DNA of 64,000 nt from Armatimonadetes bacterium CG06_land_8_20_14_3_00_66_21 (lineage in GTDB: Bacteria > Armatimonadota > Abditibacteriia > CG2-30-66-41), in the NCBI GenBank assembly GCA_002779825.1, contig PEVN01000512.1, positions 1 through 64,000 of the forward strand. The letters run 5' to 3'. Shown here one piece after another: positions 1 through 64,000 of this stretch. A model generated the notes under the pieces. The model was not told the origin of the DNA and searched no databases. It saw only the letters and a program-made list of their open reading frames with translations. The position numbers were made by a program, and so were the translations under genes. Numbering within the stretch: the stretch's first letter is position 1; each line of letters opens with the position of its first letter.

Positions 1-906
1 GGTCAGCCCGAACCCAAGACCGGCCTGCACGAATGCATCTCGCAGTTGGGCAGACATGAGCCGGTGCACTTTGGTGCCGGGTGGCGTGTTGAAGTCGCCT
101 GCCGCCACCAACGGCCCGGTCACCTTTTCGCACAGCCGCAGCAGGGCGACAGACTGCTGCGTCCGCACCGCAGAGGCCCGCCGAAGGCCGTGTGCCAGCG
201 AACCCACAGACTCGGCATGCAGCGCCCCGATGTCAGAGGTCATGAGGTGGACGTTGACCACCGTGACCCGCTGCCCTCGCACGTCGATCGCGGTCATCAG
301 AGCCTGACGAGCGACCGTTGGTGAGCCCAGCGGAACGACCCGGTTCTTGACGATGGGGCAGCGCGACAGGGTCATTCCGCCGCGGCTCGTGCGCTTGACC
401 TCGTAGCCGCTCAACGCAGCCGCGAGTGCGGGAGCCGGGTCTGGGCTGTTCCCGATCCCGGCGACCTCCTGCAGGCACACCACGTCTGGACCGGTGTCTC
501 GGATGATCCGGGCCACATTGTCCACGCCACCGGTAGCACAGTGGATGTTGTACGTCAGCACGCGAAGGGCCGGCGCCCCGGCCGACCGTCCATTCAGTAG
601 AGGAACCCGTACGCCCATGAGCACCCAGCATGTCCAGGCAAGGGCGGCAGCATTGACGGCCAGCGCCGTCCCGCAGCGGCGGAGAACACTGACGCTCCCC
701 AGCAACGCCGGCAGCACAAGGAAAGGCTGCTGCGGCATGAACGCGAGCAGGACGCCCAGCCAATGTCTCTCGCCCACATACCGCTTGGCACCCCAAGCAG
801 CGACTACTACTACCAGGGAGAGCCACGAGGCTGCGAGCAGGAGCCGCTCGCCCCTTGGCCGGGCGCGTGTCCCCGTCTCCCCAGCTCCTCGTTCCGAGTC
901 CCTCAA
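1..906 (-). CDS. Endonuclease/exonuclease/phosphatase family protein with N-terminal membrane segment (3' end truncated by window edge)
   Basis: Reverse-strand frame reads LRDSERGAGETG...LLLAASWLSLVVVVAAWG...LRVLTYNIHCATGGVDNVARIIRDTGPDVVCLQEV...VTVVNVHLMTS...VAAGDFNTPPGTKVHRLM; EEP motifs (QE, GDFNTP). TTG start at 906 is a guess. Not in ORF track because it has no ATG start and no stop in window. Confidence 0.75.
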   Translation of the reverse strand, partial: MRDSERGAGETGTRARPRGERLLLAASWLSLVVVVAAWGAKRYVGERHWLGVLLAFMPQQPFLVLPALLGSVSVLRRCGTALAVNAAALAWTCWVLMGVRVPLLNGRSAGAPALRVLTYNIHCATGGVDNVARIIRDTGPDVVCLQEVAGIGNSPDPAPALAAALSGYEVKRTSRGGMTLSRCPIVKNRVVPLGSPTVARQALMTAIDVRGQRVTVVNVHLMTSDIGALHAESVGSLAHGLRRASAVRTQQSVALLRLCEKVTGPLVAAGDFNTPPGTKVHRLMSAQLRDAFVQAGLGFGLT

Positions 907-1065
907 CAGTCAAAAACCTCCACCGGCAGCGGCGACCGTGATTGTACAGAGTCCGGCGCCACGCGTCCACGGGCCGGGTGCCCTGGCACAAGCGACCGTT
1001 TCATGCTATCCTCTGCGGACGAAACAGTCTCGGGCCTGCAATACTCCCAAGGAGGGAAACCGCTC

Positions 1066-1479
1066 GTGGCAGCAGACGACATCACCATCCAGGACATTCA
1101 GGACTTGCGGCCGGCGTGCTATGGGTGCACCAGCACGAACACGCGGATGATCCACCCAAGCGCCGGCTTCAACGATTCGGGCAAGTTCATCATTCAATGC
1201 GGGCAGTGTGGCAGAGTGCGGACCGTCCGGGACGAGCACGTGCGCGAGATGCTGTCCGCAGCCTCGGGACACGCAGCCGCCGGGGAGGACGTCACCGTCT
1301 ACTACCAGGTGGCGATCTATTACCGCAGCGACGACTACCAGGGCGCGGTGCACTCGACGTACGTATTCACCGACCGCCACCGGGCGCAGCAGGAAGCCGA
1401 CACGTTGGTGGAGCGCTACGAGAAGCAATTCGGCTGGGCGACCGCCCATGTCATCCCCGTTCGGGTCGCGGAAAGCTGA
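1066..1479 (+). CDS. Small hypothetical protein with CxxC...CxxC zinc-ribbon-like N-terminus
   Basis: GTG start preceded by aaggaggg; CYGC...CGQC cysteine pairs. Confidence 0.6.
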   Translation: MAADDITIQDIQDLRPACYGCTSTNTRMIHPSAGFNDSGKFIIQCGQCGRVRTVRDEHVREMLSAASGHAAAGEDVTVYYQVAIYYRSDDYQGAVHSTYVFTDRHRAQQEADTLVERYEKQFGWATAHVIPVRVAES

Positions 1480-1605
1480 TTCGCGCAAGGCGTGCTCGCC
1501 CTTCCGCTGGACAGATAGTTGCATGTCTCCCCTCTTGGAAGTGGAGTCTCGGCCCGCCTGCTGACGGTCCGGGGAGCGTGAATCTGTCCGGATCCTGGCG
1601 AGCCG

Positions 1606-2337
1606 ATGAAGCTGTCTCTCTTTGTCCCCTGTTACGTCGATCACTGCTTTCCCAAAGCCGCCATCGCCACGCTGCGCGTCTTGGAGCATCTGGGTCACAC
1701 GGTTGAGTACCCCGAAGGGCAGACCTGCTGTGGGCAGCCTGCCTTCAACAGCGGCTACTGGGACGAGGCACGCGCCGTCGCCCGCACCTTCCTGCGCGCC
1801 TTCCGCGACTGCGAGACCATTGTCGCTCCCTCTGCAAGCTGCGCGGTCATGGTGAAGGTGTTCTACAAGGACCTGTTCCGGGGCGACAAGGACGAAGCCG
1901 AAGCCTGCGCACTCGGCGACCGCGTCTTCGAGTTCAGCCAACTGCTCGTCAACCAACTGGGCGTCACCGACGTGGGCGCGACGTTCCCCGGCAAGGTCAG
2001 CATCCACGACTCCTGCCATGGGCTGCGGGAGCTGGGGATCAAGCAAGAACTTCGCACGCTGCTGCGGTCCGTCCGCGAGCTGGAATTGGTGGAACTCGAC
2101 TACTCCGAAGTGTGCTGCGGCTTCGGTGGCACCTTCAGCGTGAAGTTCCCCGAAGTCTCCACCTCCATGGCCGATGACAAGATCGCGGACCTTCAGCAGA
2201 CCGGCGCGCGATATGTCGTCTCGGCCGACACGAGCTGCCTCATGCACCTGCAAGGCCGGATGCAGAAGCGCGGTCTCGAAATCCAGACGCTGCACATCGC
2301 CGAACTGCTGCACCAAGGGCTCCCTGCGGCGAACTGA
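1606..2337 (+). CDS. lutA: (Fe-S)-binding protein, LutA/YkgE-like (two CCG domains)
   Basis: CYVDHCFP, TCCGQPAFNSGY, HDSCHGLRELG, CCGFGGTFSVKFPEVS. Confidence 0.85.
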   Translation: MKLSLFVPCYVDHCFPKAAIATLRVLEHLGHTVEYPEGQTCCGQPAFNSGYWDEARAVARTFLRAFRDCETIVAPSASCAVMVKVFYKDLFRGDKDEAEACALGDRVFEFSQLLVNQLGVTDVGATFPGKVSIHDSCHGLRELGIKQELRTLLRSVRELELVELDYSEVCCGFGGTFSVKFPEVSTSMADDKIADLQQTGARYVVSADTSCLMHLQGRMQKRGLEIQTLHIAELLHQGLPAAN

Positions 2338-2365
2338 CGGGCACGTGGCCCCAAGGAGAACGGAA

Positions 2366-3793
2366 TTGCCGGACTACGACATCGGCAAGCTTGCACAGAG
2401 TCTCAGGGCAATCTGCGGCCCCGCGGGCGTTATCGCCGACCCAACCGACCTGCTGACGTACGAGTGCGATGCCTACATCGTCGAACGGGTCACCCCCGAC
2501 TTGGTGGTGATGCCGGCGACGACCGACGAAGCGGCACAGGTCATGGCGCTGCTGCATCGCGAGGGAGTGCCAGTGACGCCGCGTGGCACAGGCACCAGCT
2601 TGGCCGGCGGTTGCCTGGCCGCCAGCGGCGGCGTGGTGGTAACGACCACTCGCCTGAAGCGCATTCGGGAGATCGACCTCCGCAACCGCTACGCCGTGCT
2701 CGACGCGGGCGTCATCAACGCCGATCTGCACCGCGCTGTCAACCCGCACGGCTACCACTATGCGCCCGACCCGTCGAGCGAGCAGTCCTGCACAATCGGC
2801 GGCACGGTGGCGACCAACGCCGGCGGCCCCCATACGCTCAAGTGGGGGGTTACGACCAACCACGTACTCGGTCTGGAGGTCGTTCTGCCCGAGGGTACTG
2901 TCCTCAACGTGGGCGGTCCCACCCCGAACCTGTCCGGCTATGACCTGACGGGTGTGCTCGTCGGCTCCGAGGGCACGTTGGGGTTGGTAACCGGCGTCAC
3001 GGTTCGCCTGGTCCGGCTGGCAGACGCCGTCCGAACGATGCTGGCGATCTTCGACCGGCTGGAGGACGCAACGGACACGGTCACCGACATCATCGGCACC
3101 GGCATCGTGCCGGCGGCCCTGGAATTGATGGACCAGACGATGTTGGGCGCGGTCGAGTCCGGTCTGAAGGTCGGCTTCCCGACCGATGCCGAGGCGGTTC
3201 TCATTATCGAGTTGGACGGGCTGGAGCCGGGGCTCGACGAAGAGCTGGAGGCGGTCACCGGAGTCTGCGAGCGCCACGGCGTCCGCGAGGTCCAGCGCGC
3301 AAACACCGAGGCAGAGCGCGCCGCGCTGTGGAAGGGACGCAAGCGCAGCTTCGGCTGCATCGGCAAGCTCAGTCGGTCATTCGTGTGCGAGGACGGCGTT
3401 GTCCCGCGACCGAAGCTGTCTCAGGCGATCCGGGAGATCGGCAAGCTCGCGTCGCAGCACAAGATGCGGGTCGCCATCATCTCGCACGCTGGCGATGGCA
3501 GCCTGCATCCCATCCTCCTCTACGACGAGCGCGACCGAGCACAGGTCGAGACCATGAAGTGCTGCAGCGAGGCGATCATGCGGAAGTGCCTCGAGCTTGG
3601 CGGCACCTCTTCGGGTGAGCACGGCATCGGCTGGGAGAAGGCCAAGTACCTGCCGGTGCAGTACAGCGTTGACGACCTCGACTCGATGCGGCAGATCCGG
3701 GGCGTGTTCAACCCAACCGGCCGGTGTAACCCGCACAAGATCCTGGGCTCAGACGTGCCGTTGGTGGAATCGCTGAGGGGTGAGGCAGCATGA
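2366..3793 (+). CDS. glcD: FAD-linked oxidase, glycolate oxidase subunit GlcD-like / D-lactate dehydrogenase
   Basis: PRGTGTSLAGGC, GGTVATNAGGPHTLKWG, VGSEGTLG, HAGDGSLHP, GTSSGEHGIG; TTG start with aaggag upstream, in frame with track ORF 2174..3793. Confidence 0.87.
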   Translation: MPDYDIGKLAQSLRAICGPAGVIADPTDLLTYECDAYIVERVTPDLVVMPATTDEAAQVMALLHREGVPVTPRGTGTSLAGGCLAASGGVVVTTTRLKRIREIDLRNRYAVLDAGVINADLHRAVNPHGYHYAPDPSSEQSCTIGGTVATNAGGPHTLKWGVTTNHVLGLEVVLPEGTVLNVGGPTPNLSGYDLTGVLVGSEGTLGLVTGVTVRLVRLADAVRTMLAIFDRLEDATDTVTDIIGTGIVPAALELMDQTMLGAVESGLKVGFPTDAEAVLIIELDGLEPGLDEELEAVTGVCERHGVREVQRANTEAERAALWKGRKRSFGCIGKLSRSFVCEDGVVPRPKLSQAIREIGKLASQHKMRVAIISHAGDGSLHPILLYDERDRAQVETMKCCSEAIMRKCLELGGTSSGEHGIGWEKAKYLPVQYSVDDLDSMRQIRGVFNPTGRCNPHKILGSDVPLVESLRGEAA

Positions 3794-5115
3794 TGAGGGA
3801 ACTGGAAGCGCAACTTGCCGGGATCGTCGGCGAAGGTGGATTGCAGCAGGGAGGCGGCTCCGAGTATAGCGTCGACGGTGTCGTGCCAGGCTTGGTCGCC
3901 TTCCCTGAATCAGCCGCCCAAGTCGCGGAACTGGTGAAGGTGGCCAACGCCAACGGACTGAAGGTAGTGCCCTATGGCGGCGGCACCGCCATGGGCCTGG
4001 GCATGACGCCGGAGCGCGTTGACCTGGTCCTCAGCACCAAGCGGCTGACCGACACTCCCCACGACGACCGGCGCGACATGACCCTCAGCGTCGGCGCCGG
4101 CATGACGCTGTCTGCACTGAACGCCCGGCTCGCGGAGGACAACCTCTGGCTGCCGCTCGACCCGCCGGACCCAGAGCGCGCAACTATTGGCGGTCTCGTC
4201 GCGGCCGACCAGTCGGGTCCTCTTCGGCACGGCTTGGGGACCCTGCGCGACCACGTCATCGGCATGAAGGTCATCTCCGCCGAAGGCAAGCTCGTCGCCG
4301 CTGGCGGCCGGGTCGTGCGCAACGTCGCCGGCTACGACATGTGCAAGCTGCACATTGGCGCCCTGGGGACGCTGGGCCTCCTCGTGGAGGTCTCACTCAA
4401 GCTGGCGGCGCGCCCGCAGGCGAACGCGATCGTCCTGGCGAAACTCAGCAGCGTGGCCGACGCGGAGCCCTTGATCGCCGCAGTCCTGGACAGCTCCCTC
4501 GAGCCGGTGCTCCTCGAACTGGTCTCCGGAACAGCCTGCGGCGCCGCAACCGCCGGGCTGCTTCCCGATGGCGCTGTGGTTGCGGCGGGCTTCGCCGGAA
4601 ACGGGCAGCGGGTTGCGTGGCAGGCGGAGGCATTCGCAGCACTCGTCGCCAGCCAGAGCTTGCAGCTCCTCGCTTCCCGCTCTGGCAACGAAGCACAAAC
4701 TGCGCGTGAGGCGCTTGCCGAGGTTCACGGCGGCGACAGTGCTGACGTGGTGCTCGTCGCCTCAGTTCTCAGCAGTCAGGTGGCGGAACTCCTCACCCGC
4801 GCCGCAGCCCTGAGCGAGCCGCGCGGTGTCGCGATGGGCGCCGCCAGCCACGCGGGCAAAGGACTTGCGCGGCTGTTTCTTCGCGGCGAGGAGCAAGCGC
4901 TCACCGAAGTCACCCACGCCGCCCGCGAGGTGGTCGTCGAGCGGGGCGGCAGCCTCATCGTCGCGAAGGCCCCGCCAAAGCTCAAACCCCTGCTGAACGT
5001 CTGGGGCGCGCCGGCCGGGGACCTGGCTGTCCTGCAAGCTGTCCGGCGGACGTACGACCCCAACGAGACGCTGAATGCGTACCGACACGCAACTGCTGTT
5101 CGCGGTGCCGCGTGA
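3790..5115 (+). CDS. glcE: FAD-binding oxidoreductase, GlcE-like
   Basis: VPYGGGTAMGLG, PPDPERATIGGLVAADQSGP, RNVAGYDMCKLHIGALGTLG; overlaps the preceding stop by 4 nt (ATGA). Confidence 0.83.
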   Translation: MMRELEAQLAGIVGEGGLQQGGGSEYSVDGVVPGLVAFPESAAQVAELVKVANANGLKVVPYGGGTAMGLGMTPERVDLVLSTKRLTDTPHDDRRDMTLSVGAGMTLSALNARLAEDNLWLPLDPPDPERATIGGLVAADQSGPLRHGLGTLRDHVIGMKVISAEGKLVAAGGRVVRNVAGYDMCKLHIGALGTLGLLVEVSLKLAARPQANAIVLAKLSSVADAEPLIAAVLDSSLEPVLLELVSGTACGAATAGLLPDGAVVAAGFAGNGQRVAWQAEAFAALVASQSLQLLASRSGNEAQTAREALAEVHGGDSADVVLVASVLSSQVAELLTRAAALSEPRGVAMGAASHAGKGLARLFLRGEEQALTEVTHAAREVVVERGGSLIVAKAPPKLKPLLNVWGAPAGDLAVLQAVRRTYDPNETLNAYRHATAVRGAA

Positions 5116-5185
5116 CAGCACACCCAAAGAGCGCACTTAGCGGACAGAAACGCCAAGGACTCCTGCCCGGCTCGCCCCTCGCTCT

Positions 5186-5220
5186 GAAATCTCCACTCGG
5201 AGATCTGGAATCTGAATTCT
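5186..5220. repeat. Degenerate 7-bp tandem repeat, five units: GAAATCT CCACTCG GAGATCT GGAATCT GAATTCT
   Basis: Read directly; lies in the glcE-glcF junction about 20 bp before the ATG at 5240. Confidence 0.6.
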
Positions 5221-5239
5221 CGTAGGAGCCGACCTCGAC

Positions 5240-6472
5240 ATGCCCGTGCAGACGTGCCTGGAATCAGAACAGAAGCAGCTCTTTGAGGAAATTGAGGAAG
5301 ACGTACTGGGCTGCATTCACTGCGGCCTGTGCCAGGCGTTCTGCCAGTCGTTTCGGGCACTTGGGTCGGAAGCCTCCAGCCCACGAGGCCGCGTGCATCT
5401 CATTCGCGCCGCCAGCGAAGGCCGCGTCGACCTCGGCAACCAAGGGTTCGAGCATTTCTGGCTGTGCACTCTGTGCAACCGGTGTGAGTTGGCTTGTCCC
5501 ATCGGTCTCAAGATGGCCGACTTGGTCCGCAAGGTGCGGAACATCTATGGCGATCGACTTCCCGAGGGACTCCGCGCCACGGTGGCCGCCCATCTGGACA
5601 CCGGGAATAACATGTCGGTCACCAAAGAAGACTACCTGGACACGCTTGAGTGGATGGAGGAAGAACTCCAGGCAGAGCTGGACGACCCCACCTTCCGCAT
5701 CCCCCTCGACGTCAAAGGCGCGCGCTACCTGCACACGTTCAACCCCAAGGAACCCCGGTTCTACCCCCTGCTCATCCAGTATGCGGCCAACATCTACCGC
5801 GCCGCCGGCGAAAGCTGGACGGTCAGCAGCGAAGCCTGGGACGTCACCAACTACGCGCTCTATGATGGCAACGACGAACGCGCCACCGAGATTGCGCGAC
5901 GCCTCTTCGATCGCGCGCGAGAGTTGGGCGTCGAGGCGGTGGTTGCGTCCGAATGCGGGCATGGCTACTACGCCATGCGGTGGGGCGCCGAGAAGTGGCT
6001 AGGCAAGGAAAACGTCCTCCCGGTTCGGAGCGTGGTTGAGGTGATGGCCGACTACATCACGTCGGGCCGGATTCAGGTGGACCCTTCCGTCCACGCTGGT
6101 GCGCTCCACACGTACCATGACCCGTGCCATCTCGGCAGAAAGGGCGGCATCTTCGACGAGCCGCGGCAGATCATCCAAGCCTGCGTCCCCAACTTCGTCG
6201 AGCTGGCCGACAACCGAGAGAGTAGTTGGTGCTGCGGCGGCGGCGGTGGTGCCCTGGCGATGACCGAGTTGACGCCAAAGCGACGCCTGACGGCGGAGAT
6301 GAAAGCCGAGCAGATTCGCCAGTCGGGGGCGGAGATTGTGATCACCGCCTGCCACAACTGCCACGACCAGCTCGAAGACATCAAGAAGGTCTACGGGTTG
6401 ACCTACAAACTGAAGAACCTCAGCGAAATCGTGTCCAAGGCGTTGGTCCAACCGAGTGCGGAAACGGCGTAG
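5240..6472 (+). CDS. glcF: (Fe-S)-binding protein, glycolate oxidase iron-sulfur subunit GlcF-like
   Basis: CIHCGLCQAFC, CTLCNRCELACP, YHDPCHLGRKGG, CCGGGGGALAMTE, CHNCHDQLEDI. Confidence 0.8.
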   Translation: MPVQTCLESEQKQLFEEIEEDVLGCIHCGLCQAFCQSFRALGSEASSPRGRVHLIRAASEGRVDLGNQGFEHFWLCTLCNRCELACPIGLKMADLVRKVRNIYGDRLPEGLRATVAAHLDTGNNMSVTKEDYLDTLEWMEEELQAELDDPTFRIPLDVKGARYLHTFNPKEPRFYPLLIQYAANIYRAAGESWTVSSEAWDVTNYALYDGNDERATEIARRLFDRARELGVEAVVASECGHGYYAMRWGAEKWLGKENVLPVRSVVEVMADYITSGRIQVDPSVHAGALHTYHDPCHLGRKGGIFDEPRQIIQACVPNFVELADNRESSWCCGGGGGALAMTELTPKRRLTAEMKAEQIRQSGAEIVITACHNCHDQLEDIKKVYGLTYKLKNLSEIVSKALVQPSAETA

Positions 6473-6545
6473 GGGTACCAACCAGTTGCCACTGGGTCAC
6501 ACTGACAGCAGGGGTGTCCTCATCCTGTCCAGGAGAGTTTCGAAG

Positions 6546-7967
6546 TTGAGACCGGAAGCGGACGACTTTCGCACCAGGACCGCCGACAGCCTGACCAAGG
6601 ACGGACTCAAGCAGCGGTGCCAGACGAACGCTTGGCTCGGCCACACGAAACGGGCACATGCTGCCGCGCAGATGCCTGAGTGGCAGCAGCTTTGCGCGTG
6701 GGCACGAGACGTCAAGCGGCACACCGTCGAGCACTTGGCGGACTACCTCGAGGAGTTCACCCGCAACGCGGAGCGTGTCGGAACGCAGGTTCACTACGCT
6801 TCAACCGCGGCGGAAGCGGTCCAGCAGGTTGCCGAGATCGCGAAGCAGCACCGGGAGGGGCCGATCACCAAGGGCAAGTCGATGGTCAGCGAGGAGCTTC
6901 ACCTCAATGGCCACCTCGAGGCGGCGGGGTTGCTCCCCCTTGAGACCGACCTGGGCGAGTACATCGTGCAGCTTGCCGGCGACCGGCCTTCGCACATCAT
7001 CACGCCCGTGATGCACATGGACCGGCAGCAGATCGGCCGACTCTTCGCCGACAAGCTGGGCCTCGACTACACCGACGACCCCCAAGCCCTGACTGCGGTG
7101 GCGCGGGAGCGGCTCCGCGAGGCTTTCCTCGCCGCCGCCGTCGGCGTCACTGGCGCCAACTTCCTCATCGCGGACACCGGGAGCATCGTCCTGGCCGAGA
7201 ACGAAGGCAACATCCGGCTCTGCACCACGCTGCCCCGCGTTCACATCGCCCTCGCCGGTCTCGAGAAGCTCCTCCCCCGGCTCGCGGACTTGGGCGGGTT
7301 TCTTCGCCTCCTGCCGCGGTGCGGCACCGGTCAGAAGATGACCGGCTATGTCTCCCTGCTCACCGGTCCCCGTCGTGCGGGCGAAGTGGAAGGTCCGGAA
7401 GAGGTGCACGTCATCCTGCTCGACAATGGCCGGAGCGCGCTGCTCGCCGATCCGCACAAACGGCAGATCCTCACGTGCATCCGCTGCGGGGCCTGCCTCA
7501 ATGCATGCCCGGTCTATCGAACGGTTGGCGGCCATGCCTACGACTCGGTGTATCCTGGTCCCATCGGGAAACTGCTCGGCCCGCACAGCATCGGTACGGA
7601 TCACGGCACGGACCTTCCTTTCGGGTCCTCGCTGTGTGGCGCCTGCACCGAAGTCTGTCCGGTGAAGATCGACATCGCGCACCTGTTGCTCTACCTCCGG
7701 CAGGAAGCCGTGAAGAGCGGACACGGCGACTTCCTGTGGAACGCGGGCTTCAGCGCGTGGAGCACCGCGACGCAGTATGCGCCGCTCTATCGGGCCGGCG
7801 CTGCGTTGGCCAAGTTGGGCAGGGCGGCGCTCGACCGCACTGGCGGCTTGGAGGCCCTGCCCGGTCCCCTGGCGGGCTGGTCGCGCACGCGGGCCTTCCC
7901 GCCCTTCGCCAAGCGCTCCTTTGATCAGTGGTGGAAGGACACCCAAGGAGGGCAAGAGGTTGAGTAA
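6546..7967 (+). CDS. lutB: Lactate utilization iron-sulfur protein LutB
   Basis: KGKSMVSEELHLN, CIRCGACLNACPVYR, GHAYDSVYPGPIGKLL, CGACTEVCPVKIDI; TTG start after aggag, in frame with track ORF. Confidence 0.85.
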   Translation: MRPEADDFRTRTADSLTKDGLKQRCQTNAWLGHTKRAHAAAQMPEWQQLCAWARDVKRHTVEHLADYLEEFTRNAERVGTQVHYASTAAEAVQQVAEIAKQHREGPITKGKSMVSEELHLNGHLEAAGLLPLETDLGEYIVQLAGDRPSHIITPVMHMDRQQIGRLFADKLGLDYTDDPQALTAVARERLREAFLAAAVGVTGANFLIADTGSIVLAENEGNIRLCTTLPRVHIALAGLEKLLPRLADLGGFLRLLPRCGTGQKMTGYVSLLTGPRRAGEVEGPEEVHVILLDNGRSALLADPHKRQILTCIRCGACLNACPVYRTVGGHAYDSVYPGPIGKLLGPHSIGTDHGTDLPFGSSLCGACTEVCPVKIDIAHLLLYLRQEAVKSGHGDFLWNAGFSAWSTATQYAPLYRAGAALAKLGRAALDRTGGLEALPGPLAGWSRTRAFPPFAKRSFDQWWKDTQGGQEVE

Positions 7968-8649
7968 GGAAAGCGTCTTGAACGCGGTGCGCGGAGCTCT
8001 GACCACAAGTCACGGCGCGGCGCCCCCAGCCTACCCCGTCGAGCCGGCGCCGCGGTCCGCCGTGACCACAGACCCCGACGCCCTGTGCCGAGAGTTCGTG
8101 CAGGAATTTGACAAGCTGGCTCAGTACGAGGATCAGCGGTTCGGGGCGGCTTGGCGCGTGGCGTCCGTTGACGAGGCGCGTGCGCGCGTCTGCGCCCTGT
8201 TCGCGCGGGAGGATGTTCGCCAGGTGTGCGCCTCGCCTTCGCCCCTGCTGGACGAAGTCCTGAGCGACGCCCTCCGCCAACAGGTGGACTTCACCCTCGC
8301 GACGACCCCAGAGACGGCCGGCGCAAACCTGAGCACCTTCGACTTGGGCCTCACCGATTGCCTCTGTCTCTGCGCCCGAACGGGATCGATCCTGGCGTCT
8401 ACGGCAGAGATGGTCAGCCGTGCCGTGTCCCTGCTCCCGCCCGTGCACCTTGTGCTGGCGCGAGTCGGTCAGCTTGTCCCCGACATTCCCGACGCAATTG
8501 GCCTGATCGCCTCGATGCCGGGCTTCCCCGACGACCTCCCCGCCGCCTACACCTTCATCACCGGGTCCAGTCGCACCAGCGACATCGAGAAGGTGCTGGT
8601 CGTGCCGGCACACGGGCCGCGCGAGGTCTTCGTCATCATCCTGCCGTAG
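7960..8649 (+). CDS. lutC: Lactate utilization protein LutC
   Basis: LUD-type protein following LutB; LGLTDCLCLCARTGSI...LLPPVHLVLARVGQLVPDI...ITGSSRTSDIEKVLVVPAHGPREVFVIIL; TTG start after aaggagg overlaps lutB stop. Confidence 0.82.
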   Translation: MSKESVLNAVRGALTTSHGAAPPAYPVEPAPRSAVTTDPDALCREFVQEFDKLAQYEDQRFGAAWRVASVDEARARVCALFAREDVRQVCASPSPLLDEVLSDALRQQVDFTLATTPETAGANLSTFDLGLTDCLCLCARTGSILASTAEMVSRAVSLLPPVHLVLARVGQLVPDIPDAIGLIASMPGFPDDLPAAYTFITGSSRTSDIEKVLVVPAHGPREVFVIILP

Positions 8650-8674
8650 CCTCTCCTCTGCTGGCTCGTGGCCG

Positions 8675-9100
8675 CTACTCACGGACGAGGATCTTGAAGC
8701 GCTTGCCTTGCGGTGCTTCAGCGGCGATGGCTTTCACGTCCGGCAGCCGGCTCAACAACAGGAATCCACCGAAGGACAGCAGCGCGCCGAGGAGGATGGT
8801 CAACTCGAAGGCGATGATGGTGTAGGGCAGGATCGACACATTTGGCTTGCCGCCGGTGATCAGCCCGTAGCGCAGCGCGGTGTAGATCGTGAAGGCGAAC
8901 CCGAAGCCCCCGCCACTGATCGCGCCAATGTAGCTGAAGACCTTCAGCCAGCTAGGCTTGGACGACAGCAGATGCTCCGCCTCAGGCACCGGGAACGGCG
9001 TGCGCACCTCGAGGGTGTCTTTCGGCACGCCTTTCCTGACGAGGTCTTCGAGGGCTTGGACGAATTCGTGTTCGTCGTCGAATTCGAGTTGACGAGTCAT
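8675..9100 (-). CDS. actD: Alternative complex III subunit ActD (DUF3341)
   Basis: MTRQLEFDDEHEFVQALEDL...DTLEVRTPFPVPEAEHLL with two TM helices, downstream of ActC. Confidence 0.82.
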   Translation of the reverse strand: MTRQLEFDDEHEFVQALEDLVRKGVPKDTLEVRTPFPVPEAEHLLSSKPSWLKVFSYIGAISGGGFGFAFTIYTALRYGLITGGKPNVSILPYTIIAFELTILLGALLSFGGFLLLSRLPDVKAIAAEAPQGKRFKILVRE

Positions 9101-9195
9101 ACTCGGAACTCCCAATGGGTCCCCGCTGCGTAATGGACGCCACCTGGCCGGCAATGCGTGGGCGTGGGCGCCGAGCACTACTGGAGGAGCGGCGG

Positions 9196-10536
9196 TCACT
9201 TGGCTTGCCGCGCCTCCGCCTGCGCATGCTCTTCCTCGATCTCGGTGATCGACAGCACCGGTAGCACCTTGCAGAACAGCAGGAACAGCATGAAGAACAT
9301 GCCGAAGCTGCCGACGGTGATGCCGATCTCGGTGAGGGACGGCTTGTAGTTGCCCCAGACATACGGGTTGAAATCGCGGGCCAGCGAAGAGACGATGATC
9401 ACGAAGCGCTCGCACCACATGCCGACATTGACGAAGAGCGAGAGCACAAACAGAAAGGCAACGTTCTCGCGGAGCCGCCGGAAGAAGATCCCCAGCGGCA
9501 GGAGCACATTGCACAGCACCATCCAGTAGAAGCCCACGCGGTACTCGCCGAAGGCGCGGAACAGGAAGTGCCCTTTCTCGTAGACGCTGCCGCTATACCA
9601 CGCCATGAAGAACTCGACCCCGTAGGCATACCCGACGATCAACGAGGTCAGCAGCAGGAGTTGGGCGAGGCTCGCCAGGTGCTTGACGGTGATGTACTCC
9701 TCGAGCTTCAGGATCTTGCGCATGGGGATGACCAGCGTCAGGACCATTGCGCAGCCCGAGAGGATCGCGCCAGCGACGAAGTACGGGGCAAAGATGGTGG
9801 TGTGCCAGCCGGGGACGATGCTCATGGCGAAGTCCCACGAGACGACTGAGTGGACCGACACGACCAACGGCGTGGCGAAGGCAGCCAGGACGATGTAGAG
9901 CTGGTGGTAGTGCTTCCACTGTCGCGGCGTGCCGTTCCAGCCAAGGGACGCGATGCCGCAGATCCAGCGTCGGATGCCGGTGGCGCGGTTCCGGGTGATG
10001 GCGAGGTCGGGGATCAAACCGACGTAGAAGAACACGGCGCTGACGGTGAAGTAGGTACTCACCGCGAACACGTCCCAGACCAGCGGCGACTTGAAGTTGA
10101 CCCAGAGCTGCCGGCCGTTGGGATAGGGGAACAGCCAGTAGGCGAACCACACGCGCCCGAGGTGGATCAGCGGGTACAGCCCGGCGGTCATCACCGCGAA
10201 CACCGTCATCGCTTCGGCGGCGCGATTGAAGCGACTGCGGAACTTCGCCCGAAACAGAAACAACACGGCGGAGATCAGCGTGCCCGAGTGCGCGATACCG
10301 ACCCAGAACACGAAGTTGGTGATGTAGACACCCCACCCGACGGGGTTGTTGATCCCCGCCATGCCCATGCCCTTCATGATCTGGTTCGCCCAGGCGGCCA
10401 TGCCGCAGGCGAACACCAGTGCGCAGAACGCCACTGCCCCGAGATAGAAGAGACCGGGCTTCTTTATCGGGGCAAGGACGTCGCGCTCGACTTGCTCGGC
10501 GAAGACGACTGGTTGGGGTGTGGGTTGGGCTGCCAT
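9196..10536 (-). CDS. actC: Alternative complex III subunit ActC (NrfD/PsrC-like)
   Basis: Polytopic NrfD-like protein between ActB and ActD; start MAAQPTPQPV at 10536, or further upstream up to 10608 within the repeat tract. Confidence 0.85.
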   Translation of the reverse strand: MAAQPTPQPVVFAEQVERDVLAPIKKPGLFYLGAVAFCALVFACGMAAWANQIMKGMGMAGINNPVGWGVYITNFVFWVGIAHSGTLISAVLFLFRAKFRSRFNRAAEAMTVFAVMTAGLYPLIHLGRVWFAYWLFPYPNGRQLWVNFKSPLVWDVFAVSTYFTVSAVFFYVGLIPDLAITRNRATGIRRWICGIASLGWNGTPRQWKHYHQLYIVLAAFATPLVVSVHSVVSWDFAMSIVPGWHTTIFAPYFVAGAILSGCAMVLTLVIPMRKILKLEEYITVKHLASLAQLLLLTSLIVGYAYGVEFFMAWYSGSVYEKGHFLFRAFGEYRVGFYWMVLCNVLLPLGIFFRRLRENVAFLFVLSLFVNVGMWCERFVIIVSSLARDFNPYVWGNYKPSLTEIGITVGSFGMFFMLFLLFCKVLPVLSITEIEEEHAQAEARQAK

Positions 10537-10551
10537 GGTGGGAGGAGGCTG

Positions 10552-10621
10552 GATGGGAGCGATGGGACAAATGGGACCCATGGAGACCATCCGTCCTATG
10601 ACTCCCACAGGTCCTATGCTT

Positions 10622-10623
<2 letters not shown>
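10552..10623. repeat. Eight degenerate 9-bp units in the actB-actC junction
   Basis: GATGGGAGC GATGGGACA AATGGGACC CATGGAGAC CATCCGTCC TATGACTCC CACAGGTCC TATGCTTTC. Confidence 0.8.
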
Positions 10624-13567
<2,944 letters not shown>

Positions 13568-13580
13568 TCGGAGGGCTCCG

Positions 13581-13607
13581 GAAGGACCTCTGGGACCTCT
13601 GGGACCT
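13581..13607. repeat. Three 9-bp units in the actA-actB junction
   Basis: GAAGGACCT CTGGGACCT CTGGGACCT. Confidence 0.75.
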
Positions 13608-13628
13608 GAACGACTCATGGAGCGACGA

Positions 13629-14168
13629 TCACTTGTGGCAGGTGTAGCAGTCGACCGACGCCCCGTTCTGTCGGTGGCAGGAGACGCACCAGCCCATGGT
13701 CAACGAGCGCACTTGGCGGACGGTGGTCATCTCTTTGACTTGACCGTGGCACTCCTTGCACAGGTCGTTGGGCTGGATGCCTCTGTTGGTCTGGAAGAAC
13801 TTCACATGGCGCTTGTGGCTGAAGTACACGAAGGGCGGCAGGTTGTGCACTTTGCTCCACGGGATCGGCGCTTCGTTCTTCCAGTACTTGGTCAGCTTCT
13901 GGACGCCGGGCCGGTCGGTGGCCGCGCTCTCGTGACACGACATGCACTTGCTCATTGGCGGGATACCGGCGTGTTTGCCTTTGTCGACGTACTGGTGGCA
14001 GTCGGTGCACTTCAACCCGACGACCTGCACGTGCTTGACATGCGGGAACTCGATGGGCTGCACAGGCTTGCTCTTGTAGTCGTGCCAATAGGCCTTCAGT
14101 CCCAGCGTCGCCACCAACGCCAGGCTGAAGTACCCCGTGAGCACCGCCCCGCCGACGCGTTTGATCAT
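13629..14168 (-). CDS. actA: Alternative complex III subunit ActA, pentaheme cytochrome c
   Basis: Five CxxCH motifs (CTDCH, CMSCH, CKECH, CVSCH, CYTCH) and an N-terminal TM helix. Confidence 0.9.
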   Translation of the reverse strand: MIKRVGGAVLTGYFSLALVATLGLKAYWHDYKSKPVQPIEFPHVKHVQVVGLKCTDCHQYVDKGKHAGIPPMSKCMSCHESAATDRPGVQKLTKYWKNEAPIPWSKVHNLPPFVYFSHKRHVKFFQTNRGIQPNDLCKECHGQVKEMTTVRQVRSLTMGWCVSCHRQNGASVDCYTCHK

Positions 14169-15586
14169 TTGGCTTGTCCTGCTGTAGCCGCTGGGCTAGT
14201 GGGTTCGGGGACAGCGTTGGGCTGCGCTGGTGTCGCTGACTTGGTTTGTTGGCTTGACTCGCCGCCGCCCGGCTTCACGGGCGCGGTCCCCCCACCCACT
14301 TGCTGCAGCACGTAGGTCGCAACATTGCGGATGTCTTTGGCAGATAGCCCCAGCTTCGGCATGTTGGGGAAGTCGGGCTGGATCTTCCGCGGGCTGGTAA
14401 CGAAATCGATAAGGCCCTGCGGGTTGCCGGCGTACTTCTTCGCCGCCTCGCCCAGCGGCGGGCCGACGACCTTCTTGTCGAAGGCGTGACAGGTTGAGCA
14501 GACCTTCTTGAAGACTTGCTCCCCCAAGGTCCCGTCGCCAGCGGCGCTGCCGCCTTCCGCCTCTTCCATGGCGGCTTCGTACTTGGCCAACGCCTCTTCC
14601 CTTTCGGCGTCCATCTGCGCGACAAGGAGGGCGTTCTCTTCGGTGAGCGCGGTGGCGCGCGCCCCGCTGTCCTGCACGAACACCGTCACGACAGCGATCC
14701 CCAACAGCACCAGCGCTTGCACGCCGACGCGAGGGCGGGCTTCAACGTCGGTGATCACGCTCCACAGCTTGTGGGCACCGAGGCACAGGAACACGAGGCA
14801 GACCAGAATGGCGTTGTAGAACCCAGCCGATCGCGCAACTACAGGGGTGTGAACCGAGTGGAATGCCATCAGCAGCGGAAGCCCCATCGAGGCACCCAGC
14901 GCATGGGCGGCGCCGTGCTTCCGCAAGGTCGCAACGAACTGCGCGTCGTCTTCGTCGTCCGGGTTAGGCGTCAGCAGCACGAGCCGGACACCGACGGCAA
15001 TCCCGGCGAAGCAAAGGAACTGCAGGAACTTGGCGAGTGCGTGCCAGGAGAACATCACCTGGCACGGCAGCACCATGAACCGCCAATACTCGGGATCGTA
15101 CAACAGCGAAATGCTCCCGATGAACACCAGGTAGGTGGCCAGGAACACGCCCAACGCAGCCAATGCCAGCGGCAGGCGCTTCAGGACGGAAACGTCTGCC
15201 TGCACCGTCTTTGCGTACGCGTGCAGCAGACCGAAGGCGACGACGGCGCCCCCGAGAACCAGTGCCACAAACCGCACAGGATTGTGGGCGAAGTCGGGTA
15301 CGATCTGCGCGCACGTGAACAGGATCACCGGGATTGGCAGGATGCCGAGGGTGAGCATGGCCGCCGGCGTGCCGAGGGTCTCCATGACGACTCGCCGCGC
15401 AGCGCGCCGCGCGAACGCGTCGCCGTTCGCCACAGCGAATCCGCTGAACAGCACCGACAACGCGGTGCCCCCAACCACCAGCCCGACGTAGAGGACGTGC
15501 ACCAGCAGCACTGCAAACAGAACGAAGTGCAGCAGCGCGAGGTGCTCGCTGGTTGGGTGGGCGATGAGTTTGTTGAGAGAGTCCAT
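14165..15586 (-). CDS. Polytopic membrane protein fused to a C-terminal monoheme cytochrome c domain (ActE-like position)
   Basis: Many TM segments, then CSTCHAFDKKVVGPPL...FPNMPKLGLSAKDIRNVATYV; ATGA overlap with actA. Confidence 0.8.
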   Translation of the reverse strand: MDSLNKLIAHPTSEHLALLHFVLFAVLLVHVLYVGLVVGGTALSVLFSGFAVANGDAFARRAARRVVMETLGTPAAMLTLGILPIPVILFTCAQIVPDFAHNPVRFVALVLGGAVVAFGLLHAYAKTVQADVSVLKRLPLALAALGVFLATYLVFIGSISLLYDPEYWRFMVLPCQVMFSWHALAKFLQFLCFAGIAVGVRLVLLTPNPDDEDDAQFVATLRKHGAAHALGASMGLPLLMAFHSVHTPVVARSAGFYNAILVCLVFLCLGAHKLWSVITDVEARPRVGVQALVLLGIAVVTVFVQDSGARATALTEENALLVAQMDAEREEALAKYEAAMEEAEGGSAAGDGTLGEQVFKKVCSTCHAFDKKVVGPPLGEAAKKYAGNPQGLIDFVTSPRKIQPDFPNMPKLGLSAKDIRNVATYVLQQVGGGTAPVKPGGGESSQQTKSATPAQPNAVPEPTSPAATAGQAK

Positions 15587-15590
15587 GGGG

Positions 15591-15614
15591 AGCTGTCAGC
15601 GGTCAGCTATCAGC
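15591..15614. repeat. 7-bp tandem repeat (minus strand GCTGATA GCTGACC GCTGACA GCT)
   Basis: Read directly between ctaB and the fused cytochrome gene. Confidence 0.65.
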
Positions 15615-15620
15615 AACTAG

Positions 15621-16484
15621 TTACGGCCGAAGGGCGCCGGTCAGCAACAGCGTGCAAACAACCACACCGGCGTAGAGATTCATCTGCCGGAAGCCGAAGT
15701 TCGCGGGCAACGGCTGGTGGGGCAGCTTCAGCAGTTCTGCGGCGGCGGCGGTGAGCCAGAGCCCGGCGCCGAGCAGCACCCAAACCAGCAGGTACGAGTG
15801 CACCGAGGCGTACACCGGGATCAGCAGGCAGCACACGGCGGCGGCGACGATCCAAGCAAAGGTCGTGCGGGCCAACTGGGCGGCGGTCAGGCGCGTGGTC
15901 AGCGACGGCAGGCCGGCCCGCTGGTAGTCCTCGCCGTGATGCAACAATAGCAACCAGAAGTGCGGCACTTGCCAGAGGAAGAAGAACAGCCCGATAGCCC
16001 ACAGAGCGGGGCTGAGCAAGCTGCCCCCGGCGGCGGTCCAGCCGACGGCCGGCGGAACCGCGCCGATCAGCGCGCCCGGAATCGCCGCAAACGCCGTGCG
16101 CCGTTTCAGCGGCGTGTACACGGCGTTGTACCAAACCGCGGCCGCAACTCCGAGACCGGCCGGCAGTGCTCCGCAGCCAAGGAACAGCGTCACAGTCCCA
16201 AGCCCCAGCAGTGCCGCGATCAGTGCTGCCGCGTGCTGCAGTCGCACCGTTCCCAGTGCCAATGGCCGCGAAGCGGTTCTGGCCATCTGCCGGTCCAAGT
16301 GTCGTTCTTGGTACTCGTTGAGCGCACACGCTCCGCAGGCCAGTAGGAGAATGCCGCCGGCAACTGTAGCGGCAGCGGCGAGGGCCTCGCTGTCCCGCAA
16401 GAGGGCGCCCATCCCTGCAGACAACGCGCCCAAGAAGGCGATCCGGGCCTTTGTCAGTTGTGCCAGGCTGCGGAGCAGTTGCAT
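15621..16484 (-). CDS. ctaB: Protoheme IX farnesyltransferase (heme O synthase)
   Basis: UbiA family: NEYQERHLDRQMARTASRPL, YTPLKRRTAFAAIPGALIGAVPPAVGW. Confidence 0.88.
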   Translation of the reverse strand: MQLLRSLAQLTKARIAFLGALSAGMGALLRDSEALAAAATVAGGILLLACGACALNEYQERHLDRQMARTASRPLALGTVRLQHAAALIAALLGLGTVTLFLGCGALPAGLGVAAAVWYNAVYTPLKRRTAFAAIPGALIGAVPPAVGWTAAGGSLLSPALWAIGLFFFLWQVPHFWLLLLHHGEDYQRAGLPSLTTRLTAAQLARTTFAWIVAAAVCCLLIPVYASVHSYLLVWVLLGAGLWLTAAAAELLKLPHQPLPANFGFRQMNLYAGVVVCTLLLTGALRP

Positions 16485-16503
16485 GGATGAATCCGGGACT
16501 GCG

Positions 16504-17469
16504 CTACTTGAGCGTCTTCAGGTATGCCAAGAGGGCGGTGGTCTCTTTGTCTGTGAGCTTGGGAGGGGACATCCGCGGCTGGAAGCCCTTCACGATCTCC
16601 GCCTCGGGCGCAGCGATGGACTTTCGCACATAGGCTTCGTCCGCCACCACGGTCTTCGGTTTGCCACCGACAAGGACTGTCACTTCCCGGCCGAAGAGCC
16701 CCTTGAACGTCGGTCCGGTCAGCTTCGTGCCGTCGCGACTGTGGCACGCAAAACAGCCGTTGCGGTTAGCGAGGGCCGCCCCTTCGGCGACGAGTGGGTC
16801 GGCCTTCTCGGCCTCCATGGGCTTCGCCGCCGCCGGCGTCGATGTCGCACTCGCAGCAAGCGACGGCGCCTTGCTCTTGTACCAGCGGGTGAACTCCGCC
16901 TCAGGCATCACGATGACCTTTGACAGCATCTTTGAGTGGTCGACGCCACAGTACTCGGCGCACATGAGGTCGAACTCGCCCAGCGAGGTTGGTTCGAACC
17001 AGGCCACGTTCTCCTTGCCGGGGACCACGTCTTTCTTGATCCGGAAGGCCGGCACGTAGAAGCTGTGAATGACATCGTTGGAGCGAAGCAGCACCTTCAC
17101 CGGCTTGCCCAGCGGCACCCGGAGCACGTCGGTCTGGAGGCCGTTCTCATACGCGAAGCTCCAGCGCCACATCATCGCGGTGACCTTCACCGCCATGGCG
17201 TCCTGGGGGACGTTGCGCATCGTCCGGTACCCGAGGAAGCCGTAGTAGAACATCACCATCACAATGGCCAGGGGGATGACCGTCCAGAGAACCTCCAGCC
17301 AGGTGTTGCCCTCAATGTCCGTCGGCGTCGGGTTCCGCTTGTGGTTGTACCGGATGACGAAGTAGCTCATCAGCCCGGTGATCGCCACCAGCAGAAGCGT
17401 CGAGACGCCGACGATGAAGTAGAAGGCTGCGTCAACTTGCGAGGCGACTGTTGACGACTGCGTGAGCAT
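16504..17469 (-). CDS. coxB: Cytochrome c oxidase subunit II with C-terminal cytochrome c domain (caa3 type)
   Basis: CuA motif CAEYCGVDHSKM; C-terminal CFACHSRDG...LLAYLKTL; two N-terminal TM helices. Confidence 0.92.
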   Translation of the reverse strand: MLTQSSTVASQVDAAFYFIVGVSTLLLVAITGLMSYFVIRYNHKRNPTPTDIEGNTWLEVLWTVIPLAIVMVMFYYGFLGYRTMRNVPQDAMAVKVTAMMWRWSFAYENGLQTDVLRVPLGKPVKVLLRSNDVIHSFYVPAFRIKKDVVPGKENVAWFEPTSLGEFDLMCAEYCGVDHSKMLSKVIVMPEAEFTRWYKSKAPSLAASATSTPAAAKPMEAEKADPLVAEGAALANRNGCFACHSRDGTKLTGPTFKGLFGREVTVLVGGKPKTVVADEAYVRKSIAAPEAEIVKGFQPRMSPPKLTDKETTALLAYLKTLK

Positions 17470-17478
17470 GAAGGGACC

Positions 17479-17775
17479 TCACCTGAAGGAAACGTCCAGA
17501 AACGTGATGCCGATGAAGACTGCGAGCGTAACGGCCGCAATGAGCAGCACGTTGCGGTAGAGCGGCTCGTCGTACCTGAGATGCATGAAGATGGAGAGCA
17601 CCAGCCCCGTCTTGCAGGAGGCGATGAGCAACGCCGCCAGCACATTGAACTTGCCGAAGTGGATGCCGGCCGTCGCTAACGTCAGCGCGGTCAGCAGGAG
17701 CAGCGCGCCCCAGATCAGGAAGTAGGTGCTGTACGGCACGAGGTGCTGTTCAGTTGTGTGATCAGAGGCGTTCAT
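17479..17775 (-). CDS. coxD: Cytochrome c oxidase subunit IV-type protein
   Basis: 98-aa three-TM protein between subunits II and III. Confidence 0.78.
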   Translation of the reverse strand: MNASDHTTEQHLVPYSTYFLIWGALLLLTALTLATAGIHFGKFNVLAALLIASCKTGLVLSIFMHLRYDEPLYRNVLLIAAVTLAVFIGITFLDVSFR

Positions 17776-17776
17776 C

Positions 17777-17803
17777 GGGTCGTATCGGTCCCATGGGTCC
17801 CAT
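17777..17803. repeat. Three 9-bp units in the coxC-coxD junction
   Basis: GGGTCGTAT CGGTCCCAT GGGTCCCAT. Confidence 0.75.
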
Positions 17804-17807
17804 GGTC

Positions 17808-18602
17808 TTAGCTAACCAGATACAGCAACGGGAACAGGAAGATCCAGATGACGTCCACCAAGTGCCAGTACAGCCCCGCCAGCTCCAGCCCGCCGTAGTC
17901 GGCGTACGTGACGTTCTCCGGCGAGGCGTGCAGCTTGAGGCTCACGGACACCTCCCGAACCGAGTCGTCGATCAGATCACCGGTCCAGAGGCGCTGACCC
18001 TGATCGTTGGTTAGCGTAACGCGGCCGCCGCGCAGCTTGTTGAGTTCGTCCGGCAGTGCCCATCGCTCAACCCGCTCCGGCTTTCGCGCGATGACGATGG
18101 CCATCCAGGCGAGCACAGCCATGCCGACCAGCACGTGGAACCCGTGCAGCCCGGTCATGGAGTAGTACAGACCGTAGAACACCTGCTCGCCGGAGGATTG
18201 CTCGCCAAGGGCAGGGGAATTGGGGAAGATGCCGTGGTGCATCTTCGCCGTCCACTCGAAGTACTTGTTCACCATGAACAGAGCGCCCAGGGCGATGGTC
18301 GCGAGCAGGCAGCCCAGCGCGACCTTCTTCTGCCCGCGCTGCAGGGCCCCGATGGAGAGCGCCATCGTCAGGCTGCTCGTCAGCAGGATCGCCGTGTTCA
18401 AGGTGCCGATCAGCACATTGAGCTGCAGCGCCGCGTGGTGGAACTCCGTTGGGTTTTTCGCGCGGTACACCGAGTACAGCAGGAACAACCCACCAAACAA
18501 CAGCAGTTCCGTCAGCAGGAACAGCCACATGCCGAGCTTGGAGCCGATGGAGTCGGTGTGATGCTCGTGTTCGAGGGAGAGTTGTGCGGTGGCTTCGGCC
18601 AT
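17808..18602 (-). CDS. coxC: Cytochrome c oxidase subunit III
   Basis: KLGMWLFLLTELLLFGGLF, YYSMTGLHGFHVLVGM, YWHLVDVIWIFLFPLLY; start MAEATAQL at 18602. Confidence 0.92.
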   Translation of the reverse strand: MAEATAQLSLEHEHHTDSIGSKLGMWLFLLTELLLFGGLFLLYSVYRAKNPTEFHHAALQLNVLIGTLNTAILLTSSLTMALSIGALQRGQKKVALGCLLATIALGALFMVNKYFEWTAKMHHGIFPNSPALGEQSSGEQVFYGLYYSMTGLHGFHVLVGMAVLAWMAIVIARKPERVERWALPDELNKLRGGRVTLTNDQGQRLWTGDLIDDSVREVSVSLKLHASPENVTYADYGGLELAGLYWHLVDVIWIFLFPLLYLVS

Positions 18603-18611
18603 GGTTTGGGC

Positions 18612-18656
18612 GAGGGGAGCTATGGGACTCATGGGACCTGTAGGTCCCATTCTTCC
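18612..18656. repeat. Five degenerate 9-bp units in the coxA-coxC junction
   Basis: GAGGGGAGC TATGGGACT CATGGGACC TGTAGGTCC CATTCTTCC. Confidence 0.75.
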
Positions 18657-18665
18657 TATCCAGTC

Positions 18666-20303
18666 CTATCCAGCCCCCTCCAGTCTCCTGAAGTCATACG
18701 GCCCGGAATCCACTCTGGGGATCTCGTGGAAGTTCTCCAGCGGTGGCGGAGAACTGGTCTGCCACTCCAGAGTTGCGGCTCCCCACGGGTTGGCTTCGGC
18801 CTTCTCGCCGTGCTTCATGGAGCGGATCAGGTTGTAGGCCATCACGATGAGGCCGGCGACGAGAATCCAGGAACCGATGGTCGAAGTCAGGTGATACGGA
18901 TGGAACCGGGGCAGATAGTCGTAGTAGCGGCGAGGCATGCCCAGCCAGCCCATCACCAGCATGGGGAAGTACAGCGTGTTGAACCCGACAAAGATGGTGG
19001 CCATGGCGACGTAGGCGAGCTTCCGGTTGTACATGCGGCCGAACATCTTCGGGAACCAGTAGTGCACCGCCGCGAAGAACGCTATGCCGGTTCCGCCAAA
19101 CATGACGTAGTGGAAGTGCCCCACGACAAACGCCGTGTCGTGGATTTGCACATCCACGGACAGGGCGCCGTTCATCAGGCCGGTGAACCCACCGATCATG
19201 AACAGGAAGATGAACATCAAGGCGAACATCAGTGGCGGCTCGGGATGGATCGACCCCTTGTACAGCGTCGACACCCAGTTGAACACTTTGATGGCGCTGG
19301 GGATGGCGACGACGAAGGTGAGGAACGAGAAGACGATTCCGGCCAGGTCGCTCTGGCCGCTGACAAACATGTGGTGCCCCCACACCAGTGACCCAAGCCC
19401 GGCAATGGCCATGCTCGACATCGCGATGGCCATGTAGCCGAACACCGTGCGGCGCGCGAAAACCGGGATGATCTCCGTGATGGCGCCCATGGCCGGCAGG
19501 ATCATCACGTACACCGCGGGGTGCGAGTAGATCCAGAACAGGTGCTGGTAGAGAATCGGGTCGCCGCCCTTGGCCGGATCGAAGATGCCGACGCCAAATA
19601 CGCGCTCCAGCATGACCAGCAACAGCGTGATGCCCAGCACGGGCGTCGCCAGGATCTGCACCCAACCCGTGGCGTAGAGCGACCAGACGAACAGCGGCAG
19701 TCGCCGCCAGGTCATGCCGGGCGCCCGCAACCGGTGAACGGTCGTCACGAAATTGATCCCCGTCAGAATCGACGAGAACCCGAGGATGAACGCACCCAGA
19801 ATCGCCATGGTCACGTTGGTGTTCGTGCGCATGGCGTAGGGCACGTAGAAGGTCCAACCGGTGTCGGGCGGGCCGCCCATGGTGAAGAGCGAGACAACGG
19901 CGGTCACTGCCCCGATCATGTAGAGCCACCACGAGAGCAGGTTCAGCTTGGGGAAGGCGACATCCTTCGCCCCGATCTGCAGCGGCAGCAGGAAGTTCCC
20001 AAAACACGCCGGCAGCCCGGGCACGATGAACAGGAAGATCATGATCACGCCGTGCACCGTGAAGCACGCGTTGTACATCTGCGGCCCCATCAACTGCCGC
20101 CCGGGCGCGATCAACTCCAGCCGCATCAGCACACCGATGAGGGCTGCCACGGAGAAGAACGAGAGCTGCCCTGCCAGGTACATCAGACCGATCCGCTTGT
20201 GGTCGGTCGAGAAGAGCCAGGATAGGAGGCCCGAGTACTTGTTGCCCGACTCCTCGTAGAAGCTCAGTTCTTCGTGTGTTGTCGCAGTGGCTTCGACTGC
20301 CAT
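18666..20303 (-). CDS. coxA: Cytochrome c oxidase subunit I, A2-type
   Basis: STDHKRIGLMYL, WIYSHPAVYVMILPAMG, VWGHHMFVSGQ, HDTAFVVGHFHYVMFGG. Confidence 0.95.
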   Translation of the reverse strand: MAVEATATTHEELSFYEESGNKYSGLLSWLFSTDHKRIGLMYLAGQLSFFSVAALIGVLMRLELIAPGRQLMGPQMYNACFTVHGVIMIFLFIVPGLPACFGNFLLPLQIGAKDVAFPKLNLLSWWLYMIGAVTAVVSLFTMGGPPDTGWTFYVPYAMRTNTNVTMAILGAFILGFSSILTGINFVTTVHRLRAPGMTWRRLPLFVWSLYATGWVQILATPVLGITLLLVMLERVFGVGIFDPAKGGDPILYQHLFWIYSHPAVYVMILPAMGAITEIIPVFARRTVFGYMAIAMSSMAIAGLGSLVWGHHMFVSGQSDLAGIVFSFLTFVVAIPSAIKVFNWVSTLYKGSIHPEPPLMFALMFIFLFMIGGFTGLMNGALSVDVQIHDTAFVVGHFHYVMFGGTGIAFFAAVHYWFPKMFGRMYNRKLAYVAMATIFVGFNTLYFPMLVMGWLGMPRRYYDYLPRFHPYHLTSTIGSWILVAGLIVMAYNLIRSMKHGEKAEANPWGAATLEWQTSSPPPLENFHEIPRVDSGPYDFRRLEGAG

Positions 20304-20322
20304 TGGGTTCGGTCCTTGGTCG

Positions 20323-20349
20323 GTCCGCTCTGTCAGCTCAGTCGGATCG
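20323..20349. repeat. Degenerate 9-bp units at the SCO-coxA junction
   Basis: GTCCGCTCT GTCAGCTCA GTCGGATCG; weakest of the series. Confidence 0.4.
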
Positions 20350-21183
20350 CTCTGATGGTCTTGGCGCGGCGCGCCTGAGTCGCGGGTCGCCGGGCTCAGT
20401 CTTCTTTCGCCCGGTCAGGAACAGCCACAGCCCGAAGGACCCGGCGAACAGCAGGGTCACAAGCCCGGTGATTCGGGTGACGCTCAACAGGTACTTGTGT
20501 CCCACCGGGTCATAGCTGAAGCAGTAGAGCAGCACGCGGTTCGCCGCTTTGCCGGTGCGGCCGGCGGCTGCCTCAGCCAGCGCCATCTGCAGCTCGAAGG
20601 GCAGGAACGACGTGCCGTAGAGGTACCGGGCCACGAGCCCGTCCGGCGACAGGATGGTCAGCACGGCCGCGTGCAGAAAATCCTGTTCCCCCTGGCGCTT
20701 GTAGCGGAAGCCGACGGCGTCGGTGATCCGGTCGATGTTCTTCTGCGTTCCGGTCATGAAATGCCAGGCACTCTCGGGGAAGGGCTTCTTGAGCTGCTTC
20801 ACGTAGCTCTGCCGCTTCCCCTTGGCCATCTTCGGCGTCTCGGTCGGGTCGAAGCTGATGGTCAGCACCTGGTAGTCCACCCCAGGCTTCAGGTCGAGCT
20901 TGCCCAGCACCTCCGTCAGCCCGTTGAGCAACGGCGTGCAGATGCCTGGGCACTCGAAGTAGACCAGCGCCAGAATCGTCGGTCTATCGAGGAGGTCCTT
21001 GAGGGGGACCGTCTTGCCGTCCTCATCGAAGAACGTCAGGTTCAGTGGGACCTGCTCACCGAGCTGTTCGTCAATCCCGACCTCGACTGGCTTGCCCTTC
21101 GTCGCTTCCTCAGCGCCAGCCCTCGACGCGACAAGCGGAGCGCAGAGGGCAAGCAGCAGAGACAGCCTCCTTCGAGTTCTCAT
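20338..21183 (-). CDS. SCO1/SenC-family copper chaperone with C-terminal TM helix
   Basis: ECPGICTPLLNGLTEVL, SFDPTETPKMAKGKR, DFLHAAVLTILSPDG. Confidence 0.85.
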   Translation of the reverse strand: MRTRRRLSLLLALCAPLVASRAGAEEATKGKPVEVGIDEQLGEQVPLNLTFFDEDGKTVPLKDLLDRPTILALVYFECPGICTPLLNGLTEVLGKLDLKPGVDYQVLTISFDPTETPKMAKGKRQSYVKQLKKPFPESAWHFMTGTQKNIDRITDAVGFRYKRQGEQDFLHAAVLTILSPDGLVARYLYGTSFLPFELQMALAEAAAGRTGKAANRVLLYCFSYDPVGHKYLLSVTRITGLVTLLFAGSFGLWLFLTGRKKTEPGDPRLRRAAPRPSERSD

Positions 21184-21266
21184 CTTGTCTCACTCACGCT
21201 CATGGTCGGCGCCCCGCTGGGCGCAGGTCTCCCGACGCTGCTCAGCAGGGCAGCCGGGCGGCACTG

Positions 21267-22451
21267 CTAATCTGGAAGCGCCAACTCGAGATCCATCTCC
21301 GAAACTTGCGGTCGCTGGGACAGTGAACGCACAACAACCAGCACGAACACGCCAAGGAACACCAGCCCGCTGGACAGCGCCAACGGGTGCAGCCCCGCCA
21401 GTCGCTCAGTCGTGAATGAGGGCACAATCATGATCCATCGCTCAAGGCCCATCGCGCAGACGACGAGGAGCGCCGGCCAGCGCACGTAGTTGGGGTTGGC
21501 TTTCTGGCTGGGCACCTGCAGGAGCGCAAACGGCCCGAGGTAGGCACCGAACAGAACCGCCCAGGCCACGCCGCGCCAGGGATACTGGTACAGCCGCGGG
21601 ATCAGGTGACTGGTCTCCTCCGGCAGATTGCCGTACCAGATCGTCAGGAACTGAGCGAAGAACAGCCCGGTGGTGAAGATGCCAAACCCCAGCAGAATGT
21701 TCGCCATATCCTGGAACTGCCGCGGGCCCAAGTGCGCCTCCAGCCCCAGCGGCTCGCGAACCAGAGCGGCGACCAAGATCATCGCCGCCATGGCCATGTA
21801 GAGCGTGCTGACGAAGAAGTAGGCCCCGTACAGCGTGCTGTACCAGCGCGGGTCCAAAGACATCATCAAGTCGAAGCCGAAGAGGCTGTACGTGAGGGCG
21901 TAGGCCACCGCGAGCATGATCGCCAGCACATTCAGCCGGTGATGATGCGCGGGCTTCGCCGACTCCGGGAGAGACTCCGCCTTGCGGTACGCGCCGACGA
22001 AGGCCGCGCTGGCCAGGGCGATCAGTACAAGCGCAGCCAGGTTCCGACCGAAGAAGAACGGCTCGTTCAACCACCACGCCTTCTCGGGAAGCGGGTGCCC
22101 AACCCAAGTCAGCCAATGGGCCCGGCCAGTCCACAGCAGCAGGAATACGGGAATGGAGAACGCGAGGAACCCCAGCGAGGAACGACCGATACGGTTCGGT
22201 CCTGCCGCCCAGGAGGCCTGCGCCGTCCGAAACGCCGCGCTCCAGACGAGCATGCCTTGAGCTAGCCCCATCCAGAAGAGAAAGTTGAGCAGCAGAATCC
22301 ACCAAGTCTCGTCGTGCACGCTGCTGGCCAGACCTATCCCGGTCCCGATGGAGCCCAACAGGATGGCTCCGCCGGCAGCGGGCGTCAACCACCCGGGCAG
22401 AGCCGAAGCACGATTGCCGTCAGTCTGGGTCCAAGCCACGATCCAGGTCAA
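21267..22451 (-). CDS. actF: Alternative complex III subunit ActF
   Basis: Polytopic protein with LFGFDLMMSLDPRWYSTLYGAYFFVS and WYGNLPEETSHLIPR; TTG start uncertain. Confidence 0.8.
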   Translation of the reverse strand: MTWIVAWTQTDGNRASALPGWLTPAAGGAILLGSIGTGIGLASSVHDETWWILLLNFLFWMGLAQGMLVWSAAFRTAQASWAAGPNRIGRSSLGFLAFSIPVFLLLWTGRAHWLTWVGHPLPEKAWWLNEPFFFGRNLAALVLIALASAAFVGAYRKAESLPESAKPAHHHRLNVLAIMLAVAYALTYSLFGFDLMMSLDPRWYSTLYGAYFFVSTLYMAMAAMILVAALVREPLGLEAHLGPRQFQDMANILLGFGIFTTGLFFAQFLTIWYGNLPEETSHLIPRLYQYPWRGVAWAVLFGAYLGPFALLQVPSQKANPNYVRWPALLVVCAMGLERWIMIVPSFTTERLAGLHPLALSSGLVFLGVFVLVVVRSLSQRPQVSEMDLELALPD

Positions 22452-22591
22452 ATCCCCATGTCAGGTGTAGTACAATGGCTGGACGGTCCTCGGCGGAAGC
22501 GTGTCCGGCACACCAACACAAAGCATGACGCACCTTCCCCGGTTTGGCAAACCCCGGCACCACTTCGGCGCGAAACAGGAGGCAGGAAACC

Positions 22592-24103
22592 ATGGCAGAG
22601 CTCTCCCCCCAAGCATGGCGTTGCACCGTCTGCGGGTACATTCACCGCGGCCCCGAGCCGCCGGACGAGTGCCCCGTGTGCGGCGCGACCCGACAAGAGT
22701 TCGAGCCATTCGTCGAGGAGACGGCGGCGCCAGTGGTGAAGGAAGCAACCACGTGGCGCTGCCTCGTCTGTAACCACCTCCACAAGGGCGCCGAGCCTCC
22801 AAGCGAGTGCCCAGTGTGCGGCGCCTCCAAGGACCGTTTTGAGTCGCTCGCCGACGAAGCGGGACCGGCGTCACTGGCCGAACAGGGAGACGGCATCGTC
22901 GTCGTCGGCGGCGGGATAGCCGGCGTGTCGGCCGTCGAGGCGATCCGGGCGGCCTCCCCTACTGTCCCGGTCACGCTGGTCTCCAAGGAACCTGACCTCC
23001 CCTACCACCGCCTCAACTTGACTCGCTTCGTAGCCGGCGAGATCCAGGACGCCTCGTCGCTGGCACTCCACCCAGCCTGTTGGTACAAGGAGAACAACAT
23101 CGAGCTTCTGCTCGGCCAGGAAGTCGCAGCGCTCGCGCCTGACCGCCTCGAACTGGAGCTACGCAGCGGCGAAACGCTCCGCTACAGCAAGCTGATTCTG
23201 ACCGCCGGCTCGCACCCGTTCATGCTGCCGATCCCCGGAGTGAAGAAGGAAGGCGTCACCGCCTTCCGCACCTTGAGCGAGGCGCAGTACATCCTGGAGG
23301 AAATCGCCAAGGGCGCCAAGTGCGTGTGCATCGGTGGCGGCATCCTTGGCCTGGAGTCGGCGGCCGGGCTCGCCCGGCGCGGTGCCGACGTCACCATTCT
23401 CGAAGGCTTCGATTGGCTGCTGCCTCGTCAGCTCAACCCCCGCGGCGGGCAGATCCTGGCGGGATTCGTTCGGCAGCTCGGAATCGAGGTGCGCCTGGGC
23501 GCTCTCACAAAGGAAATCCTCGGCGACGAACGGGCGCGCAGCGTCCAATTGGAGGACGGTACCCAACTCGATGCCGACTTGGTCGTCGTGGCAGTAGGCA
23601 TCCGGACCAACAGCTTCCTGGCTCGGCGCGCCGGCCTCGACGTGAATAACGGCGTCCTGGTCGACGACAGACTGACCACCTCCTCGCCCGACATCCTCGC
23701 CGCCGGAGACGTTGCCGAGCACCGCGGCGTGGTCGCAGGACTGTGGGGCCCCGCGCAGTACCAGGGCACCATCGCCGGTATGAACGCCGTGGGCAAAGGC
23801 GCCGACTACGGGGGCATCCCGCAGGCCACCACCATGAAAGTCGTTGGCTTCCCGCTGTTCAGCGTCGGCGAGGTGAAGGCCGAGGACGCCAGCTACCGTG
23901 ACCTAGACCACGAAGGCGAGGGCACGTACTGCCGATTCCTGTTCCGCGACAACCGCTTGGCGGGCGCCATCCTGCTGGGCGACACCTCGCTGGCGGCTCC
24001 GGCGAAGAAGGCGGTGGAAGCGCGCACGGATCTCTCCGGGCTGCTGGCAAAGCGCCCCTCGGCACCCAATGTCGCCGAGCACCTGGCAGCCCTGGCCGGA
24101 TAG
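22592..24103 (+). CDS. FAD-dependent pyridine nucleotide-disulfide oxidoreductase with two N-terminal rubredoxin-like domains
   Basis: CTVCGYIHRGPEPPDECPVCGA and CLVCNHLHKGAEPPSECPVCGA, then IVVVGGGIAGVSAVEAI and ILAAGDVAEHRG; ATG after cagga/aggaaa. Confidence 0.88.
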   Translation: MAELSPQAWRCTVCGYIHRGPEPPDECPVCGATRQEFEPFVEETAAPVVKEATTWRCLVCNHLHKGAEPPSECPVCGASKDRFESLADEAGPASLAEQGDGIVVVGGGIAGVSAVEAIRAASPTVPVTLVSKEPDLPYHRLNLTRFVAGEIQDASSLALHPACWYKENNIELLLGQEVAALAPDRLELELRSGETLRYSKLILTAGSHPFMLPIPGVKKEGVTAFRTLSEAQYILEEIAKGAKCVCIGGGILGLESAAGLARRGADVTILEGFDWLLPRQLNPRGGQILAGFVRQLGIEVRLGALTKEILGDERARSVQLEDGTQLDADLVVVAVGIRTNSFLARRAGLDVNNGVLVDDRLTTSSPDILAAGDVAEHRGVVAGLWGPAQYQGTIAGMNAVGKGADYGGIPQATTMKVVGFPLFSVGEVKAEDASYRDLDHEGEGTYCRFLFRDNRLAGAILLGDTSLAAPAKKAVEARTDLSGLLAKRPSAPNVAEHLAALAG

Positions 24104-24152
24104 GAATTGCGCAGCCGCCCGTCTCCACCGAGCGGCTCTATGGCAAGCGGGA

Positions 24153-24320
24153 CTACTCCTCGAGGGGCTCGAAGGCGTCCTTGCCCATTCCGCACTCCGG
24201 GCACTCCCACGTCTCGGGAACCTCTCCCCACGGGGTCCCCGGCTCGACGCCCTCGTCGGGGTCGCCGAGGTCGGGGTCGTATACGTAGTCACATGCCGTG
24301 CAAGCCCATTTCTGCATCAT
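24153..24320 (-). CDS. Rubredoxin (55 aa)
   Basis: Reverse-strand [55 protein letters not shown]; below the ORF-track size cutoff. Confidence 0.92.
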
Positions 24321-24504
24321 CACTGCATCGCTCCTTATCGCGGTACACCGCCGGTCACAGAGTGCCCACGGCGCCTCGGCAGTTGCACCGGGGAATCCCG
24401 GCGCACGCTGCCGATCGGTCAGGAGAGTGTACCAAGCTCTGCGGCACCCGGGAAGACCCGGACAGCGATCGTCCCAGGGAAACGCCTCCGCTGGCCGCTC
24501 ACGC

Positions 24505-26085
24505 CTATCGCTGGGAGCGCCTCGTTACGTGCCACGCGCGGCCGTCGGCAGCGAGCATGTCGTCTGCTTCCTGCGGCCCCCAGGCACCGGCGGGGTAGGC
24601 CGGCAGCTTCGGTGCCCGCTGGTGGTTGCAGGCGTCGAGAATCGGATCGAGGAACGCCCAGGCGGCCTCCACCTCGTCGCTACGGGTGAACAGGGTAGAC
24701 TCCCCGAGGGCGGCGTCCAGAAGCAGTCGCTCGTAGGCTTCCGGTGGCTCTCTGCCGAAGGACTCGGCGTAGCTGAAGTCCATCTTCAGCGGGCGGATCT
24801 GCAACTGGCTGCCGGGGACCTTCACCTGGAACTCAAGCGAGATGCCCTCATCGGGCTGAATTCGCAGGGCGAGGACGTTCTGCTGGAGCGGCGCTGTCTC
24901 ACCGGTGTTGAAGAGCACGCGCGGGACCGGCTTGAAGTGGACCCCGATCTCCGTCAGCCGCTCGGGCAGGCGCTTGCCGGTGCGGAGATAGAACGGGACG
25001 CCTTCCCAGCGCCAGTTGTCGACCCACACGCGAAGGGCGGCATAGGTCTCGGTGTGCGAGTCCGCCGCTACGCCTGTCTCTTCGTGGTACCCCAGCAATT
25101 CCTGCCACCTGTGCACGCCCCGCGCGTATTGGGCACGCACGACGTCTTCGCCGAAGCACACGGCGGGGAGCGGCCGAAGCGCCTTGAGGACCTTCACCTT
25201 CTCGTCGCGCACGGAGTTGGCGTCCATCGAACTCGGCGGCTCCATGGCGACCAGGCAGAGCAGGTGCATCAGGTGGTTCTGCACCATGTCGCGGAGCGCG
25301 CCGCTCTGCTCGTAGTAGCCGCCGCGCGCCTCGACGCCGACGGTCTCGCTCACCGTGAGCTGCACGTGATCCACGTACTTGTGGTTCCACAAGGGCTCGA
25401 AGAGGCTGTTGGCAAAGCGGAGGACGAGGATGTTCTGGACCGTCTCTTTGCCCAGGTAGTGGTCGATGCGATAGATCTGGTCCTCGGCAAGGAACTGCTG
25501 GAGCCGGTGGTTCAGGGCACGCGCCGAGGAGAGGTCGCGGCCGAAGGGCTTCTCCAGGACTACGCGGGACCAAGTACCGGCCGCGGACGCGGTGACCAGG
25601 CCGCTGGCGTGGAGTTGTTCGACGACGGGCTCGAAGCAGACCGGGGGAGTCGAGAGGTAGAACAGGCAGTTGCCGAGCTTGCCGGATGGCTCGACGGATT
25701 CGGTCAGTCGCTGACGTAGCGCTTCGTAGCCGGCCGGGTCCTCGTAGTCGCCCCGGTGGTAGGAGATCCGCGCGGCAAACGCCTGCCACGACTCGTCATC
25801 CACAGGCTGGACGCGGCAGGACTGCGCCACCCCCTTGCGCAACTCCTCGCGGAAGACAGCGTCGGTCTTCTCGGTGCGCGCAAACCCAATGATGGAGAAG
25901 GTGTCGGGCAGCCGCCCTTCCCGGAACAGGCAGTAAACCGCCGGCACCAGCTTGCGCCGAGTCAGGTCACCGGAGGCGCCGAAGATGACCAGTGCAAACG
26001 GGTCGGGCAGCTTCCGCCGGGGCGCGTCACTTGCAGTGACGGAGTCGACCGCGGACGTTGTCCAGGGGGAGGGCTGCGTGCTCAC
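24505..26085 (-). CDS. zwf: Glucose-6-phosphate 1-dehydrogenase
   Basis: [64 protein letters not shown] start overlapping rubrerythrin stop. Confidence 0.92.
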
Positions 26086-26634
26086 GACGCGTATTCCACA
26101 AACCGCTCTCTCTTCACTGCGCAGAGCGGGCACTTCTCCGGCGCTTCGCCCTCGATCGTCCATCCGCAGTGGTCGCAGACGTAGACCGGACCCAACTCAA
26201 CGTCTTGACCGAGAGCCACGGCTTCCTTCGCGCGCCGGTAGAGCATGGCGTGGGCTTTCTCGGTCTCGTGGGCGTAGGTGAAGCTCTTGACGGCATCCTG
26301 CTCGCCCTGCAGGTGCGCCACCTCCAAGAACGCGGGGTACATCTCGCTGACCTCGTACGCCTCGCCGGCCAGGGCATTGGCGAGGTTGGCCGCTGTTGTC
26401 CCGAGGCCGAAGCCCCCTCCCGCGGTCACCGAGAACGCCCCGGCGTCCTCCTTCAGTCGCTTGAAGTGCTTCGAGGCATGGACTTCCTCGGCAAAGGAGA
26501 CTGCGGCGAACAAGCGAGCCACATTGGCGAACCCGTCCTGTTGAGCCCGCTTGGCCCAGAGCTTGTAGCGCACGTGCGCCATCGACTCTCCCCCGAACGC
26601 AGTTCGCAGATTCTCGGCTGTCATCGCGTGCATG
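26082..26634 (-). CDS. Rubrerythrin
   Basis: FAEEVHASKHF, AHETEKAHAMLYRRA, YVCDHCGWTIEGEAPEKCPLC; ATG preceded by GGGAGG. Confidence 0.9.
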
Positions 26635-26689
26635 TCGGCTGCCTCCCACAGGACGGTGTCCTGCCCCACCTATAAACCTGCCCAAAAGA

Positions 26690-26729
26690 AAGAGCAGGGG
26701 AATCCGCCAAACCGGCCTCCCCTGCTCTT
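26690..26729 (-). terminator. Rho-independent terminator for ferredoxin gene
   Basis: 12-bp stem aagagcagggga/tcccctgctctt, followed on the minus strand by TTTCTTTTGGG. Confidence 0.8.
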
Positions 26730-26754
26730 GGTCTGCAACGGAAGACGAGGACAA

Positions 26755-26943
26755 CTACTCCTCGATGGTGATGCACTCGACAGGGCACTCGTCGGCCGCT
26801 TCCTTTGCGGCTTCTTCGGCATCCTCGGGAATTGAGGCGCCGATCACTTCCGTCACATCATCGCCAAGCTTGAACACTTCCGGGCAGATCTCCTCGCACA
26901 CGCCACATGCTGTGCACTCGTCTGCGTCAATAATCGCTTTCAT
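26755..26943 (-). CDS. 4Fe-4S ferredoxin
   Basis: DADECTACGVCEEICPEVF...ADECPVECITIEE. Confidence 0.92.
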   Translation of the reverse strand: MKAIIDADECTACGVCEEICPEVFKLGDDVTEVIGASIPEDAEEAAKEAADECPVECITIEE

Positions 26944-26997
26944 GCTCCGCCTCCTTTCGTCCGAAACTCGAACTGCTCGCCGCTCCGTGAAGCTGGC

Positions 26998-27519
26998 CTA
27001 AGCTGCTTCCAGACTGAACTCACGGAAGTCGAACCAGTAGCCGGTACCTGTAACGGCGTCGATTTCGGCCTGGACAATGGTCCGGTGTCCTTCCTCGATC
27101 TGGACAAACCGAGCGAACAGACCCTTGGCGTCTCCGCTCAGGTGCTCCACGACGCTCTTGTAGAAGTCGCTGGTCCGCGTTTCAACGTCCAGAGCCTTTG
27201 CCAGTATGTCCAGCTCTGCTTCGGCGCTGATCGCACGATCCTGGTTAGCCATCTCGGCCCGGAGCTTCTCGACGCCCCGCCGAATGGTCTCTTCCGAGGG
27301 GATGGCGGTATGCAAGTTTTCTGCCGTGATCCGCCCGTTTTGCTGCCACTGCAAGAGCGCCCGTTCCAGGTAGCCGACGTGCCCCCGCTCCTCGTCAGCG
27401 AGGACTTCGAGCACCTGCTTCCCGCGCGAATCGGCCGTCGAGGCCACTGCCTCGGCGTAGACAGTGACGACGTGGTTCTCGTACTCCAGCGCGGTCTTGA
27501 TGGCTTCCTCAATGGTCAT
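26998..27519 (-). CDS. Ferritin-like / rubrerythrin-type diiron protein
   Basis: MTIEEAIKTALEYENHVVTVYAEA...ADEERGHVGYL...QIEEGHRTIVQAEID. Confidence 0.75.
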   Translation of the reverse strand: MTIEEAIKTALEYENHVVTVYAEAVASTADSRGKQVLEVLADEERGHVGYLERALLQWQQNGRITAENLHTAIPSEETIRRGVEKLRAEMANQDRAISAEAELDILAKALDVETRTSDFYKSVVEHLSGDAKGLFARFVQIEEGHRTIVQAEIDAVTGTGYWFDFREFSLEAA

Positions 27520-27767
27520 GGTCAAGGCTCCGTGTTCGGGAAGATGGGGTTCCGACTCTGGGTGCCAACTCAGGGCGTCCAGCGCTGCTCCCGTTGCCGC
27601 TTCGGCGGGCGTTCGTGCATTATGCACGGACAGGCCGGGGAGGTCAATACTCGGCGCCGGCTTTGTGGGGCCGGCACGCCGCCGCGGCTGCGGGCCGCCG
27701 GCCTCAACACAGGCGCGCCTCAGGACGACCGGGCAGTCCCGAGGCGCGTCGTCGAGGGGCAGTTCTG

Positions 27768-28280
27768 TCAGGCAGCGGCCACCGGCGGGACGAAGACGCG
27801 CGCGGCAAGCTCGCGGTCGATCATGAAGAGCCCGCCCGGGAAACCCTCCATGAGCTTCAGTTCCTGCACGATCTTGTCGGCGTTCTGCTCTTCCTCCACC
27901 TGCTCGCCGACAAACCACTGGAGGAAGCTGTCACTCGCATGGTCCTTCAACTCGCGGGCAACCGTGACCAGGTTGTTGATAAGCCCTGTCACCTTCGTCT
28001 CGTGCTCGTAGGTGTCCTGGAAGACTTCCAGTGGCGAAGTCCACTCGGCCTTCGGCTCGTCGATGGCGGCCAACACGACGCGGCCTCGCCGTTCGTTGAC
28101 GAAGTCGTACATCTTCATCGCGTGGAAGTTCTCTTCCTGAACCTGGACGCGCATCCAGTTGGCGAAGCCGGCCAGGTTGATGGACTCGAAGTGCGCAGCC
28201 ATCGACAGGTAGAGATACGACGAGTATAGCTCCGCGTTGATCTGGTCATTGAACGCGTCTTGCATCTTGGGGTCGAGCAT
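27768..28280 (-). CDS. ftnA: Ferritin
   Basis: NDQINAELYSSYLYLSMAAHFES, GFANWMRVQVQEENFHAMKMYDFV, FLQWFVGEQVEEEQNADKI. Confidence 0.9.
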   Translation of the reverse strand: MLDPKMQDAFNDQINAELYSSYLYLSMAAHFESINLAGFANWMRVQVQEENFHAMKMYDFVNERRGRVVLAAIDEPKAEWTSPLEVFQDTYEHETKVTGLINNLVTVARELKDHASDSFLQWFVGEQVEEEQNADKIVQELKLMEGFPGGLFMIDRELAARVFVPPVAAA

Positions 28281-28344
28281 CTGTCTGTCTCCTCTTGGGG
28301 GTCTGTGTCCCGGCGCGCGGAGAGCAGTCCTCCGCCCGGGGAGG

Positions 28345-28797
28345 TCAGTTCTCTCTCAGTACCCGGTCGTCGTACTCAATCTCGAACCGGAGCTTGTGTT
28401 TTGCCTCTTCCTGGGCAAGGGCTTCGAAGGTGCCCCGGAGGTCGGCGTTGTCGGTCGTGCCCGCGATATCGGAATAGAGCCGGAACGCAGCCTTCTCCGC
28501 CTTCATCGCGACGATGAGCGCGTCCTGGTATTCCATCTCGGGGGTCGGCTCCACGTCGATCAGGTAGTCGCCGATCTTCAGGTCGGTGACCTTAGCCGCG
28601 GCGGGCAGCAGGAACTTGCCTTCCTTGACGCCCAGCAGCTTGTGCTTGTGACCGACCTCTTCCTGGGCGAAGCTCTCGAATACCTGCTTCATCCAGGGCT
28701 TGTCCATCTTCCCGGCCAACTCGGTGTAGAACATTGCCGCTTTCTCTTCCTCGCCGATGGCGAAATCGAGAACTCCCTCAACTGAATCGAATGCCAT
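28345..28797 (-). CDS. Ferritin-like/rubrerythrin family protein
   Basis: IGEEEKAAMFYTELA...FAQEEVGHKHKLLGVKEG...LAQEEAKHKLRFEIEYD. Confidence 0.8.
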   Translation of the reverse strand: MAFDSVEGVLDFAIGEEEKAAMFYTELAGKMDKPWMKQVFESFAQEEVGHKHKLLGVKEGKFLLPAAAKVTDLKIGDYLIDVEPTPEMEYQDALIVAMKAEKAAFRLYSDIAGTTDNADLRGTFEALAQEEAKHKLRFEIEYDDRVLREN

Positions 28798-28894
28798 AGG
28801 TGCCTCCGGTGTTCCTGTGGATGGATTGGGTCCCGGACCTCGGGGTCCCGAACGGAACGTGCTTAATTGTAGCGCAGGCGCTTGGTGGGCGTGC

Positions 28895-29566
28895 TCACGA
28901 GCCGCTATGCGAGACGACGATCCCGCCGACCGTCGTCTCCACCACCTGTCCGCGGTCTGGGTCGTACAGCCTCACGGGCGACTCATCCGCCGCCAACCGC
29001 GCCGTCTCCGCCGCGGTCGGCGGCTCACTTAGCTGGCTCAGCGCAGCAAACGCGAACGCTCGCGTCGCCGGGTCAGGGTCGTGGAGAGATTGTCGGAGCG
29101 GCTCCACGTAGGGGAGCATCACTTCGCGGTCCGCCGACGCCAGGGCGGCCATGGCCTGGTGCACACCGCGACGGAAGTAGTCCTCCTCGCAGAAGGCGGC
29201 CACAACGGTGGCGTATTCCCCCAGCAGAGCGGGCACCCGCACTAAGATCTCCGCGATCGCTTCGGGCGCATGCTTCACGTTTGCACCCGACTCCTCGTTC
29301 ATCGCCCACAGCAGTCGACGGATCTGCTCGCGGACCGCCTCCAGGTCAGTCTCCGCCGCGCTGGCGCAGACTCGGGCAAGTCCTTCCATGGCTCGGCAGC
29401 GCAGCAACTCATCGGCCTCGACCAACAACGAACTCAAGACGCCGACAAGCCGCTGATCGGCCCGCGCAGCGGCAACGAGCCTCTCCAAGTCGCGAGCTTC
29501 GAGCAACTCACGGACGAGTGCCTTTCGCTCCGCCCTGGAGGACCGTTGCTTGCTGCGAGGCTGCAC
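28895..29566 (-). CDS. HEAT-repeat-like protein
   Basis: Helical-repeat segments (LLRCRAMEGLARVC, RRGVHQAMAALA, TRAFAFAALSQL). Confidence 0.6.
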   Translation of the reverse strand: MQPRSKQRSSRAERKALVRELLEARDLERLVAAARADQRLVGVLSSLLVEADELLRCRAMEGLARVCASAAETDLEAVREQIRRLLWAMNEESGANVKHAPEAIAEILVRVPALLGEYATVVAAFCEEDYFRRGVHQAMAALASADREVMLPYVEPLRQSLHDPDPATRAFAFAALSQLSEPPTAAETARLAADESPVRLYDPDRGQVVETTVGGIVVSHSGS

Positions 29567-29582
29567 GTGTCTGCCAGAACCT

Positions 29583-29957
29583 CTATGCCTTCCAGAGGCC
29601 GTGAAGGTTGCAGTAGGCCCGCGCCGAGACTTCCTCTGCTTTGAGGCAGAAGCAAGCCTTTGGGGCGTCGCCCGGCTTGAGGTACTTCGTGGCGGTCTTG
29701 CCGTCGGCGATGACCTCGATCAGCTCGATGTAGTGGTCGTCTGCCATGGGGTGTTCAACGCTGCCGACGGTCACGCATACGCCCGACTCGGTCTTGGCGA
29801 TGACCGGGACATGCTTCTCTTGAGCAGCGTCGGTGGTGTTCTCGGTCACCGCTGCCATGGGCTGATTGCAGCAGACCAGAGTGCCGAGCCCCTCGTGCGT
29901 CAGCTCCACCATATGCCCGCATAGCCCGCATTTGAATACTGTCAATTTTGCCGCCAT
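29583..29957 (-). CDS. dfx: Desulfoferrodoxin (superoxide reductase)
   Basis: [70 protein letters not shown]. Confidence 0.93.
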
Positions 29958-30200
29958 CTGTTCCTACCTCCTGAGTTTGGGCCTTGCCGATTGTGCGCAG
30001 TGCCGCCCGCCGCAGCTCCCGACGCGGCGCGGACGCGTCCTGCTCGGAGCGTGCCAAGCGTTGAGAACGCACGCAGCGCTGAACTGGCGCACCGACGCAA
30101 TTCATCCGGCTACTGGTGGATAGTATGACCTGCCCGGCACCATGGCGAAAGGCCACCGGAACCGGTCGGAGAGCGCAACGACGAGCGGGCGAACCGATGA

Positions 30201-30416
30201 TCGGGAAGGAACGCCGCTGCTCCGGTGCGAACTCGTGCTCCTCTCGACCTCGTCGAGGCGCTGGACACCGGCCGGGAGACCAGCGGCGACCTCAACCTCG
30301 CCCGCCGGAGCTTCGAGAGGATCATGGGTATAATCGACTCTCACCGTCGAGGCGGCGCGCGGGCATCGCTGCCGCTCGAACACCGATCCCTCTGCGTCGG
30401 CCGCCCCGACCGGTAG
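30201..30416 (+). pseudogene. Probable remnant of a Gfo/Idh/MocA oxidoreductase C-terminus
   Basis: LDLVEALDTGRETSGDLNLARRSFERIMGIIDSHRRGGARASLPLEHRSL resembles Gfo/Idh/MocA C-terminal ends; in-frame stop just upstream, no N-terminal domain. Confidence 0.5.
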
Positions 30417-30432
30417 CAACGTGCGGAATGCC

Positions 30433-30460
30433 ACTCACCACTCACCACTCACCACTCACC
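30433..30460. repeat. Perfect 7-bp tandem repeat (ACTCACC)x4
   Basis: Read directly; abuts aaggag of the gene starting at 30476. Confidence 0.95.
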
Positions 30461-30475
30461 AAGGAGAAATCACCT

Positions 30476-31495
30476 ATGTCAGTACGCCTCGGATTCATCG
30501 GCACCGGCGGCATCGCCCGGCGCCATCTCACCAACTGCAAAGACCATCCCGACGTGGAGATCGTCGGGCAGTGCGACGTGGTGCTTGAGCGCGCCCAAGC
30601 TGCCGCCACCGAGTTCGGCGGCAACGCCTACCAGAGCGCCGAAGACCTGTACGACAAGGAGAAGCCCGACGCCGTCGTTCTCTGCACGCCTCCCTTTGCC
30701 CACGGCGACCTCGAGGAGGGCGCCGCGCGGCGCGGGATCCACTTCTTCGTTGAGAAGCCCGTCGCCATCGACATGGCAATGGCGAACCGCGTCCAGCGAG
30801 TCGTCGAGGAGACCGGCATCACCACCCAGGTGGGCTACATGTTCCGGCTCGCGGAGGGACCCAAGAAGGCGCGCGAACTGCTGGCGACCCGCGCCGTAGC
30901 CATGGTGCAGGCGCACTACTACATGCCCGGTCTGCCCGGACCAAGCTGGTGGCCGAAGATGGCGTTGGGCGGCGGACAGCTCGTCGAGCAGGCGACCCAC
31001 ATGTTGGACCTGGGTCGCTTCCTCGCCGGCGACGTGAAGAGCGTCACCGGCCGCACTGCCCGTGTCCGCGACTGGACCCCGCCCGCGGGCTACGAGCCCG
31101 CCCCCGGTTTGCTCAAGTACGCCGACGGGTTTGAGATCCCAGACACCACCGGGTTGGTGATGGAGTATGAGTCCGGCGCGCTGGGCACACTGAGCTGTTC
31201 CATGGTCCCGCAAGCCGCGTGGGACAATGGCTTCAAAGTCGTCGCCGACGGCCTGCTCGTGACTCTCGAAGGCGCCACTGCCCGCTGGGTCGGCGACGAA
31301 GAAGGCAACCTGCCTGCCGGCGCCAACTGGGCCAACTACGTTCTCGACGAGTTCATCGCCGCCGTGAAAGACGGCACCGGCAAGACCAGCGTGCCGTACA
31401 TTGAGGGCGTCAAGAGTCTCGCCGTCTCCCTCGCCGGCTATGAGTCCGTGAAGCGCGGCGGCGGGCCGGTGGAGATCGCCGAACTGGTGGACTGA
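30476..31495 (+). CDS. Gfo/Idh/MocA family oxidoreductase
   Basis: MSVRLGFIGTGGIARRHLTN...FFVEKPVAIDMAMANRV. Confidence 0.9.
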   Translation: MSVRLGFIGTGGIARRHLTNCKDHPDVEIVGQCDVVLERAQAAATEFGGNAYQSAEDLYDKEKPDAVVLCTPPFAHGDLEEGAARRGIHFFVEKPVAIDMAMANRVQRVVEETGITTQVGYMFRLAEGPKKARELLATRAVAMVQAHYYMPGLPGPSWWPKMALGGGQLVEQATHMLDLGRFLAGDVKSVTGRTARVRDWTPPAGYEPAPGLLKYADGFEIPDTTGLVMEYESGALGTLSCSMVPQAAWDNGFKVVADGLLVTLEGATARWVGDEEGNLPAGANWANYVLDEFIAAVKDGTGKTSVPYIEGVKSLAVSLAGYESVKRGGGPVEIAELVD

Positions 31496-31507
31496 GCCAC
31501 CGCAGCT

Positions 31508-31529
31508 CCGGGGGGGACGCCCCCCCCGG
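31508..31529. terminator. G/C-only hairpin after Gfo/Idh gene (possible terminator)
   Basis: CCGGGGGGG-acgc-CCCCCCCGG; short T run only. Confidence 0.4.
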
Positions 31530-31585
31530 TTCGATCCGCTCGGAAGCCAAGCGTCTGCGGCGCCATCAGGGAGAGGTGCACGAAC

Positions 31586-34500
31586 ATGCGCAGCTATGCA
31601 GCAATCGCCATTCTCGCGGCCTTCACCGCAGCAGGGCACGCAGACCAGCTCCCCGACCTGCTTGTCGACCACGGCGCCCGTCTCGACGCGGGCTCTGTCA
31701 CCGGCTGGACGGCGCAGCCCGGTTGGTTGGGCAATGCGTCGGGAACCGCGACGGTGACGGCCGAGGGGGCGCTAACGTGCTTCGCGGTGCCTGAGCCGAG
31801 GCGCGGGATGAAGTGGTCGCACGCGATGGGCGGGGTGTGGCTGCAGGAGGCGCCGTGGCTGGTGGTGCGGTATCGCGCGCAGCAGTACGAGCCGACGGGT
31901 GGGTACTTTGTGTACCTGGACGACGGGGCGCACAAGGGCGAGGTGTATGCACTGAAGCCGGAGGATGTGAAGGCGGATGGGCAGTGGCATACGGTCGCAG
32001 TGGACGCGCAGGCGGCAGCGCATGGGGAAAGCATCGAGGCGGTCGCCGTGCAGGTGCAGACTGACGCAGCGGGCGACGGAAGGTTGTGGCTGGACTCGCT
32101 AACATTCATGGCGGCGCCGCCGGAAGGCGCCGAGGTTATCGGCGGCGGGGCAACGACGGCGGCGGCGGACTACTCCTTCCCAGTAGCCCAATCGCTGTGG
32201 GTGGCGCAGCCGTCGTGGCTGGCAGTGCCGACGGAGAAGCAGCGCACGGTCGTCGAGGGGGAGCGGGCGACCTTCGCGGTGAGCGAGGCGGGGCGAGGGA
32301 TGAAGTGGTTGTGGAAGCTGCCGGAGTCGGCGCCCTTGGAGGGACGCGGCTACCTGGTGGTGCGGTATCGGGCCAGCAATGTGAGCGCGCAGGGCGACTA
32401 CGCGATCAGCGTCTTGGGCAACCTGCTTGATGGCGGCATGAACTACACGACGGCGGCCATGCCCACGGAGTGGGCGTGCGACGGGCGGTGGCACACTGCG
32501 TCAATTGGTATTCGGCAGGTGACGGAGAAGTTCACTGCCGCCGAGGCGCTGGCCGTGCAGGTAATTGCTGACGCGCAACTGCCGGCCAAGCTGGAACTCG
32601 AGTCGCTCACGCTGGCGTCGCGGCCGGCGGAGTCGCCGCTGTCCGACTGGGTGGAGGCGCGCCCCGCGAAGGCGCACCCCGGGTTCGCGCCTGTGGAGCT
32701 CCCGGCAGAGCGCAACCTGGCGCTCGCCGACATGCTCGCGGCGCTGCAGATGAGCGGGACGTTCGACGCGAAGGAGATCGCGGTCGCCGGAGTGCCGTTC
32801 CGCCTGGCGCCGTCGCCGGAGCTGCTCTCGACTTCGCTGGACGGCACCGGCGAGCTGCGCGTGCCTCTGCAGGGAAAGGCGGCCGAGGTCTACGTGTTGA
32901 CGCTGAACCTGTTCTGCGGGGGGGAGGAGCCGGTGCGCGGGAGCGGCAAGCTGACGGCGATCCGCGACGTGGACCGGTTTCGGTTGGCAGTGACGTACGC
33001 CGACGGACTGACCGACGAGTTCCTCCCGCTGGACGTGCTCACCGGTCGGCACGAAGTCCGCCGGGGGCCGGCGGTGGTGTGCGTGCCGGTGGACCCGAAG
33101 CGGGCGCTGCGCGAACTGACGCTGACGGACGCGACTGAGCGGGGGGCGTTTGCGTTGGCGGCGGTTACGTTCGGGCGCCGCGGGACTTCGACTCCCTTCG
33201 CCGCCTCTCGCGGCCTCGGGGCGGCTTCAGTCGCTCAGTCAGACGGAGCGCGTTCGGGGGGCGCGGGCGAACTGCGGCTCTCCGAGAAGGGGGAGGTTGT
33301 GCGGCTGACAAGCGCCGGTTCGGCTGTTGCCCTTCGGCTTTCGCCGACGCCGTCGATTGTTGAGCTGACTCATGGAGCGACGGGCGCGACGTACCGACTC
33401 AGCGGCGACGCGGCGACGCTCTTCCAGGTGACGGTTGGCGGCGAGACGGTGCCCGCTGACGGTCTCACGCCCCTCTCCAAAGCCAGCCTGCAAGACGCCG
33501 CAGTGCACACAGCGTATCGTGTGGGCGACACGGGCGTGCAACTTGGGCTGACTGTCGAGTCTACGCCGACAGGAGAATTGCGGTTGCGGACTTCGCTGAA
33601 GAACGCCACGCAGGAGGCGAAGCAGGTCGCGCTGGTCGGCCCGCAGGTCGCCGGCTACGTTCTGGGCAACGACCTAACTGACAACTGGTACTTCGCGCTG
33701 AGCCAGAGCCTGCACTTCAGCAATCAGCCTGCACGCCTTTGCGCCCGGCACTGCGGTCACGGTTCGCCCGTGCAGTTCGTGACCACCTTCAACCCGCAGT
33801 CGGGCGACGGGCTGTATCTACGCACCGAGGACACCCTCGGCGACTGTCGCAACTACGTCACGGAGAAGAGCGAAGCCGGCATGGCGGTCGGCGTTGAGTG
33901 TCCTGTGCGCGCCTTGGCGCCAGGCGAGACGGTCGCGCTCGCACCGACGGTGTTCGGCCTCTGCGGGGGCGACTGGCGCCCGGCGTTCCACGCCTACCGC
34001 GACTGGCTGAAGACGAGGTACCGGCCGGCGTCGCCGCGGAAGCAGTGGTTCCGCAACGTCTTCAACTTCCGGCAGCGATTCCTGTATGCTTGGGACCCGC
34101 TGTTCGACTCGGCGACGCGGAAGCTGGAGCTCGTCTCGGCCGTGCAGGAGGGTGAACGCAGCTTCGGCGGCGCCGACTACGTGCACCTGTTTGACTGGGG
34201 CTCGGTGCCGCAGTACGGCCGGGTGTATGGGCGCGAAGGCGACTATTCGCCCTTCGACCTGATGAGCTGGAAGAAGGAGGACCTCCGGGCGCAGGTCGCG
34301 GAACTACAGCAGGCCGGGGTGCCCGTCGGGCTGTACATCGAGGGCTACCTGCTCCAGGAGAACGGGAAGTTGGGCAGCGGGCGCGGCAAGGCCTGGCAGA
34401 TCAAGAACGCCAAGGGCGAACCGCTCTACTGGCCGGAAAGCACAGAGATGTTCGTGTGCCCGTGGGTGAAGGACTGGCAGGCGGTGCAAGCACACACGTA

Positions 34501-35284
34501 TGCGAACATGATCCGCGACCTGGGTGTGAACGGCATGTACCTCGACGAGTTCGGCTTCGCCGACGCCGGCAAGGACTGCTACGACCCGGCGCACGGGCAC
34601 CCGGTGCCGGGGTACTGCGTGAGCGGCGAGCGCGATTGCACCCGACGCGTGCGCGGGGCGATGGACACCGTCAACCCGGAGACCGCCCTGTACGGCGAGG
34701 AGACGCCGCCCGACGTGAACTCCCAGTACCAGGACGGTTCGTTCACGTACGTCATGCGGCACAGCCTGCTGCAGAGCGCGTCGATACCGCTGAACCTGTT
34801 CCGCTTCGCTGTCCCGTCATTCAAGAGCTTCCAGATCCTCGTGTGCGACAAACCCACCGGCACGTGGGCGACAGGCGTCAAGTGGACGTTCTTCAACGGC
34901 GACGGCATCTGGTTGGAGGGTGTCGCCGGCGACTGGTTCGCATCCCAGACGCGAGCCGCCATCCGCAAGTGCCACGCGCTCCTGCGGGAGCATCGGGACG
35001 CCTTCACCTCAGACACCCCTGAACCGCTGGTACCGACGGAGCAATCCGGCGTCTACGCCAACCTCTTCCCTACCCCCACCAAGCGCGTCTACACACTGTA
35101 CAATTCACAGCCGCAAACCGTCCGCGGCAATCTGCTGCGGGTGCCGCGACAGCCGGGCGCCAGATACCTGGATGCCTGGAACGGCAAATCGCTGACCCCC
35201 ATGCCCGACGGAGCCGACGACCTGCTGCCGCTGGAGTTGGGGCCGATGGATGTCGGCTGCATCGTCTGCACGTCGGTGCAGTGA
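31586..35284 (+). CDS. Large secreted glycoside-hydrolase-like protein with two N-terminal repeated domains and a TIM-barrel-like C-terminal region
   Basis: Signal-like N-terminus; VPVGLYIEGYLLQ, MYLDEFGFADAG, ALYGEETPPDVNSQYQDGSF. Confidence 0.7.
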   Translation: MRSYAAIAILAAFTAAGHADQLPDLLVDHGARLDAGSVTGWTAQPGWLGNASGTATVTAEGALTCFAVPEPRRGMKWSHAMGGVWLQEAPWLVVRYRAQQYEPTGGYFVYLDDGAHKGEVYALKPEDVKADGQWHTVAVDAQAAAHGESIEAVAVQVQTDAAGDGRLWLDSLTFMAAPPEGAEVIGGGATTAAADYSFPVAQSLWVAQPSWLAVPTEKQRTVVEGERATFAVSEAGRGMKWLWKLPESAPLEGRGYLVVRYRASNVSAQGDYAISVLGNLLDGGMNYTTAAMPTEWACDGRWHTASIGIRQVTEKFTAAEALAVQVIADAQLPAKLELESLTLASRPAESPLSDWVEARPAKAHPGFAPVELPAERNLALADMLAALQMSGTFDAKEIAVAGVPFRLAPSPELLSTSLDGTGELRVPLQGKAAEVYVLTLNLFCGGEEPVRGSGKLTAIRDVDRFRLAVTYADGLTDEFLPLDVLTGRHEVRRGPAVVCVPVDPKRALRELTLTDATERGAFALAAVTFGRRGTSTPFAASRGLGAASVAQSDGARSGGAGELRLSEKGEVVRLTSAGSAVALRLSPTPSIVELTHGATGATYRLSGDAATLFQVTVGGETVPADGLTPLSKASLQDAAVHTAYRVGDTGVQLGLTVESTPTGELRLRTSLKNATQEAKQVALVGPQVAGYVLGNDLTDNWYFALSQSLHFSNQPARLCARHCGHGSPVQFVTTFNPQSGDGLYLRTEDTLGDCRNYVTEKSEAGMAVGVECPVRALAPGETVALAPTVFGLCGGDWRPAFHAYRDWLKTRYRPASPRKQWFRNVFNFRQRFLYAWDPLFDSATRKLELVSAVQEGERSFGGADYVHLFDWGSVPQYGRVYGREGDYSPFDLMSWKKEDLRAQVAELQQAGVPVGLYIEGYLLQENGKLGSGRGKAWQIKNAKGEPLYWPESTEMFVCPWVKDWQAVQAHTYANMIRDLGVNGMYLDEFGFADAGKDCYDPAHGHPVPGYCVSGERDCTRRVRGAMDTVNPETALYGEETPPDVNSQYQDGSFTYVMRHSLLQSASIPLNLFRFAVPSFKSFQILVCDKPTGTWATGVKWTFFNGDGIWLEGVAGDWFASQTRAAIRKCHALLREHRDAFTSDTPEPLVPTEQSGVYANLFPTPTKRVYTLYNSQPQTVRGNLLRVPRQPGARYLDAWNGKSLTPMPDGADDLLPLELGPMDVGCIVCTSVQ

Positions 35285-35384
35285 GCGCGGCCTGACAGTG
35301 TGGTGCGGGGAGGGATTCGCCGAGCAGCGACGAACCTCGGGGAAGCGGAGCCGGAGTGTTGGAGTTCTGGGGAGGAACCAAGCG

Positions 35385-35759
35385 ATGAAGGCTCTGGTCG
35401 TCGACGACGAGCCTGTCATGCGCCGCGTGGTTGAGAGGACACTGACGGACATGGGAGTCGAAGCGGTCTCCGAGACCAGCGGGCTGAACGCGCTCTATCG
35501 CGTCCACGAGCAGCCGTTCGACCTCGTGTTCATGGATCTCATGATGCCCGGGGGGAACGGCGTGTATGCCATCGAGGAAGTCCTGAAGCGTCGGCCGGGT
35601 ACACGGATCGTCGCGATCACGGGTCTCGCCACGGATGAGATCGTCGCCAAGGCGCTGGAGCGGGGCGCGGAGTCGCGTCTGCGGAAACCGTTCTCGACAC
35701 ACGTGATCAGGGAGACCGTCGAGCGAGTGCGGCGGGAGAGCGACGGAGGAACAGCATGA
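35385..35759 (+). CDS. Stand-alone response regulator receiver protein
   Basis: MKALVVDDEPVMRRVV, DLVFMDLMMPGGNG, IVAITG, LRKPF; SD ggagg. Confidence 0.9.
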   Translation: MKALVVDDEPVMRRVVERTLTDMGVEAVSETSGLNALYRVHEQPFDLVFMDLMMPGGNGVYAIEEVLKRRPGTRIVAITGLATDEIVAKALERGAESRLRKPFSTHVIRETVERVRRESDGGTA

Positions 35760-36844
35760 AGATAGAACTCAGGCTTGGTCTGGTCGGCTGCGGCGGTCGC
35801 GGTCGCGGTATGTTCAAGCTGGCGACCGGCGGGTTCGCCGGCGTCCAACCGGTCGCTGTCTGCGACCTCAGCCCGGACCTGGCGTCGGCGGCCGCCGCGG
35901 AGCACCCCGGCGCCGACCAGTTCACCGACTTCGAGGCGATGCTCGACGGCGCGGCGTTGGATGCCCTCCTCGTCGAGACACCCGCCAACGTGCATGCTAA
36001 GCTCTGCGCGCAGGCGCTGCGGCGAAACGTCTACGTGATGGGCGACGTGCCGTGCGTGGACAGCCCAGCCGAAGCGCAACAGCTCTGGGATGCACAACAG
36101 GAGAGCGACGCGTTCTACATGTTGGGCGCGAACCCGAACATGTGGGCGTTTGTCGAGACGGCGGTCGATCTGAAAGAGAAGGGCTTGCTGGGCGAGCCGT
36201 ACTACGCGGAGACCGAGTACATCCACGACGTGCAATCGCTGTTCACAGCGACCCCCTGGCGCGAGACGTACGAGTCCATCAAGTACTGCACCCACTCCCT
36301 CGGCCCGATCATGCGGCTGATCGACGAAGACCTGGAGTGGGTCTCGTGCTTCGATACGGGGAGCCACGTCAACAAGAAGCCCGGGCAGCACGATGCCATG
36401 GCGGCGCTGTTCCGCACGCGGTCGAATGTCGCGGTGCGACTGCTGACGTCCTTCGTCAACCACTACCCCGGCTGCAACCATCACTACCGCGTGTACGGCA
36501 CGAAGGGCTATTTCGAGCGCACGCCCGCCTACAACGGCGCGCCCAAGGTGCTGTTCCGGTCGACGGAACTGTATCTCGACAAGGCATTCGTCGAACTTCC
36601 CATCGACACGCTGCGCCCCGAGTACGTCGGGAATGCCCGCGCCGCCGGGCACGGCGGTGCCGACTACGCGTTGCTGGACCGGTTCTTCGGGGCGGTCCGC
36701 ACAGGCGGCCCCGCGCCCATTGGCGTGCGCGACGCCCTGCGGATGAGCTTGCCCGGTGTGCTCGCCGCGGAGTCGGCGCGGCGGGGAGGCGAGTTGCTGC
36801 GGATTGCGTATCCGTGGACGGCAACGGACTGCACCGCACGCTGA
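35756..36844 (+). CDS. Gfo/Idh/MocA family oxidoreductase
   Basis: LRLGLVGCGGRGRGMFKLATGG...VLAAESARRGGELLRI; ATGA overlap with receiver gene. Confidence 0.88.
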   Translation: MKIELRLGLVGCGGRGRGMFKLATGGFAGVQPVAVCDLSPDLASAAAAEHPGADQFTDFEAMLDGAALDALLVETPANVHAKLCAQALRRNVYVMGDVPCVDSPAEAQQLWDAQQESDAFYMLGANPNMWAFVETAVDLKEKGLLGEPYYAETEYIHDVQSLFTATPWRETYESIKYCTHSLGPIMRLIDEDLEWVSCFDTGSHVNKKPGQHDAMAALFRTRSNVAVRLLTSFVNHYPGCNHHYRVYGTKGYFERTPAYNGAPKVLFRSTELYLDKAFVELPIDTLRPEYVGNARAAGHGGADYALLDRFFGAVRTGGPAPIGVRDALRMSLPGVLAAESARRGGELLRIAYPWTATDCTAR

Positions 36845-36954
36845 GCTTCGCGCCACGGCCGCTGCAGCCCCCACTGCCGGCACGGGTCCGTGGGGCTGCC
36901 GGCTGGGCTTGCGCATGTCCCGGTGGTTGCGTATCCTCTGCAAGGTGAATTGAG

Positions 36955-37197
36955 GTGAAGCAATTGACGAGGACCCTGTCGAGCCTCGAGCGGGAAGTCC
37001 TCGACCTGCCCACTTCCCAACGGGCCGCGCTGGCTGACCGTATCCTGGTGAGTCTCGACGAGGAAGGGCGAGGGACGGTTGACGCGCTCTGGACCGAAGA
37101 AGTTGAGCACCGTATCGACGAGTACGACCGGGGAGACGTGAAGGGCATTCCCGCCAGCGAGGTGCGCGCGAAGGCTCGGCGGATCCTGCAGGGATGA
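36955..37197 (+). CDS. Addiction-module antitoxin-like protein
   Basis: Small protein with LPTSQRAALADRILVSLDEE...VEHRIDEYDRGDVKGIPASEVRAKARRIL, as in putative addiction-module components; GTG start. Confidence 0.75.
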   Translation: MKQLTRTLSSLEREVLDLPTSQRAALADRILVSLDEEGRGTVDALWTEEVEHRIDEYDRGDVKGIPASEVRAKARRILQG

Positions 37198-37499
37198 CGA
37201 TAGAGTTCCATCCCGAGGCCGAAAGGGAGTTTCTGGACGCCATCGCCTTCTACCGCCGGGAGCGTCGGGACCTCGGCTATGAGTTCGGGGTGGAGGTCAA
37301 CCGCACCCTCGAGCGCATTCTGCACTCGCCAGACGCCTGGGCACCCCTTACCAGACGAACTCGCCGTTGCAGGACCAACCGGTTCCCGTACGGGGTGGTG
37401 TACCAGGTGCGAAGCGACTTGCTGTTCATCGTGAGCGTCATGCACCTGCACCGACAACCGAACTCGTGGCGACACGGACTCGCCCGTGACGAGTCCTGA
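37194..37499 (+). CDS. ParE/RelE-family toxin
   Basis: IEFHPEAEREFLDAIAFYRRERRDLGYEF...NRFPYGVVYQVRSDLLFIVSVMHLHRQPNSW; 4-nt overlap with antitoxin. Confidence 0.82.
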   Translation: MTIEFHPEAEREFLDAIAFYRRERRDLGYEFGVEVNRTLERILHSPDAWAPLTRRTRRCRTNRFPYGVVYQVRSDLLFIVSVMHLHRQPNSWRHGLARDES

Positions 37500-37535
37500 C
37501 GTTGAGCTGTCGGACTTCCCTCAAGGAGACTCCAA

Positions 37536-38591
37536 GTGCCCCGCAAGATCATCACCCACGACGGAATGTCATTCGAGTACCGCGAGTACGAACTGCCTGC
37601 GCTCGCTGCAACGGAGGTACGGGTACGCGTTGAGTTCGCCGCGCCCAAGCATGGGACGGAGCGGCATGGCATTGAGGGCAGCTCGTTCAACCGGAAGATA
37701 TGGGACTCCGACCTGCGGATGTATCTGCCGAAGGTCGAAGACGACCAAGACCCGTCTTGGGCTTCCGGCGAGCGCGGCATCGGCAACATGGTCGTGGGGA
37801 CCGTGACCGAAGTCGGCGGCGAGGCGACTCGCTATCGGCCCGGTGACCGGGTGTTCGGGTACGGCCAGATCTGCGAAGAGCATCAGCAACCCGAGGACCG
37901 CTGGTGGCCGCTTGGCAACCTGTCACCCGACGACGCCGTGTGTGTCGACCCGGCGCACGTCGCCTTCGTCGCCGTGCGCGACGGCCACATCCGCCTCGGT
38001 GACACCGTGGCGGTGTTCGGACTGGGCGCGATTGGGCTATGCGCCGTGCAGCTCGCGCGCGCAGGCGGCGCGCGGAAGGTGTTCGCCGTCGATCCCATTG
38101 CCATTCGGCGCGAGTTCGCCCAGGGCCACGGCGCTGACGCGGCGTTCGACCCGGTAGCAGTCGACGCCGCGCTCCAGATCAAGCAGGCAACTGAGCGTCA
38201 CGGCGTCGACGTGTCCATGGAGACCTCGGGCAACGGTCAGGCGCTCCACGAAGCTATCCGCTGCATCCGCCAATGCGGCACCATCGTCCACGTCCCTTGG
38301 GGGCCGCACGATTGCAGCGCCCTGCATCTCGACGAAGAGTTTCACCTTAACCGGCCGACGATCATCGGCAGTCAAGCGTGGGAGGGTTGGGGCAACCCCG
38401 ACCGCGACCATCCGCTCTGGAACCCGACGCGGGCGTTCGAGGCAACCCTCGAGCTGTTCCGCGCGGGGCTAGTCACCGGAAAGGGAATCCTGCATCCGGT
38501 GGTGCCCTTCGACGAAGCGCCGGAGGCGCTCAAAGCGATCTTCGTCCAGCCGGAGACGACCATCAAAGTGGGGGTCACGGTGGCAGACTGA
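37536..38591 (+). CDS. Zinc-binding dehydrogenase (MDR superfamily)
   Basis: GDRVFGYGQICEEH, VAVFGLGAIGLCAVQLARAGGARKVFAVDP. Confidence 0.87.
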   Translation: MPRKIITHDGMSFEYREYELPALAATEVRVRVEFAAPKHGTERHGIEGSSFNRKIWDSDLRMYLPKVEDDQDPSWASGERGIGNMVVGTVTEVGGEATRYRPGDRVFGYGQICEEHQQPEDRWWPLGNLSPDDAVCVDPAHVAFVAVRDGHIRLGDTVAVFGLGAIGLCAVQLARAGGARKVFAVDPIAIRREFAQGHGADAAFDPVAVDAALQIKQATERHGVDVSMETSGNGQALHEAIRCIRQCGTIVHVPWGPHDCSALHLDEEFHLNRPTIIGSQAWEGWGNPDRDHPLWNPTRAFEATLELFRAGLVTGKGILHPVVPFDEAPEALKAIFVQPETTIKVGVTVAD

Positions 38592-38652
38592 GACGAGCAA
38601 TGGACCGGTCCTCGGCATACTGCGTCCACACGAACCATCGGCGACAAACCCC

Positions 38653-38862
38653 ATGGCATACGCTATCCCCCTTGTCCTCGCCGGAATCGCCGTGTACTGG
38701 GTGATCCGCAGGCGTCGCAGCCCACATGCACAGCCGATCGGCGACGCCTGCCCGCGATGCGGGGGCCGACTGGTGTACCGTCAGCGAACATTCCGAGGCA
38801 GCGCGCAGGAGCAGTACTGGGAATGCTCCGTAGGAGACTGCGGGTACCGGAAGTCCGTCTGA
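38653..38862 (+). CDS. Small membrane protein with C-terminal zinc ribbon
   Basis: MAYAIPLVLAGIAVYWVIRRRR...ACPRCGGRLVYRQR...YWECSVGDCGYRKSV. Confidence 0.55.
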   Translation: MAYAIPLVLAGIAVYWVIRRRRSPHAQPIGDACPRCGGRLVYRQRTFRGSAQEQYWECSVGDCGYRKSV

Positions 38863-38889
38863 CGCGCCGCGCGCAAACGGCAGCCAATC

Positions 38890-38917
38890 CGTAGGGCCAG
38901 ACCTGCGTGTCTGCCCC
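38890..38917. repeat. Palindromic element GTAGGGCCAGACCTGCGTGTCTGCCC
   Basis: CAGAC/GTCTG plus GGG/CCC arms in convergent intergenic region. Confidence 0.5.
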
Positions 38918-39005
38918 GGCAGCCTGCTCAGCGCGTGAGGGCGGCAGGGCCTGCGGTACGGCGAGGCGGGCTCGCTCGCCGCGCGAGGGCAGCCGGGGCC
39001 GTGCG

Positions 39006-39371
39006 TTACGACTTCGCGTGCTTGGCCAGCACCCGTGAGACGCTCTCCCGGAGCTTGCTGGTGTCGGACGACTTGACCAAGTACTCCTGGGCGGCGGCGC
39101 TCACGAAGTTGTCCCGGTAGCTGGAGTACGCGGTGTGGATGATCACCGGGACCCTCGGATCGCGGTCCAGGATCTTGCCCAGAGCGTCCAGCCCATCCAT
39201 GATCGGCATGTTGATGTCCAGCACTATGAGGTCCGGCCGGTCGTGCGTAACGGCCTCAACGGCGGCGAACCCGTCATGGACGGTCGTCACCACATGCTCG
39301 TCTTTCGCCAGCGCCTCACTGAACAGCAGACACTGGTTTCGGTCATCATCCGCCAATAGTATCTTTGCCAT
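39006..39371 (-). CDS. CheY-like response regulator
   Basis: AKILLADDDRNQCLLF, LIVLDINMPIMDGLDAL, VIIHTAYS, YLVKSSD. Confidence 0.9.
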   Translation of the reverse strand: MAKILLADDDRNQCLLFSEALAKDEHVVTTVHDGFAAVEAVTHDRPDLIVLDINMPIMDGLDALGKILDRDPRVPVIIHTAYSSYRDNFVSAAAQEYLVKSSDTSKLRESVSRVLAKHAKS

Positions 39372-39408
39372 GGCGCTTGTCCTTCCCGACTCAGATTGCG
39401 ACTGCGGT

Positions 39409-42400
39409 TCACACCTCTGCGAACAGCGACGGCTCTGCCAACTCCTCTAACAGTTTCTCATCCGGCCGGTGCTCCTCGCTCAACTCGCGGTTCACCGGGA
39501 GCCAGAGGCTTACGGTAGTCCCCTGGCCTTCGGTACTGTTGACCTCCACTCGACCGCCATGGTCTCGCACAATGGCCTGCGTAACAGCCAGGCCCAGGCC
39601 GGATCCAGACAGCTTGGTGGTGAAGAACGGCTTGAAGATCTCGCCCAGAACGTGGGCCGGAATGCCAACGCCGGTATCGGCGATCTCGAGGCGCACGCCT
39701 TCGCCCTCGCGACGCGTGCGGACGGTCAGCGTGCCGTGCCCTCCGTTCAAAGCCTGAACAGCGTTCAGCGCTAGGTTGACAACGGCCTGCTGAAGGCGAC
39801 GTGGGTCCAAGACGACCGGCGGCAGGTCCGCCCCAAAACTCTTCGTCAGGGAAATCCCTTCCCGAAGTGACTGGAAGTTCGCCATCAACAGCGCGTGTTC
39901 TACCAGGGCATTGAGGTCCTCGGGGCTGTGGACGGAGCCGGTAGGCCGCGCCAAGTCCAGCCAGTTGGTCAGGAACGCCTCCAGCTTCGCCACTTCGTCG
40001 ACGATAATGCGCGCGTTGCGCCGACTCGCGGCCGAGGCCTGGTCGTCCTCCAAGATGGTGTGGGCGAATCCGCCAATGGTCACCAGGGGATTTCGGATCT
40101 CGTGGCTGACGCGAGCGGACATCTCTCCTGCGGTAGCCAGCTTCTCCTGCCGGATGAGATCCTCGTGGGCGTCTTTGAGCCGCTTGTAGGATGCGGCAAG
40201 CTGGTCGGCCTTCCTGGCGACCTCGGCGTGGGCTCGGGCGTTTGCCAGGGCCATCCCGGTCTGGCGTGCCAGAGTGGCAAGCAGTCGGACTTCCTCCTCG
40301 CCGATAGGCGCCCGGGTGAAGCGGTTATCCGCAATTACGAGCCCGATCGCCCGGTCCTCCGCCTCTAACGGCGCCACCACACACTCCTCCGAATCCATGA
40401 CCATCGCCAAGGCGCAGCAATCCGCGTTCAGGAGGTGTTCTTTTCGGGTGAGCTGGCGCGGCTTGCGTTCGAAGAACGCCTGCACCAGCGGGCATGAGGA
40501 GTCCGGGCGCAGCGGGAGGACCGCTTGTCGCACCAAGTCGTGAAGCGACCCGGGTTCCGGGACTTTGGGGCCGTCGTACCGCCGGACCAGTTCGCGGAGA
40601 TCCTCGGAGTGTGCGACCGAGGCGGAGTAGATTCGGTGAGCCTCTTCCTCATCCCGGGGCCCGACGGCAACCTGACCTCGCAGGAGCTGCTCTTCTTCGT
40701 CCGCCAAGAACACGAAGGCGCGATTGAAGCCCAGCGCCGGCCCTGCCGTGACGCAGGTCAAGGCAGCGTGCAGCACATAGTTCTCGTCCAAGGCGCTCTG
40801 GATAAGCCGCGACACTCGGTGGATCAGCTCCAACTGGTACACGCGGCGAGCGCTGTCGGTGACGTTGTTGATGACGATCAGCACGTCGGAAGCTCCACCG
40901 GGACCCAGAGGTCGCAGCCGGATGTCGAGGAAGCGGTCGGGGTGCGCGGGGGACCGGTGGTGGAGCGCCTGTTTCTTGACGGTCTCGCCGGTGCGCCGCG
41001 CCCTGGCCAACATGTCCGCGAATGCCGCCTGCTCCAGCAGGGCCGGCTCAAGAACCTGGGTGATGGGCTGCTCCAAGGCCGCAGCCGCCGCAACCTCAGC
41101 TTCGCGGGCGAAGTGCTCGTTCATCGCCTTGACCCGATCGGCGCCGTCCACCACAATAAGCGACGCTGGCATGCCCTGGATGATCTGCTCGCTGAACTCC
41201 TGCGCGCGCGCGGTTTGTTCGTGGAGCGACACCTTTGCCAACGCTACCGCGAGGGGGCCGGCTACCGCCTGGATGATAAGCTGATCGCTTTCGCTGAAGG
41301 CGTTCGGTTTCTGACTGTGGATGTCAAGCAGGGCGACACACCGCTCGCCGCTGACAACGGGTACGAGCAGCTCGGCGCGTGTTCGCCGGGCAGCGGGGAA
41401 CGGCAGAACATACCTGGGGTCGGTGCTGACGTCGTTCACCAACACCGGGCTCAGGGTCCGGACGGCCTCTCCGATGAGCCCTTCGGTGCTCTTCTGGCGG
41501 TGCCCCGCCCGAAGGAGCGGCTCGTAGGCGCCGCTGTGTGCTCGCAAGAGGCAGTCGCCCTCGGGGTCGACGGAAAACACGCTGGTGTCGAAGAACCGGA
41601 AGTGCCGGCGGACCGCCTCCGCCACCAATGTGAGGAGGGCGTCGACCGTGCGCGTGCCGAGGGCTGCCTCAGCGATCTCCTGCAGGAGCGCGAGGCGCTC
41701 AACCTGGCGGTGCTGCTCCCGGTAGAGCCGGCGGAACTCCTGCACCGATTGGTGCAGCTCCCGTGTGCGTAGCGCCACGATGCGTTCCAGTCGCTGCTCG
41801 TCCGCCGCGGCCGCCCCCTCGCGGTCGGTCCGCCAGAGGCCCGTCTCGTCGCGGATGAGGCTCTGCACGACGCGGGCGCCGGCATAGCGGATCACGGTCG
41901 ACCGCACCCGCGCCTGAATGCGCTCCCCTTCCGCCGAGATCACCCGGGCCCGGTCCAGGAACGACGTGCCCTCGTGAGCGGCCGCACTCAACCGGTCGAC
42001 GATGGCTTGGCGAGAGGACTCGGCGAACAGATCGGGGTAGTGCGAACCGACCAGATCGTCCTTTTCGAGCCCGAACAAAGCCTCCGCCTCGCGGTTCGCA
42101 TCGACCACGACCCCGTCCTTCGGGTCCACCAGCACCACGGCATCACCCGCCGCGTTGAACAGGGCCCAGTGCTTCTGCTCGGCCCGCAGCAACTCGCACT
42201 GGTTGTACTCGTAGTAGCACTCGGTGATATGCAGCCGGACATGGTCGATCTCGGACTCGACCCAGTCGCACATCGCTTGAAGGGACTCTCTGTCGTCACC
42301 GAACTCGGCGACCAACTCGCCGATCAGGGTCCGCTTGAGGGCGATCTGCGTGCACACGAGGTCGGCGGCCGTGTACCCGGCCTTGTTCCCAGCGCGTGTG

Positions 42401-42711
42401 GCCACAGCGACGAACCGGTGGCAGGCAATATCCGTAGGGTCCTCGAGGTGGCGGAGCAGCAAGTACAGGAACTTGTGACCGAGTTCCCGCCACCAGCCCG
42501 GCACGAGGAGGTTCGTGTCGGCCGTCTGGGGAAGGAGTTCCGCCACCTGCTGGAGCCACTGTGAGACGAGATCGCCCTGGCGCCCCTCGATGAACCGGCA
42601 CATCCGCTCGATGCCCTGCCGCCGATGCGCCCGCGCAGCCTCGTCCCCTTCATAGTACGCCCGGTGGAGCTGGTGCGCGACGACTGAGGGGGACTCGTAG
42701 TACTTCTTCAT
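39409..42711 (-). CDS. Large PAS/GAF-containing sensor histidine kinase
   Basis: VSHEIRNPLVTIGGFAHTI, NLALNAVQALNGG, LEIADTGVGIPAHVLGEIFKPFFTTKLSGSGLGLAVTQAIV. Confidence 0.92.
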   Translation of the reverse strand: MKKYYESPSVVAHQLHRAYYEGDEAARAHRRQGIERMCRFIEGRQGDLVSQWLQQVAELLPQTADTNLLVPGWWRELGHKFLYLLLRHLEDPTDIACHRFVAVATRAGNKAGYTAADLVCTQIALKRTLIGELVAEFGDDRESLQAMCDWVESEIDHVRLHITECYYEYNQCELLRAEQKHWALFNAAGDAVVLVDPKDGVVVDANREAEALFGLEKDDLVGSHYPDLFAESSRQAIVDRLSAAAHEGTSFLDRARVISAEGERIQARVRSTVIRYAGARVVQSLIRDETGLWRTDREGAAAADEQRLERIVALRTRELHQSVQEFRRLYREQHRQVERLALLQEIAEAALGTRTVDALLTLVAEAVRRHFRFFDTSVFSVDPEGDCLLRAHSGAYEPLLRAGHRQKSTEGLIGEAVRTLSPVLVNDVSTDPRYVLPFPAARRTRAELLVPVVSGERCVALLDIHSQKPNAFSESDQLIIQAVAGPLAVALAKVSLHEQTARAQEFSEQIIQGMPASLIVVDGADRVKAMNEHFAREAEVAAAAALEQPITQVLEPALLEQAAFADMLARARRTGETVKKQALHHRSPAHPDRFLDIRLRPLGPGGASDVLIVINNVTDSARRVYQLELIHRVSRLIQSALDENYVLHAALTCVTAGPALGFNRAFVFLADEEEQLLRGQVAVGPRDEEEAHRIYSASVAHSEDLRELVRRYDGPKVPEPGSLHDLVRQAVLPLRPDSSCPLVQAFFERKPRQLTRKEHLLNADCCALAMVMDSEECVVAPLEAEDRAIGLVIADNRFTRAPIGEEEVRLLATLARQTGMALANARAHAEVARKADQLAASYKRLKDAHEDLIRQEKLATAGEMSARVSHEIRNPLVTIGGFAHTILEDDQASAASRRNARIIVDEVAKLEAFLTNWLDLARPTGSVHSPEDLNALVEHALLMANFQSLREGISLTKSFGADLPPVVLDPRRLQQAVVNLALNAVQALNGGHGTLTVRTRREGEGVRLEIADTGVGIPAHVLGEIFKPFFTTKLSGSGLGLAVTQAIVRDHGGRVEVNSTEGQGTTVSLWLPVNRELSEEHRPDEKLLEELAEPSLFAEV

Positions 42712-42813
42712 GTCGAGAAGGGCTCAACGCGGTGTCGGAGGACACGGTTGGCGTCAGGAAGCGATTGTAGCTGCCGGAGCGGCGCCGGCCAATCTCGGCG
42801 CCGCCGGCGCACC

Positions 42814-44547
42814 TCAGGGAAGTGCCGGCCGGTCCAGGCTGCGCCACCAGTCCAGGTCCACATCCGGGAAGAGGCAGTCCCTCTCGCAGAGGCTGCCGAA
42901 GGAAGCCCAGTCACTCTCCGACAGCCACTCGCCGTCGGCGTACCGCCTCGCCAGCGCGGCGGTCAACTCAAAGTCTGAGAAGTGCGCTGCGGCTCGGTGC
43001 TCCGCGTAGTCCCGTGCGGACCACGTGGTGATGAGAAACTGCCAGTCGGAGGACTGCAGGAGCAGCAGCTCTCGCGCCGCCTGCTGGAGAAGCCGGGTGA
43101 GCGTTTCGTCGGGCTCGGGGTGTGCCACCACGAGTTCCCGGAGGCTCGCCTCCGCGGCGTAAATCCGCCGCCACGTCCACTCGGTCCATTCGTTCAGCCA
43201 GACCCAATGGTGGCCGCCTGCGCCCCAGGATCCCTCCGGAAGCGCCAGAGCGGTGGCGGGCGGATGAGCCGCCAGGTACTCCGTGCCGGTCATCACTTCG
43301 AGGTCGGGGTCTTGGTGCATCCACCGAAGCACGTGTTCCAGCCAGACTGGTCCCTCGAACCACCAGTGCCCAAACAGCTCGGCGTCGAACGGCGCCGCCA
43401 CGACGGGAGCGCGGCCGTTGAGCCACGGTTGGTGCTCCAGCGTGGCCTTGACGCGCCAGAGGAAGTTCCCGGCGTGTTCGCGGGCGCGTTCCGCGGCGCG
43501 GTCCGGATCGTACTCCTCCTTGGCGCCCAGGTCACCCGTGTCGTCGGTTACCCGCCAGTAGCGGTGTCCGCCGGGGTAATGCTTCTTGTGGAAGTCCAAG
43601 TACGCCGCGTCGCCGGGGTACCCGAGTTGGCTGCTCCAGACCTGCAGGGTCAAGTCCGGGTCACGGAAGAACGCGGCAGCAGGAGGGTGATCTTCCACGT
43701 GGTCGCCCACGAAGTAGGCGGCATGGGGCGTGCGCTCGCCATCGTAGGGCCTCGGCTCGCGCAGACAGGAGACTCGGCTCCAGAGCTTGCCCAGCGTTTC
43801 CTCACGACTGAACTCCACCGGGAACGGCTCCCCCCGGGAGAGCAGGTGCGTATCGACCACAAAGTAGTCGATGCCGTTCTCCGCGAGGAACTCCTCGATC
43901 CCCTTTCTGGGGTAGGGGGCTTGCGCCTCCCCCACAATGCGCGGATCGGGCGCCCACTGGCACCGCGGCCGGTACGCGCACTCGGGAAGCCAAAATCCCC
44001 TTGGTCGCCGGCCGAAGTGCCGTTCATAGCAGGCAATCCCCTGCTTCACCTGGGCCTGGACGCTCGCGTCTTCGTGGAGCAACGGCAGATAGCCGTGGGT
44101 GGCCGCCGAGGTGATCAGCTCGATATGGCCGGCCTCCTGTAGACTCCGGAAGGCGCCGACCAGATCGCCGAAGTGGTGGTCGTGGAACCGGTGCTGCACC
44201 CAGCCGTAGAACTCGTCCCAGCGTTTCGCCAGGTAGGCCACGTGACCTCGGCCGTGGGACTCAAACTCCTCCTGGTTCCGCACTGCCCCGTTGCGCTTAT
44301 CGACGAGGTAGCCGGAGAACCACTCCTTGAACCGAGGGTCGGCGAGTTGTTCGAGAAGCACCGGCGTCAACCCCATTGACACTCGGGGGCTGATCCCTTC
44401 CTCGACCAGACGCTCGAATGTGGCAAGCAGCGGGAGGTACGTCTCCGCCGCTGCTTCCATGACCATCTCGCTGCCGTGGGGCCAGGTGCCGTGTCCCAGC
44501 ATGTAGGGAACGTGGCCGTGCAGGACGAGAACGAAGCTGCCTTTCAT
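42814..44547 (-). CDS. Glycoside hydrolase family 57 protein (alpha-glucan branching enzyme-like)
   Basis: FVLVLHGHVPYMLGHGTWPHGSE, RPRGFWLPECAYRP, APFDAELFGHWWFEGPVWLEHVLRW. Confidence 0.9.
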   Translation of the reverse strand: MKGSFVLVLHGHVPYMLGHGTWPHGSEMVMEAAAETYLPLLATFERLVEEGISPRVSMGLTPVLLEQLADPRFKEWFSGYLVDKRNGAVRNQEEFESHGRGHVAYLAKRWDEFYGWVQHRFHDHHFGDLVGAFRSLQEAGHIELITSAATHGYLPLLHEDASVQAQVKQGIACYERHFGRRPRGFWLPECAYRPRCQWAPDPRIVGEAQAPYPRKGIEEFLAENGIDYFVVDTHLLSRGEPFPVEFSREETLGKLWSRVSCLREPRPYDGERTPHAAYFVGDHVEDHPPAAAFFRDPDLTLQVWSSQLGYPGDAAYLDFHKKHYPGGHRYWRVTDDTGDLGAKEEYDPDRAAERAREHAGNFLWRVKATLEHQPWLNGRAPVVAAPFDAELFGHWWFEGPVWLEHVLRWMHQDPDLEVMTGTEYLAAHPPATALALPEGSWGAGGHHWVWLNEWTEWTWRRIYAAEASLRELVVAHPEPDETLTRLLQQAARELLLLQSSDWQFLITTWSARDYAEHRAAAHFSDFELTAALARRYADGEWLSESDWASFGSLCERDCLFPDVDLDWWRSLDRPALP

Positions 44548-44619
44548 GGGCTCTGTCTCCCCTTTCCGCGGCACCAGCCGCAAGCGTACACGGCCCCGTC
44601 GGCAACGCCCGGAGGCGCT

Positions 44620-46299
44620 TCAGATCGCGTCGTTGAGGATCATTTCCTTCACCGACTGGCCGGAGGGAATCATCGGGAACACGTCGGACTCACGATCGAT
44701 GAAGAAGTCGATGAAGGTGGGCTTCACTCGTTCAGCCATCGTCGCTTCGAGCGTCGGGCGCACCTCCGACTTCTCCGTCACCCGTACACCGATGGCGCCG
44801 TAGGCTTCGGCTACCTTGGCAAAGTCCGGATTGTCGACCAGATCCACTTCGGAATAGCGCCGGTCGAAAAACATCTTCTGCCACTGCTTGACCATGCCCA
44901 GATAGCGGTTGTTGAGGATGCACACAGTGACTGGCAGCTTGTCCGAGACAGCCGTGATCAGGTCCTGGATGTTCATCTGGATGCTGCCGTCGCCGGAGAT
45001 GCAGAACACGTGCTTGTCGGGGTGCGCGACCTGAGCGCCCATTGCGGCCGGGAACCCGAACCCCATGGCGCCGAGTCCGCCGGAAGTGAGAAACGTGCGC
45101 GGGTGCCGGGTGTTGATCCACTGCGCCGCCCACATCTGGTGCTGGCCGACGTCGGTCGTGATGATTGCCTCGCCCTTCGTCAACTCGTTGAGCTGCTCGA
45201 GGATGTACTGGGGGCGAAGCACGTCGTCATCCGGGTAGGTCAACGGCCCCTTCTCCCGCAACGCCTGGACCCGCTGGAGCCACGCTTCATGTGCCTTTGG
45301 CTCGACGCGCCCCAGCAACTGCTGCAGCACGAGCTTGCAGTCGCCCACGATCGGGATGGCCGTCTCGACGACCTTGCCGATCTCGGCGGGGTCGACGTCA
45401 ATGTGGATGATGGCCGCCAGCGTCGCGAACTCCGCCACTCGGCCCACGACCCGGTCGTCAAAGCGCGTGCCAACGCCGATCAGCAGGTCGCACTCGCTCA
45501 TGGCCCAACTGGCGAACGCACGGCCGTGCATACCAGGCATCCCCAGCGCCAGCGGGTGGTCGTCCGGGAACGCGCCCTTCCCCAGCAACGAGGTGACCAC
45601 TGGCGCGTTGAGGCGCTCGGCCAACTCCCGCAACTCGGGGCTGGCCTCTGCCGACAGGCACCCGCCACCGGCGTAGAGAAGGGGGCGCTCGCTCTTCGCG
45701 ATCAGTCCCGCGGCCGCCTTGACCTGCCGGTTGTTGCCCCGCTGCGTGGGCCGATAGCCTCGCAGGCCGATCGTCTCAGGGTACTCGAACTCCAGTTCGT
45801 CGATCTGGGTGTCCTTCGGCAGGTCGATCACAACCGGGCCCGGTCGGCCGGTGTTGCAGATGTGGAAGGCTTCCTTGATCGTGACCGGAATCTCCTCGGC
45901 GGCGCGCACCAGGTAGTTGTGCTTGACGATCGGCAGGGTGATCCCCAGGATGTCCGACTCCTGGAAGGCGTCGGTTCCCAGCGCCCGCGTACCCACCTGC
46001 CCGGTGATGGCGATGAGGGGCACTGAGTCCATGTAGGCGTCGGCGATGCCGGTGACTAGGTTGGTGGCGCCCGGACCGGAGGTGGCCATGCACACGCCCA
46101 CCTTGCCGGTGGAACGGGCGTATCCCTCCGCCATCATAGCTGCCACCTGCTCGTGGCGAACCAGATGGTGACGAATGGCTCCGTCCGTGATGAGAGCGTC
46201 GTAGAGCGGCATGTTGGCGCCGCCGGGCAAGCCGAAGACGACCTCAACCCCTTCCCGCTTCAGAGATTCCACCAGGGCCTGGGATCCGGTCATTCTCAT
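44620..46299 (-). CDS. ilvB: Acetolactate synthase, large subunit
   Basis: GVEVVFGLPGGANMPLYDAL, TSGPGATNLVTGIADAYMDSVPLIAITGQV, GLGAMGFGFPAAMGAQ, ISGDGSIQMNIQ. Confidence 0.95.
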   Translation of the reverse strand: MRMTGSQALVESLKREGVEVVFGLPGGANMPLYDALITDGAIRHHLVRHEQVAAMMAEGYARSTGKVGVCMATSGPGATNLVTGIADAYMDSVPLIAITGQVGTRALGTDAFQESDILGITLPIVKHNYLVRAAEEIPVTIKEAFHICNTGRPGPVVIDLPKDTQIDELEFEYPETIGLRGYRPTQRGNNRQVKAAAGLIAKSERPLLYAGGGCLSAEASPELRELAERLNAPVVTSLLGKGAFPDDHPLALGMPGMHGRAFASWAMSECDLLIGVGTRFDDRVVGRVAEFATLAAIIHIDVDPAEIGKVVETAIPIVGDCKLVLQQLLGRVEPKAHEAWLQRVQALREKGPLTYPDDDVLRPQYILEQLNELTKGEAIITTDVGQHQMWAAQWINTRHPRTFLTSGGLGAMGFGFPAAMGAQVAHPDKHVFCISGDGSIQMNIQDLITAVSDKLPVTVCILNNRYLGMVKQWQKMFFDRRYSEVDLVDNPDFAKVAEAYGAIGVRVTEKSEVRPTLEATMAERVKPTFIDFFIDRESDVFPMIPSGQSVKEMILNDAI

Positions 46300-46377
46300 G
46301 TTGCGTCGTCCTCACGAGTTCGGTTGACGAACTGCTCCGCAGTCTCTGGGAAGCGATTCGCTCGCCCCCCACAAACG

Positions 46378-46409
46378 CAAAACTCGCTCCGGGTCGGCCC
46401 AGAGCGAGT
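46378..46409 (-). terminator. Rho-independent hairpin between nfu and ilvB (terminator or attenuator)
   Basis: Minus strand ACTCGCTCTGGG-CCGA-CCCGGAGCGAGT-TTTGCGTTT. Confidence 0.7.
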
Positions 46410-46494
46410 CTCGATCGTCCTTGCTGGCTCCGGCCACCCCTTCCGAAGCGGTGCTCGAAAGGGTCGGCCGTCTCTCCGTCAGAACGCCGAGCGC

Positions 46495-46728
46495 TCAGAC
46501 GCCTACCACTTGCGTGACTCCCTCGAGGTGCTGCTTCAGCGTGGCCTCAATGCCCATCTGCAGCGTCATCTGCGACATGGGGCACCCCTTGCAGGCGCCG
46601 GTCAGGCGAACCTGCACGGTGCCGTCCTCCAGCACGTCAACCAGTTCGCAGTCGCCGCCGTCGGCTTGAAGACCGGGGCGAACCTTGTCGAGTACTTCCT
46701 GTACGCGAGCTTTCAGGTCTTCTGGCAC
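46495..46728 (-). CDS. NifU C-terminal-domain (Nfu-like) Fe-S scaffold
   Basis: LDKVRPGLQADGGDCELVDVLEDGTVQVRLTGACKGCPMSQMTLQ. Confidence 0.93.
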   Translation of the reverse strand: MPEDLKARVQEVLDKVRPGLQADGGDCELVDVLEDGTVQVRLTGACKGCPMSQMTLQMGIEATLKQHLEGVTQVVGV

Positions 46729-46879
46729 AGAGATTCCTCCTTCAGTCCGCCGCTTGTCGTTGCGGCACCCGTCCGGCTACGGCGTCAGGCCGCGGCCCGC
46801 CCCCGCTGCCCGGCAGCCCGGCAAGCCGGCGCCGCGTCCGTCGTGCAGTTCCCAGGCGTAGGCTTCGATGCTCTCAATA

Positions 46880-47698
46880 CTATGGCAGCGCCGTCTCCGG
46901 CGCCTTCACGTTGAAGCTCCCCTGGCGATAGCCCTGGAGATCCAACGTCACAAAACGATAGCCGATCTCCTGCAGACTTTCAACGAGACGTCTGCGCGTG
47001 TCTTCTTCCAAGGCGTTTGCCAGTTCGTCGACGCCCAGTTCCAGCCGCGCGATCTCCGAGTGGTGGCGAACGCGCACCTGGCGGAAGCCCAACCCCTTGA
47101 GCACTTCCTCCGCCCGCTCGACCATGGACAGGCTCTCGGCCGTGATGGGAGTACCGTAGGGGATCCTGGACGCCAGACACGCGGCGGCGGGCTTGTCCCA
47201 GGTGGGCAGTCCCAGCTCTTTGGAGAGGAGGCGGATGTCCGCCTTCGTCATCCCGACCTCGCGGAGCGGGCTTCGCACCCCTTGTTCACACGCAGCCTGT
47301 GAGCCCGGCCGCCAATCGCTTTCGTCGTCTTTGTTGGCGCCATCGAGGACCCAGCGAATCCCCCGCTCCTCGCCGTAGGCCCTTAGCTTGGAGAACAGCT
47401 CCGTCTTGCAGTAGTAGCAGCGATTCTCTGGGTTCCTGGCGTAGTCGTCATCGGCGAGTTCCGCGGTCTGTAGCACCTCGAGGCGGGCGCCAAAGCCCTC
47501 CGCCAGTTCTTTCGCCGACTCGAGTTCCTTGGCGGGGATGCTCTCAGACTCGCCGATCACCCCGAGGGCGCCCTCTCCCAACGTCTCGACGGCCACGCGT
47601 AGCAGGAACGTGCTGTCGACGCCCCCCGAATAGGCAACGACAACGCGGCCCATTTCTCGCAGCAGAACGCGCAGTCTCTCCAGCTTGTTCTCGGCCAC
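46880..47698 (-). CDS. larE: ATP-dependent sacrificial sulfur transferase LarE
   Basis: VVAYSGGVDSTFLLRVA, NPENRCYYCKTELFSKL, VLDGANKDDESDWRPG, CLASRIPYGTPIT. Confidence 0.9.
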   Translation of the reverse strand: MAENKLERLRVLLREMGRVVVAYSGGVDSTFLLRVAVETLGEGALGVIGESESIPAKELESAKELAEGFGARLEVLQTAELADDDYARNPENRCYYCKTELFSKLRAYGEERGIRWVLDGANKDDESDWRPGSQAACEQGVRSPLREVGMTKADIRLLSKELGLPTWDKPAAACLASRIPYGTPITAESLSMVERAEEVLKGLGFRQVRVRHHSEIARLELGVDELANALEEDTRRRLVESLQEIGYRFVTLDLQGYRQGSFNVKAPETALP

Positions 47699-47901
47699 CT
47701 GAGTTCAGGGCATCCTTTCGAGACCAGCGCTGAACGCGTTGAGAAGTCGTCCTCACAGAACGTGGCGCATTGGCGGCTGGAGCGGCGGGGAAGCGAAGGA
47801 GGGGAGCACCAAGATCCCGCTGGCACCATGGCGAGTGGCTCCGGGTTCTGGTGAGGGATACTGACCGAAGCGATCCGCCAGCCGGCAGGGGCCCTGCAGA
47901 A

Positions 47902-48441
47902 TCAGGCCGCCTGGGCTTCCTCCGCGCCTTCTTCCTTGAGGCCGACGTAGCCGTGCTTCTCCACTTCCAGGCGCCCGTTCTCGAGGAGGATCTCCCGGGT
48001 CAGCACCAGGCCGGCCCGGTCGCTGGCGACGAACTCATACTCCTTCGTCAGCACGAGCGCCTTCGGCGCGGTCGGACAAACTTCGGCGCACAACCCGCAA
48101 AAGCAGCAGGAGTTGAGGTCGATTTCAAACTCAACGGGGTAGCGCCCTTTGTGTCCCTCCCGCTTCTCGGCCTTCATAGTGATGACTTGGTCGGGGCAGA
48201 CCTTCGCGCACGAGCCGCAGCCAATGCACGTCAGGTCTCCGTCCGGAGCGGCGGTGAGTCCGTGCAGACCCCGGTATCGCGGAGCGAGGACGGGACGCTC
48301 GCGCGGATACTGGAGGGTCGTGTTGGGCCGGAAAAAGTGGAGGATCGTGATCCACAGGCCCTGAAGCAGGCTCTTCGCTCCATAGGCGATCTCGCGCGCC
48401 AATGCCGTCACGGGGGTTGGTCCTCTCGCTATTGGCGCCAC
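47902..48441 (-). CDS. nuoI: NuoI-like ferredoxin-type subunit of NADH-quinone oxidoreductase
   Basis: PVLAPRYRGLHGLTAAPDGDLTCIGCGSCAKVCPDQVI...CCFCGLCAEVCPTAPKALVLTKEYEF. Confidence 0.85.
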   Translation of the reverse strand: MAPIARGPTPVTALAREIAYGAKSLLQGLWITILHFFRPNTTLQYPRERPVLAPRYRGLHGLTAAPDGDLTCIGCGSCAKVCPDQVITMKAEKREGHKGRYPVEFEIDLNSCCFCGLCAEVCPTAPKALVLTKEYEFVASDRAGLVLTREILLENGRLEVEKHGYVGLKEEGAEEAQAA

Positions 48442-48459
48442 GCTCGCCGCGAGACGCCG

Positions 48460-49389
48460 TCAGTCGATCTCCGAATACGTCGGGGTGGACAGGTATCGCT
48501 CACCGGTGTCTGGAAACACAACTACAATGAGCTTGCCCGCGTTCTCCGGGCGCTTGGCGACCTCGACAGCAGCGGCGGCAGCGGCGCCGGAGGAGACGCC
48601 GACGAAGAGCCCTTCCTCGCGGGCCAGGCGGCGCGCCATGGCGATGGCGGCCGGCGCTTCGACCTGATAGATCTCGTCCATCAGCTCCACGCGCATGATT
48701 GCCGGAATGAACCCGGCGCCGATTCCCTGAATCGGGTGTGGCCCCTTCTGGCCGCCTGACATCACCGGGGAGGCCGCCGGTTCCACGGCGACGAACTTCA
48801 GCGATGCCTTCTTGGGCTTCAGCGCCTCGGCGCAGCCGGTGAGGGTGCCACCGGTCCCGACACCAGCGACGATGAGGTCCACTTCTCCGTCGGTGTCGCG
48901 CCAGATTTCCAGCGCGGTGGTCTCGCGATGGATCGAAACATTGGCCGGGTTCTTGAACTGCTGCGGGATGAAATAGCGCGGGTCCTCGGCAGCCATCTTC
49001 TCGGCAGTGGCGATCGCTTCTCCCATCCCTCCGGGACCGGAAGTCAGGATGAGTTCAGCGCCCAACACCTTCAGCAGTTGGCGACGCTCGAGGCTCATGG
49101 TCTCTGGCATCGTCAGGACGAGCTTGTATCCCTTGGCCGCACAGACCATCGCCAGACCGACCCCGGTGTTTCCGCTCGTCGGTTCGAGGATGATTGTGTC
49201 TTCGTTGACGAGTCCATCGCGCTCGGCGGCCTCGATCATGGACACGCCGATGCGGTCTTTGACGCTGGAGAGCGGGTTCATGCTTTCCAGCTTCGCCGCG
49301 ACAGTGGCGCCAGCGCCCTCCGTCACCCGGTTCAGGCGAACCAGAGGGGTGTTCCCGACCAGTTTGGTTACGTCGTTTGCGATCTTCAT
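48460..49389 (-). CDS. cysK: Cysteine synthase
   Basis: [48 protein letters not shown]. Confidence 0.95.
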
Positions 49390-49562
49390 GTGTCTCTCCC
49401 AGGGCGTCGTGGATTGTAGCTGCGCGCCCGCGGCTCGTCAACGAGGGCGGATCCGGGCCGGAATCCGCCCCCAGCCACCAAGCGTGCAGCCATCTTCTTC
49501 AGTATGTCGCGCCTGGGAGCCCCGTGCACCCATGGGCAATCGCGTGGAACGGGTCGCGGCGG

Positions 49563-50657
49563 CTACTCGCCGTCTTCGGCTGATTCAAGCTGCGCCTGTT
49601 GCTCCCGCTTGGTGAGGAACTCGTCGAGTTCCTCCTCCTCGGTTCGCCGGCGCTTCTGCGCGGGCTCCAACTCGCCGAGTTGCTCAAGGGCAGTGCGGAC
49701 CTGCTCTCTAGCGTCGTCCGGCAGTTCGGGCGCCACAGGGTCAAACGCAGCGTCGGCAGGGAGGACTCCAGTCAACTCCAGGCACCACAGGAGCCGCTGA
49801 ACGTGCGCGCCCGCAGGGGGAGCATAGATCACCCGAGACAGGGCTTCGACCGTGGGGACCAGTGCATGGAACCGATGGTACCGATTGTCCGCGTGGGTCT
49901 TGACCATCTCGGCGACGGTGTCCGTGCAGCAGGCGCCTAATTCGAGCATTGCCGCGCCTGCACCCATCATGAGGCAGTAGCTGGTGTGGCCGTTCTCCAC
50001 CGTAAGAAGCGGCAGCTCCGGGAACTCCCGGCGCAGCAGGGCAAAGGCAGCCTGGAGCCCCGCGACGGCGGGGGAAGCGGGCACCTGGAGCGCCACGACT
50101 GCTTCAGACTCCAGCACGCGACGAATGGTCTCCGGCCCGTAGGGCGACCCAGGCTCAACCGGGGTCCCAATCCCCACGAAGAGCGGCGCGCCGAGCTTCG
50201 CGAGCTTGTCGTAGTAGTCCACGATCACGTCGGCTTCCCGGTCGTGCCCGCGACCCACGAGGGGCGGCGCGCACCAGAGGGCATTGGCTCCTTGCTTCAG
50301 GGCACGCCTCGCCTGCTTCAGCACGTCGTCGCGGAAACGCCGCGGCCGCTCTGCCGGCGGGAGGGACTCGTAGTCGCTCACACAGCCGCCCACCGCGGCA
50401 ACCACCGCTTGGTTCCCGTTTAGACCGTCGCGCCAGGCCGTCAGCAACCCGTCCTGCTGCTCAAGCGTCAGTCGGTCAGGCCGCGAAACCTCGGCACCCA
50501 CCACCACGCCGGCCACCGCGCGCTTGCTCATCCAGTCAACGTAGGCCTTCAGTGCTTCGGCCACAATCTCCCCGTCAGCCTCCCGGGGCAGCGGCACTTG
50601 GGGAAGCAGAGCGCCATCGAGAAGACCTCGCCACTGACTTCGGTCAACTTCGCTCAT
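49563..50657 (-). CDS. Dihydrodipicolinate synthase/NAL-family-like protein
   Basis: VDWMSKRAVAGVVVGAEVS...AALKQGANALWCAPPLVG...VIVDYYDKLAKLGAPLFVGIGTP. Confidence 0.65.
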   Translation of the reverse strand: MSEVDRSQWRGLLDGALLPQVPLPREADGEIVAEALKAYVDWMSKRAVAGVVVGAEVSRPDRLTLEQQDGLLTAWRDGLNGNQAVVAAVGGCVSDYESLPPAERPRRFRDDVLKQARRALKQGANALWCAPPLVGRGHDREADVIVDYYDKLAKLGAPLFVGIGTPVEPGSPYGPETIRRVLESEAVVALQVPASPAVAGLQAAFALLRREFPELPLLTVENGHTSYCLMMGAGAAMLELGACCTDTVAEMVKTHADNRYHRFHALVPTVEALSRVIYAPPAGAHVQRLLWCLELTGVLPADAAFDPVAPELPDDAREQVRTALEQLGELEPAQKRRRTEEEELDEFLTKREQQAQLESAEDGE

Positions 50658-50915
50658 TCGGTGCGAACTCTCCTTAGGGGCGTGTGGCCGCGAGTACCGA
50701 GACGGGGAACCCCGGCCCCGCGGCTCAGGCTACGCGCTGGCTTGACCAGTCTGGCGACCGTTCCCGGCCGCCCCAGAATGGGCGAGGAACCGGAATGCAC
50801 CCGCTGTCTTCAGGGCGACGCAACGTTCACGCCAAGGAGGTCGACGGCCCGTGGCTTCGGTCGGCGCGGAGAGTGGCCAGGGGCCGGGTCGTTGCCCACG
50901 CCAACGCAGACCGCC

Positions 50916-53483
50916 CTACAACGCACAGCGGAACCCGACCGGGCCGAGCTCGAACAGCGGGTTGTCCTCCACCCGAGAGGTGCACCGCCCAAACCGACAG
51001 TCTTCAGCGAACGACCCGCCGCGAATCACCCGCCGCTGGTAGGCTCCGCGCGGCCGAATCTCGCCGCTTGCCTCCTCAGCCACAAACGGGCTTGCAGTGT
51101 ATTCCCAGACGTTGCCAACCATGTCGAGGCACCCAAAAGGGCTGGCGCCCTCGGGGTAGCGCGTGACCGGCGTTGTGGCACCCAGTCCACTCTCCGCTGT
51201 GTTGCATCGCTCTGGAGCGAACTGGCTCCCCCACGGGTACGCCCTGCCGTCCACGCCCCGGGCGGCTTTCTCCCACTCCTCTTCAGTGGGCAAGCGATGG
51301 CCGAGCCACCTGCAGTAGGCCTCGGCGTCGTACCATGACACCCCGTGAGCCGGGTGGTCCGCCAGAACCTCGTCGTAGTCGCCCCCGGCCCAATGCGCGG
51401 GAGCGCCTCGGCCCGTGGCGGCGACGAAGCGCGCATACGCTTCGTTGGTGACCGGATACCGAGCGAGGTAAAACCCCTCCGTCCGGCGCCGCCTCTGCTC
51501 GGGTTCCAAGGAGTTCTCGCCGAAGAGAAACTCGCCCGCCGGCACCCATAGGTAGCCGTGGGCGGCCAGCAGTTCGCGGTGGCTATCCTTGCTGAGACGG
51601 CCCAGAGCACCGATGGTCCACGCGACCCCGAAGTCGTCGTCTTCCAGCTCTTTCAAGAGGCTTAGGAGCGCGTCCACCGCGGGTGCGCCCGGGCAGGTCT
51701 CAAACGCCTGCACCGAGGCAACCAGCGACCCGCGGTCCAACTCAGCAGACCGCGCCTGCTCCAGCAGCCGATGGGCGCTAGCCAGCCGGCGGCGCGGCGT
51801 GCACTCACGTAGCCGTTCCAGGGCGGCCTCCCGGATGATCTCGTCTTCACTTCCCAGCGCCTGAACGAGTTCCTCGTCCGCTTCCAGGCTTCGCTGCTCG
51901 CCGCCGAGCAACGAGCTGTCCGTCGTCGAGGACAGATAGCGGTACGGCGCGAGATCGGCCCCGCCGAAGAGCGGCTCAATGGAGAGGAAGTCGAGCAGAT
52001 CGTGCTTGTCCTGGTGCTGCTGAAGCATCGGGGATGACTCGACCAGGGCCTGCCGGTGTGCCCCATCCACCGCCGCGGCGAGTTCTTCCAGCCGCCGCAG
52101 CAAGCCGGGGAAACGCGCCACCTGCGCGAACTCAGCCGGCCAGGCTCGCCCCAGCACAAGCCACTTGGCCAACAGCGCCTCCTCTAGCCCCGGACTGGCT
52201 GGATTGAGCAGTCCGGCTTGGGCCGCGAGGTGCTTCTGAAGACTGAACTCATTCAGGAACTGCTTCACTCGCCGGGGGTTATTGTTCAGACCCTCGGCGA
52301 TGATATCAACAAAGTGCTCCAGACCGGGTTCGCACTCGAGCCCGGTAACCAAGTTGGCGATCTGCACTCGGTTGGCCGTGGGGAGGTTGAACTGAAGCTG
52401 GACGATCTTGTCGAGGTAGTCCTTCTCTGTCCCGACGCTCTCCTGCGACGTCGGGTGCAGCGTCTGATAGACCACCTGGATGCCGCGCTGGATCAGCTCC
52501 CGGTCCGCCCCAATCACGAAAACGCACCGCGGCACGCTAAGCACGAGCTTCAAATCCTCCAGTAGCTCGATCACCCGCTCCGGCAAGCACCGATCCAGAT
52601 CGTCTACAAACACGACCAACCGGCCGGCCGGGCCCACGATCTGCAGCACCAGCTCCTCCAGAACGTCGCGGAATACGTGATAGTCATTGCTTCGAAGCAG
52701 CGCGCGCCCCTGGGAGGGGTCCTGGATGAGCGCCGTCCGCTGGAGATCAGCGCCCATGGACGCCAGGGCCGAAGTCATGGCGTACGGCAGGCCCTTCTGG
52801 GGCTTCTCGTCTCCGCCTTGAATGGCAAGAGTGCGCTCGAATGCCGCGACCAGTGGCGCCGCAATGGAGGCGTCCCGGTAGTGTTCCCATGGGTTGAACC
52901 AGATCGCGCGGAAGTGCTGTTGACGCAGTTCGTACTGGATCAGCCGCATCAGGCTGGTCTTACCGCTTCCCCACGGGCCGTAGATCCCGACGGTCACCGG
53001 CGTATTGGTCTTCGGGTGGGCGATGAACCCGGCGATACTGCCGGCAAACGGTCTGAACCCAAGGAGGTCTTGCTCAGGCTGCCCGATGGGCTCATCCGCC
53101 AGCACTCCTTGCTGGAATGATGCCGCCCCCAAGTGCCCCAGCGCCGCGGGCCCTGCTTCAGAAGGTCGCAGCACGCCGACCGCCTGCTCTGACCCACCAG
53201 GCACCCCGGCGGCGGGCACTTCCGGCGGCGGAGCCACCGCGGGCTCCGGCGCGCGCCCCTCGCCCGCCGACGACTGTGGCGGCGGCGGCTCACCAAGAGC
53301 GCCCGGCGTTCCGTCGGACACTGGCAGCCCTGCCCCGCGAGGTCTCATCGGATCCATTCCCGCGATCCCCCGGGCGCGGCTCAGTGCCGCCAGCAGCGAC
53401 GACGCGTCGGGGCGCAGTGCCCCGGGCGGCGGAACCTCCGGCGAAGCGTTCGAGAGGTCGGTGTTGTCAGCTTCTGGGCTCAC
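50916..53483 (-). CDS. KAP-family P-loop NTPase fused to a helical-repeat region and a C-terminal FGE-sulfatase (C-type-lectin-like) domain
   Basis: Walker A TVGIYGPWGSGKTSLMRLI, FNPWEH, Walker B VVFVDDLDRCLPERVIELLEDLKL, NNNPRRVKQFLNEF; C-terminus WVPAGEFLFGENS...YPVTNEAYARFVAATG...RLPTEEEWEKAARG...VIRGGSF...VGFRCA. GTG start at 53483 chosen; track ORF extends to 53690 through the inverted repeat. Confidence 0.88.
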   Translation of the reverse strand: MSPEADNTDLSNASPEVPPPGALRPDASSLLAALSRARGIAGMDPMRPRGAGLPVSDGTPGALGEPPPPQSSAGEGRAPEPAVAPPPEVPAAGVPGGSEQAVGVLRPSEAGPAALGHLGAASFQQGVLADEPIGQPEQDLLGFRPFAGSIAGFIAHPKTNTPVTVGIYGPWGSGKTSLMRLIQYELRQQHFRAIWFNPWEHYRDASIAAPLVAAFERTLAIQGGDEKPQKGLPYAMTSALASMGADLQRTALIQDPSQGRALLRSNDYHVFRDVLEELVLQIVGPAGRLVVFVDDLDRCLPERVIELLEDLKLVLSVPRCVFVIGADRELIQRGIQVVYQTLHPTSQESVGTEKDYLDKIVQLQFNLPTANRVQIANLVTGLECEPGLEHFVDIIAEGLNNNPRRVKQFLNEFSLQKHLAAQAGLLNPASPGLEEALLAKWLVLGRAWPAEFAQVARFPGLLRRLEELAAAVDGAHRQALVESSPMLQQHQDKHDLLDFLSIEPLFGGADLAPYRYLSSTTDSSLLGGEQRSLEADEELVQALGSEDEIIREAALERLRECTPRRRLASAHRLLEQARSAELDRGSLVASVQAFETCPGAPAVDALLSLLKELEDDDFGVAWTIGALGRLSKDSHRELLAAHGYLWVPAGEFLFGENSLEPEQRRRRTEGFYLARYPVTNEAYARFVAATGRGAPAHWAGGDYDEVLADHPAHGVSWYDAEAYCRWLGHRLPTEEEWEKAARGVDGRAYPWGSQFAPERCNTAESGLGATTPVTRYPEGASPFGCLDMVGNVWEYTASPFVAEEASGEIRPRGAYQRRVIRGGSFAEDCRFGRCTSRVEDNPLFELGPVGFRCAL

Positions 53484-53543
53484 TGTGAGTTGTGGACGGT
53501 CACCGGCCTGCCAGCCGCCGGCTCCGTCCCTTCTCCTTATACT

Positions 53544-53680
53544 CGCGAAGGTTAAGAACACACCGAAGTGGAAGTTCGCGGAACTTCCCCGGCAGGCGTG
53601 CAGCAGACGTAGGACAGAGGGTATTCTCCCAGACGGAGCCGAAGTCGCACCGGGACTTCGGTGTGTTCTTAACCTTCGCG
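53544..53680. repeat. MITE-like element: perfect 26-bp inverted repeats bounding a 137-bp segment
   Basis: Left 53544-53569 cgcgaaggttaagaacacaccgaagt; right 53655-53680 acttcggtgtgttcttaaccttcgcg; internal hairpins ggaagttc-gcg-gaacttcc (53570-53588) and ccgaagtc/gacttcgg (53639-53661). Confidence 0.85.
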
Positions 53681-53761
53681 GATATAGCACGCCCCGAACG
53701 TCTCGGTATGCGCGTCCCTACAAGTGTTGCGCGACGCGGGGCTCTCGTCCGCTGGACCCGG

Positions 53762-56614
53762 CTACAGGGCCGGTGCCTGGGCCGCTATGGTCTTGGCGCG
53801 CACGGGAGGCGGAGACTGGACTTCCTGCCGCAAGGCCAGCAGCAGCCGGACGCAGTCCCAACGCAGTTCTTGCAGCCTCTTGGCACGAAGCGTGCTCAGC
53901 ATGGCGCCGTGGTCTAACTGGATCGTGGCGCGGAGTTGCGCCAGGAACGCAGTCGCCGTCTCACGGGCGGGGCCCGTCTGCGGGTCGGCCGCGGCTACGC
54001 TCTGCGCCAGGGATCGCTCCAGCAGCAGGACATAGCGCAGATCGTCAATGCCCTCGCGGGCGGCTTCCCACTGAACAGTGGGAAGCGGGCCCTCCTGAGT
54101 CGGGTACGTGAGCAGTCGGCACCGCGCCCCTACCTCAGTCTCGGCATAGGGGCTGTCCGTTGCGGCGAGGTCCTGGTAGTCGGACGCCAGCGCCCCCTGG
54201 AAGCCTGACTTGAAGAGGTAATACCCGCAGAACAGCCGGTTGACGTTCGGGTCTTCCTGCGTGCAGTCCCAGGTGTACAGCTCGCGGGCACGACGCGGCT
54301 TCGCGCCGGCAACCAGAGACTTCGCGTATACCACAAATCCGGGGTCGTCCACCGAGTAGACCGGGAGGTCGACGGGATGGCTCGTCTCCGCCGCGTCCGC
54401 GAGAGTCACCAATCCGGTGGTGGCGCCTTGGGTCTCCCGGACGAAGCCGAGCGACTCTATCGCGGCCGGGGCGTGCGCTTCCATCCCCAACTCGGGAGGA
54501 CCGAACAGGAGCGTCCAGCCAGGTCCCTTGGACACGGCGCGGCGCACCTCTCGCGCCTTCTGGGCGCTCGGCATCTGGGGGAAGTAGGGGAACAGCCCGG
54601 ACATTCCGAGCCGCCAGCGAACGTCGAGGCATGCCTCCAGCCGGTCCCCTTGCTCGACCGCAGCCACGTAGCGGAAGCCGTGGTCAAGGATGTCCCTCAG
54701 CTCGCGAGCGTACAACTCCTCAGTGCGCGCCAAGGGCCCGGTGTCGCTGCTGAGAACGGCCCGATGCCCCAGCACGAGCCACCGGGGGGCGGGAGGAAGA
54801 ACGAAGGGCAGCACGCGCACCTGCAACGCGATGGAGGCCGACGCCCCGTGCCCAGGTTGCACGGTCACGTTGCCGACATACACGCCGGGGGCGGCCTTCT
54901 CCGGAATCTGCACCGTCAGCCACACCTGTTTCGAGGTCCCACCCGGGACGTCAGTGACAACCGGAGCGTCCCCCGGCAAGGAGGGAAGCCCACCCGCCAA
55001 GTCGACGCGGTCATCGCGCATCAGCAGCTCTGGCACCGTTTCCGCTCGATCGCCCTTTGCACCGGTCAGAAGCTGCGGCCAGCATTTCACAATCCGGGCA
55101 GAAAGGTACCGTTGGGGGATCACTCCATTCTCCCCGACGAGGTCGGAGAGCTGGATCGCCACCTCGGTCAGGTCGCCGATCGCGGAGAGCACAAACGACG
55201 CCGGCTCGCGTTCCCCCCGGCAGCCGGACACGTGCATGGGCTGCCCAACCGCCTCGGTCTGGGGCGGCGTGTCATACAGAAGCCGCTCGAATGGATATAC
55301 CGGAAACAGCACGTATGAGCTTCCGCCCACCAGCTTCGAGGGGGCGAGGGAGGGAGTCAGCTCGGAAGGCCCTGCGAGCGCCGTCGACGGACCCGCAGGG
55401 CCGGCTGCCGCGAGGGCGGTGAGCCTGTCGTTTAGGGATTCCCACCGCTCAACCGAGGGCTGCTCGAGCGCGTCGATTCCCTGCTCGACGGCCGTGAGTC
55501 GCCGCAATTGCTCCTGCAGCGCGGTGGCCGACTCCGGTGTTGCGCCGCCCAGAGCGGCGACAAACCGGTCTCGGAGCCAGTCCACCCGCGGAAGCAGGAA
55601 GCGGGGGCGCAGTTCAAGCCTTGGCGTCACGAGAAACGTGCCCGGTCCGGCCGGCGCCGACGCTTCCAAGCGCAGCGCTTGAGGCGCCCGGAGCTGCTTC
55701 CGGTATGACAGAGAGACCGGCCGGACAGCGAAGGAGTCCAGCTCGAGCCGTTGCTGCAGCACCGCGACATCGCCGGCAGCATCGACGACGTTGGCCCGAA
55801 CCGTGACCTGCACAGGCAGCGCTCCAGGGTTGTACACCTCGCCACGCACCACCGCGCCGCCCACCAGCTCACCGAACTCGTCGCCGAGAGACTCCCAGGC
55901 AAACGTCGGCACGGTCCCGCCAAAGAGGAGTGTCCCGAGCTGGTCCGGGGCCAAGAACGAGCCCCGGGCGCCGCTCCAACTGGAGCGCTCCTCACCTTGG
56001 GCACGACAGCGGCAGAGATTGGCCGACCAGCGGTCGCCGAAAGCCGGAGACCCGCCAAGCGCCGCGAAAGGAAGCCGGAGTTCTGCTTCCCAGAACGCTT
56101 CCGAGATCGAGGTTTGGACTGTGGCGCGGGAGTCCCAGCCAGCGGGCGCGCCCCTCGCCGCCTCATCGTAGAGCGCGCCGATCACGTTGACGATCAGGTG
56201 GTAGACAGGCCCCTCGCGGGTGCGGGCGAGGAGCAACTCGAGGCAGTCGTCAGCCCCGATGCCTGCAGCGTCGCGTCTGCTGGTCAGCCCTGCCACCTTT
56301 GCCATCTCCGGCTCGTCACACCGGACACCCACGTAGAGGCACTCGTCATCCCACAGCAAGCGGCCGTGCGTGGCGGCAGCAGCCTGGTACCCCTCGGTGA
56401 GCCGCGAGAAGAACTCGACCCGCGGCGCATTTCGCCAGACCGCCTCCGTCAGGAGCCCGTCGACGGAGGGAGCGGCTGACGTGTGTGCCGCATACGTTAG
56501 CGCCCGTTCCGCAGCTTGGGCGCCGGGGAAGGCGTCGGCCGCCAGCAGCAAAGTCGCCAGTGCCAAGCCGGATCGACGGGCCGGCGAGTGGACTCGGACT
56601 ACCAGGACGAACAC
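53762..56614 (-). CDS. Secreted protein with N-terminal CBM9-like domain and DUF4091-like C-terminus
   Basis: Signal-like N-terminus; APSVDGLLTEAVWRNAPRVEFFSRL, DECLYVGVRCDEP; WEAAREGIDDLRYVLLLE. Confidence 0.72.
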   Translation of the reverse strand: MFVLVVRVHSPARRSGLALATLLLAADAFPGAQAAERALTYAAHTSAAPSVDGLLTEAVWRNAPRVEFFSRLTEGYQAAAATHGRLLWDDECLYVGVRCDEPEMAKVAGLTSRRDAAGIGADDCLELLLARTREGPVYHLIVNVIGALYDEAARGAPAGWDSRATVQTSISEAFWEAELRLPFAALGGSPAFGDRWSANLCRCRAQGEERSSWSGARGSFLAPDQLGTLLFGGTVPTFAWESLGDEFGELVGGAVVRGEVYNPGALPVQVTVRANVVDAAGDVAVLQQRLELDSFAVRPVSLSYRKQLRAPQALRLEASAPAGPGTFLVTPRLELRPRFLLPRVDWLRDRFVAALGGATPESATALQEQLRRLTAVEQGIDALEQPSVERWESLNDRLTALAAAGPAGPSTALAGPSELTPSLAPSKLVGGSSYVLFPVYPFERLLYDTPPQTEAVGQPMHVSGCRGEREPASFVLSAIGDLTEVAIQLSDLVGENGVIPQRYLSARIVKCWPQLLTGAKGDRAETVPELLMRDDRVDLAGGLPSLPGDAPVVTDVPGGTSKQVWLTVQIPEKAAPGVYVGNVTVQPGHGASASIALQVRVLPFVLPPAPRWLVLGHRAVLSSDTGPLARTEELYARELRDILDHGFRYVAAVEQGDRLEACLDVRWRLGMSGLFPYFPQMPSAQKAREVRRAVSKGPGWTLLFGPPELGMEAHAPAAIESLGFVRETQGATTGLVTLADAAETSHPVDLPVYSVDDPGFVVYAKSLVAGAKPRRARELYTWDCTQEDPNVNRLFCGYYLFKSGFQGALASDYQDLAATDSPYAETEVGARCRLLTYPTQEGPLPTVQWEAAREGIDDLRYVLLLERSLAQSVAAADPQTGPARETATAFLAQLRATIQLDHGAMLSTLRAKRLQELRWDCVRLLLALRQEVQSPPPVRAKTIAAQAPAL

Positions 56615-56777
56615 CTCCGCTGTGTGCGCGTAGCTCTTGGGGACGGTACAGGGCAGGCGCCCGCTGGGTTAGCCTGGGAGCACCCGGGTCTGGTGCCTGC
56701 GCCAGTTGAGGGCCCTTACCACCGCGTCAGTATATCACGCCCCTCCGCGGCGAGCAAACGACGGCCCGCGGCGGGTG

Positions 56778-57338
56778 TCAGGGGGTCGGCTTCTGCATTG
56801 CTTCGGCTTTGGCGACCAACTGCCGGAGCGCTTCCGCCACAGCGAGCACGCGGTCGCCGGGCATCCCGGGCAGGTCTTCGGGCACGATCTTCCCCATCCG
56901 CCCGCGCACACCCACCTCGGGCTTGCCTCCGAGTGTCCGCACCATGAACTGCAGCTTGCCCAGAGCTCCCACGCTCTGGTGCTTGACCTCCGCAATACTC
57001 AGGTACGGCAGCTCTCGACAGGCGGCCCGGGAGTAGGCTCCAGTCAACGTCCCCGCCCGGAGGACGAGAACGCGCCGGTTGGTGGCGGCGAACCCGAGCG
57101 TTCCCGTTTGGTTCTGCAAGGAGACCAACACGCGTTCCTTCTCCTTCAGCTCTCCCCTCAGCGCTTCGAGAAGCCCGCCGGTCAGCGGGTGCGCCACCGG
57201 CGTGTCGAACCGCACCTGCGGCCCTTGGGACTGCGAGTCGTCCTGCTCCTGGGGCTTGAGGGTTGCGCCACAGGCCGGACAGAAAGGTTCGGTGGCAAAC
57301 GCTGATTCGCCGCACTCAGGGCATTTCAGGCGTTCCAT
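56778..57338 (-). CDS. Zinc-ribbon plus PH-like domain protein
   Basis: MERLKCPECGESAFATEPFCPACGATL; ATNRRVLVLRAGTLTGAYSR...LPYLSIAEVKHQS. Confidence 0.6.
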   Translation of the reverse strand: MERLKCPECGESAFATEPFCPACGATLKPQEQDDSQSQGPQVRFDTPVAHPLTGGLLEALRGELKEKERVLVSLQNQTGTLGFAATNRRVLVLRAGTLTGAYSRAACRELPYLSIAEVKHQSVGALGKLQFMVRTLGGKPEVGVRGRMGKIVPEDLPGMPGDRVLAVAEALRQLVAKAEAMQKPTP

Positions 57339-57510
57339 GGTCTTCTTCCTCCTGACGTGAGGGCGGGCGACGCGAAGTCCCGCAAGGCAAGGGCAATTCG
57401 GAAAGGCGCGCGCAGCACCTCGGCCGGCGCCCAGGTTGGCGCAACTCCGGTCTGTCGAGCGGAGAACCAGACGCGGGGAGGCAGCCTCCTGGGGTCCAGC
57501 TCACATACAG

Positions 57511-57539
57511 TTTACACCAGCCTCGGCATGTGCTATACT
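57511..57539 (+). promoter_or_regulatory. Sigma70-type promoter for Flp pilin gene
   Basis: TTTACA - 17 bp - TATACT with extended -10 TGC. Confidence 0.7.
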
Positions 57540-57602
57540 CCCTGCGTTCCGTTGGCGGCGCAGGCCGCCAAGTCCAGTCTGCCAAGGAAGGGAGGTGCAC
57601 GC

Positions 57603-57767
57603 ATGATCAAGAGACTCCTTGTGGAGGAGGAGGGACAGACGCTCGTCGAGTACGGGCTGCTGGTTTCCCTGATCGCGTTGGTGGTGATCGCTATCCTGAC
57701 GGTGTTGGGACGGAAGATCCGCAACCTGTTCGTCACCGTCAACTCCAACATCACCAGTAGCACCTGA
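57603..57767 (+). CDS. Flp-family type IVb pilin
   Basis: MIKRLLVEEEGQTLVEYGLLVSLIALVVIAILTVLGRKIRNLF; SD gggaggt. Confidence 0.92.
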   Translation: MIKRLLVEEEGQTLVEYGLLVSLIALVVIAILTVLGRKIRNLFVTVNSNITSST

Positions 57768-57805
57768 TCACGTGCGTGACTCAGTGGTCTACGCTTGCCG
57801 TTTGG

Positions 57806-57841
57806 GCCCGCCGACGTCCCCTCGTGGACCGGCGGGCTTTT
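57806..57841 (+). terminator. Rho-independent terminator after pilin gene
   Basis: GCCCGCCG ... CGGCGGGC TTTT. Confidence 0.8.
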
Positions 57842-57857
57842 GTCTGCCGAAGCGGTT

Positions 57858-59846
57858 ATGCCAAGAGCAGTCCCTCCGAGGGGGCCGAAGACGAACAGCG
57901 TCCCAGGTCCTCAAGCAGAAGACCGGAGACCAACCGGGCACTTCTATGCGTACGCGGCCCTTGCAGGGGCCGTGTCCCTCGCCGGCTACGCGTTGACCGT
58001 ATGCCGAACCCTTGCCTACGGCGGCGATTGCGGCGACGTGACCGCCTCGTCATTCATCCTGGGCAACTGCCACCCGACGGGCTATCCGCTCTATCTGGTC
58101 CTGGGCAAGCTGTTCGCCGCGGTCCCGGTCGGCGACGTGGCCTTCCGCTACAACTTGCTGTCTGCAGTCAGTGCAGCCGGCGCCGTCTTCGTCGTGGCGC
58201 TGTTCGTGTCGGAGATGACCGGGCAGGGAATGGCCGGGCTCTTCGCGGGCGTGACGTTCGGGTTCCTCTACGCAGTCTGGACTCAGGGCGTCATCGCGGA
58301 AGTCTACACCCTCGGGCTGCTGCTTGCCGCCTTGATCCTGCTGGCGGCCCAGCGCTGGGCAACCCGGAACGACGCCCGCTGGCTGCTTGCCGCCGGCTTC
58401 CTGTCGGGACTCGCCGCCGCGCACCACCTGTCGTCCGTCTATGTGTCGGTGCCGGCCTTTGCGTACTGCGCCGCCGCATGCCGCCGACGACCTGGGGCGC
58501 TCCGCCTGCTTGCTGGAGCCTTGGCACTGGGACTGTGCGGCTTGCTCCTGTACGCCTACCTGCCACTACGGGCGGCGGCGCAGCCCGCGCTCAACTGGGG
58601 CGATCCCTCCACGTGGGACCGCTTCCTCGCCCATGTGAGCGGCCGCCTGTACCGGTCGCACGTGTTCGGCACGCCGCTGTCTGCAGTGCCAGGGCGTCTC
58701 ACTGCATACGGCGCCCTCGTCGGTCTTCAGTTCCTCTTCTCGGCGCTCTGGATCCCGGTCGGCCTCGTCTGGCTGTTTCGACGGAATCGCGGCTGTGCAG
58801 CGCTGTTGGGGGCGGTATGGGTGCTCAACGTCGCGGCCAACATCCGCTACGAGGTGGGGGACCTGTGGAACTTCATGCTGCCTTCGTTCCTCTCGCTGGC
58901 AGCCTTCGCCGGGGCCGGGATGGCAGCGTTCACCACCGCTCTCTCCCGGCGCTGCGCCCAGTCACCCATGCCTGGACTTGTGCCATGGATGGCCGCCCTG
59001 GCGTGTGTGGCGATGCAGGCCAGCATCACCGCCCCGGTGCCGGACGTCAACCTGCGACACAACCGGACGGCCCGAGAGTACAATGAGCAAGTGCTCGAGG
59101 CGCTCCCGCCCCATGCCGCCCTGTTCGTGGAGAGCGACGAGAACCTCTTCGCCCTCCAGTATCTTCAGCACGTTGAGGGGAAGGGGACCTCCATTGAGCT
59201 TCTGTCTGTCCCCGCGCTGGAGGCGTTCGGCGACGGGCTGGCCACGCAAGTCAGTCGCCGCCTCGGGAGGCGCCCCGTCTTCTGCGCGTTCTACCCGCAG
59301 CAGCTTGCCGCACGGCACTACCTTCGCTGCTCGGACACAGTGACGGAAGTCAGTGCCACGCCCGCCGAGGTCCGGACCGTGACCCGCGACGTTGGCGGCG
59401 GTTCGGCGCTCCTCCGCGTCGGCGGCGTTGCCCTCAGTTTCCTTTCGCCGCCGCGGGCGATAGTGAAGAAAGGCAACAGCGTCGGCGTCCGGTTCCGTTG
59501 GACAAAGGAGCCTACCGGCCCACTCGACCCAGTGAGTGTGGAGTTGGTGTGCGTTCCGGCCTCGCCGGGGGGAGCCGACCCCAACGCCGATTCTGACAGC
59601 TCGCGATCGGTACTGGCGGTGAGCGACCTCGTGACTCGGTGGAGCACCCGCTACCCGCTGGCCGGAGGGCGCCCGCTCGCCAAAGTGCCTCTCGAGACGG
59701 GGCGAGTTGTCGAGGAGCGGGCGTGTCTGACGGTGCCCGGGAACGCGCAGACGGGCCGATACCAAGTGTTTGCGAGGGTGTGTCCGGCCGGCGGCCCGCC
59801 TTCGGCGTACCAGGCCGTCATGGATCTCTCTGCAGTTCAGCGATAG
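57858..59846 (+). CDS. DUF2723 / glycosyltransferase-39-like polytopic membrane protein
   Basis: CRTLAYGGDCGDVTASSFILGNCHPTGYPLYLVLGKLFA...QGVIAEVYTL...NWGDPSTWDRFLAHVSGRLY. Confidence 0.8.
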   Translation: MPRAVPPRGPKTNSVPGPQAEDRRPTGHFYAYAALAGAVSLAGYALTVCRTLAYGGDCGDVTASSFILGNCHPTGYPLYLVLGKLFAAVPVGDVAFRYNLLSAVSAAGAVFVVALFVSEMTGQGMAGLFAGVTFGFLYAVWTQGVIAEVYTLGLLLAALILLAAQRWATRNDARWLLAAGFLSGLAAAHHLSSVYVSVPAFAYCAAACRRRPGALRLLAGALALGLCGLLLYAYLPLRAAAQPALNWGDPSTWDRFLAHVSGRLYRSHVFGTPLSAVPGRLTAYGALVGLQFLFSALWIPVGLVWLFRRNRGCAALLGAVWVLNVAANIRYEVGDLWNFMLPSFLSLAAFAGAGMAAFTTALSRRCAQSPMPGLVPWMAALACVAMQASITAPVPDVNLRHNRTAREYNEQVLEALPPHAALFVESDENLFALQYLQHVEGKGTSIELLSVPALEAFGDGLATQVSRRLGRRPVFCAFYPQQLAARHYLRCSDTVTEVSATPAEVRTVTRDVGGGSALLRVGGVALSFLSPPRAIVKKGNSVGVRFRWTKEPTGPLDPVSVELVCVPASPGGADPNADSDSSRSVLAVSDLVTRWSTRYPLAGGRPLAKVPLETGRVVEERACLTVPGNAQTGRYQVFARVCPAGGPPSAYQAVMDLSAVQR

Positions 59847-59860
59847 GATGTCCCCGCCCC

Positions 59861-60463
59861 ATGTCCCTCTCCCCGCTCTGCCCACTCTCGGCCGTTGAGA
59901 CCGTCGTGATCAATGCTATTCTGTGCCTGGTGCTTGTGGTCGCGACGTACACAGACGCCACGCGCGCAAAGATCTACAACCTGCTGACGTTCCCCGCGAT
60001 GTTGACCGGGTTGCTCCTGAACACTCTCCTGTGGGGCCACGCCGGCCTCACTCTGGGCGCGGCGCTTGAGGGGCTCAAGTGGGCCGGGCTGGGGCTGGCA
60101 GTTGGCTTTGCGCTGCTTCTCGTGCCGTTCTGGCTCGGCGGCACGAAGGCGGGCGACGTGAAGCTGCTGATGGCGGTGGGCGCGCTGAAAGGCTGGGAGT
60201 TCGTGCTTGTCGGGTTCCTCTACGGCGCCGTCCTGTTTGGCGTCGTGGCCATACTCATCCTCGCGCGGCGCGGCAAGCTCGGTCGGACACTGAGCAACAT
60301 CACCAACTACTTCTACGGCATGGCTGTACTGCACTCGGCACCGGAGCTGTCCCCTCCGGCAGACGACAGCAAGTACCCGTACGGCATCTCTCTGTCTCTG
60401 GGCTTCGCCGTGGCACTGATCCTCCAGTACACCTTGGGCCGACCGAACTTCTGGCAGTGGTAG
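59861..60463 (+). CDS. A24-family prepilin peptidase (CpaA-like)
   Basis: YTDATRAKIYNLLTFPAML...LGGTKAGDVKLLMAVGALKG. Confidence 0.87.
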   Translation: MSLSPLCPLSAVETVVINAILCLVLVVATYTDATRAKIYNLLTFPAMLTGLLLNTLLWGHAGLTLGAALEGLKWAGLGLAVGFALLLVPFWLGGTKAGDVKLLMAVGALKGWEFVLVGFLYGAVLFGVVAILILARRGKLGRTLSNITNYFYGMAVLHSAPELSPPADDSKYPYGISLSLGFAVALILQYTLGRPNFWQW

Positions 60464-60653
60464 CCCGCCACGAGGGAGCTGCACAGGACCGGACCCGAGT
60501 CGAGGAATCGAGACGGGTTCGGGCTGAAGGGTCACTGTCACTAATTGTCCTTGCCCGGTCTCACGACCGGAAGTACACTGTGCCACGTATCGCGAGGCTG
60601 GCCCGGGAGTATTCGCTGCGCGGCACTGGCGACTGCGAGCAAGGAGAAGCTTG

Positions 60654-61103
60654 ATGAAGGCAAAGGACCTGATGACAACGGACGTGGTGACCGTCGTAGA
60701 GACCGCCACCGCCAGAGAGACCATCGAGGCCATGGTGAGAACCGGCCATCGCCTCCTGCCGGTGACGAACGACGCCGGCCGTTTCGTGGGTGCGGTGACC
60801 CAACTGGCATTCGTTCGGCTGTGCTTGCCTAAGTACGCCGAGCAGATCGGCGATCTGGCCTTTCTGCCCGACGACTTCGAGCCCTTTGACCACCGCCTAG
60901 AAAAGGTGGGCCAGGTGCAGGTGAGCGCGGTGATGGACCGAGCCCCACTGACCGCCACTGAAGACACTGCCGTCGTTGAACTCGCCGCGTTGATGACCCT
61001 CCACGAAGTGGACACGTTGCCCATTCTGCGGGACGGCAAAGTCGTGGGCATCGTCGGCCTGCAGGACCTCGTCGGCGAGATTGTGCACCCGCACGCGCGG
61101 TAG
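60654..61103 (+). CDS. Tandem CBS-domain protein
   Basis: MKAKDLMTTDVVTVVETATARETIEAM...VMDRAPLTATEDTAVVELAALMTLHEVDTLPILRDGKVVGIVGLQDLV. Confidence 0.88.
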   Translation: MKAKDLMTTDVVTVVETATARETIEAMVRTGHRLLPVTNDAGRFVGAVTQLAFVRLCLPKYAEQIGDLAFLPDDFEPFDHRLEKVGQVQVSAVMDRAPLTATEDTAVVELAALMTLHEVDTLPILRDGKVVGIVGLQDLVGEIVHPHAR

Positions 61104-61134
61104 TGCGTTCGGAACCAGCCCCCCTGAAATGCGA

Positions 61135-61169
61135 ATCGCCCCCTGGCACACTTGGTGCCAGGGGGCGAT
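61135..61169. terminator. Bidirectional hairpin between convergent genes
   Basis: Perfect 15-bp stem atcgccccctggcac-acttg-gtgccagggggcgat. Confidence 0.75.
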
Positions 61170-61225
61170 GTCATTCCGAGAGAACTTCCAGGCAGAGAAA
61201 CGACTCAGGATTTTCCGGAACCGGG

Positions 61226-61543
61226 TTACTGGCTCTCTGCTTCGCCCTCTCCGCCGTCCGCCGAGGATTCTTCGGTCGGTTCTTCCTTCTTCTCCTCTGA
61301 CTTGGCAGACTCGCTGGGAGTCTCGTCATCGGAAGACGTGGCGGGAGGAACGGCGCTCTCAAATTCCTTGGCTGCACGCATCTCGCTGATGCCGATGGCC
61401 AGAGCCAACAAGCCGCCACATACAAGGGTGACGCCGATGCAGCCCTGCAACACGTAGATGAACTGATGCCACCAGCCGACGAGCGCGATGATGCCAAGCA
61501 CCGAGCACACTGCGCCGATCAGAATTGCAAGCATGTTTCCCAT
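61226..61543 (-). CDS. Small membrane protein with acidic C-terminal tail
   Basis: MGNMLAILIGAVCSVLGIIALVGWW...LVCGGLLALAIGISE then E/S/K-rich tail. Confidence 0.6.
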   Translation of the reverse strand: MGNMLAILIGAVCSVLGIIALVGWWHQFIYVLQGCIGVTLVCGGLLALAIGISEMRAAKEFESAVPPATSSDDETPSESAKSEEKKEEPTEESSADGGEGEAESQ

Positions 61544-61833
61544 GTCTTTCTCTGCCCTCCTTTCGCACAACTTGCTTTGCTTGCGCCAGCCGCTGTTGCC
61601 GAGTCCTGACTTGGACACTCACGAACTCAGAACGAACCTACCTGCCAGCGGCGCGCCTGCCAGTGTCGGCAACATTCCAGGTCAGGACGCGGATATTATA
61701 GCACACGACTCCGGCGACAGCAACAACGCCAGCAACTGAACGCATTGACGACCCTCCGGCGAGTGTCGTATCCTACGTGTCGCCGGGGCAATCCGTCCGA
61801 GCGACGTCTTCGCCGGAGAAGGGTGTGCCTGGC

Positions 61834-62637
61834 ATGAAATCCGTTGTTGTCGCGCTGGTGCAGTTGAACTCGACCGCAGCGGTCGGCGCAAACGTCGACC
61901 GCGCGGCGCGCCGCACGGCAGAGGCGCTCGCCCGGGGAGCCGAGTTGGTATGCCTGCCGGAGATGTTCAACTACCTCGGCGCTCTCCATGGGTGCGCGAA
62001 ATGCGCCGAAGAGATCCCGGGTCCCTCGCTGGCGACGCTGTGTGATCTCGCCCGCGAACACAAGGCGTGGATCGCCGCAGGGACAGTGCTTGAGCGCAAC
62101 GGTGACGCAAGGCCGTTCAACACCTCAGTGGTGCTCAACCCAACGGGCGAAGTGGCCGCCCGCTACCGCAAGATCCACCTGTTCGACATCGATCTCCCCG
62201 GCCGAGTCCGGTATCGGGAATCGGCCTTTCTGTCCGCGGGGGATGACCCCGCGATCTGCGAGACCCCTTTCGGGACACTGGGGCTCAGCATCTGTTATGA
62301 CCTCCGGTTCCCCGAGCTCTACCGCAAATACTCCGCACAGGGCGCCTCCCTGCTGCTGGTGCCCGCAGCCTTCACCATGGAGACCGGGCGCGACCACTGG
62401 GAGCCGCTGCTTCGCGCCCGGGCCATTGAGAACCAGTGTTTCGTCGTCGCCACGGGCCAGACGGGGAAGAAGGAAAGCGGACTCGTCTGCTATGGGCGGT
62501 CGATGGTCGTCGACCCCTGGGGCCTCGTGGTTGCGCAGGCGGCGGACGAGGAGGGTCTCCTGGTGGTGGAACTGGATCTGACAGCAGTCGAACGCGTGCG
62601 GGAGCGCCTTCCGGCGCTTAGGCATCGCCGGCTATAG
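61834..62637 (+). CDS. Carbon-nitrogen hydrolase (nitrilase superfamily)
   Basis: [40 protein letters not shown]; catalytic E-K-C pattern. Confidence 0.9.
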
Positions 62638-62702
62638 TCCCGGGGCCGGTCTCCCGGTTCTGTACCGCGTCTGGCGACTTCCGGCCTTTTTTTTCGCAAC
62701 CA

Positions 62703-62731
62703 TTGACAGCCGCTCGCGGGCATAGTATCCT
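62703..62731 (+). promoter_or_regulatory. Sigma70-type promoter upstream of MraZ-like gene
   Basis: TTGACA - 17 bp - TATCCT. Confidence 0.65.
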
Positions 62732-62799
62732 ATGGGTCACTACCAAAGACTATCCGATACTTTCCTCGTATAGATAGCCACTTACCGGGACTGACTACA

Positions 62800-63255
62800 G
62801 TGACACAGGAAGCAACGGAAACCGAGAAGCCCGGCGCCTTCCGCTCCTATGTCGGCCATGCCGAACGCACCGCTGACCCCCAGTGTCGCGTGCAGTTGCC
62901 GGATGACTGGATCCACGACACGCCCCAGCGGTTTATCGCGAAGCTCGGCGTGATTCACCCGGGCGTCGTCTCCCTCTTCCCGCCCGAGGCGGCCCAGTTC
63001 ATGGTGCCGGCGCTCACGTCGGAGACCTTCGACCCTACTCACCTGCTGAAGATGACGAAGGTCGGCAAGGACATCCACCACGTGACAGTTGACAGCAACA
63101 ACCGCCTGCCACTATCGGAGGCGAAGTTCAGATCGCTGTTGACTCCGGAGGGCAAATCTGCCCCCGTCAAGCTCTTTGGCAGTGTTCACTTCTTCTCGAT
63201 CTGCCCGCTGGGCGTGTGGCCTGAGGTTGAGCAGCACCTGCTGAACTCCACGTAG
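62800..63255 (+). CDS. MraZ-like (duplicated AbrB-type) protein
   Basis: Two AbrB-like strands: DPQCRVQLPDDWI and DSNNRLPLSEAKFRSLL...VKLFGSVHFFSI; size close to MraZ. Confidence 0.5.
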   Translation: MTQEATETEKPGAFRSYVGHAERTADPQCRVQLPDDWIHDTPQRFIAKLGVIHPGVVSLFPPEAAQFMVPALTSETFDPTHLLKMTKVGKDIHHVTVDSNNRLPLSEAKFRSLLTPEGKSAPVKLFGSVHFFSICPLGVWPEVEQHLLNST

Positions 63256-64000
63256 CCGTGTCCGGCGAGCAGTTCGGGGCAGTTTCCGACGCACTCAGGT
63301 GGCCGCGCCCGGTCCGTCCGGGCGCTTGGTCATTGGGAGGGAGGTTCGTCGCCTCGGCCTGCATCGCAGCAGCTTCGTAGCAGCTTCGCAGTCAGCGGAC
63401 TGAACGGAACGTCGGCCAGTTCGCTCCGCGGTTACCGCCGCAGCAGAATCGCTGAAACGCAGCAGCAACATTCGCAGCCCCTCTTCACAGCAACTTAGGC
63501 CGAGACGGCGACCTCCTTCCCCTTCTTTGAAAACTCCGCGTTCCGGGCGTGGCCGGCACTTCGTTCTCCCAGGTCGCTATCGCCTCGCTGCAGCAAGCCA
63601 TCACCACGGCCACGCCCCTTTTCTCCTTCGTCCTCTCGCCACTTCGAGGCGGCTGTTCAACCGCTTCGAAGCGGCGAGACGGCCGGCTTGCGCTTGGTTC
63701 GCCGGCTGCCTCCACGTGTTCTCCCCTGGAAGGGCGTCCCGTCGGCTGCGCACCCCGTCGCCGTCCGCTCACAGCAACACCGCAGCCCGCGGCTTGTTCT
63801 GTCGACAGGCATGTTCAGGCCGCAATCCCAGCACAATCACCGCCACACCATACCACCTCCTCGCCGTCTCCGTCTCGACCCAGGTCGGCGGGCCCCCTCC
63901 CTTTTACACTCCGGCATTCACCCCCTCCTCCCCTCGGGCGCCACTCGCACGTGCCTTCCGGCAGTTCCGCCGCGTCTCCTCACACCTTGCCGTCGCGATG

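Follow-up and report, generated by a model that had tools for sequence, protein, structure and literature searches.

A KAP NTPase fused to an FGE/C-type-lectin-fold domain in an Armatimonadetes genome: a candidate sensor with a fixed ligand face

The window (the whole 64,000-nucleotide stretch analyzed here, positions 1 to 64,000 of contig PEVN01000512.1 from Armatimonadetes bacterium CG06_land_8_20_14_3_00_66_21) contains a gene for a protein in which a KAP NTPase is joined to an FGE-sulfatase domain (KAP-FGE; Table 1). Both domains were detected by Pfam within one uninterrupted frame, with E-values far past chance (KAP_NTPase, E = 1.5e-34, profile positions 1–288 of 293; FGE-sulfatase, E = 1.6e-53, profile positions 4–254 of 255). 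These profile searches, proposed in a preliminary description made from the sequence alone, thus confirm the fusion of a KAP NTPase with a complete FGE fold recognized there. The KAP family assignment is further supported by the score (120 bits against a cut-off of 20) and by the presence of Walker A and DDxDR Walker B motifs; NNNPRRVKQFLN, RGGSF, and GFRCAL were likewise found in place, and the quoted terminal motif is exact. The start codon is uncertain: the GTG at 53483 is plausible, an ATG at about residue 43 is a downstream alternative, and a longer ORF starting at 53690, beyond a MITE-like element, is probably spurious.

Table 1. Features of the KAP-FGE gene and its upstream region in the window
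Feature	Position	Strand	Basis or remark
KAP-FGE fusion protein	50919..53483 (ORF including stop from 50916)	-	855 aa, GTG start at 53483
N-terminal ~130 aa	53094..53483	-	58% Pro/Gly/Ala/Ser (composition); no Pfam match
KAP_NTPase domain	52239..53057	-	Pfam and motifs
Walker A GPWGSGKTS	52953-52979	-	Motif search, KAP_NTPase domain
Walker B VVFVDDLDRC	52587-52616	-	Motif search, KAP_NTPase domain
Motif NNNPRRVKQFLN	52251-52286	-	Motif search, KAP-FGE protein
Middle region between NTPase and FGE (aa ~416-640)	51564..52238	-	Sequence and model
FGE-sulfatase / C-type-lectin-fold domain	50919..51560	-	Pfam, PDB matches
C-terminal RGGSF...GFRC segment	50928..51023	-	Corresponds to the DGR variable region in related FGE domains
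RGGSF	51000-51023	-	Motif search, FGE domain
GFRCAL	50919-50936	-	Motif search, FGE domain end
MITE-like element	53538-53686 (149 bp with flanks)		Sequence matches genome-wide

The N-terminal region is probably disordered, and no effector or EAD domain was recognized in it with Pfam and PADLOC, libraries that may lack some EADs. Scanned in 19-residue segments, KAP-FGE is nowhere hydrophobic enough to suggest a clear membrane helix, so the protein is probably cytosolic. A PDB sequence search with the KAP part returned no solved relative. The middle region, initially described as repeat-like helices, matched no Pfam repeat family, and its helices come only from an AlphaFold model of very low confidence (mean pLDDT 37 and 43 for KAP-FGE with thin alignments of 3 and 5 sequences), which leaves its repeat-like character unproven.

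The KAP-FGE architecture itself has already been described. NTPase-FGS systems, in which the STAND NTPase may be replaced by a KAP ATPase, are predicted conflict systems (PMC8195603, 2021), and targets of clade 5D diversity-generating retroelements (DGRs) sometimes use KAP NTPases, including KAP NTPase-CLec proteins (PMC10907252, 2024). By combining an NTPase and an FGE/FGS domain within one protein (Pfam), KAP-FGE resembles the NTPase-FGS proteins with KAP (PMC8195603), from which it differs by the lack of a recognized N-terminal EAD or effector and of a nearby DGR or EAD partner. Compared with the clade 5D targets, it has no linked reverse transcriptase (RT), Avd, or template, and no matching template in the assembly. 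KAP-FGE also has a long N-terminus rich in Pro and Ala, and its middle region, which precedes the FGE domain, is longer than that of the aligned relatives. Proteins of this type are named in surveys; our literature search found no experimental data on any of them. QatA and PifA share the KAP NTPase domain with KAP-FGE (PADLOC, 2.4e-40 and 4.8e-32), but these matches cover only part of the profile and none extends into the FGE domain. Along with the match to PDC-S20, they all fall in the shared KAP NTPase region. The QatA NCBIfam score is 175 against a cut-off of 600, and QatB, QatC, and QatD were not found among the neighbors tested.

The KAP-FGE gene is an orphan, a single copy amid metabolic genes: KAP occurs once in the 8.3 Mb, 93% complete source genome, and the flanking genes encode DHDPS-like, PLP enzyme, ferredoxin, NAD-synthase-like, and GH123-like proteins. 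A neighborhood search for defense genes, also suggested at the outset, yielded no match to defense models at E <= 0.001 among the neighbors and larger ORFs tested. No effector, adaptor, partner NTPase, or RT was found near the gene, and the EAD-effector partners that are frequent, albeit not universal, in NTPase-FGS were not found in the neighboring genes tested with Pfam and PADLOC. The impression of an accessory-looking block is only partly borne out, by the lack of a KAP-FGE gene among 291 genomes of the source phylum, the same class included (some fetched loci were short, so that a few downstream domains were possibly cut off), but not by the flanking genes. Many other FGE proteins are encoded in the source genome, including kinase-FGE and NPCBM-FGE fusions. 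A NACHT/AAA-FGE fusion of about 1350 aa is encoded on another contig, C555 (L066, 1797–5858), so that cooperation of the two proteins in trans is possible.

A genome-collection scan with the KAP and middle parts as the query returned two loci, L051 and L052, both KAP-FGE fusions; G347 and G502 were found besides L051 among 395 genomes of its phylum, and G440 came from a search of the class. As G347 is close to G440 and L051 to L052, these five relatives represent about three lineages. A NACHT-FGE gene adjoins KAP-FGE in three of the five (G347, G502, and G440). The G347 locus (L101, 2861–9423) is a complete DGR with the gene order HD-CE/NACHT-FGE, bAvd, RT, template repeat, KAP-FGE, and fits the clade 5D layout (PMC10907252), with two targets. 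Over its first ~70 bases, the G347 NACHT-FGE segment differs from the template at template adenines only; an apparent one-base deletion relative to the template shifts the C-terminus of this protein. The variable region of the G347 KAP-FGE matches the local template imperfectly, with 24 mismatches at adenine sites and 12 others; unlike NACHT-FGE, this protein may thus be only weakly targeted, or may have been a target in the past. The stretches read for G502 and G440 showed no RT, and the KAP-FGE frame of G440 is broken by an inserted segment.

Within both close pairs, the C-terminal segment is hypervariable: nucleotide identity between G347 and G440 is 68% in the variable segment vs 91% in the remainder of the final 960 bases (Fisher p = 5e-8), and between L051 and L052, 71% vs 89% (p = 2e-5). 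Together with the DGR locus, this low identity suggests that the KAP-FGE receptors of the relatives appear diversified now or recently. The RTs of the L051 and L052 genomes are, by reading, group II intron RT-like and CRISPR-adjacent, and a search around the RT loci fetched from these genomes revealed no template. IS200-like Y1 transposase genes lie directly downstream of KAP-FGE in L051 (8316–9023) and L052 (2319–2825). Viral contig scans detected no KAP-FGE; the FGE query retrieved two viral FGE genes, and on IMG/VR contig L114 (2174–3714), an FGE-domain gene comes after a vWA-like one. Searches of plasmids retrieved KAP or FGE matches that were all partial.

These relatives bear on whether KAP-FGE could be a regulatory or signaling protein without a role in conflict, for example, in envelope or nutrient sensing, as with the many FGE domains joined to a kinase or surface domain in this genome. 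Such a role would be compatible with the metabolic neighborhood, with the abundance of FGE proteins in the genome, kinase-FGE and NPCBM-FGE included, and with the lack of diversification in this copy. However, relatives of the same architecture adjoin NACHT-FGE genes and, in one case, a DGR, and their hypervariable ligand faces are better suited to invader sensing. We consider a non-conflict regulator unlikely, although it is the most serious of the alternatives.

Five RT matches were detected in the source genome. The window contains neither an RT nor a template, in agreement with the preliminary description, but DGRs do occur in other parts of this genome. Contigs C192 and C319 each carry a locus that qualifies as a DGR by its A-only mismatches between variable region (VR) and template repeat (TR), with Avd-like and RT frames (Avd judged by reading). 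In the C192 DGR (L059; VR ~5285–5388, TR 4635–4738), a 70-base span contains 11 VR/TR mismatches, all of them at template adenines, and the FGE target begins with a signal-peptide-like segment. The FGE target of the C319 DGR (L060; VR 475–584, TR 1417–1526) is truncated at the contig edge, and the mismatches are, again, at template adenines only. Contig C299 (L061) carries an RT, a template-like repeat rich in asparagine, and a caspase-FGE-like ORF truncated at the contig edge; by reading, this locus is a probable third DGR. For KAP-FGE, no variable region/template pair with adenine mismatches was found. The DGR connection raised at the outset does not reach the copy in the source genome, which the known templates do not match. 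Still, KAP-FGE could be conceived of as an active target served in trans, its template lost from an assembly that is 93% complete; the presence of at least two DGRs in the genome and the apparent diversification of the relatives would agree with this. Against it, the templates of the source-genome DGRs show many non-adenine mismatches to the gene, those of C192 and C319 each match a single target, in cis, and a permissive assembly search for a template of the KAP-FGE segment (A allowed at every position, 3 mismatches) returned the gene itself only. Moreover, the codons GAA, CGG, GTG, and CCG at variable positions do not fit derivation from AAY codons. An in-trans target thus appears improbable.

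In the PDB, the FGE domain is best matched by the FGE-like domain of ToxD and by the paralogue SUMF2. KAP-FGE shares this fold family with SUMF2 and with SUMF1, the formylglycine-generating enzyme, but differs from SUMF1 in that a counterpart aligns for just one of the two catalytic cysteines. When aligned to human FGE, it shows a three-residue deletion that removes the first, and the second aligns, leaving no catalytic pair, as the earlier remark on offset cysteines implied. The copper site of FGE is a bis-thiolate for which two cysteines are required (PMC12123546); with the first one deleted, such a site cannot form as in FGE, and the domain is probably a binding module rather than an oxidase. 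The strong FGE family score, the weak EgtB, SenA, and PvdO matches, and a CX4C pair near the terminal motif might instead indicate a catalytic enzyme attached to the ATPase, either a sulfatase-maturing FGE or an EgtB/PvdO-like oxidase. Given the missing cysteine and EgtB/PvdO matches far under their cut-offs, we regard this as about as improbable as the in-trans target.

The MITE reported upstream of the gene is real: near-identical copies of it number roughly a hundred genome-wide (about 95–99% identity in the 20 fetched), and it has terminal inverted repeats of ~30 bp and TATA on each side, suggestive of insertion at TA sites. With 55 bp between it and the presumed start codon, it could influence KAP-FGE expression; nothing supports its belonging to the gene. 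Its proximity and the orphan status without partners would be expected of a decaying remnant left by the loss of a partner system, the least probable of the explanations in view of the full-length open frame, intact Walker motifs, and essentially complete FGE profile.

We propose that KAP-FGE is a cytosolic NTPase-FGS sensor with a fixed ligand face, probably involved in conflict or stress. The domains, the cysteine loss, the loci and hypervariable segments of the relatives, the literature, and the NACHT/AAA-FGE protein of the same genome argue for such a sensor; the metabolic neighbors, the lack of partners nearby, the lack of KAP-FGE in the 291 phylum genomes, and the uninformative models argue against it. 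The conflict role suggested previously is consistent with an architecture known from predicted conflict systems and with relatives that adjoin NACHT-FGE genes, but the surroundings of the gene yielded neither a defense gene nor an effector or adaptor. Under this proposal, the FGE/lectin-fold domain would bind a ligand, either an invader protein or glycan or a stress-related cell component, and the middle region would pass this binding signal on to the KAP ATPase. The ATPase would then change state or oligomerize with ATP and expose or recruit an effector, possibly via the disordered N-terminus; the protein may function in phage defense. The ligand face of the relatives, where the protein is paired with NACHT-FGE, would be, or have been, rewritten by a DGR, whereas the copy in the source genome, an orphan, would have its ligand face fixed. 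Taken as a whole, we consider the proposed sensor moderately probable. More speculatively, and in our view rather doubtful, KAP-FGE could have escaped a DGR-driven adaptive system to become a fixed innate receptor whose N-terminus recruits an effector, in a genome that runs other DGRs.

The strongest new information thus comes from the relatives rather than from the KAP-FGE gene of the source genome itself. With the G347 locus and the two hypervariable pairs, diversified bacterial antigen sensors become a directly testable idea, for which KAP-FGE of the source genome provides a natural non-diversified comparison.
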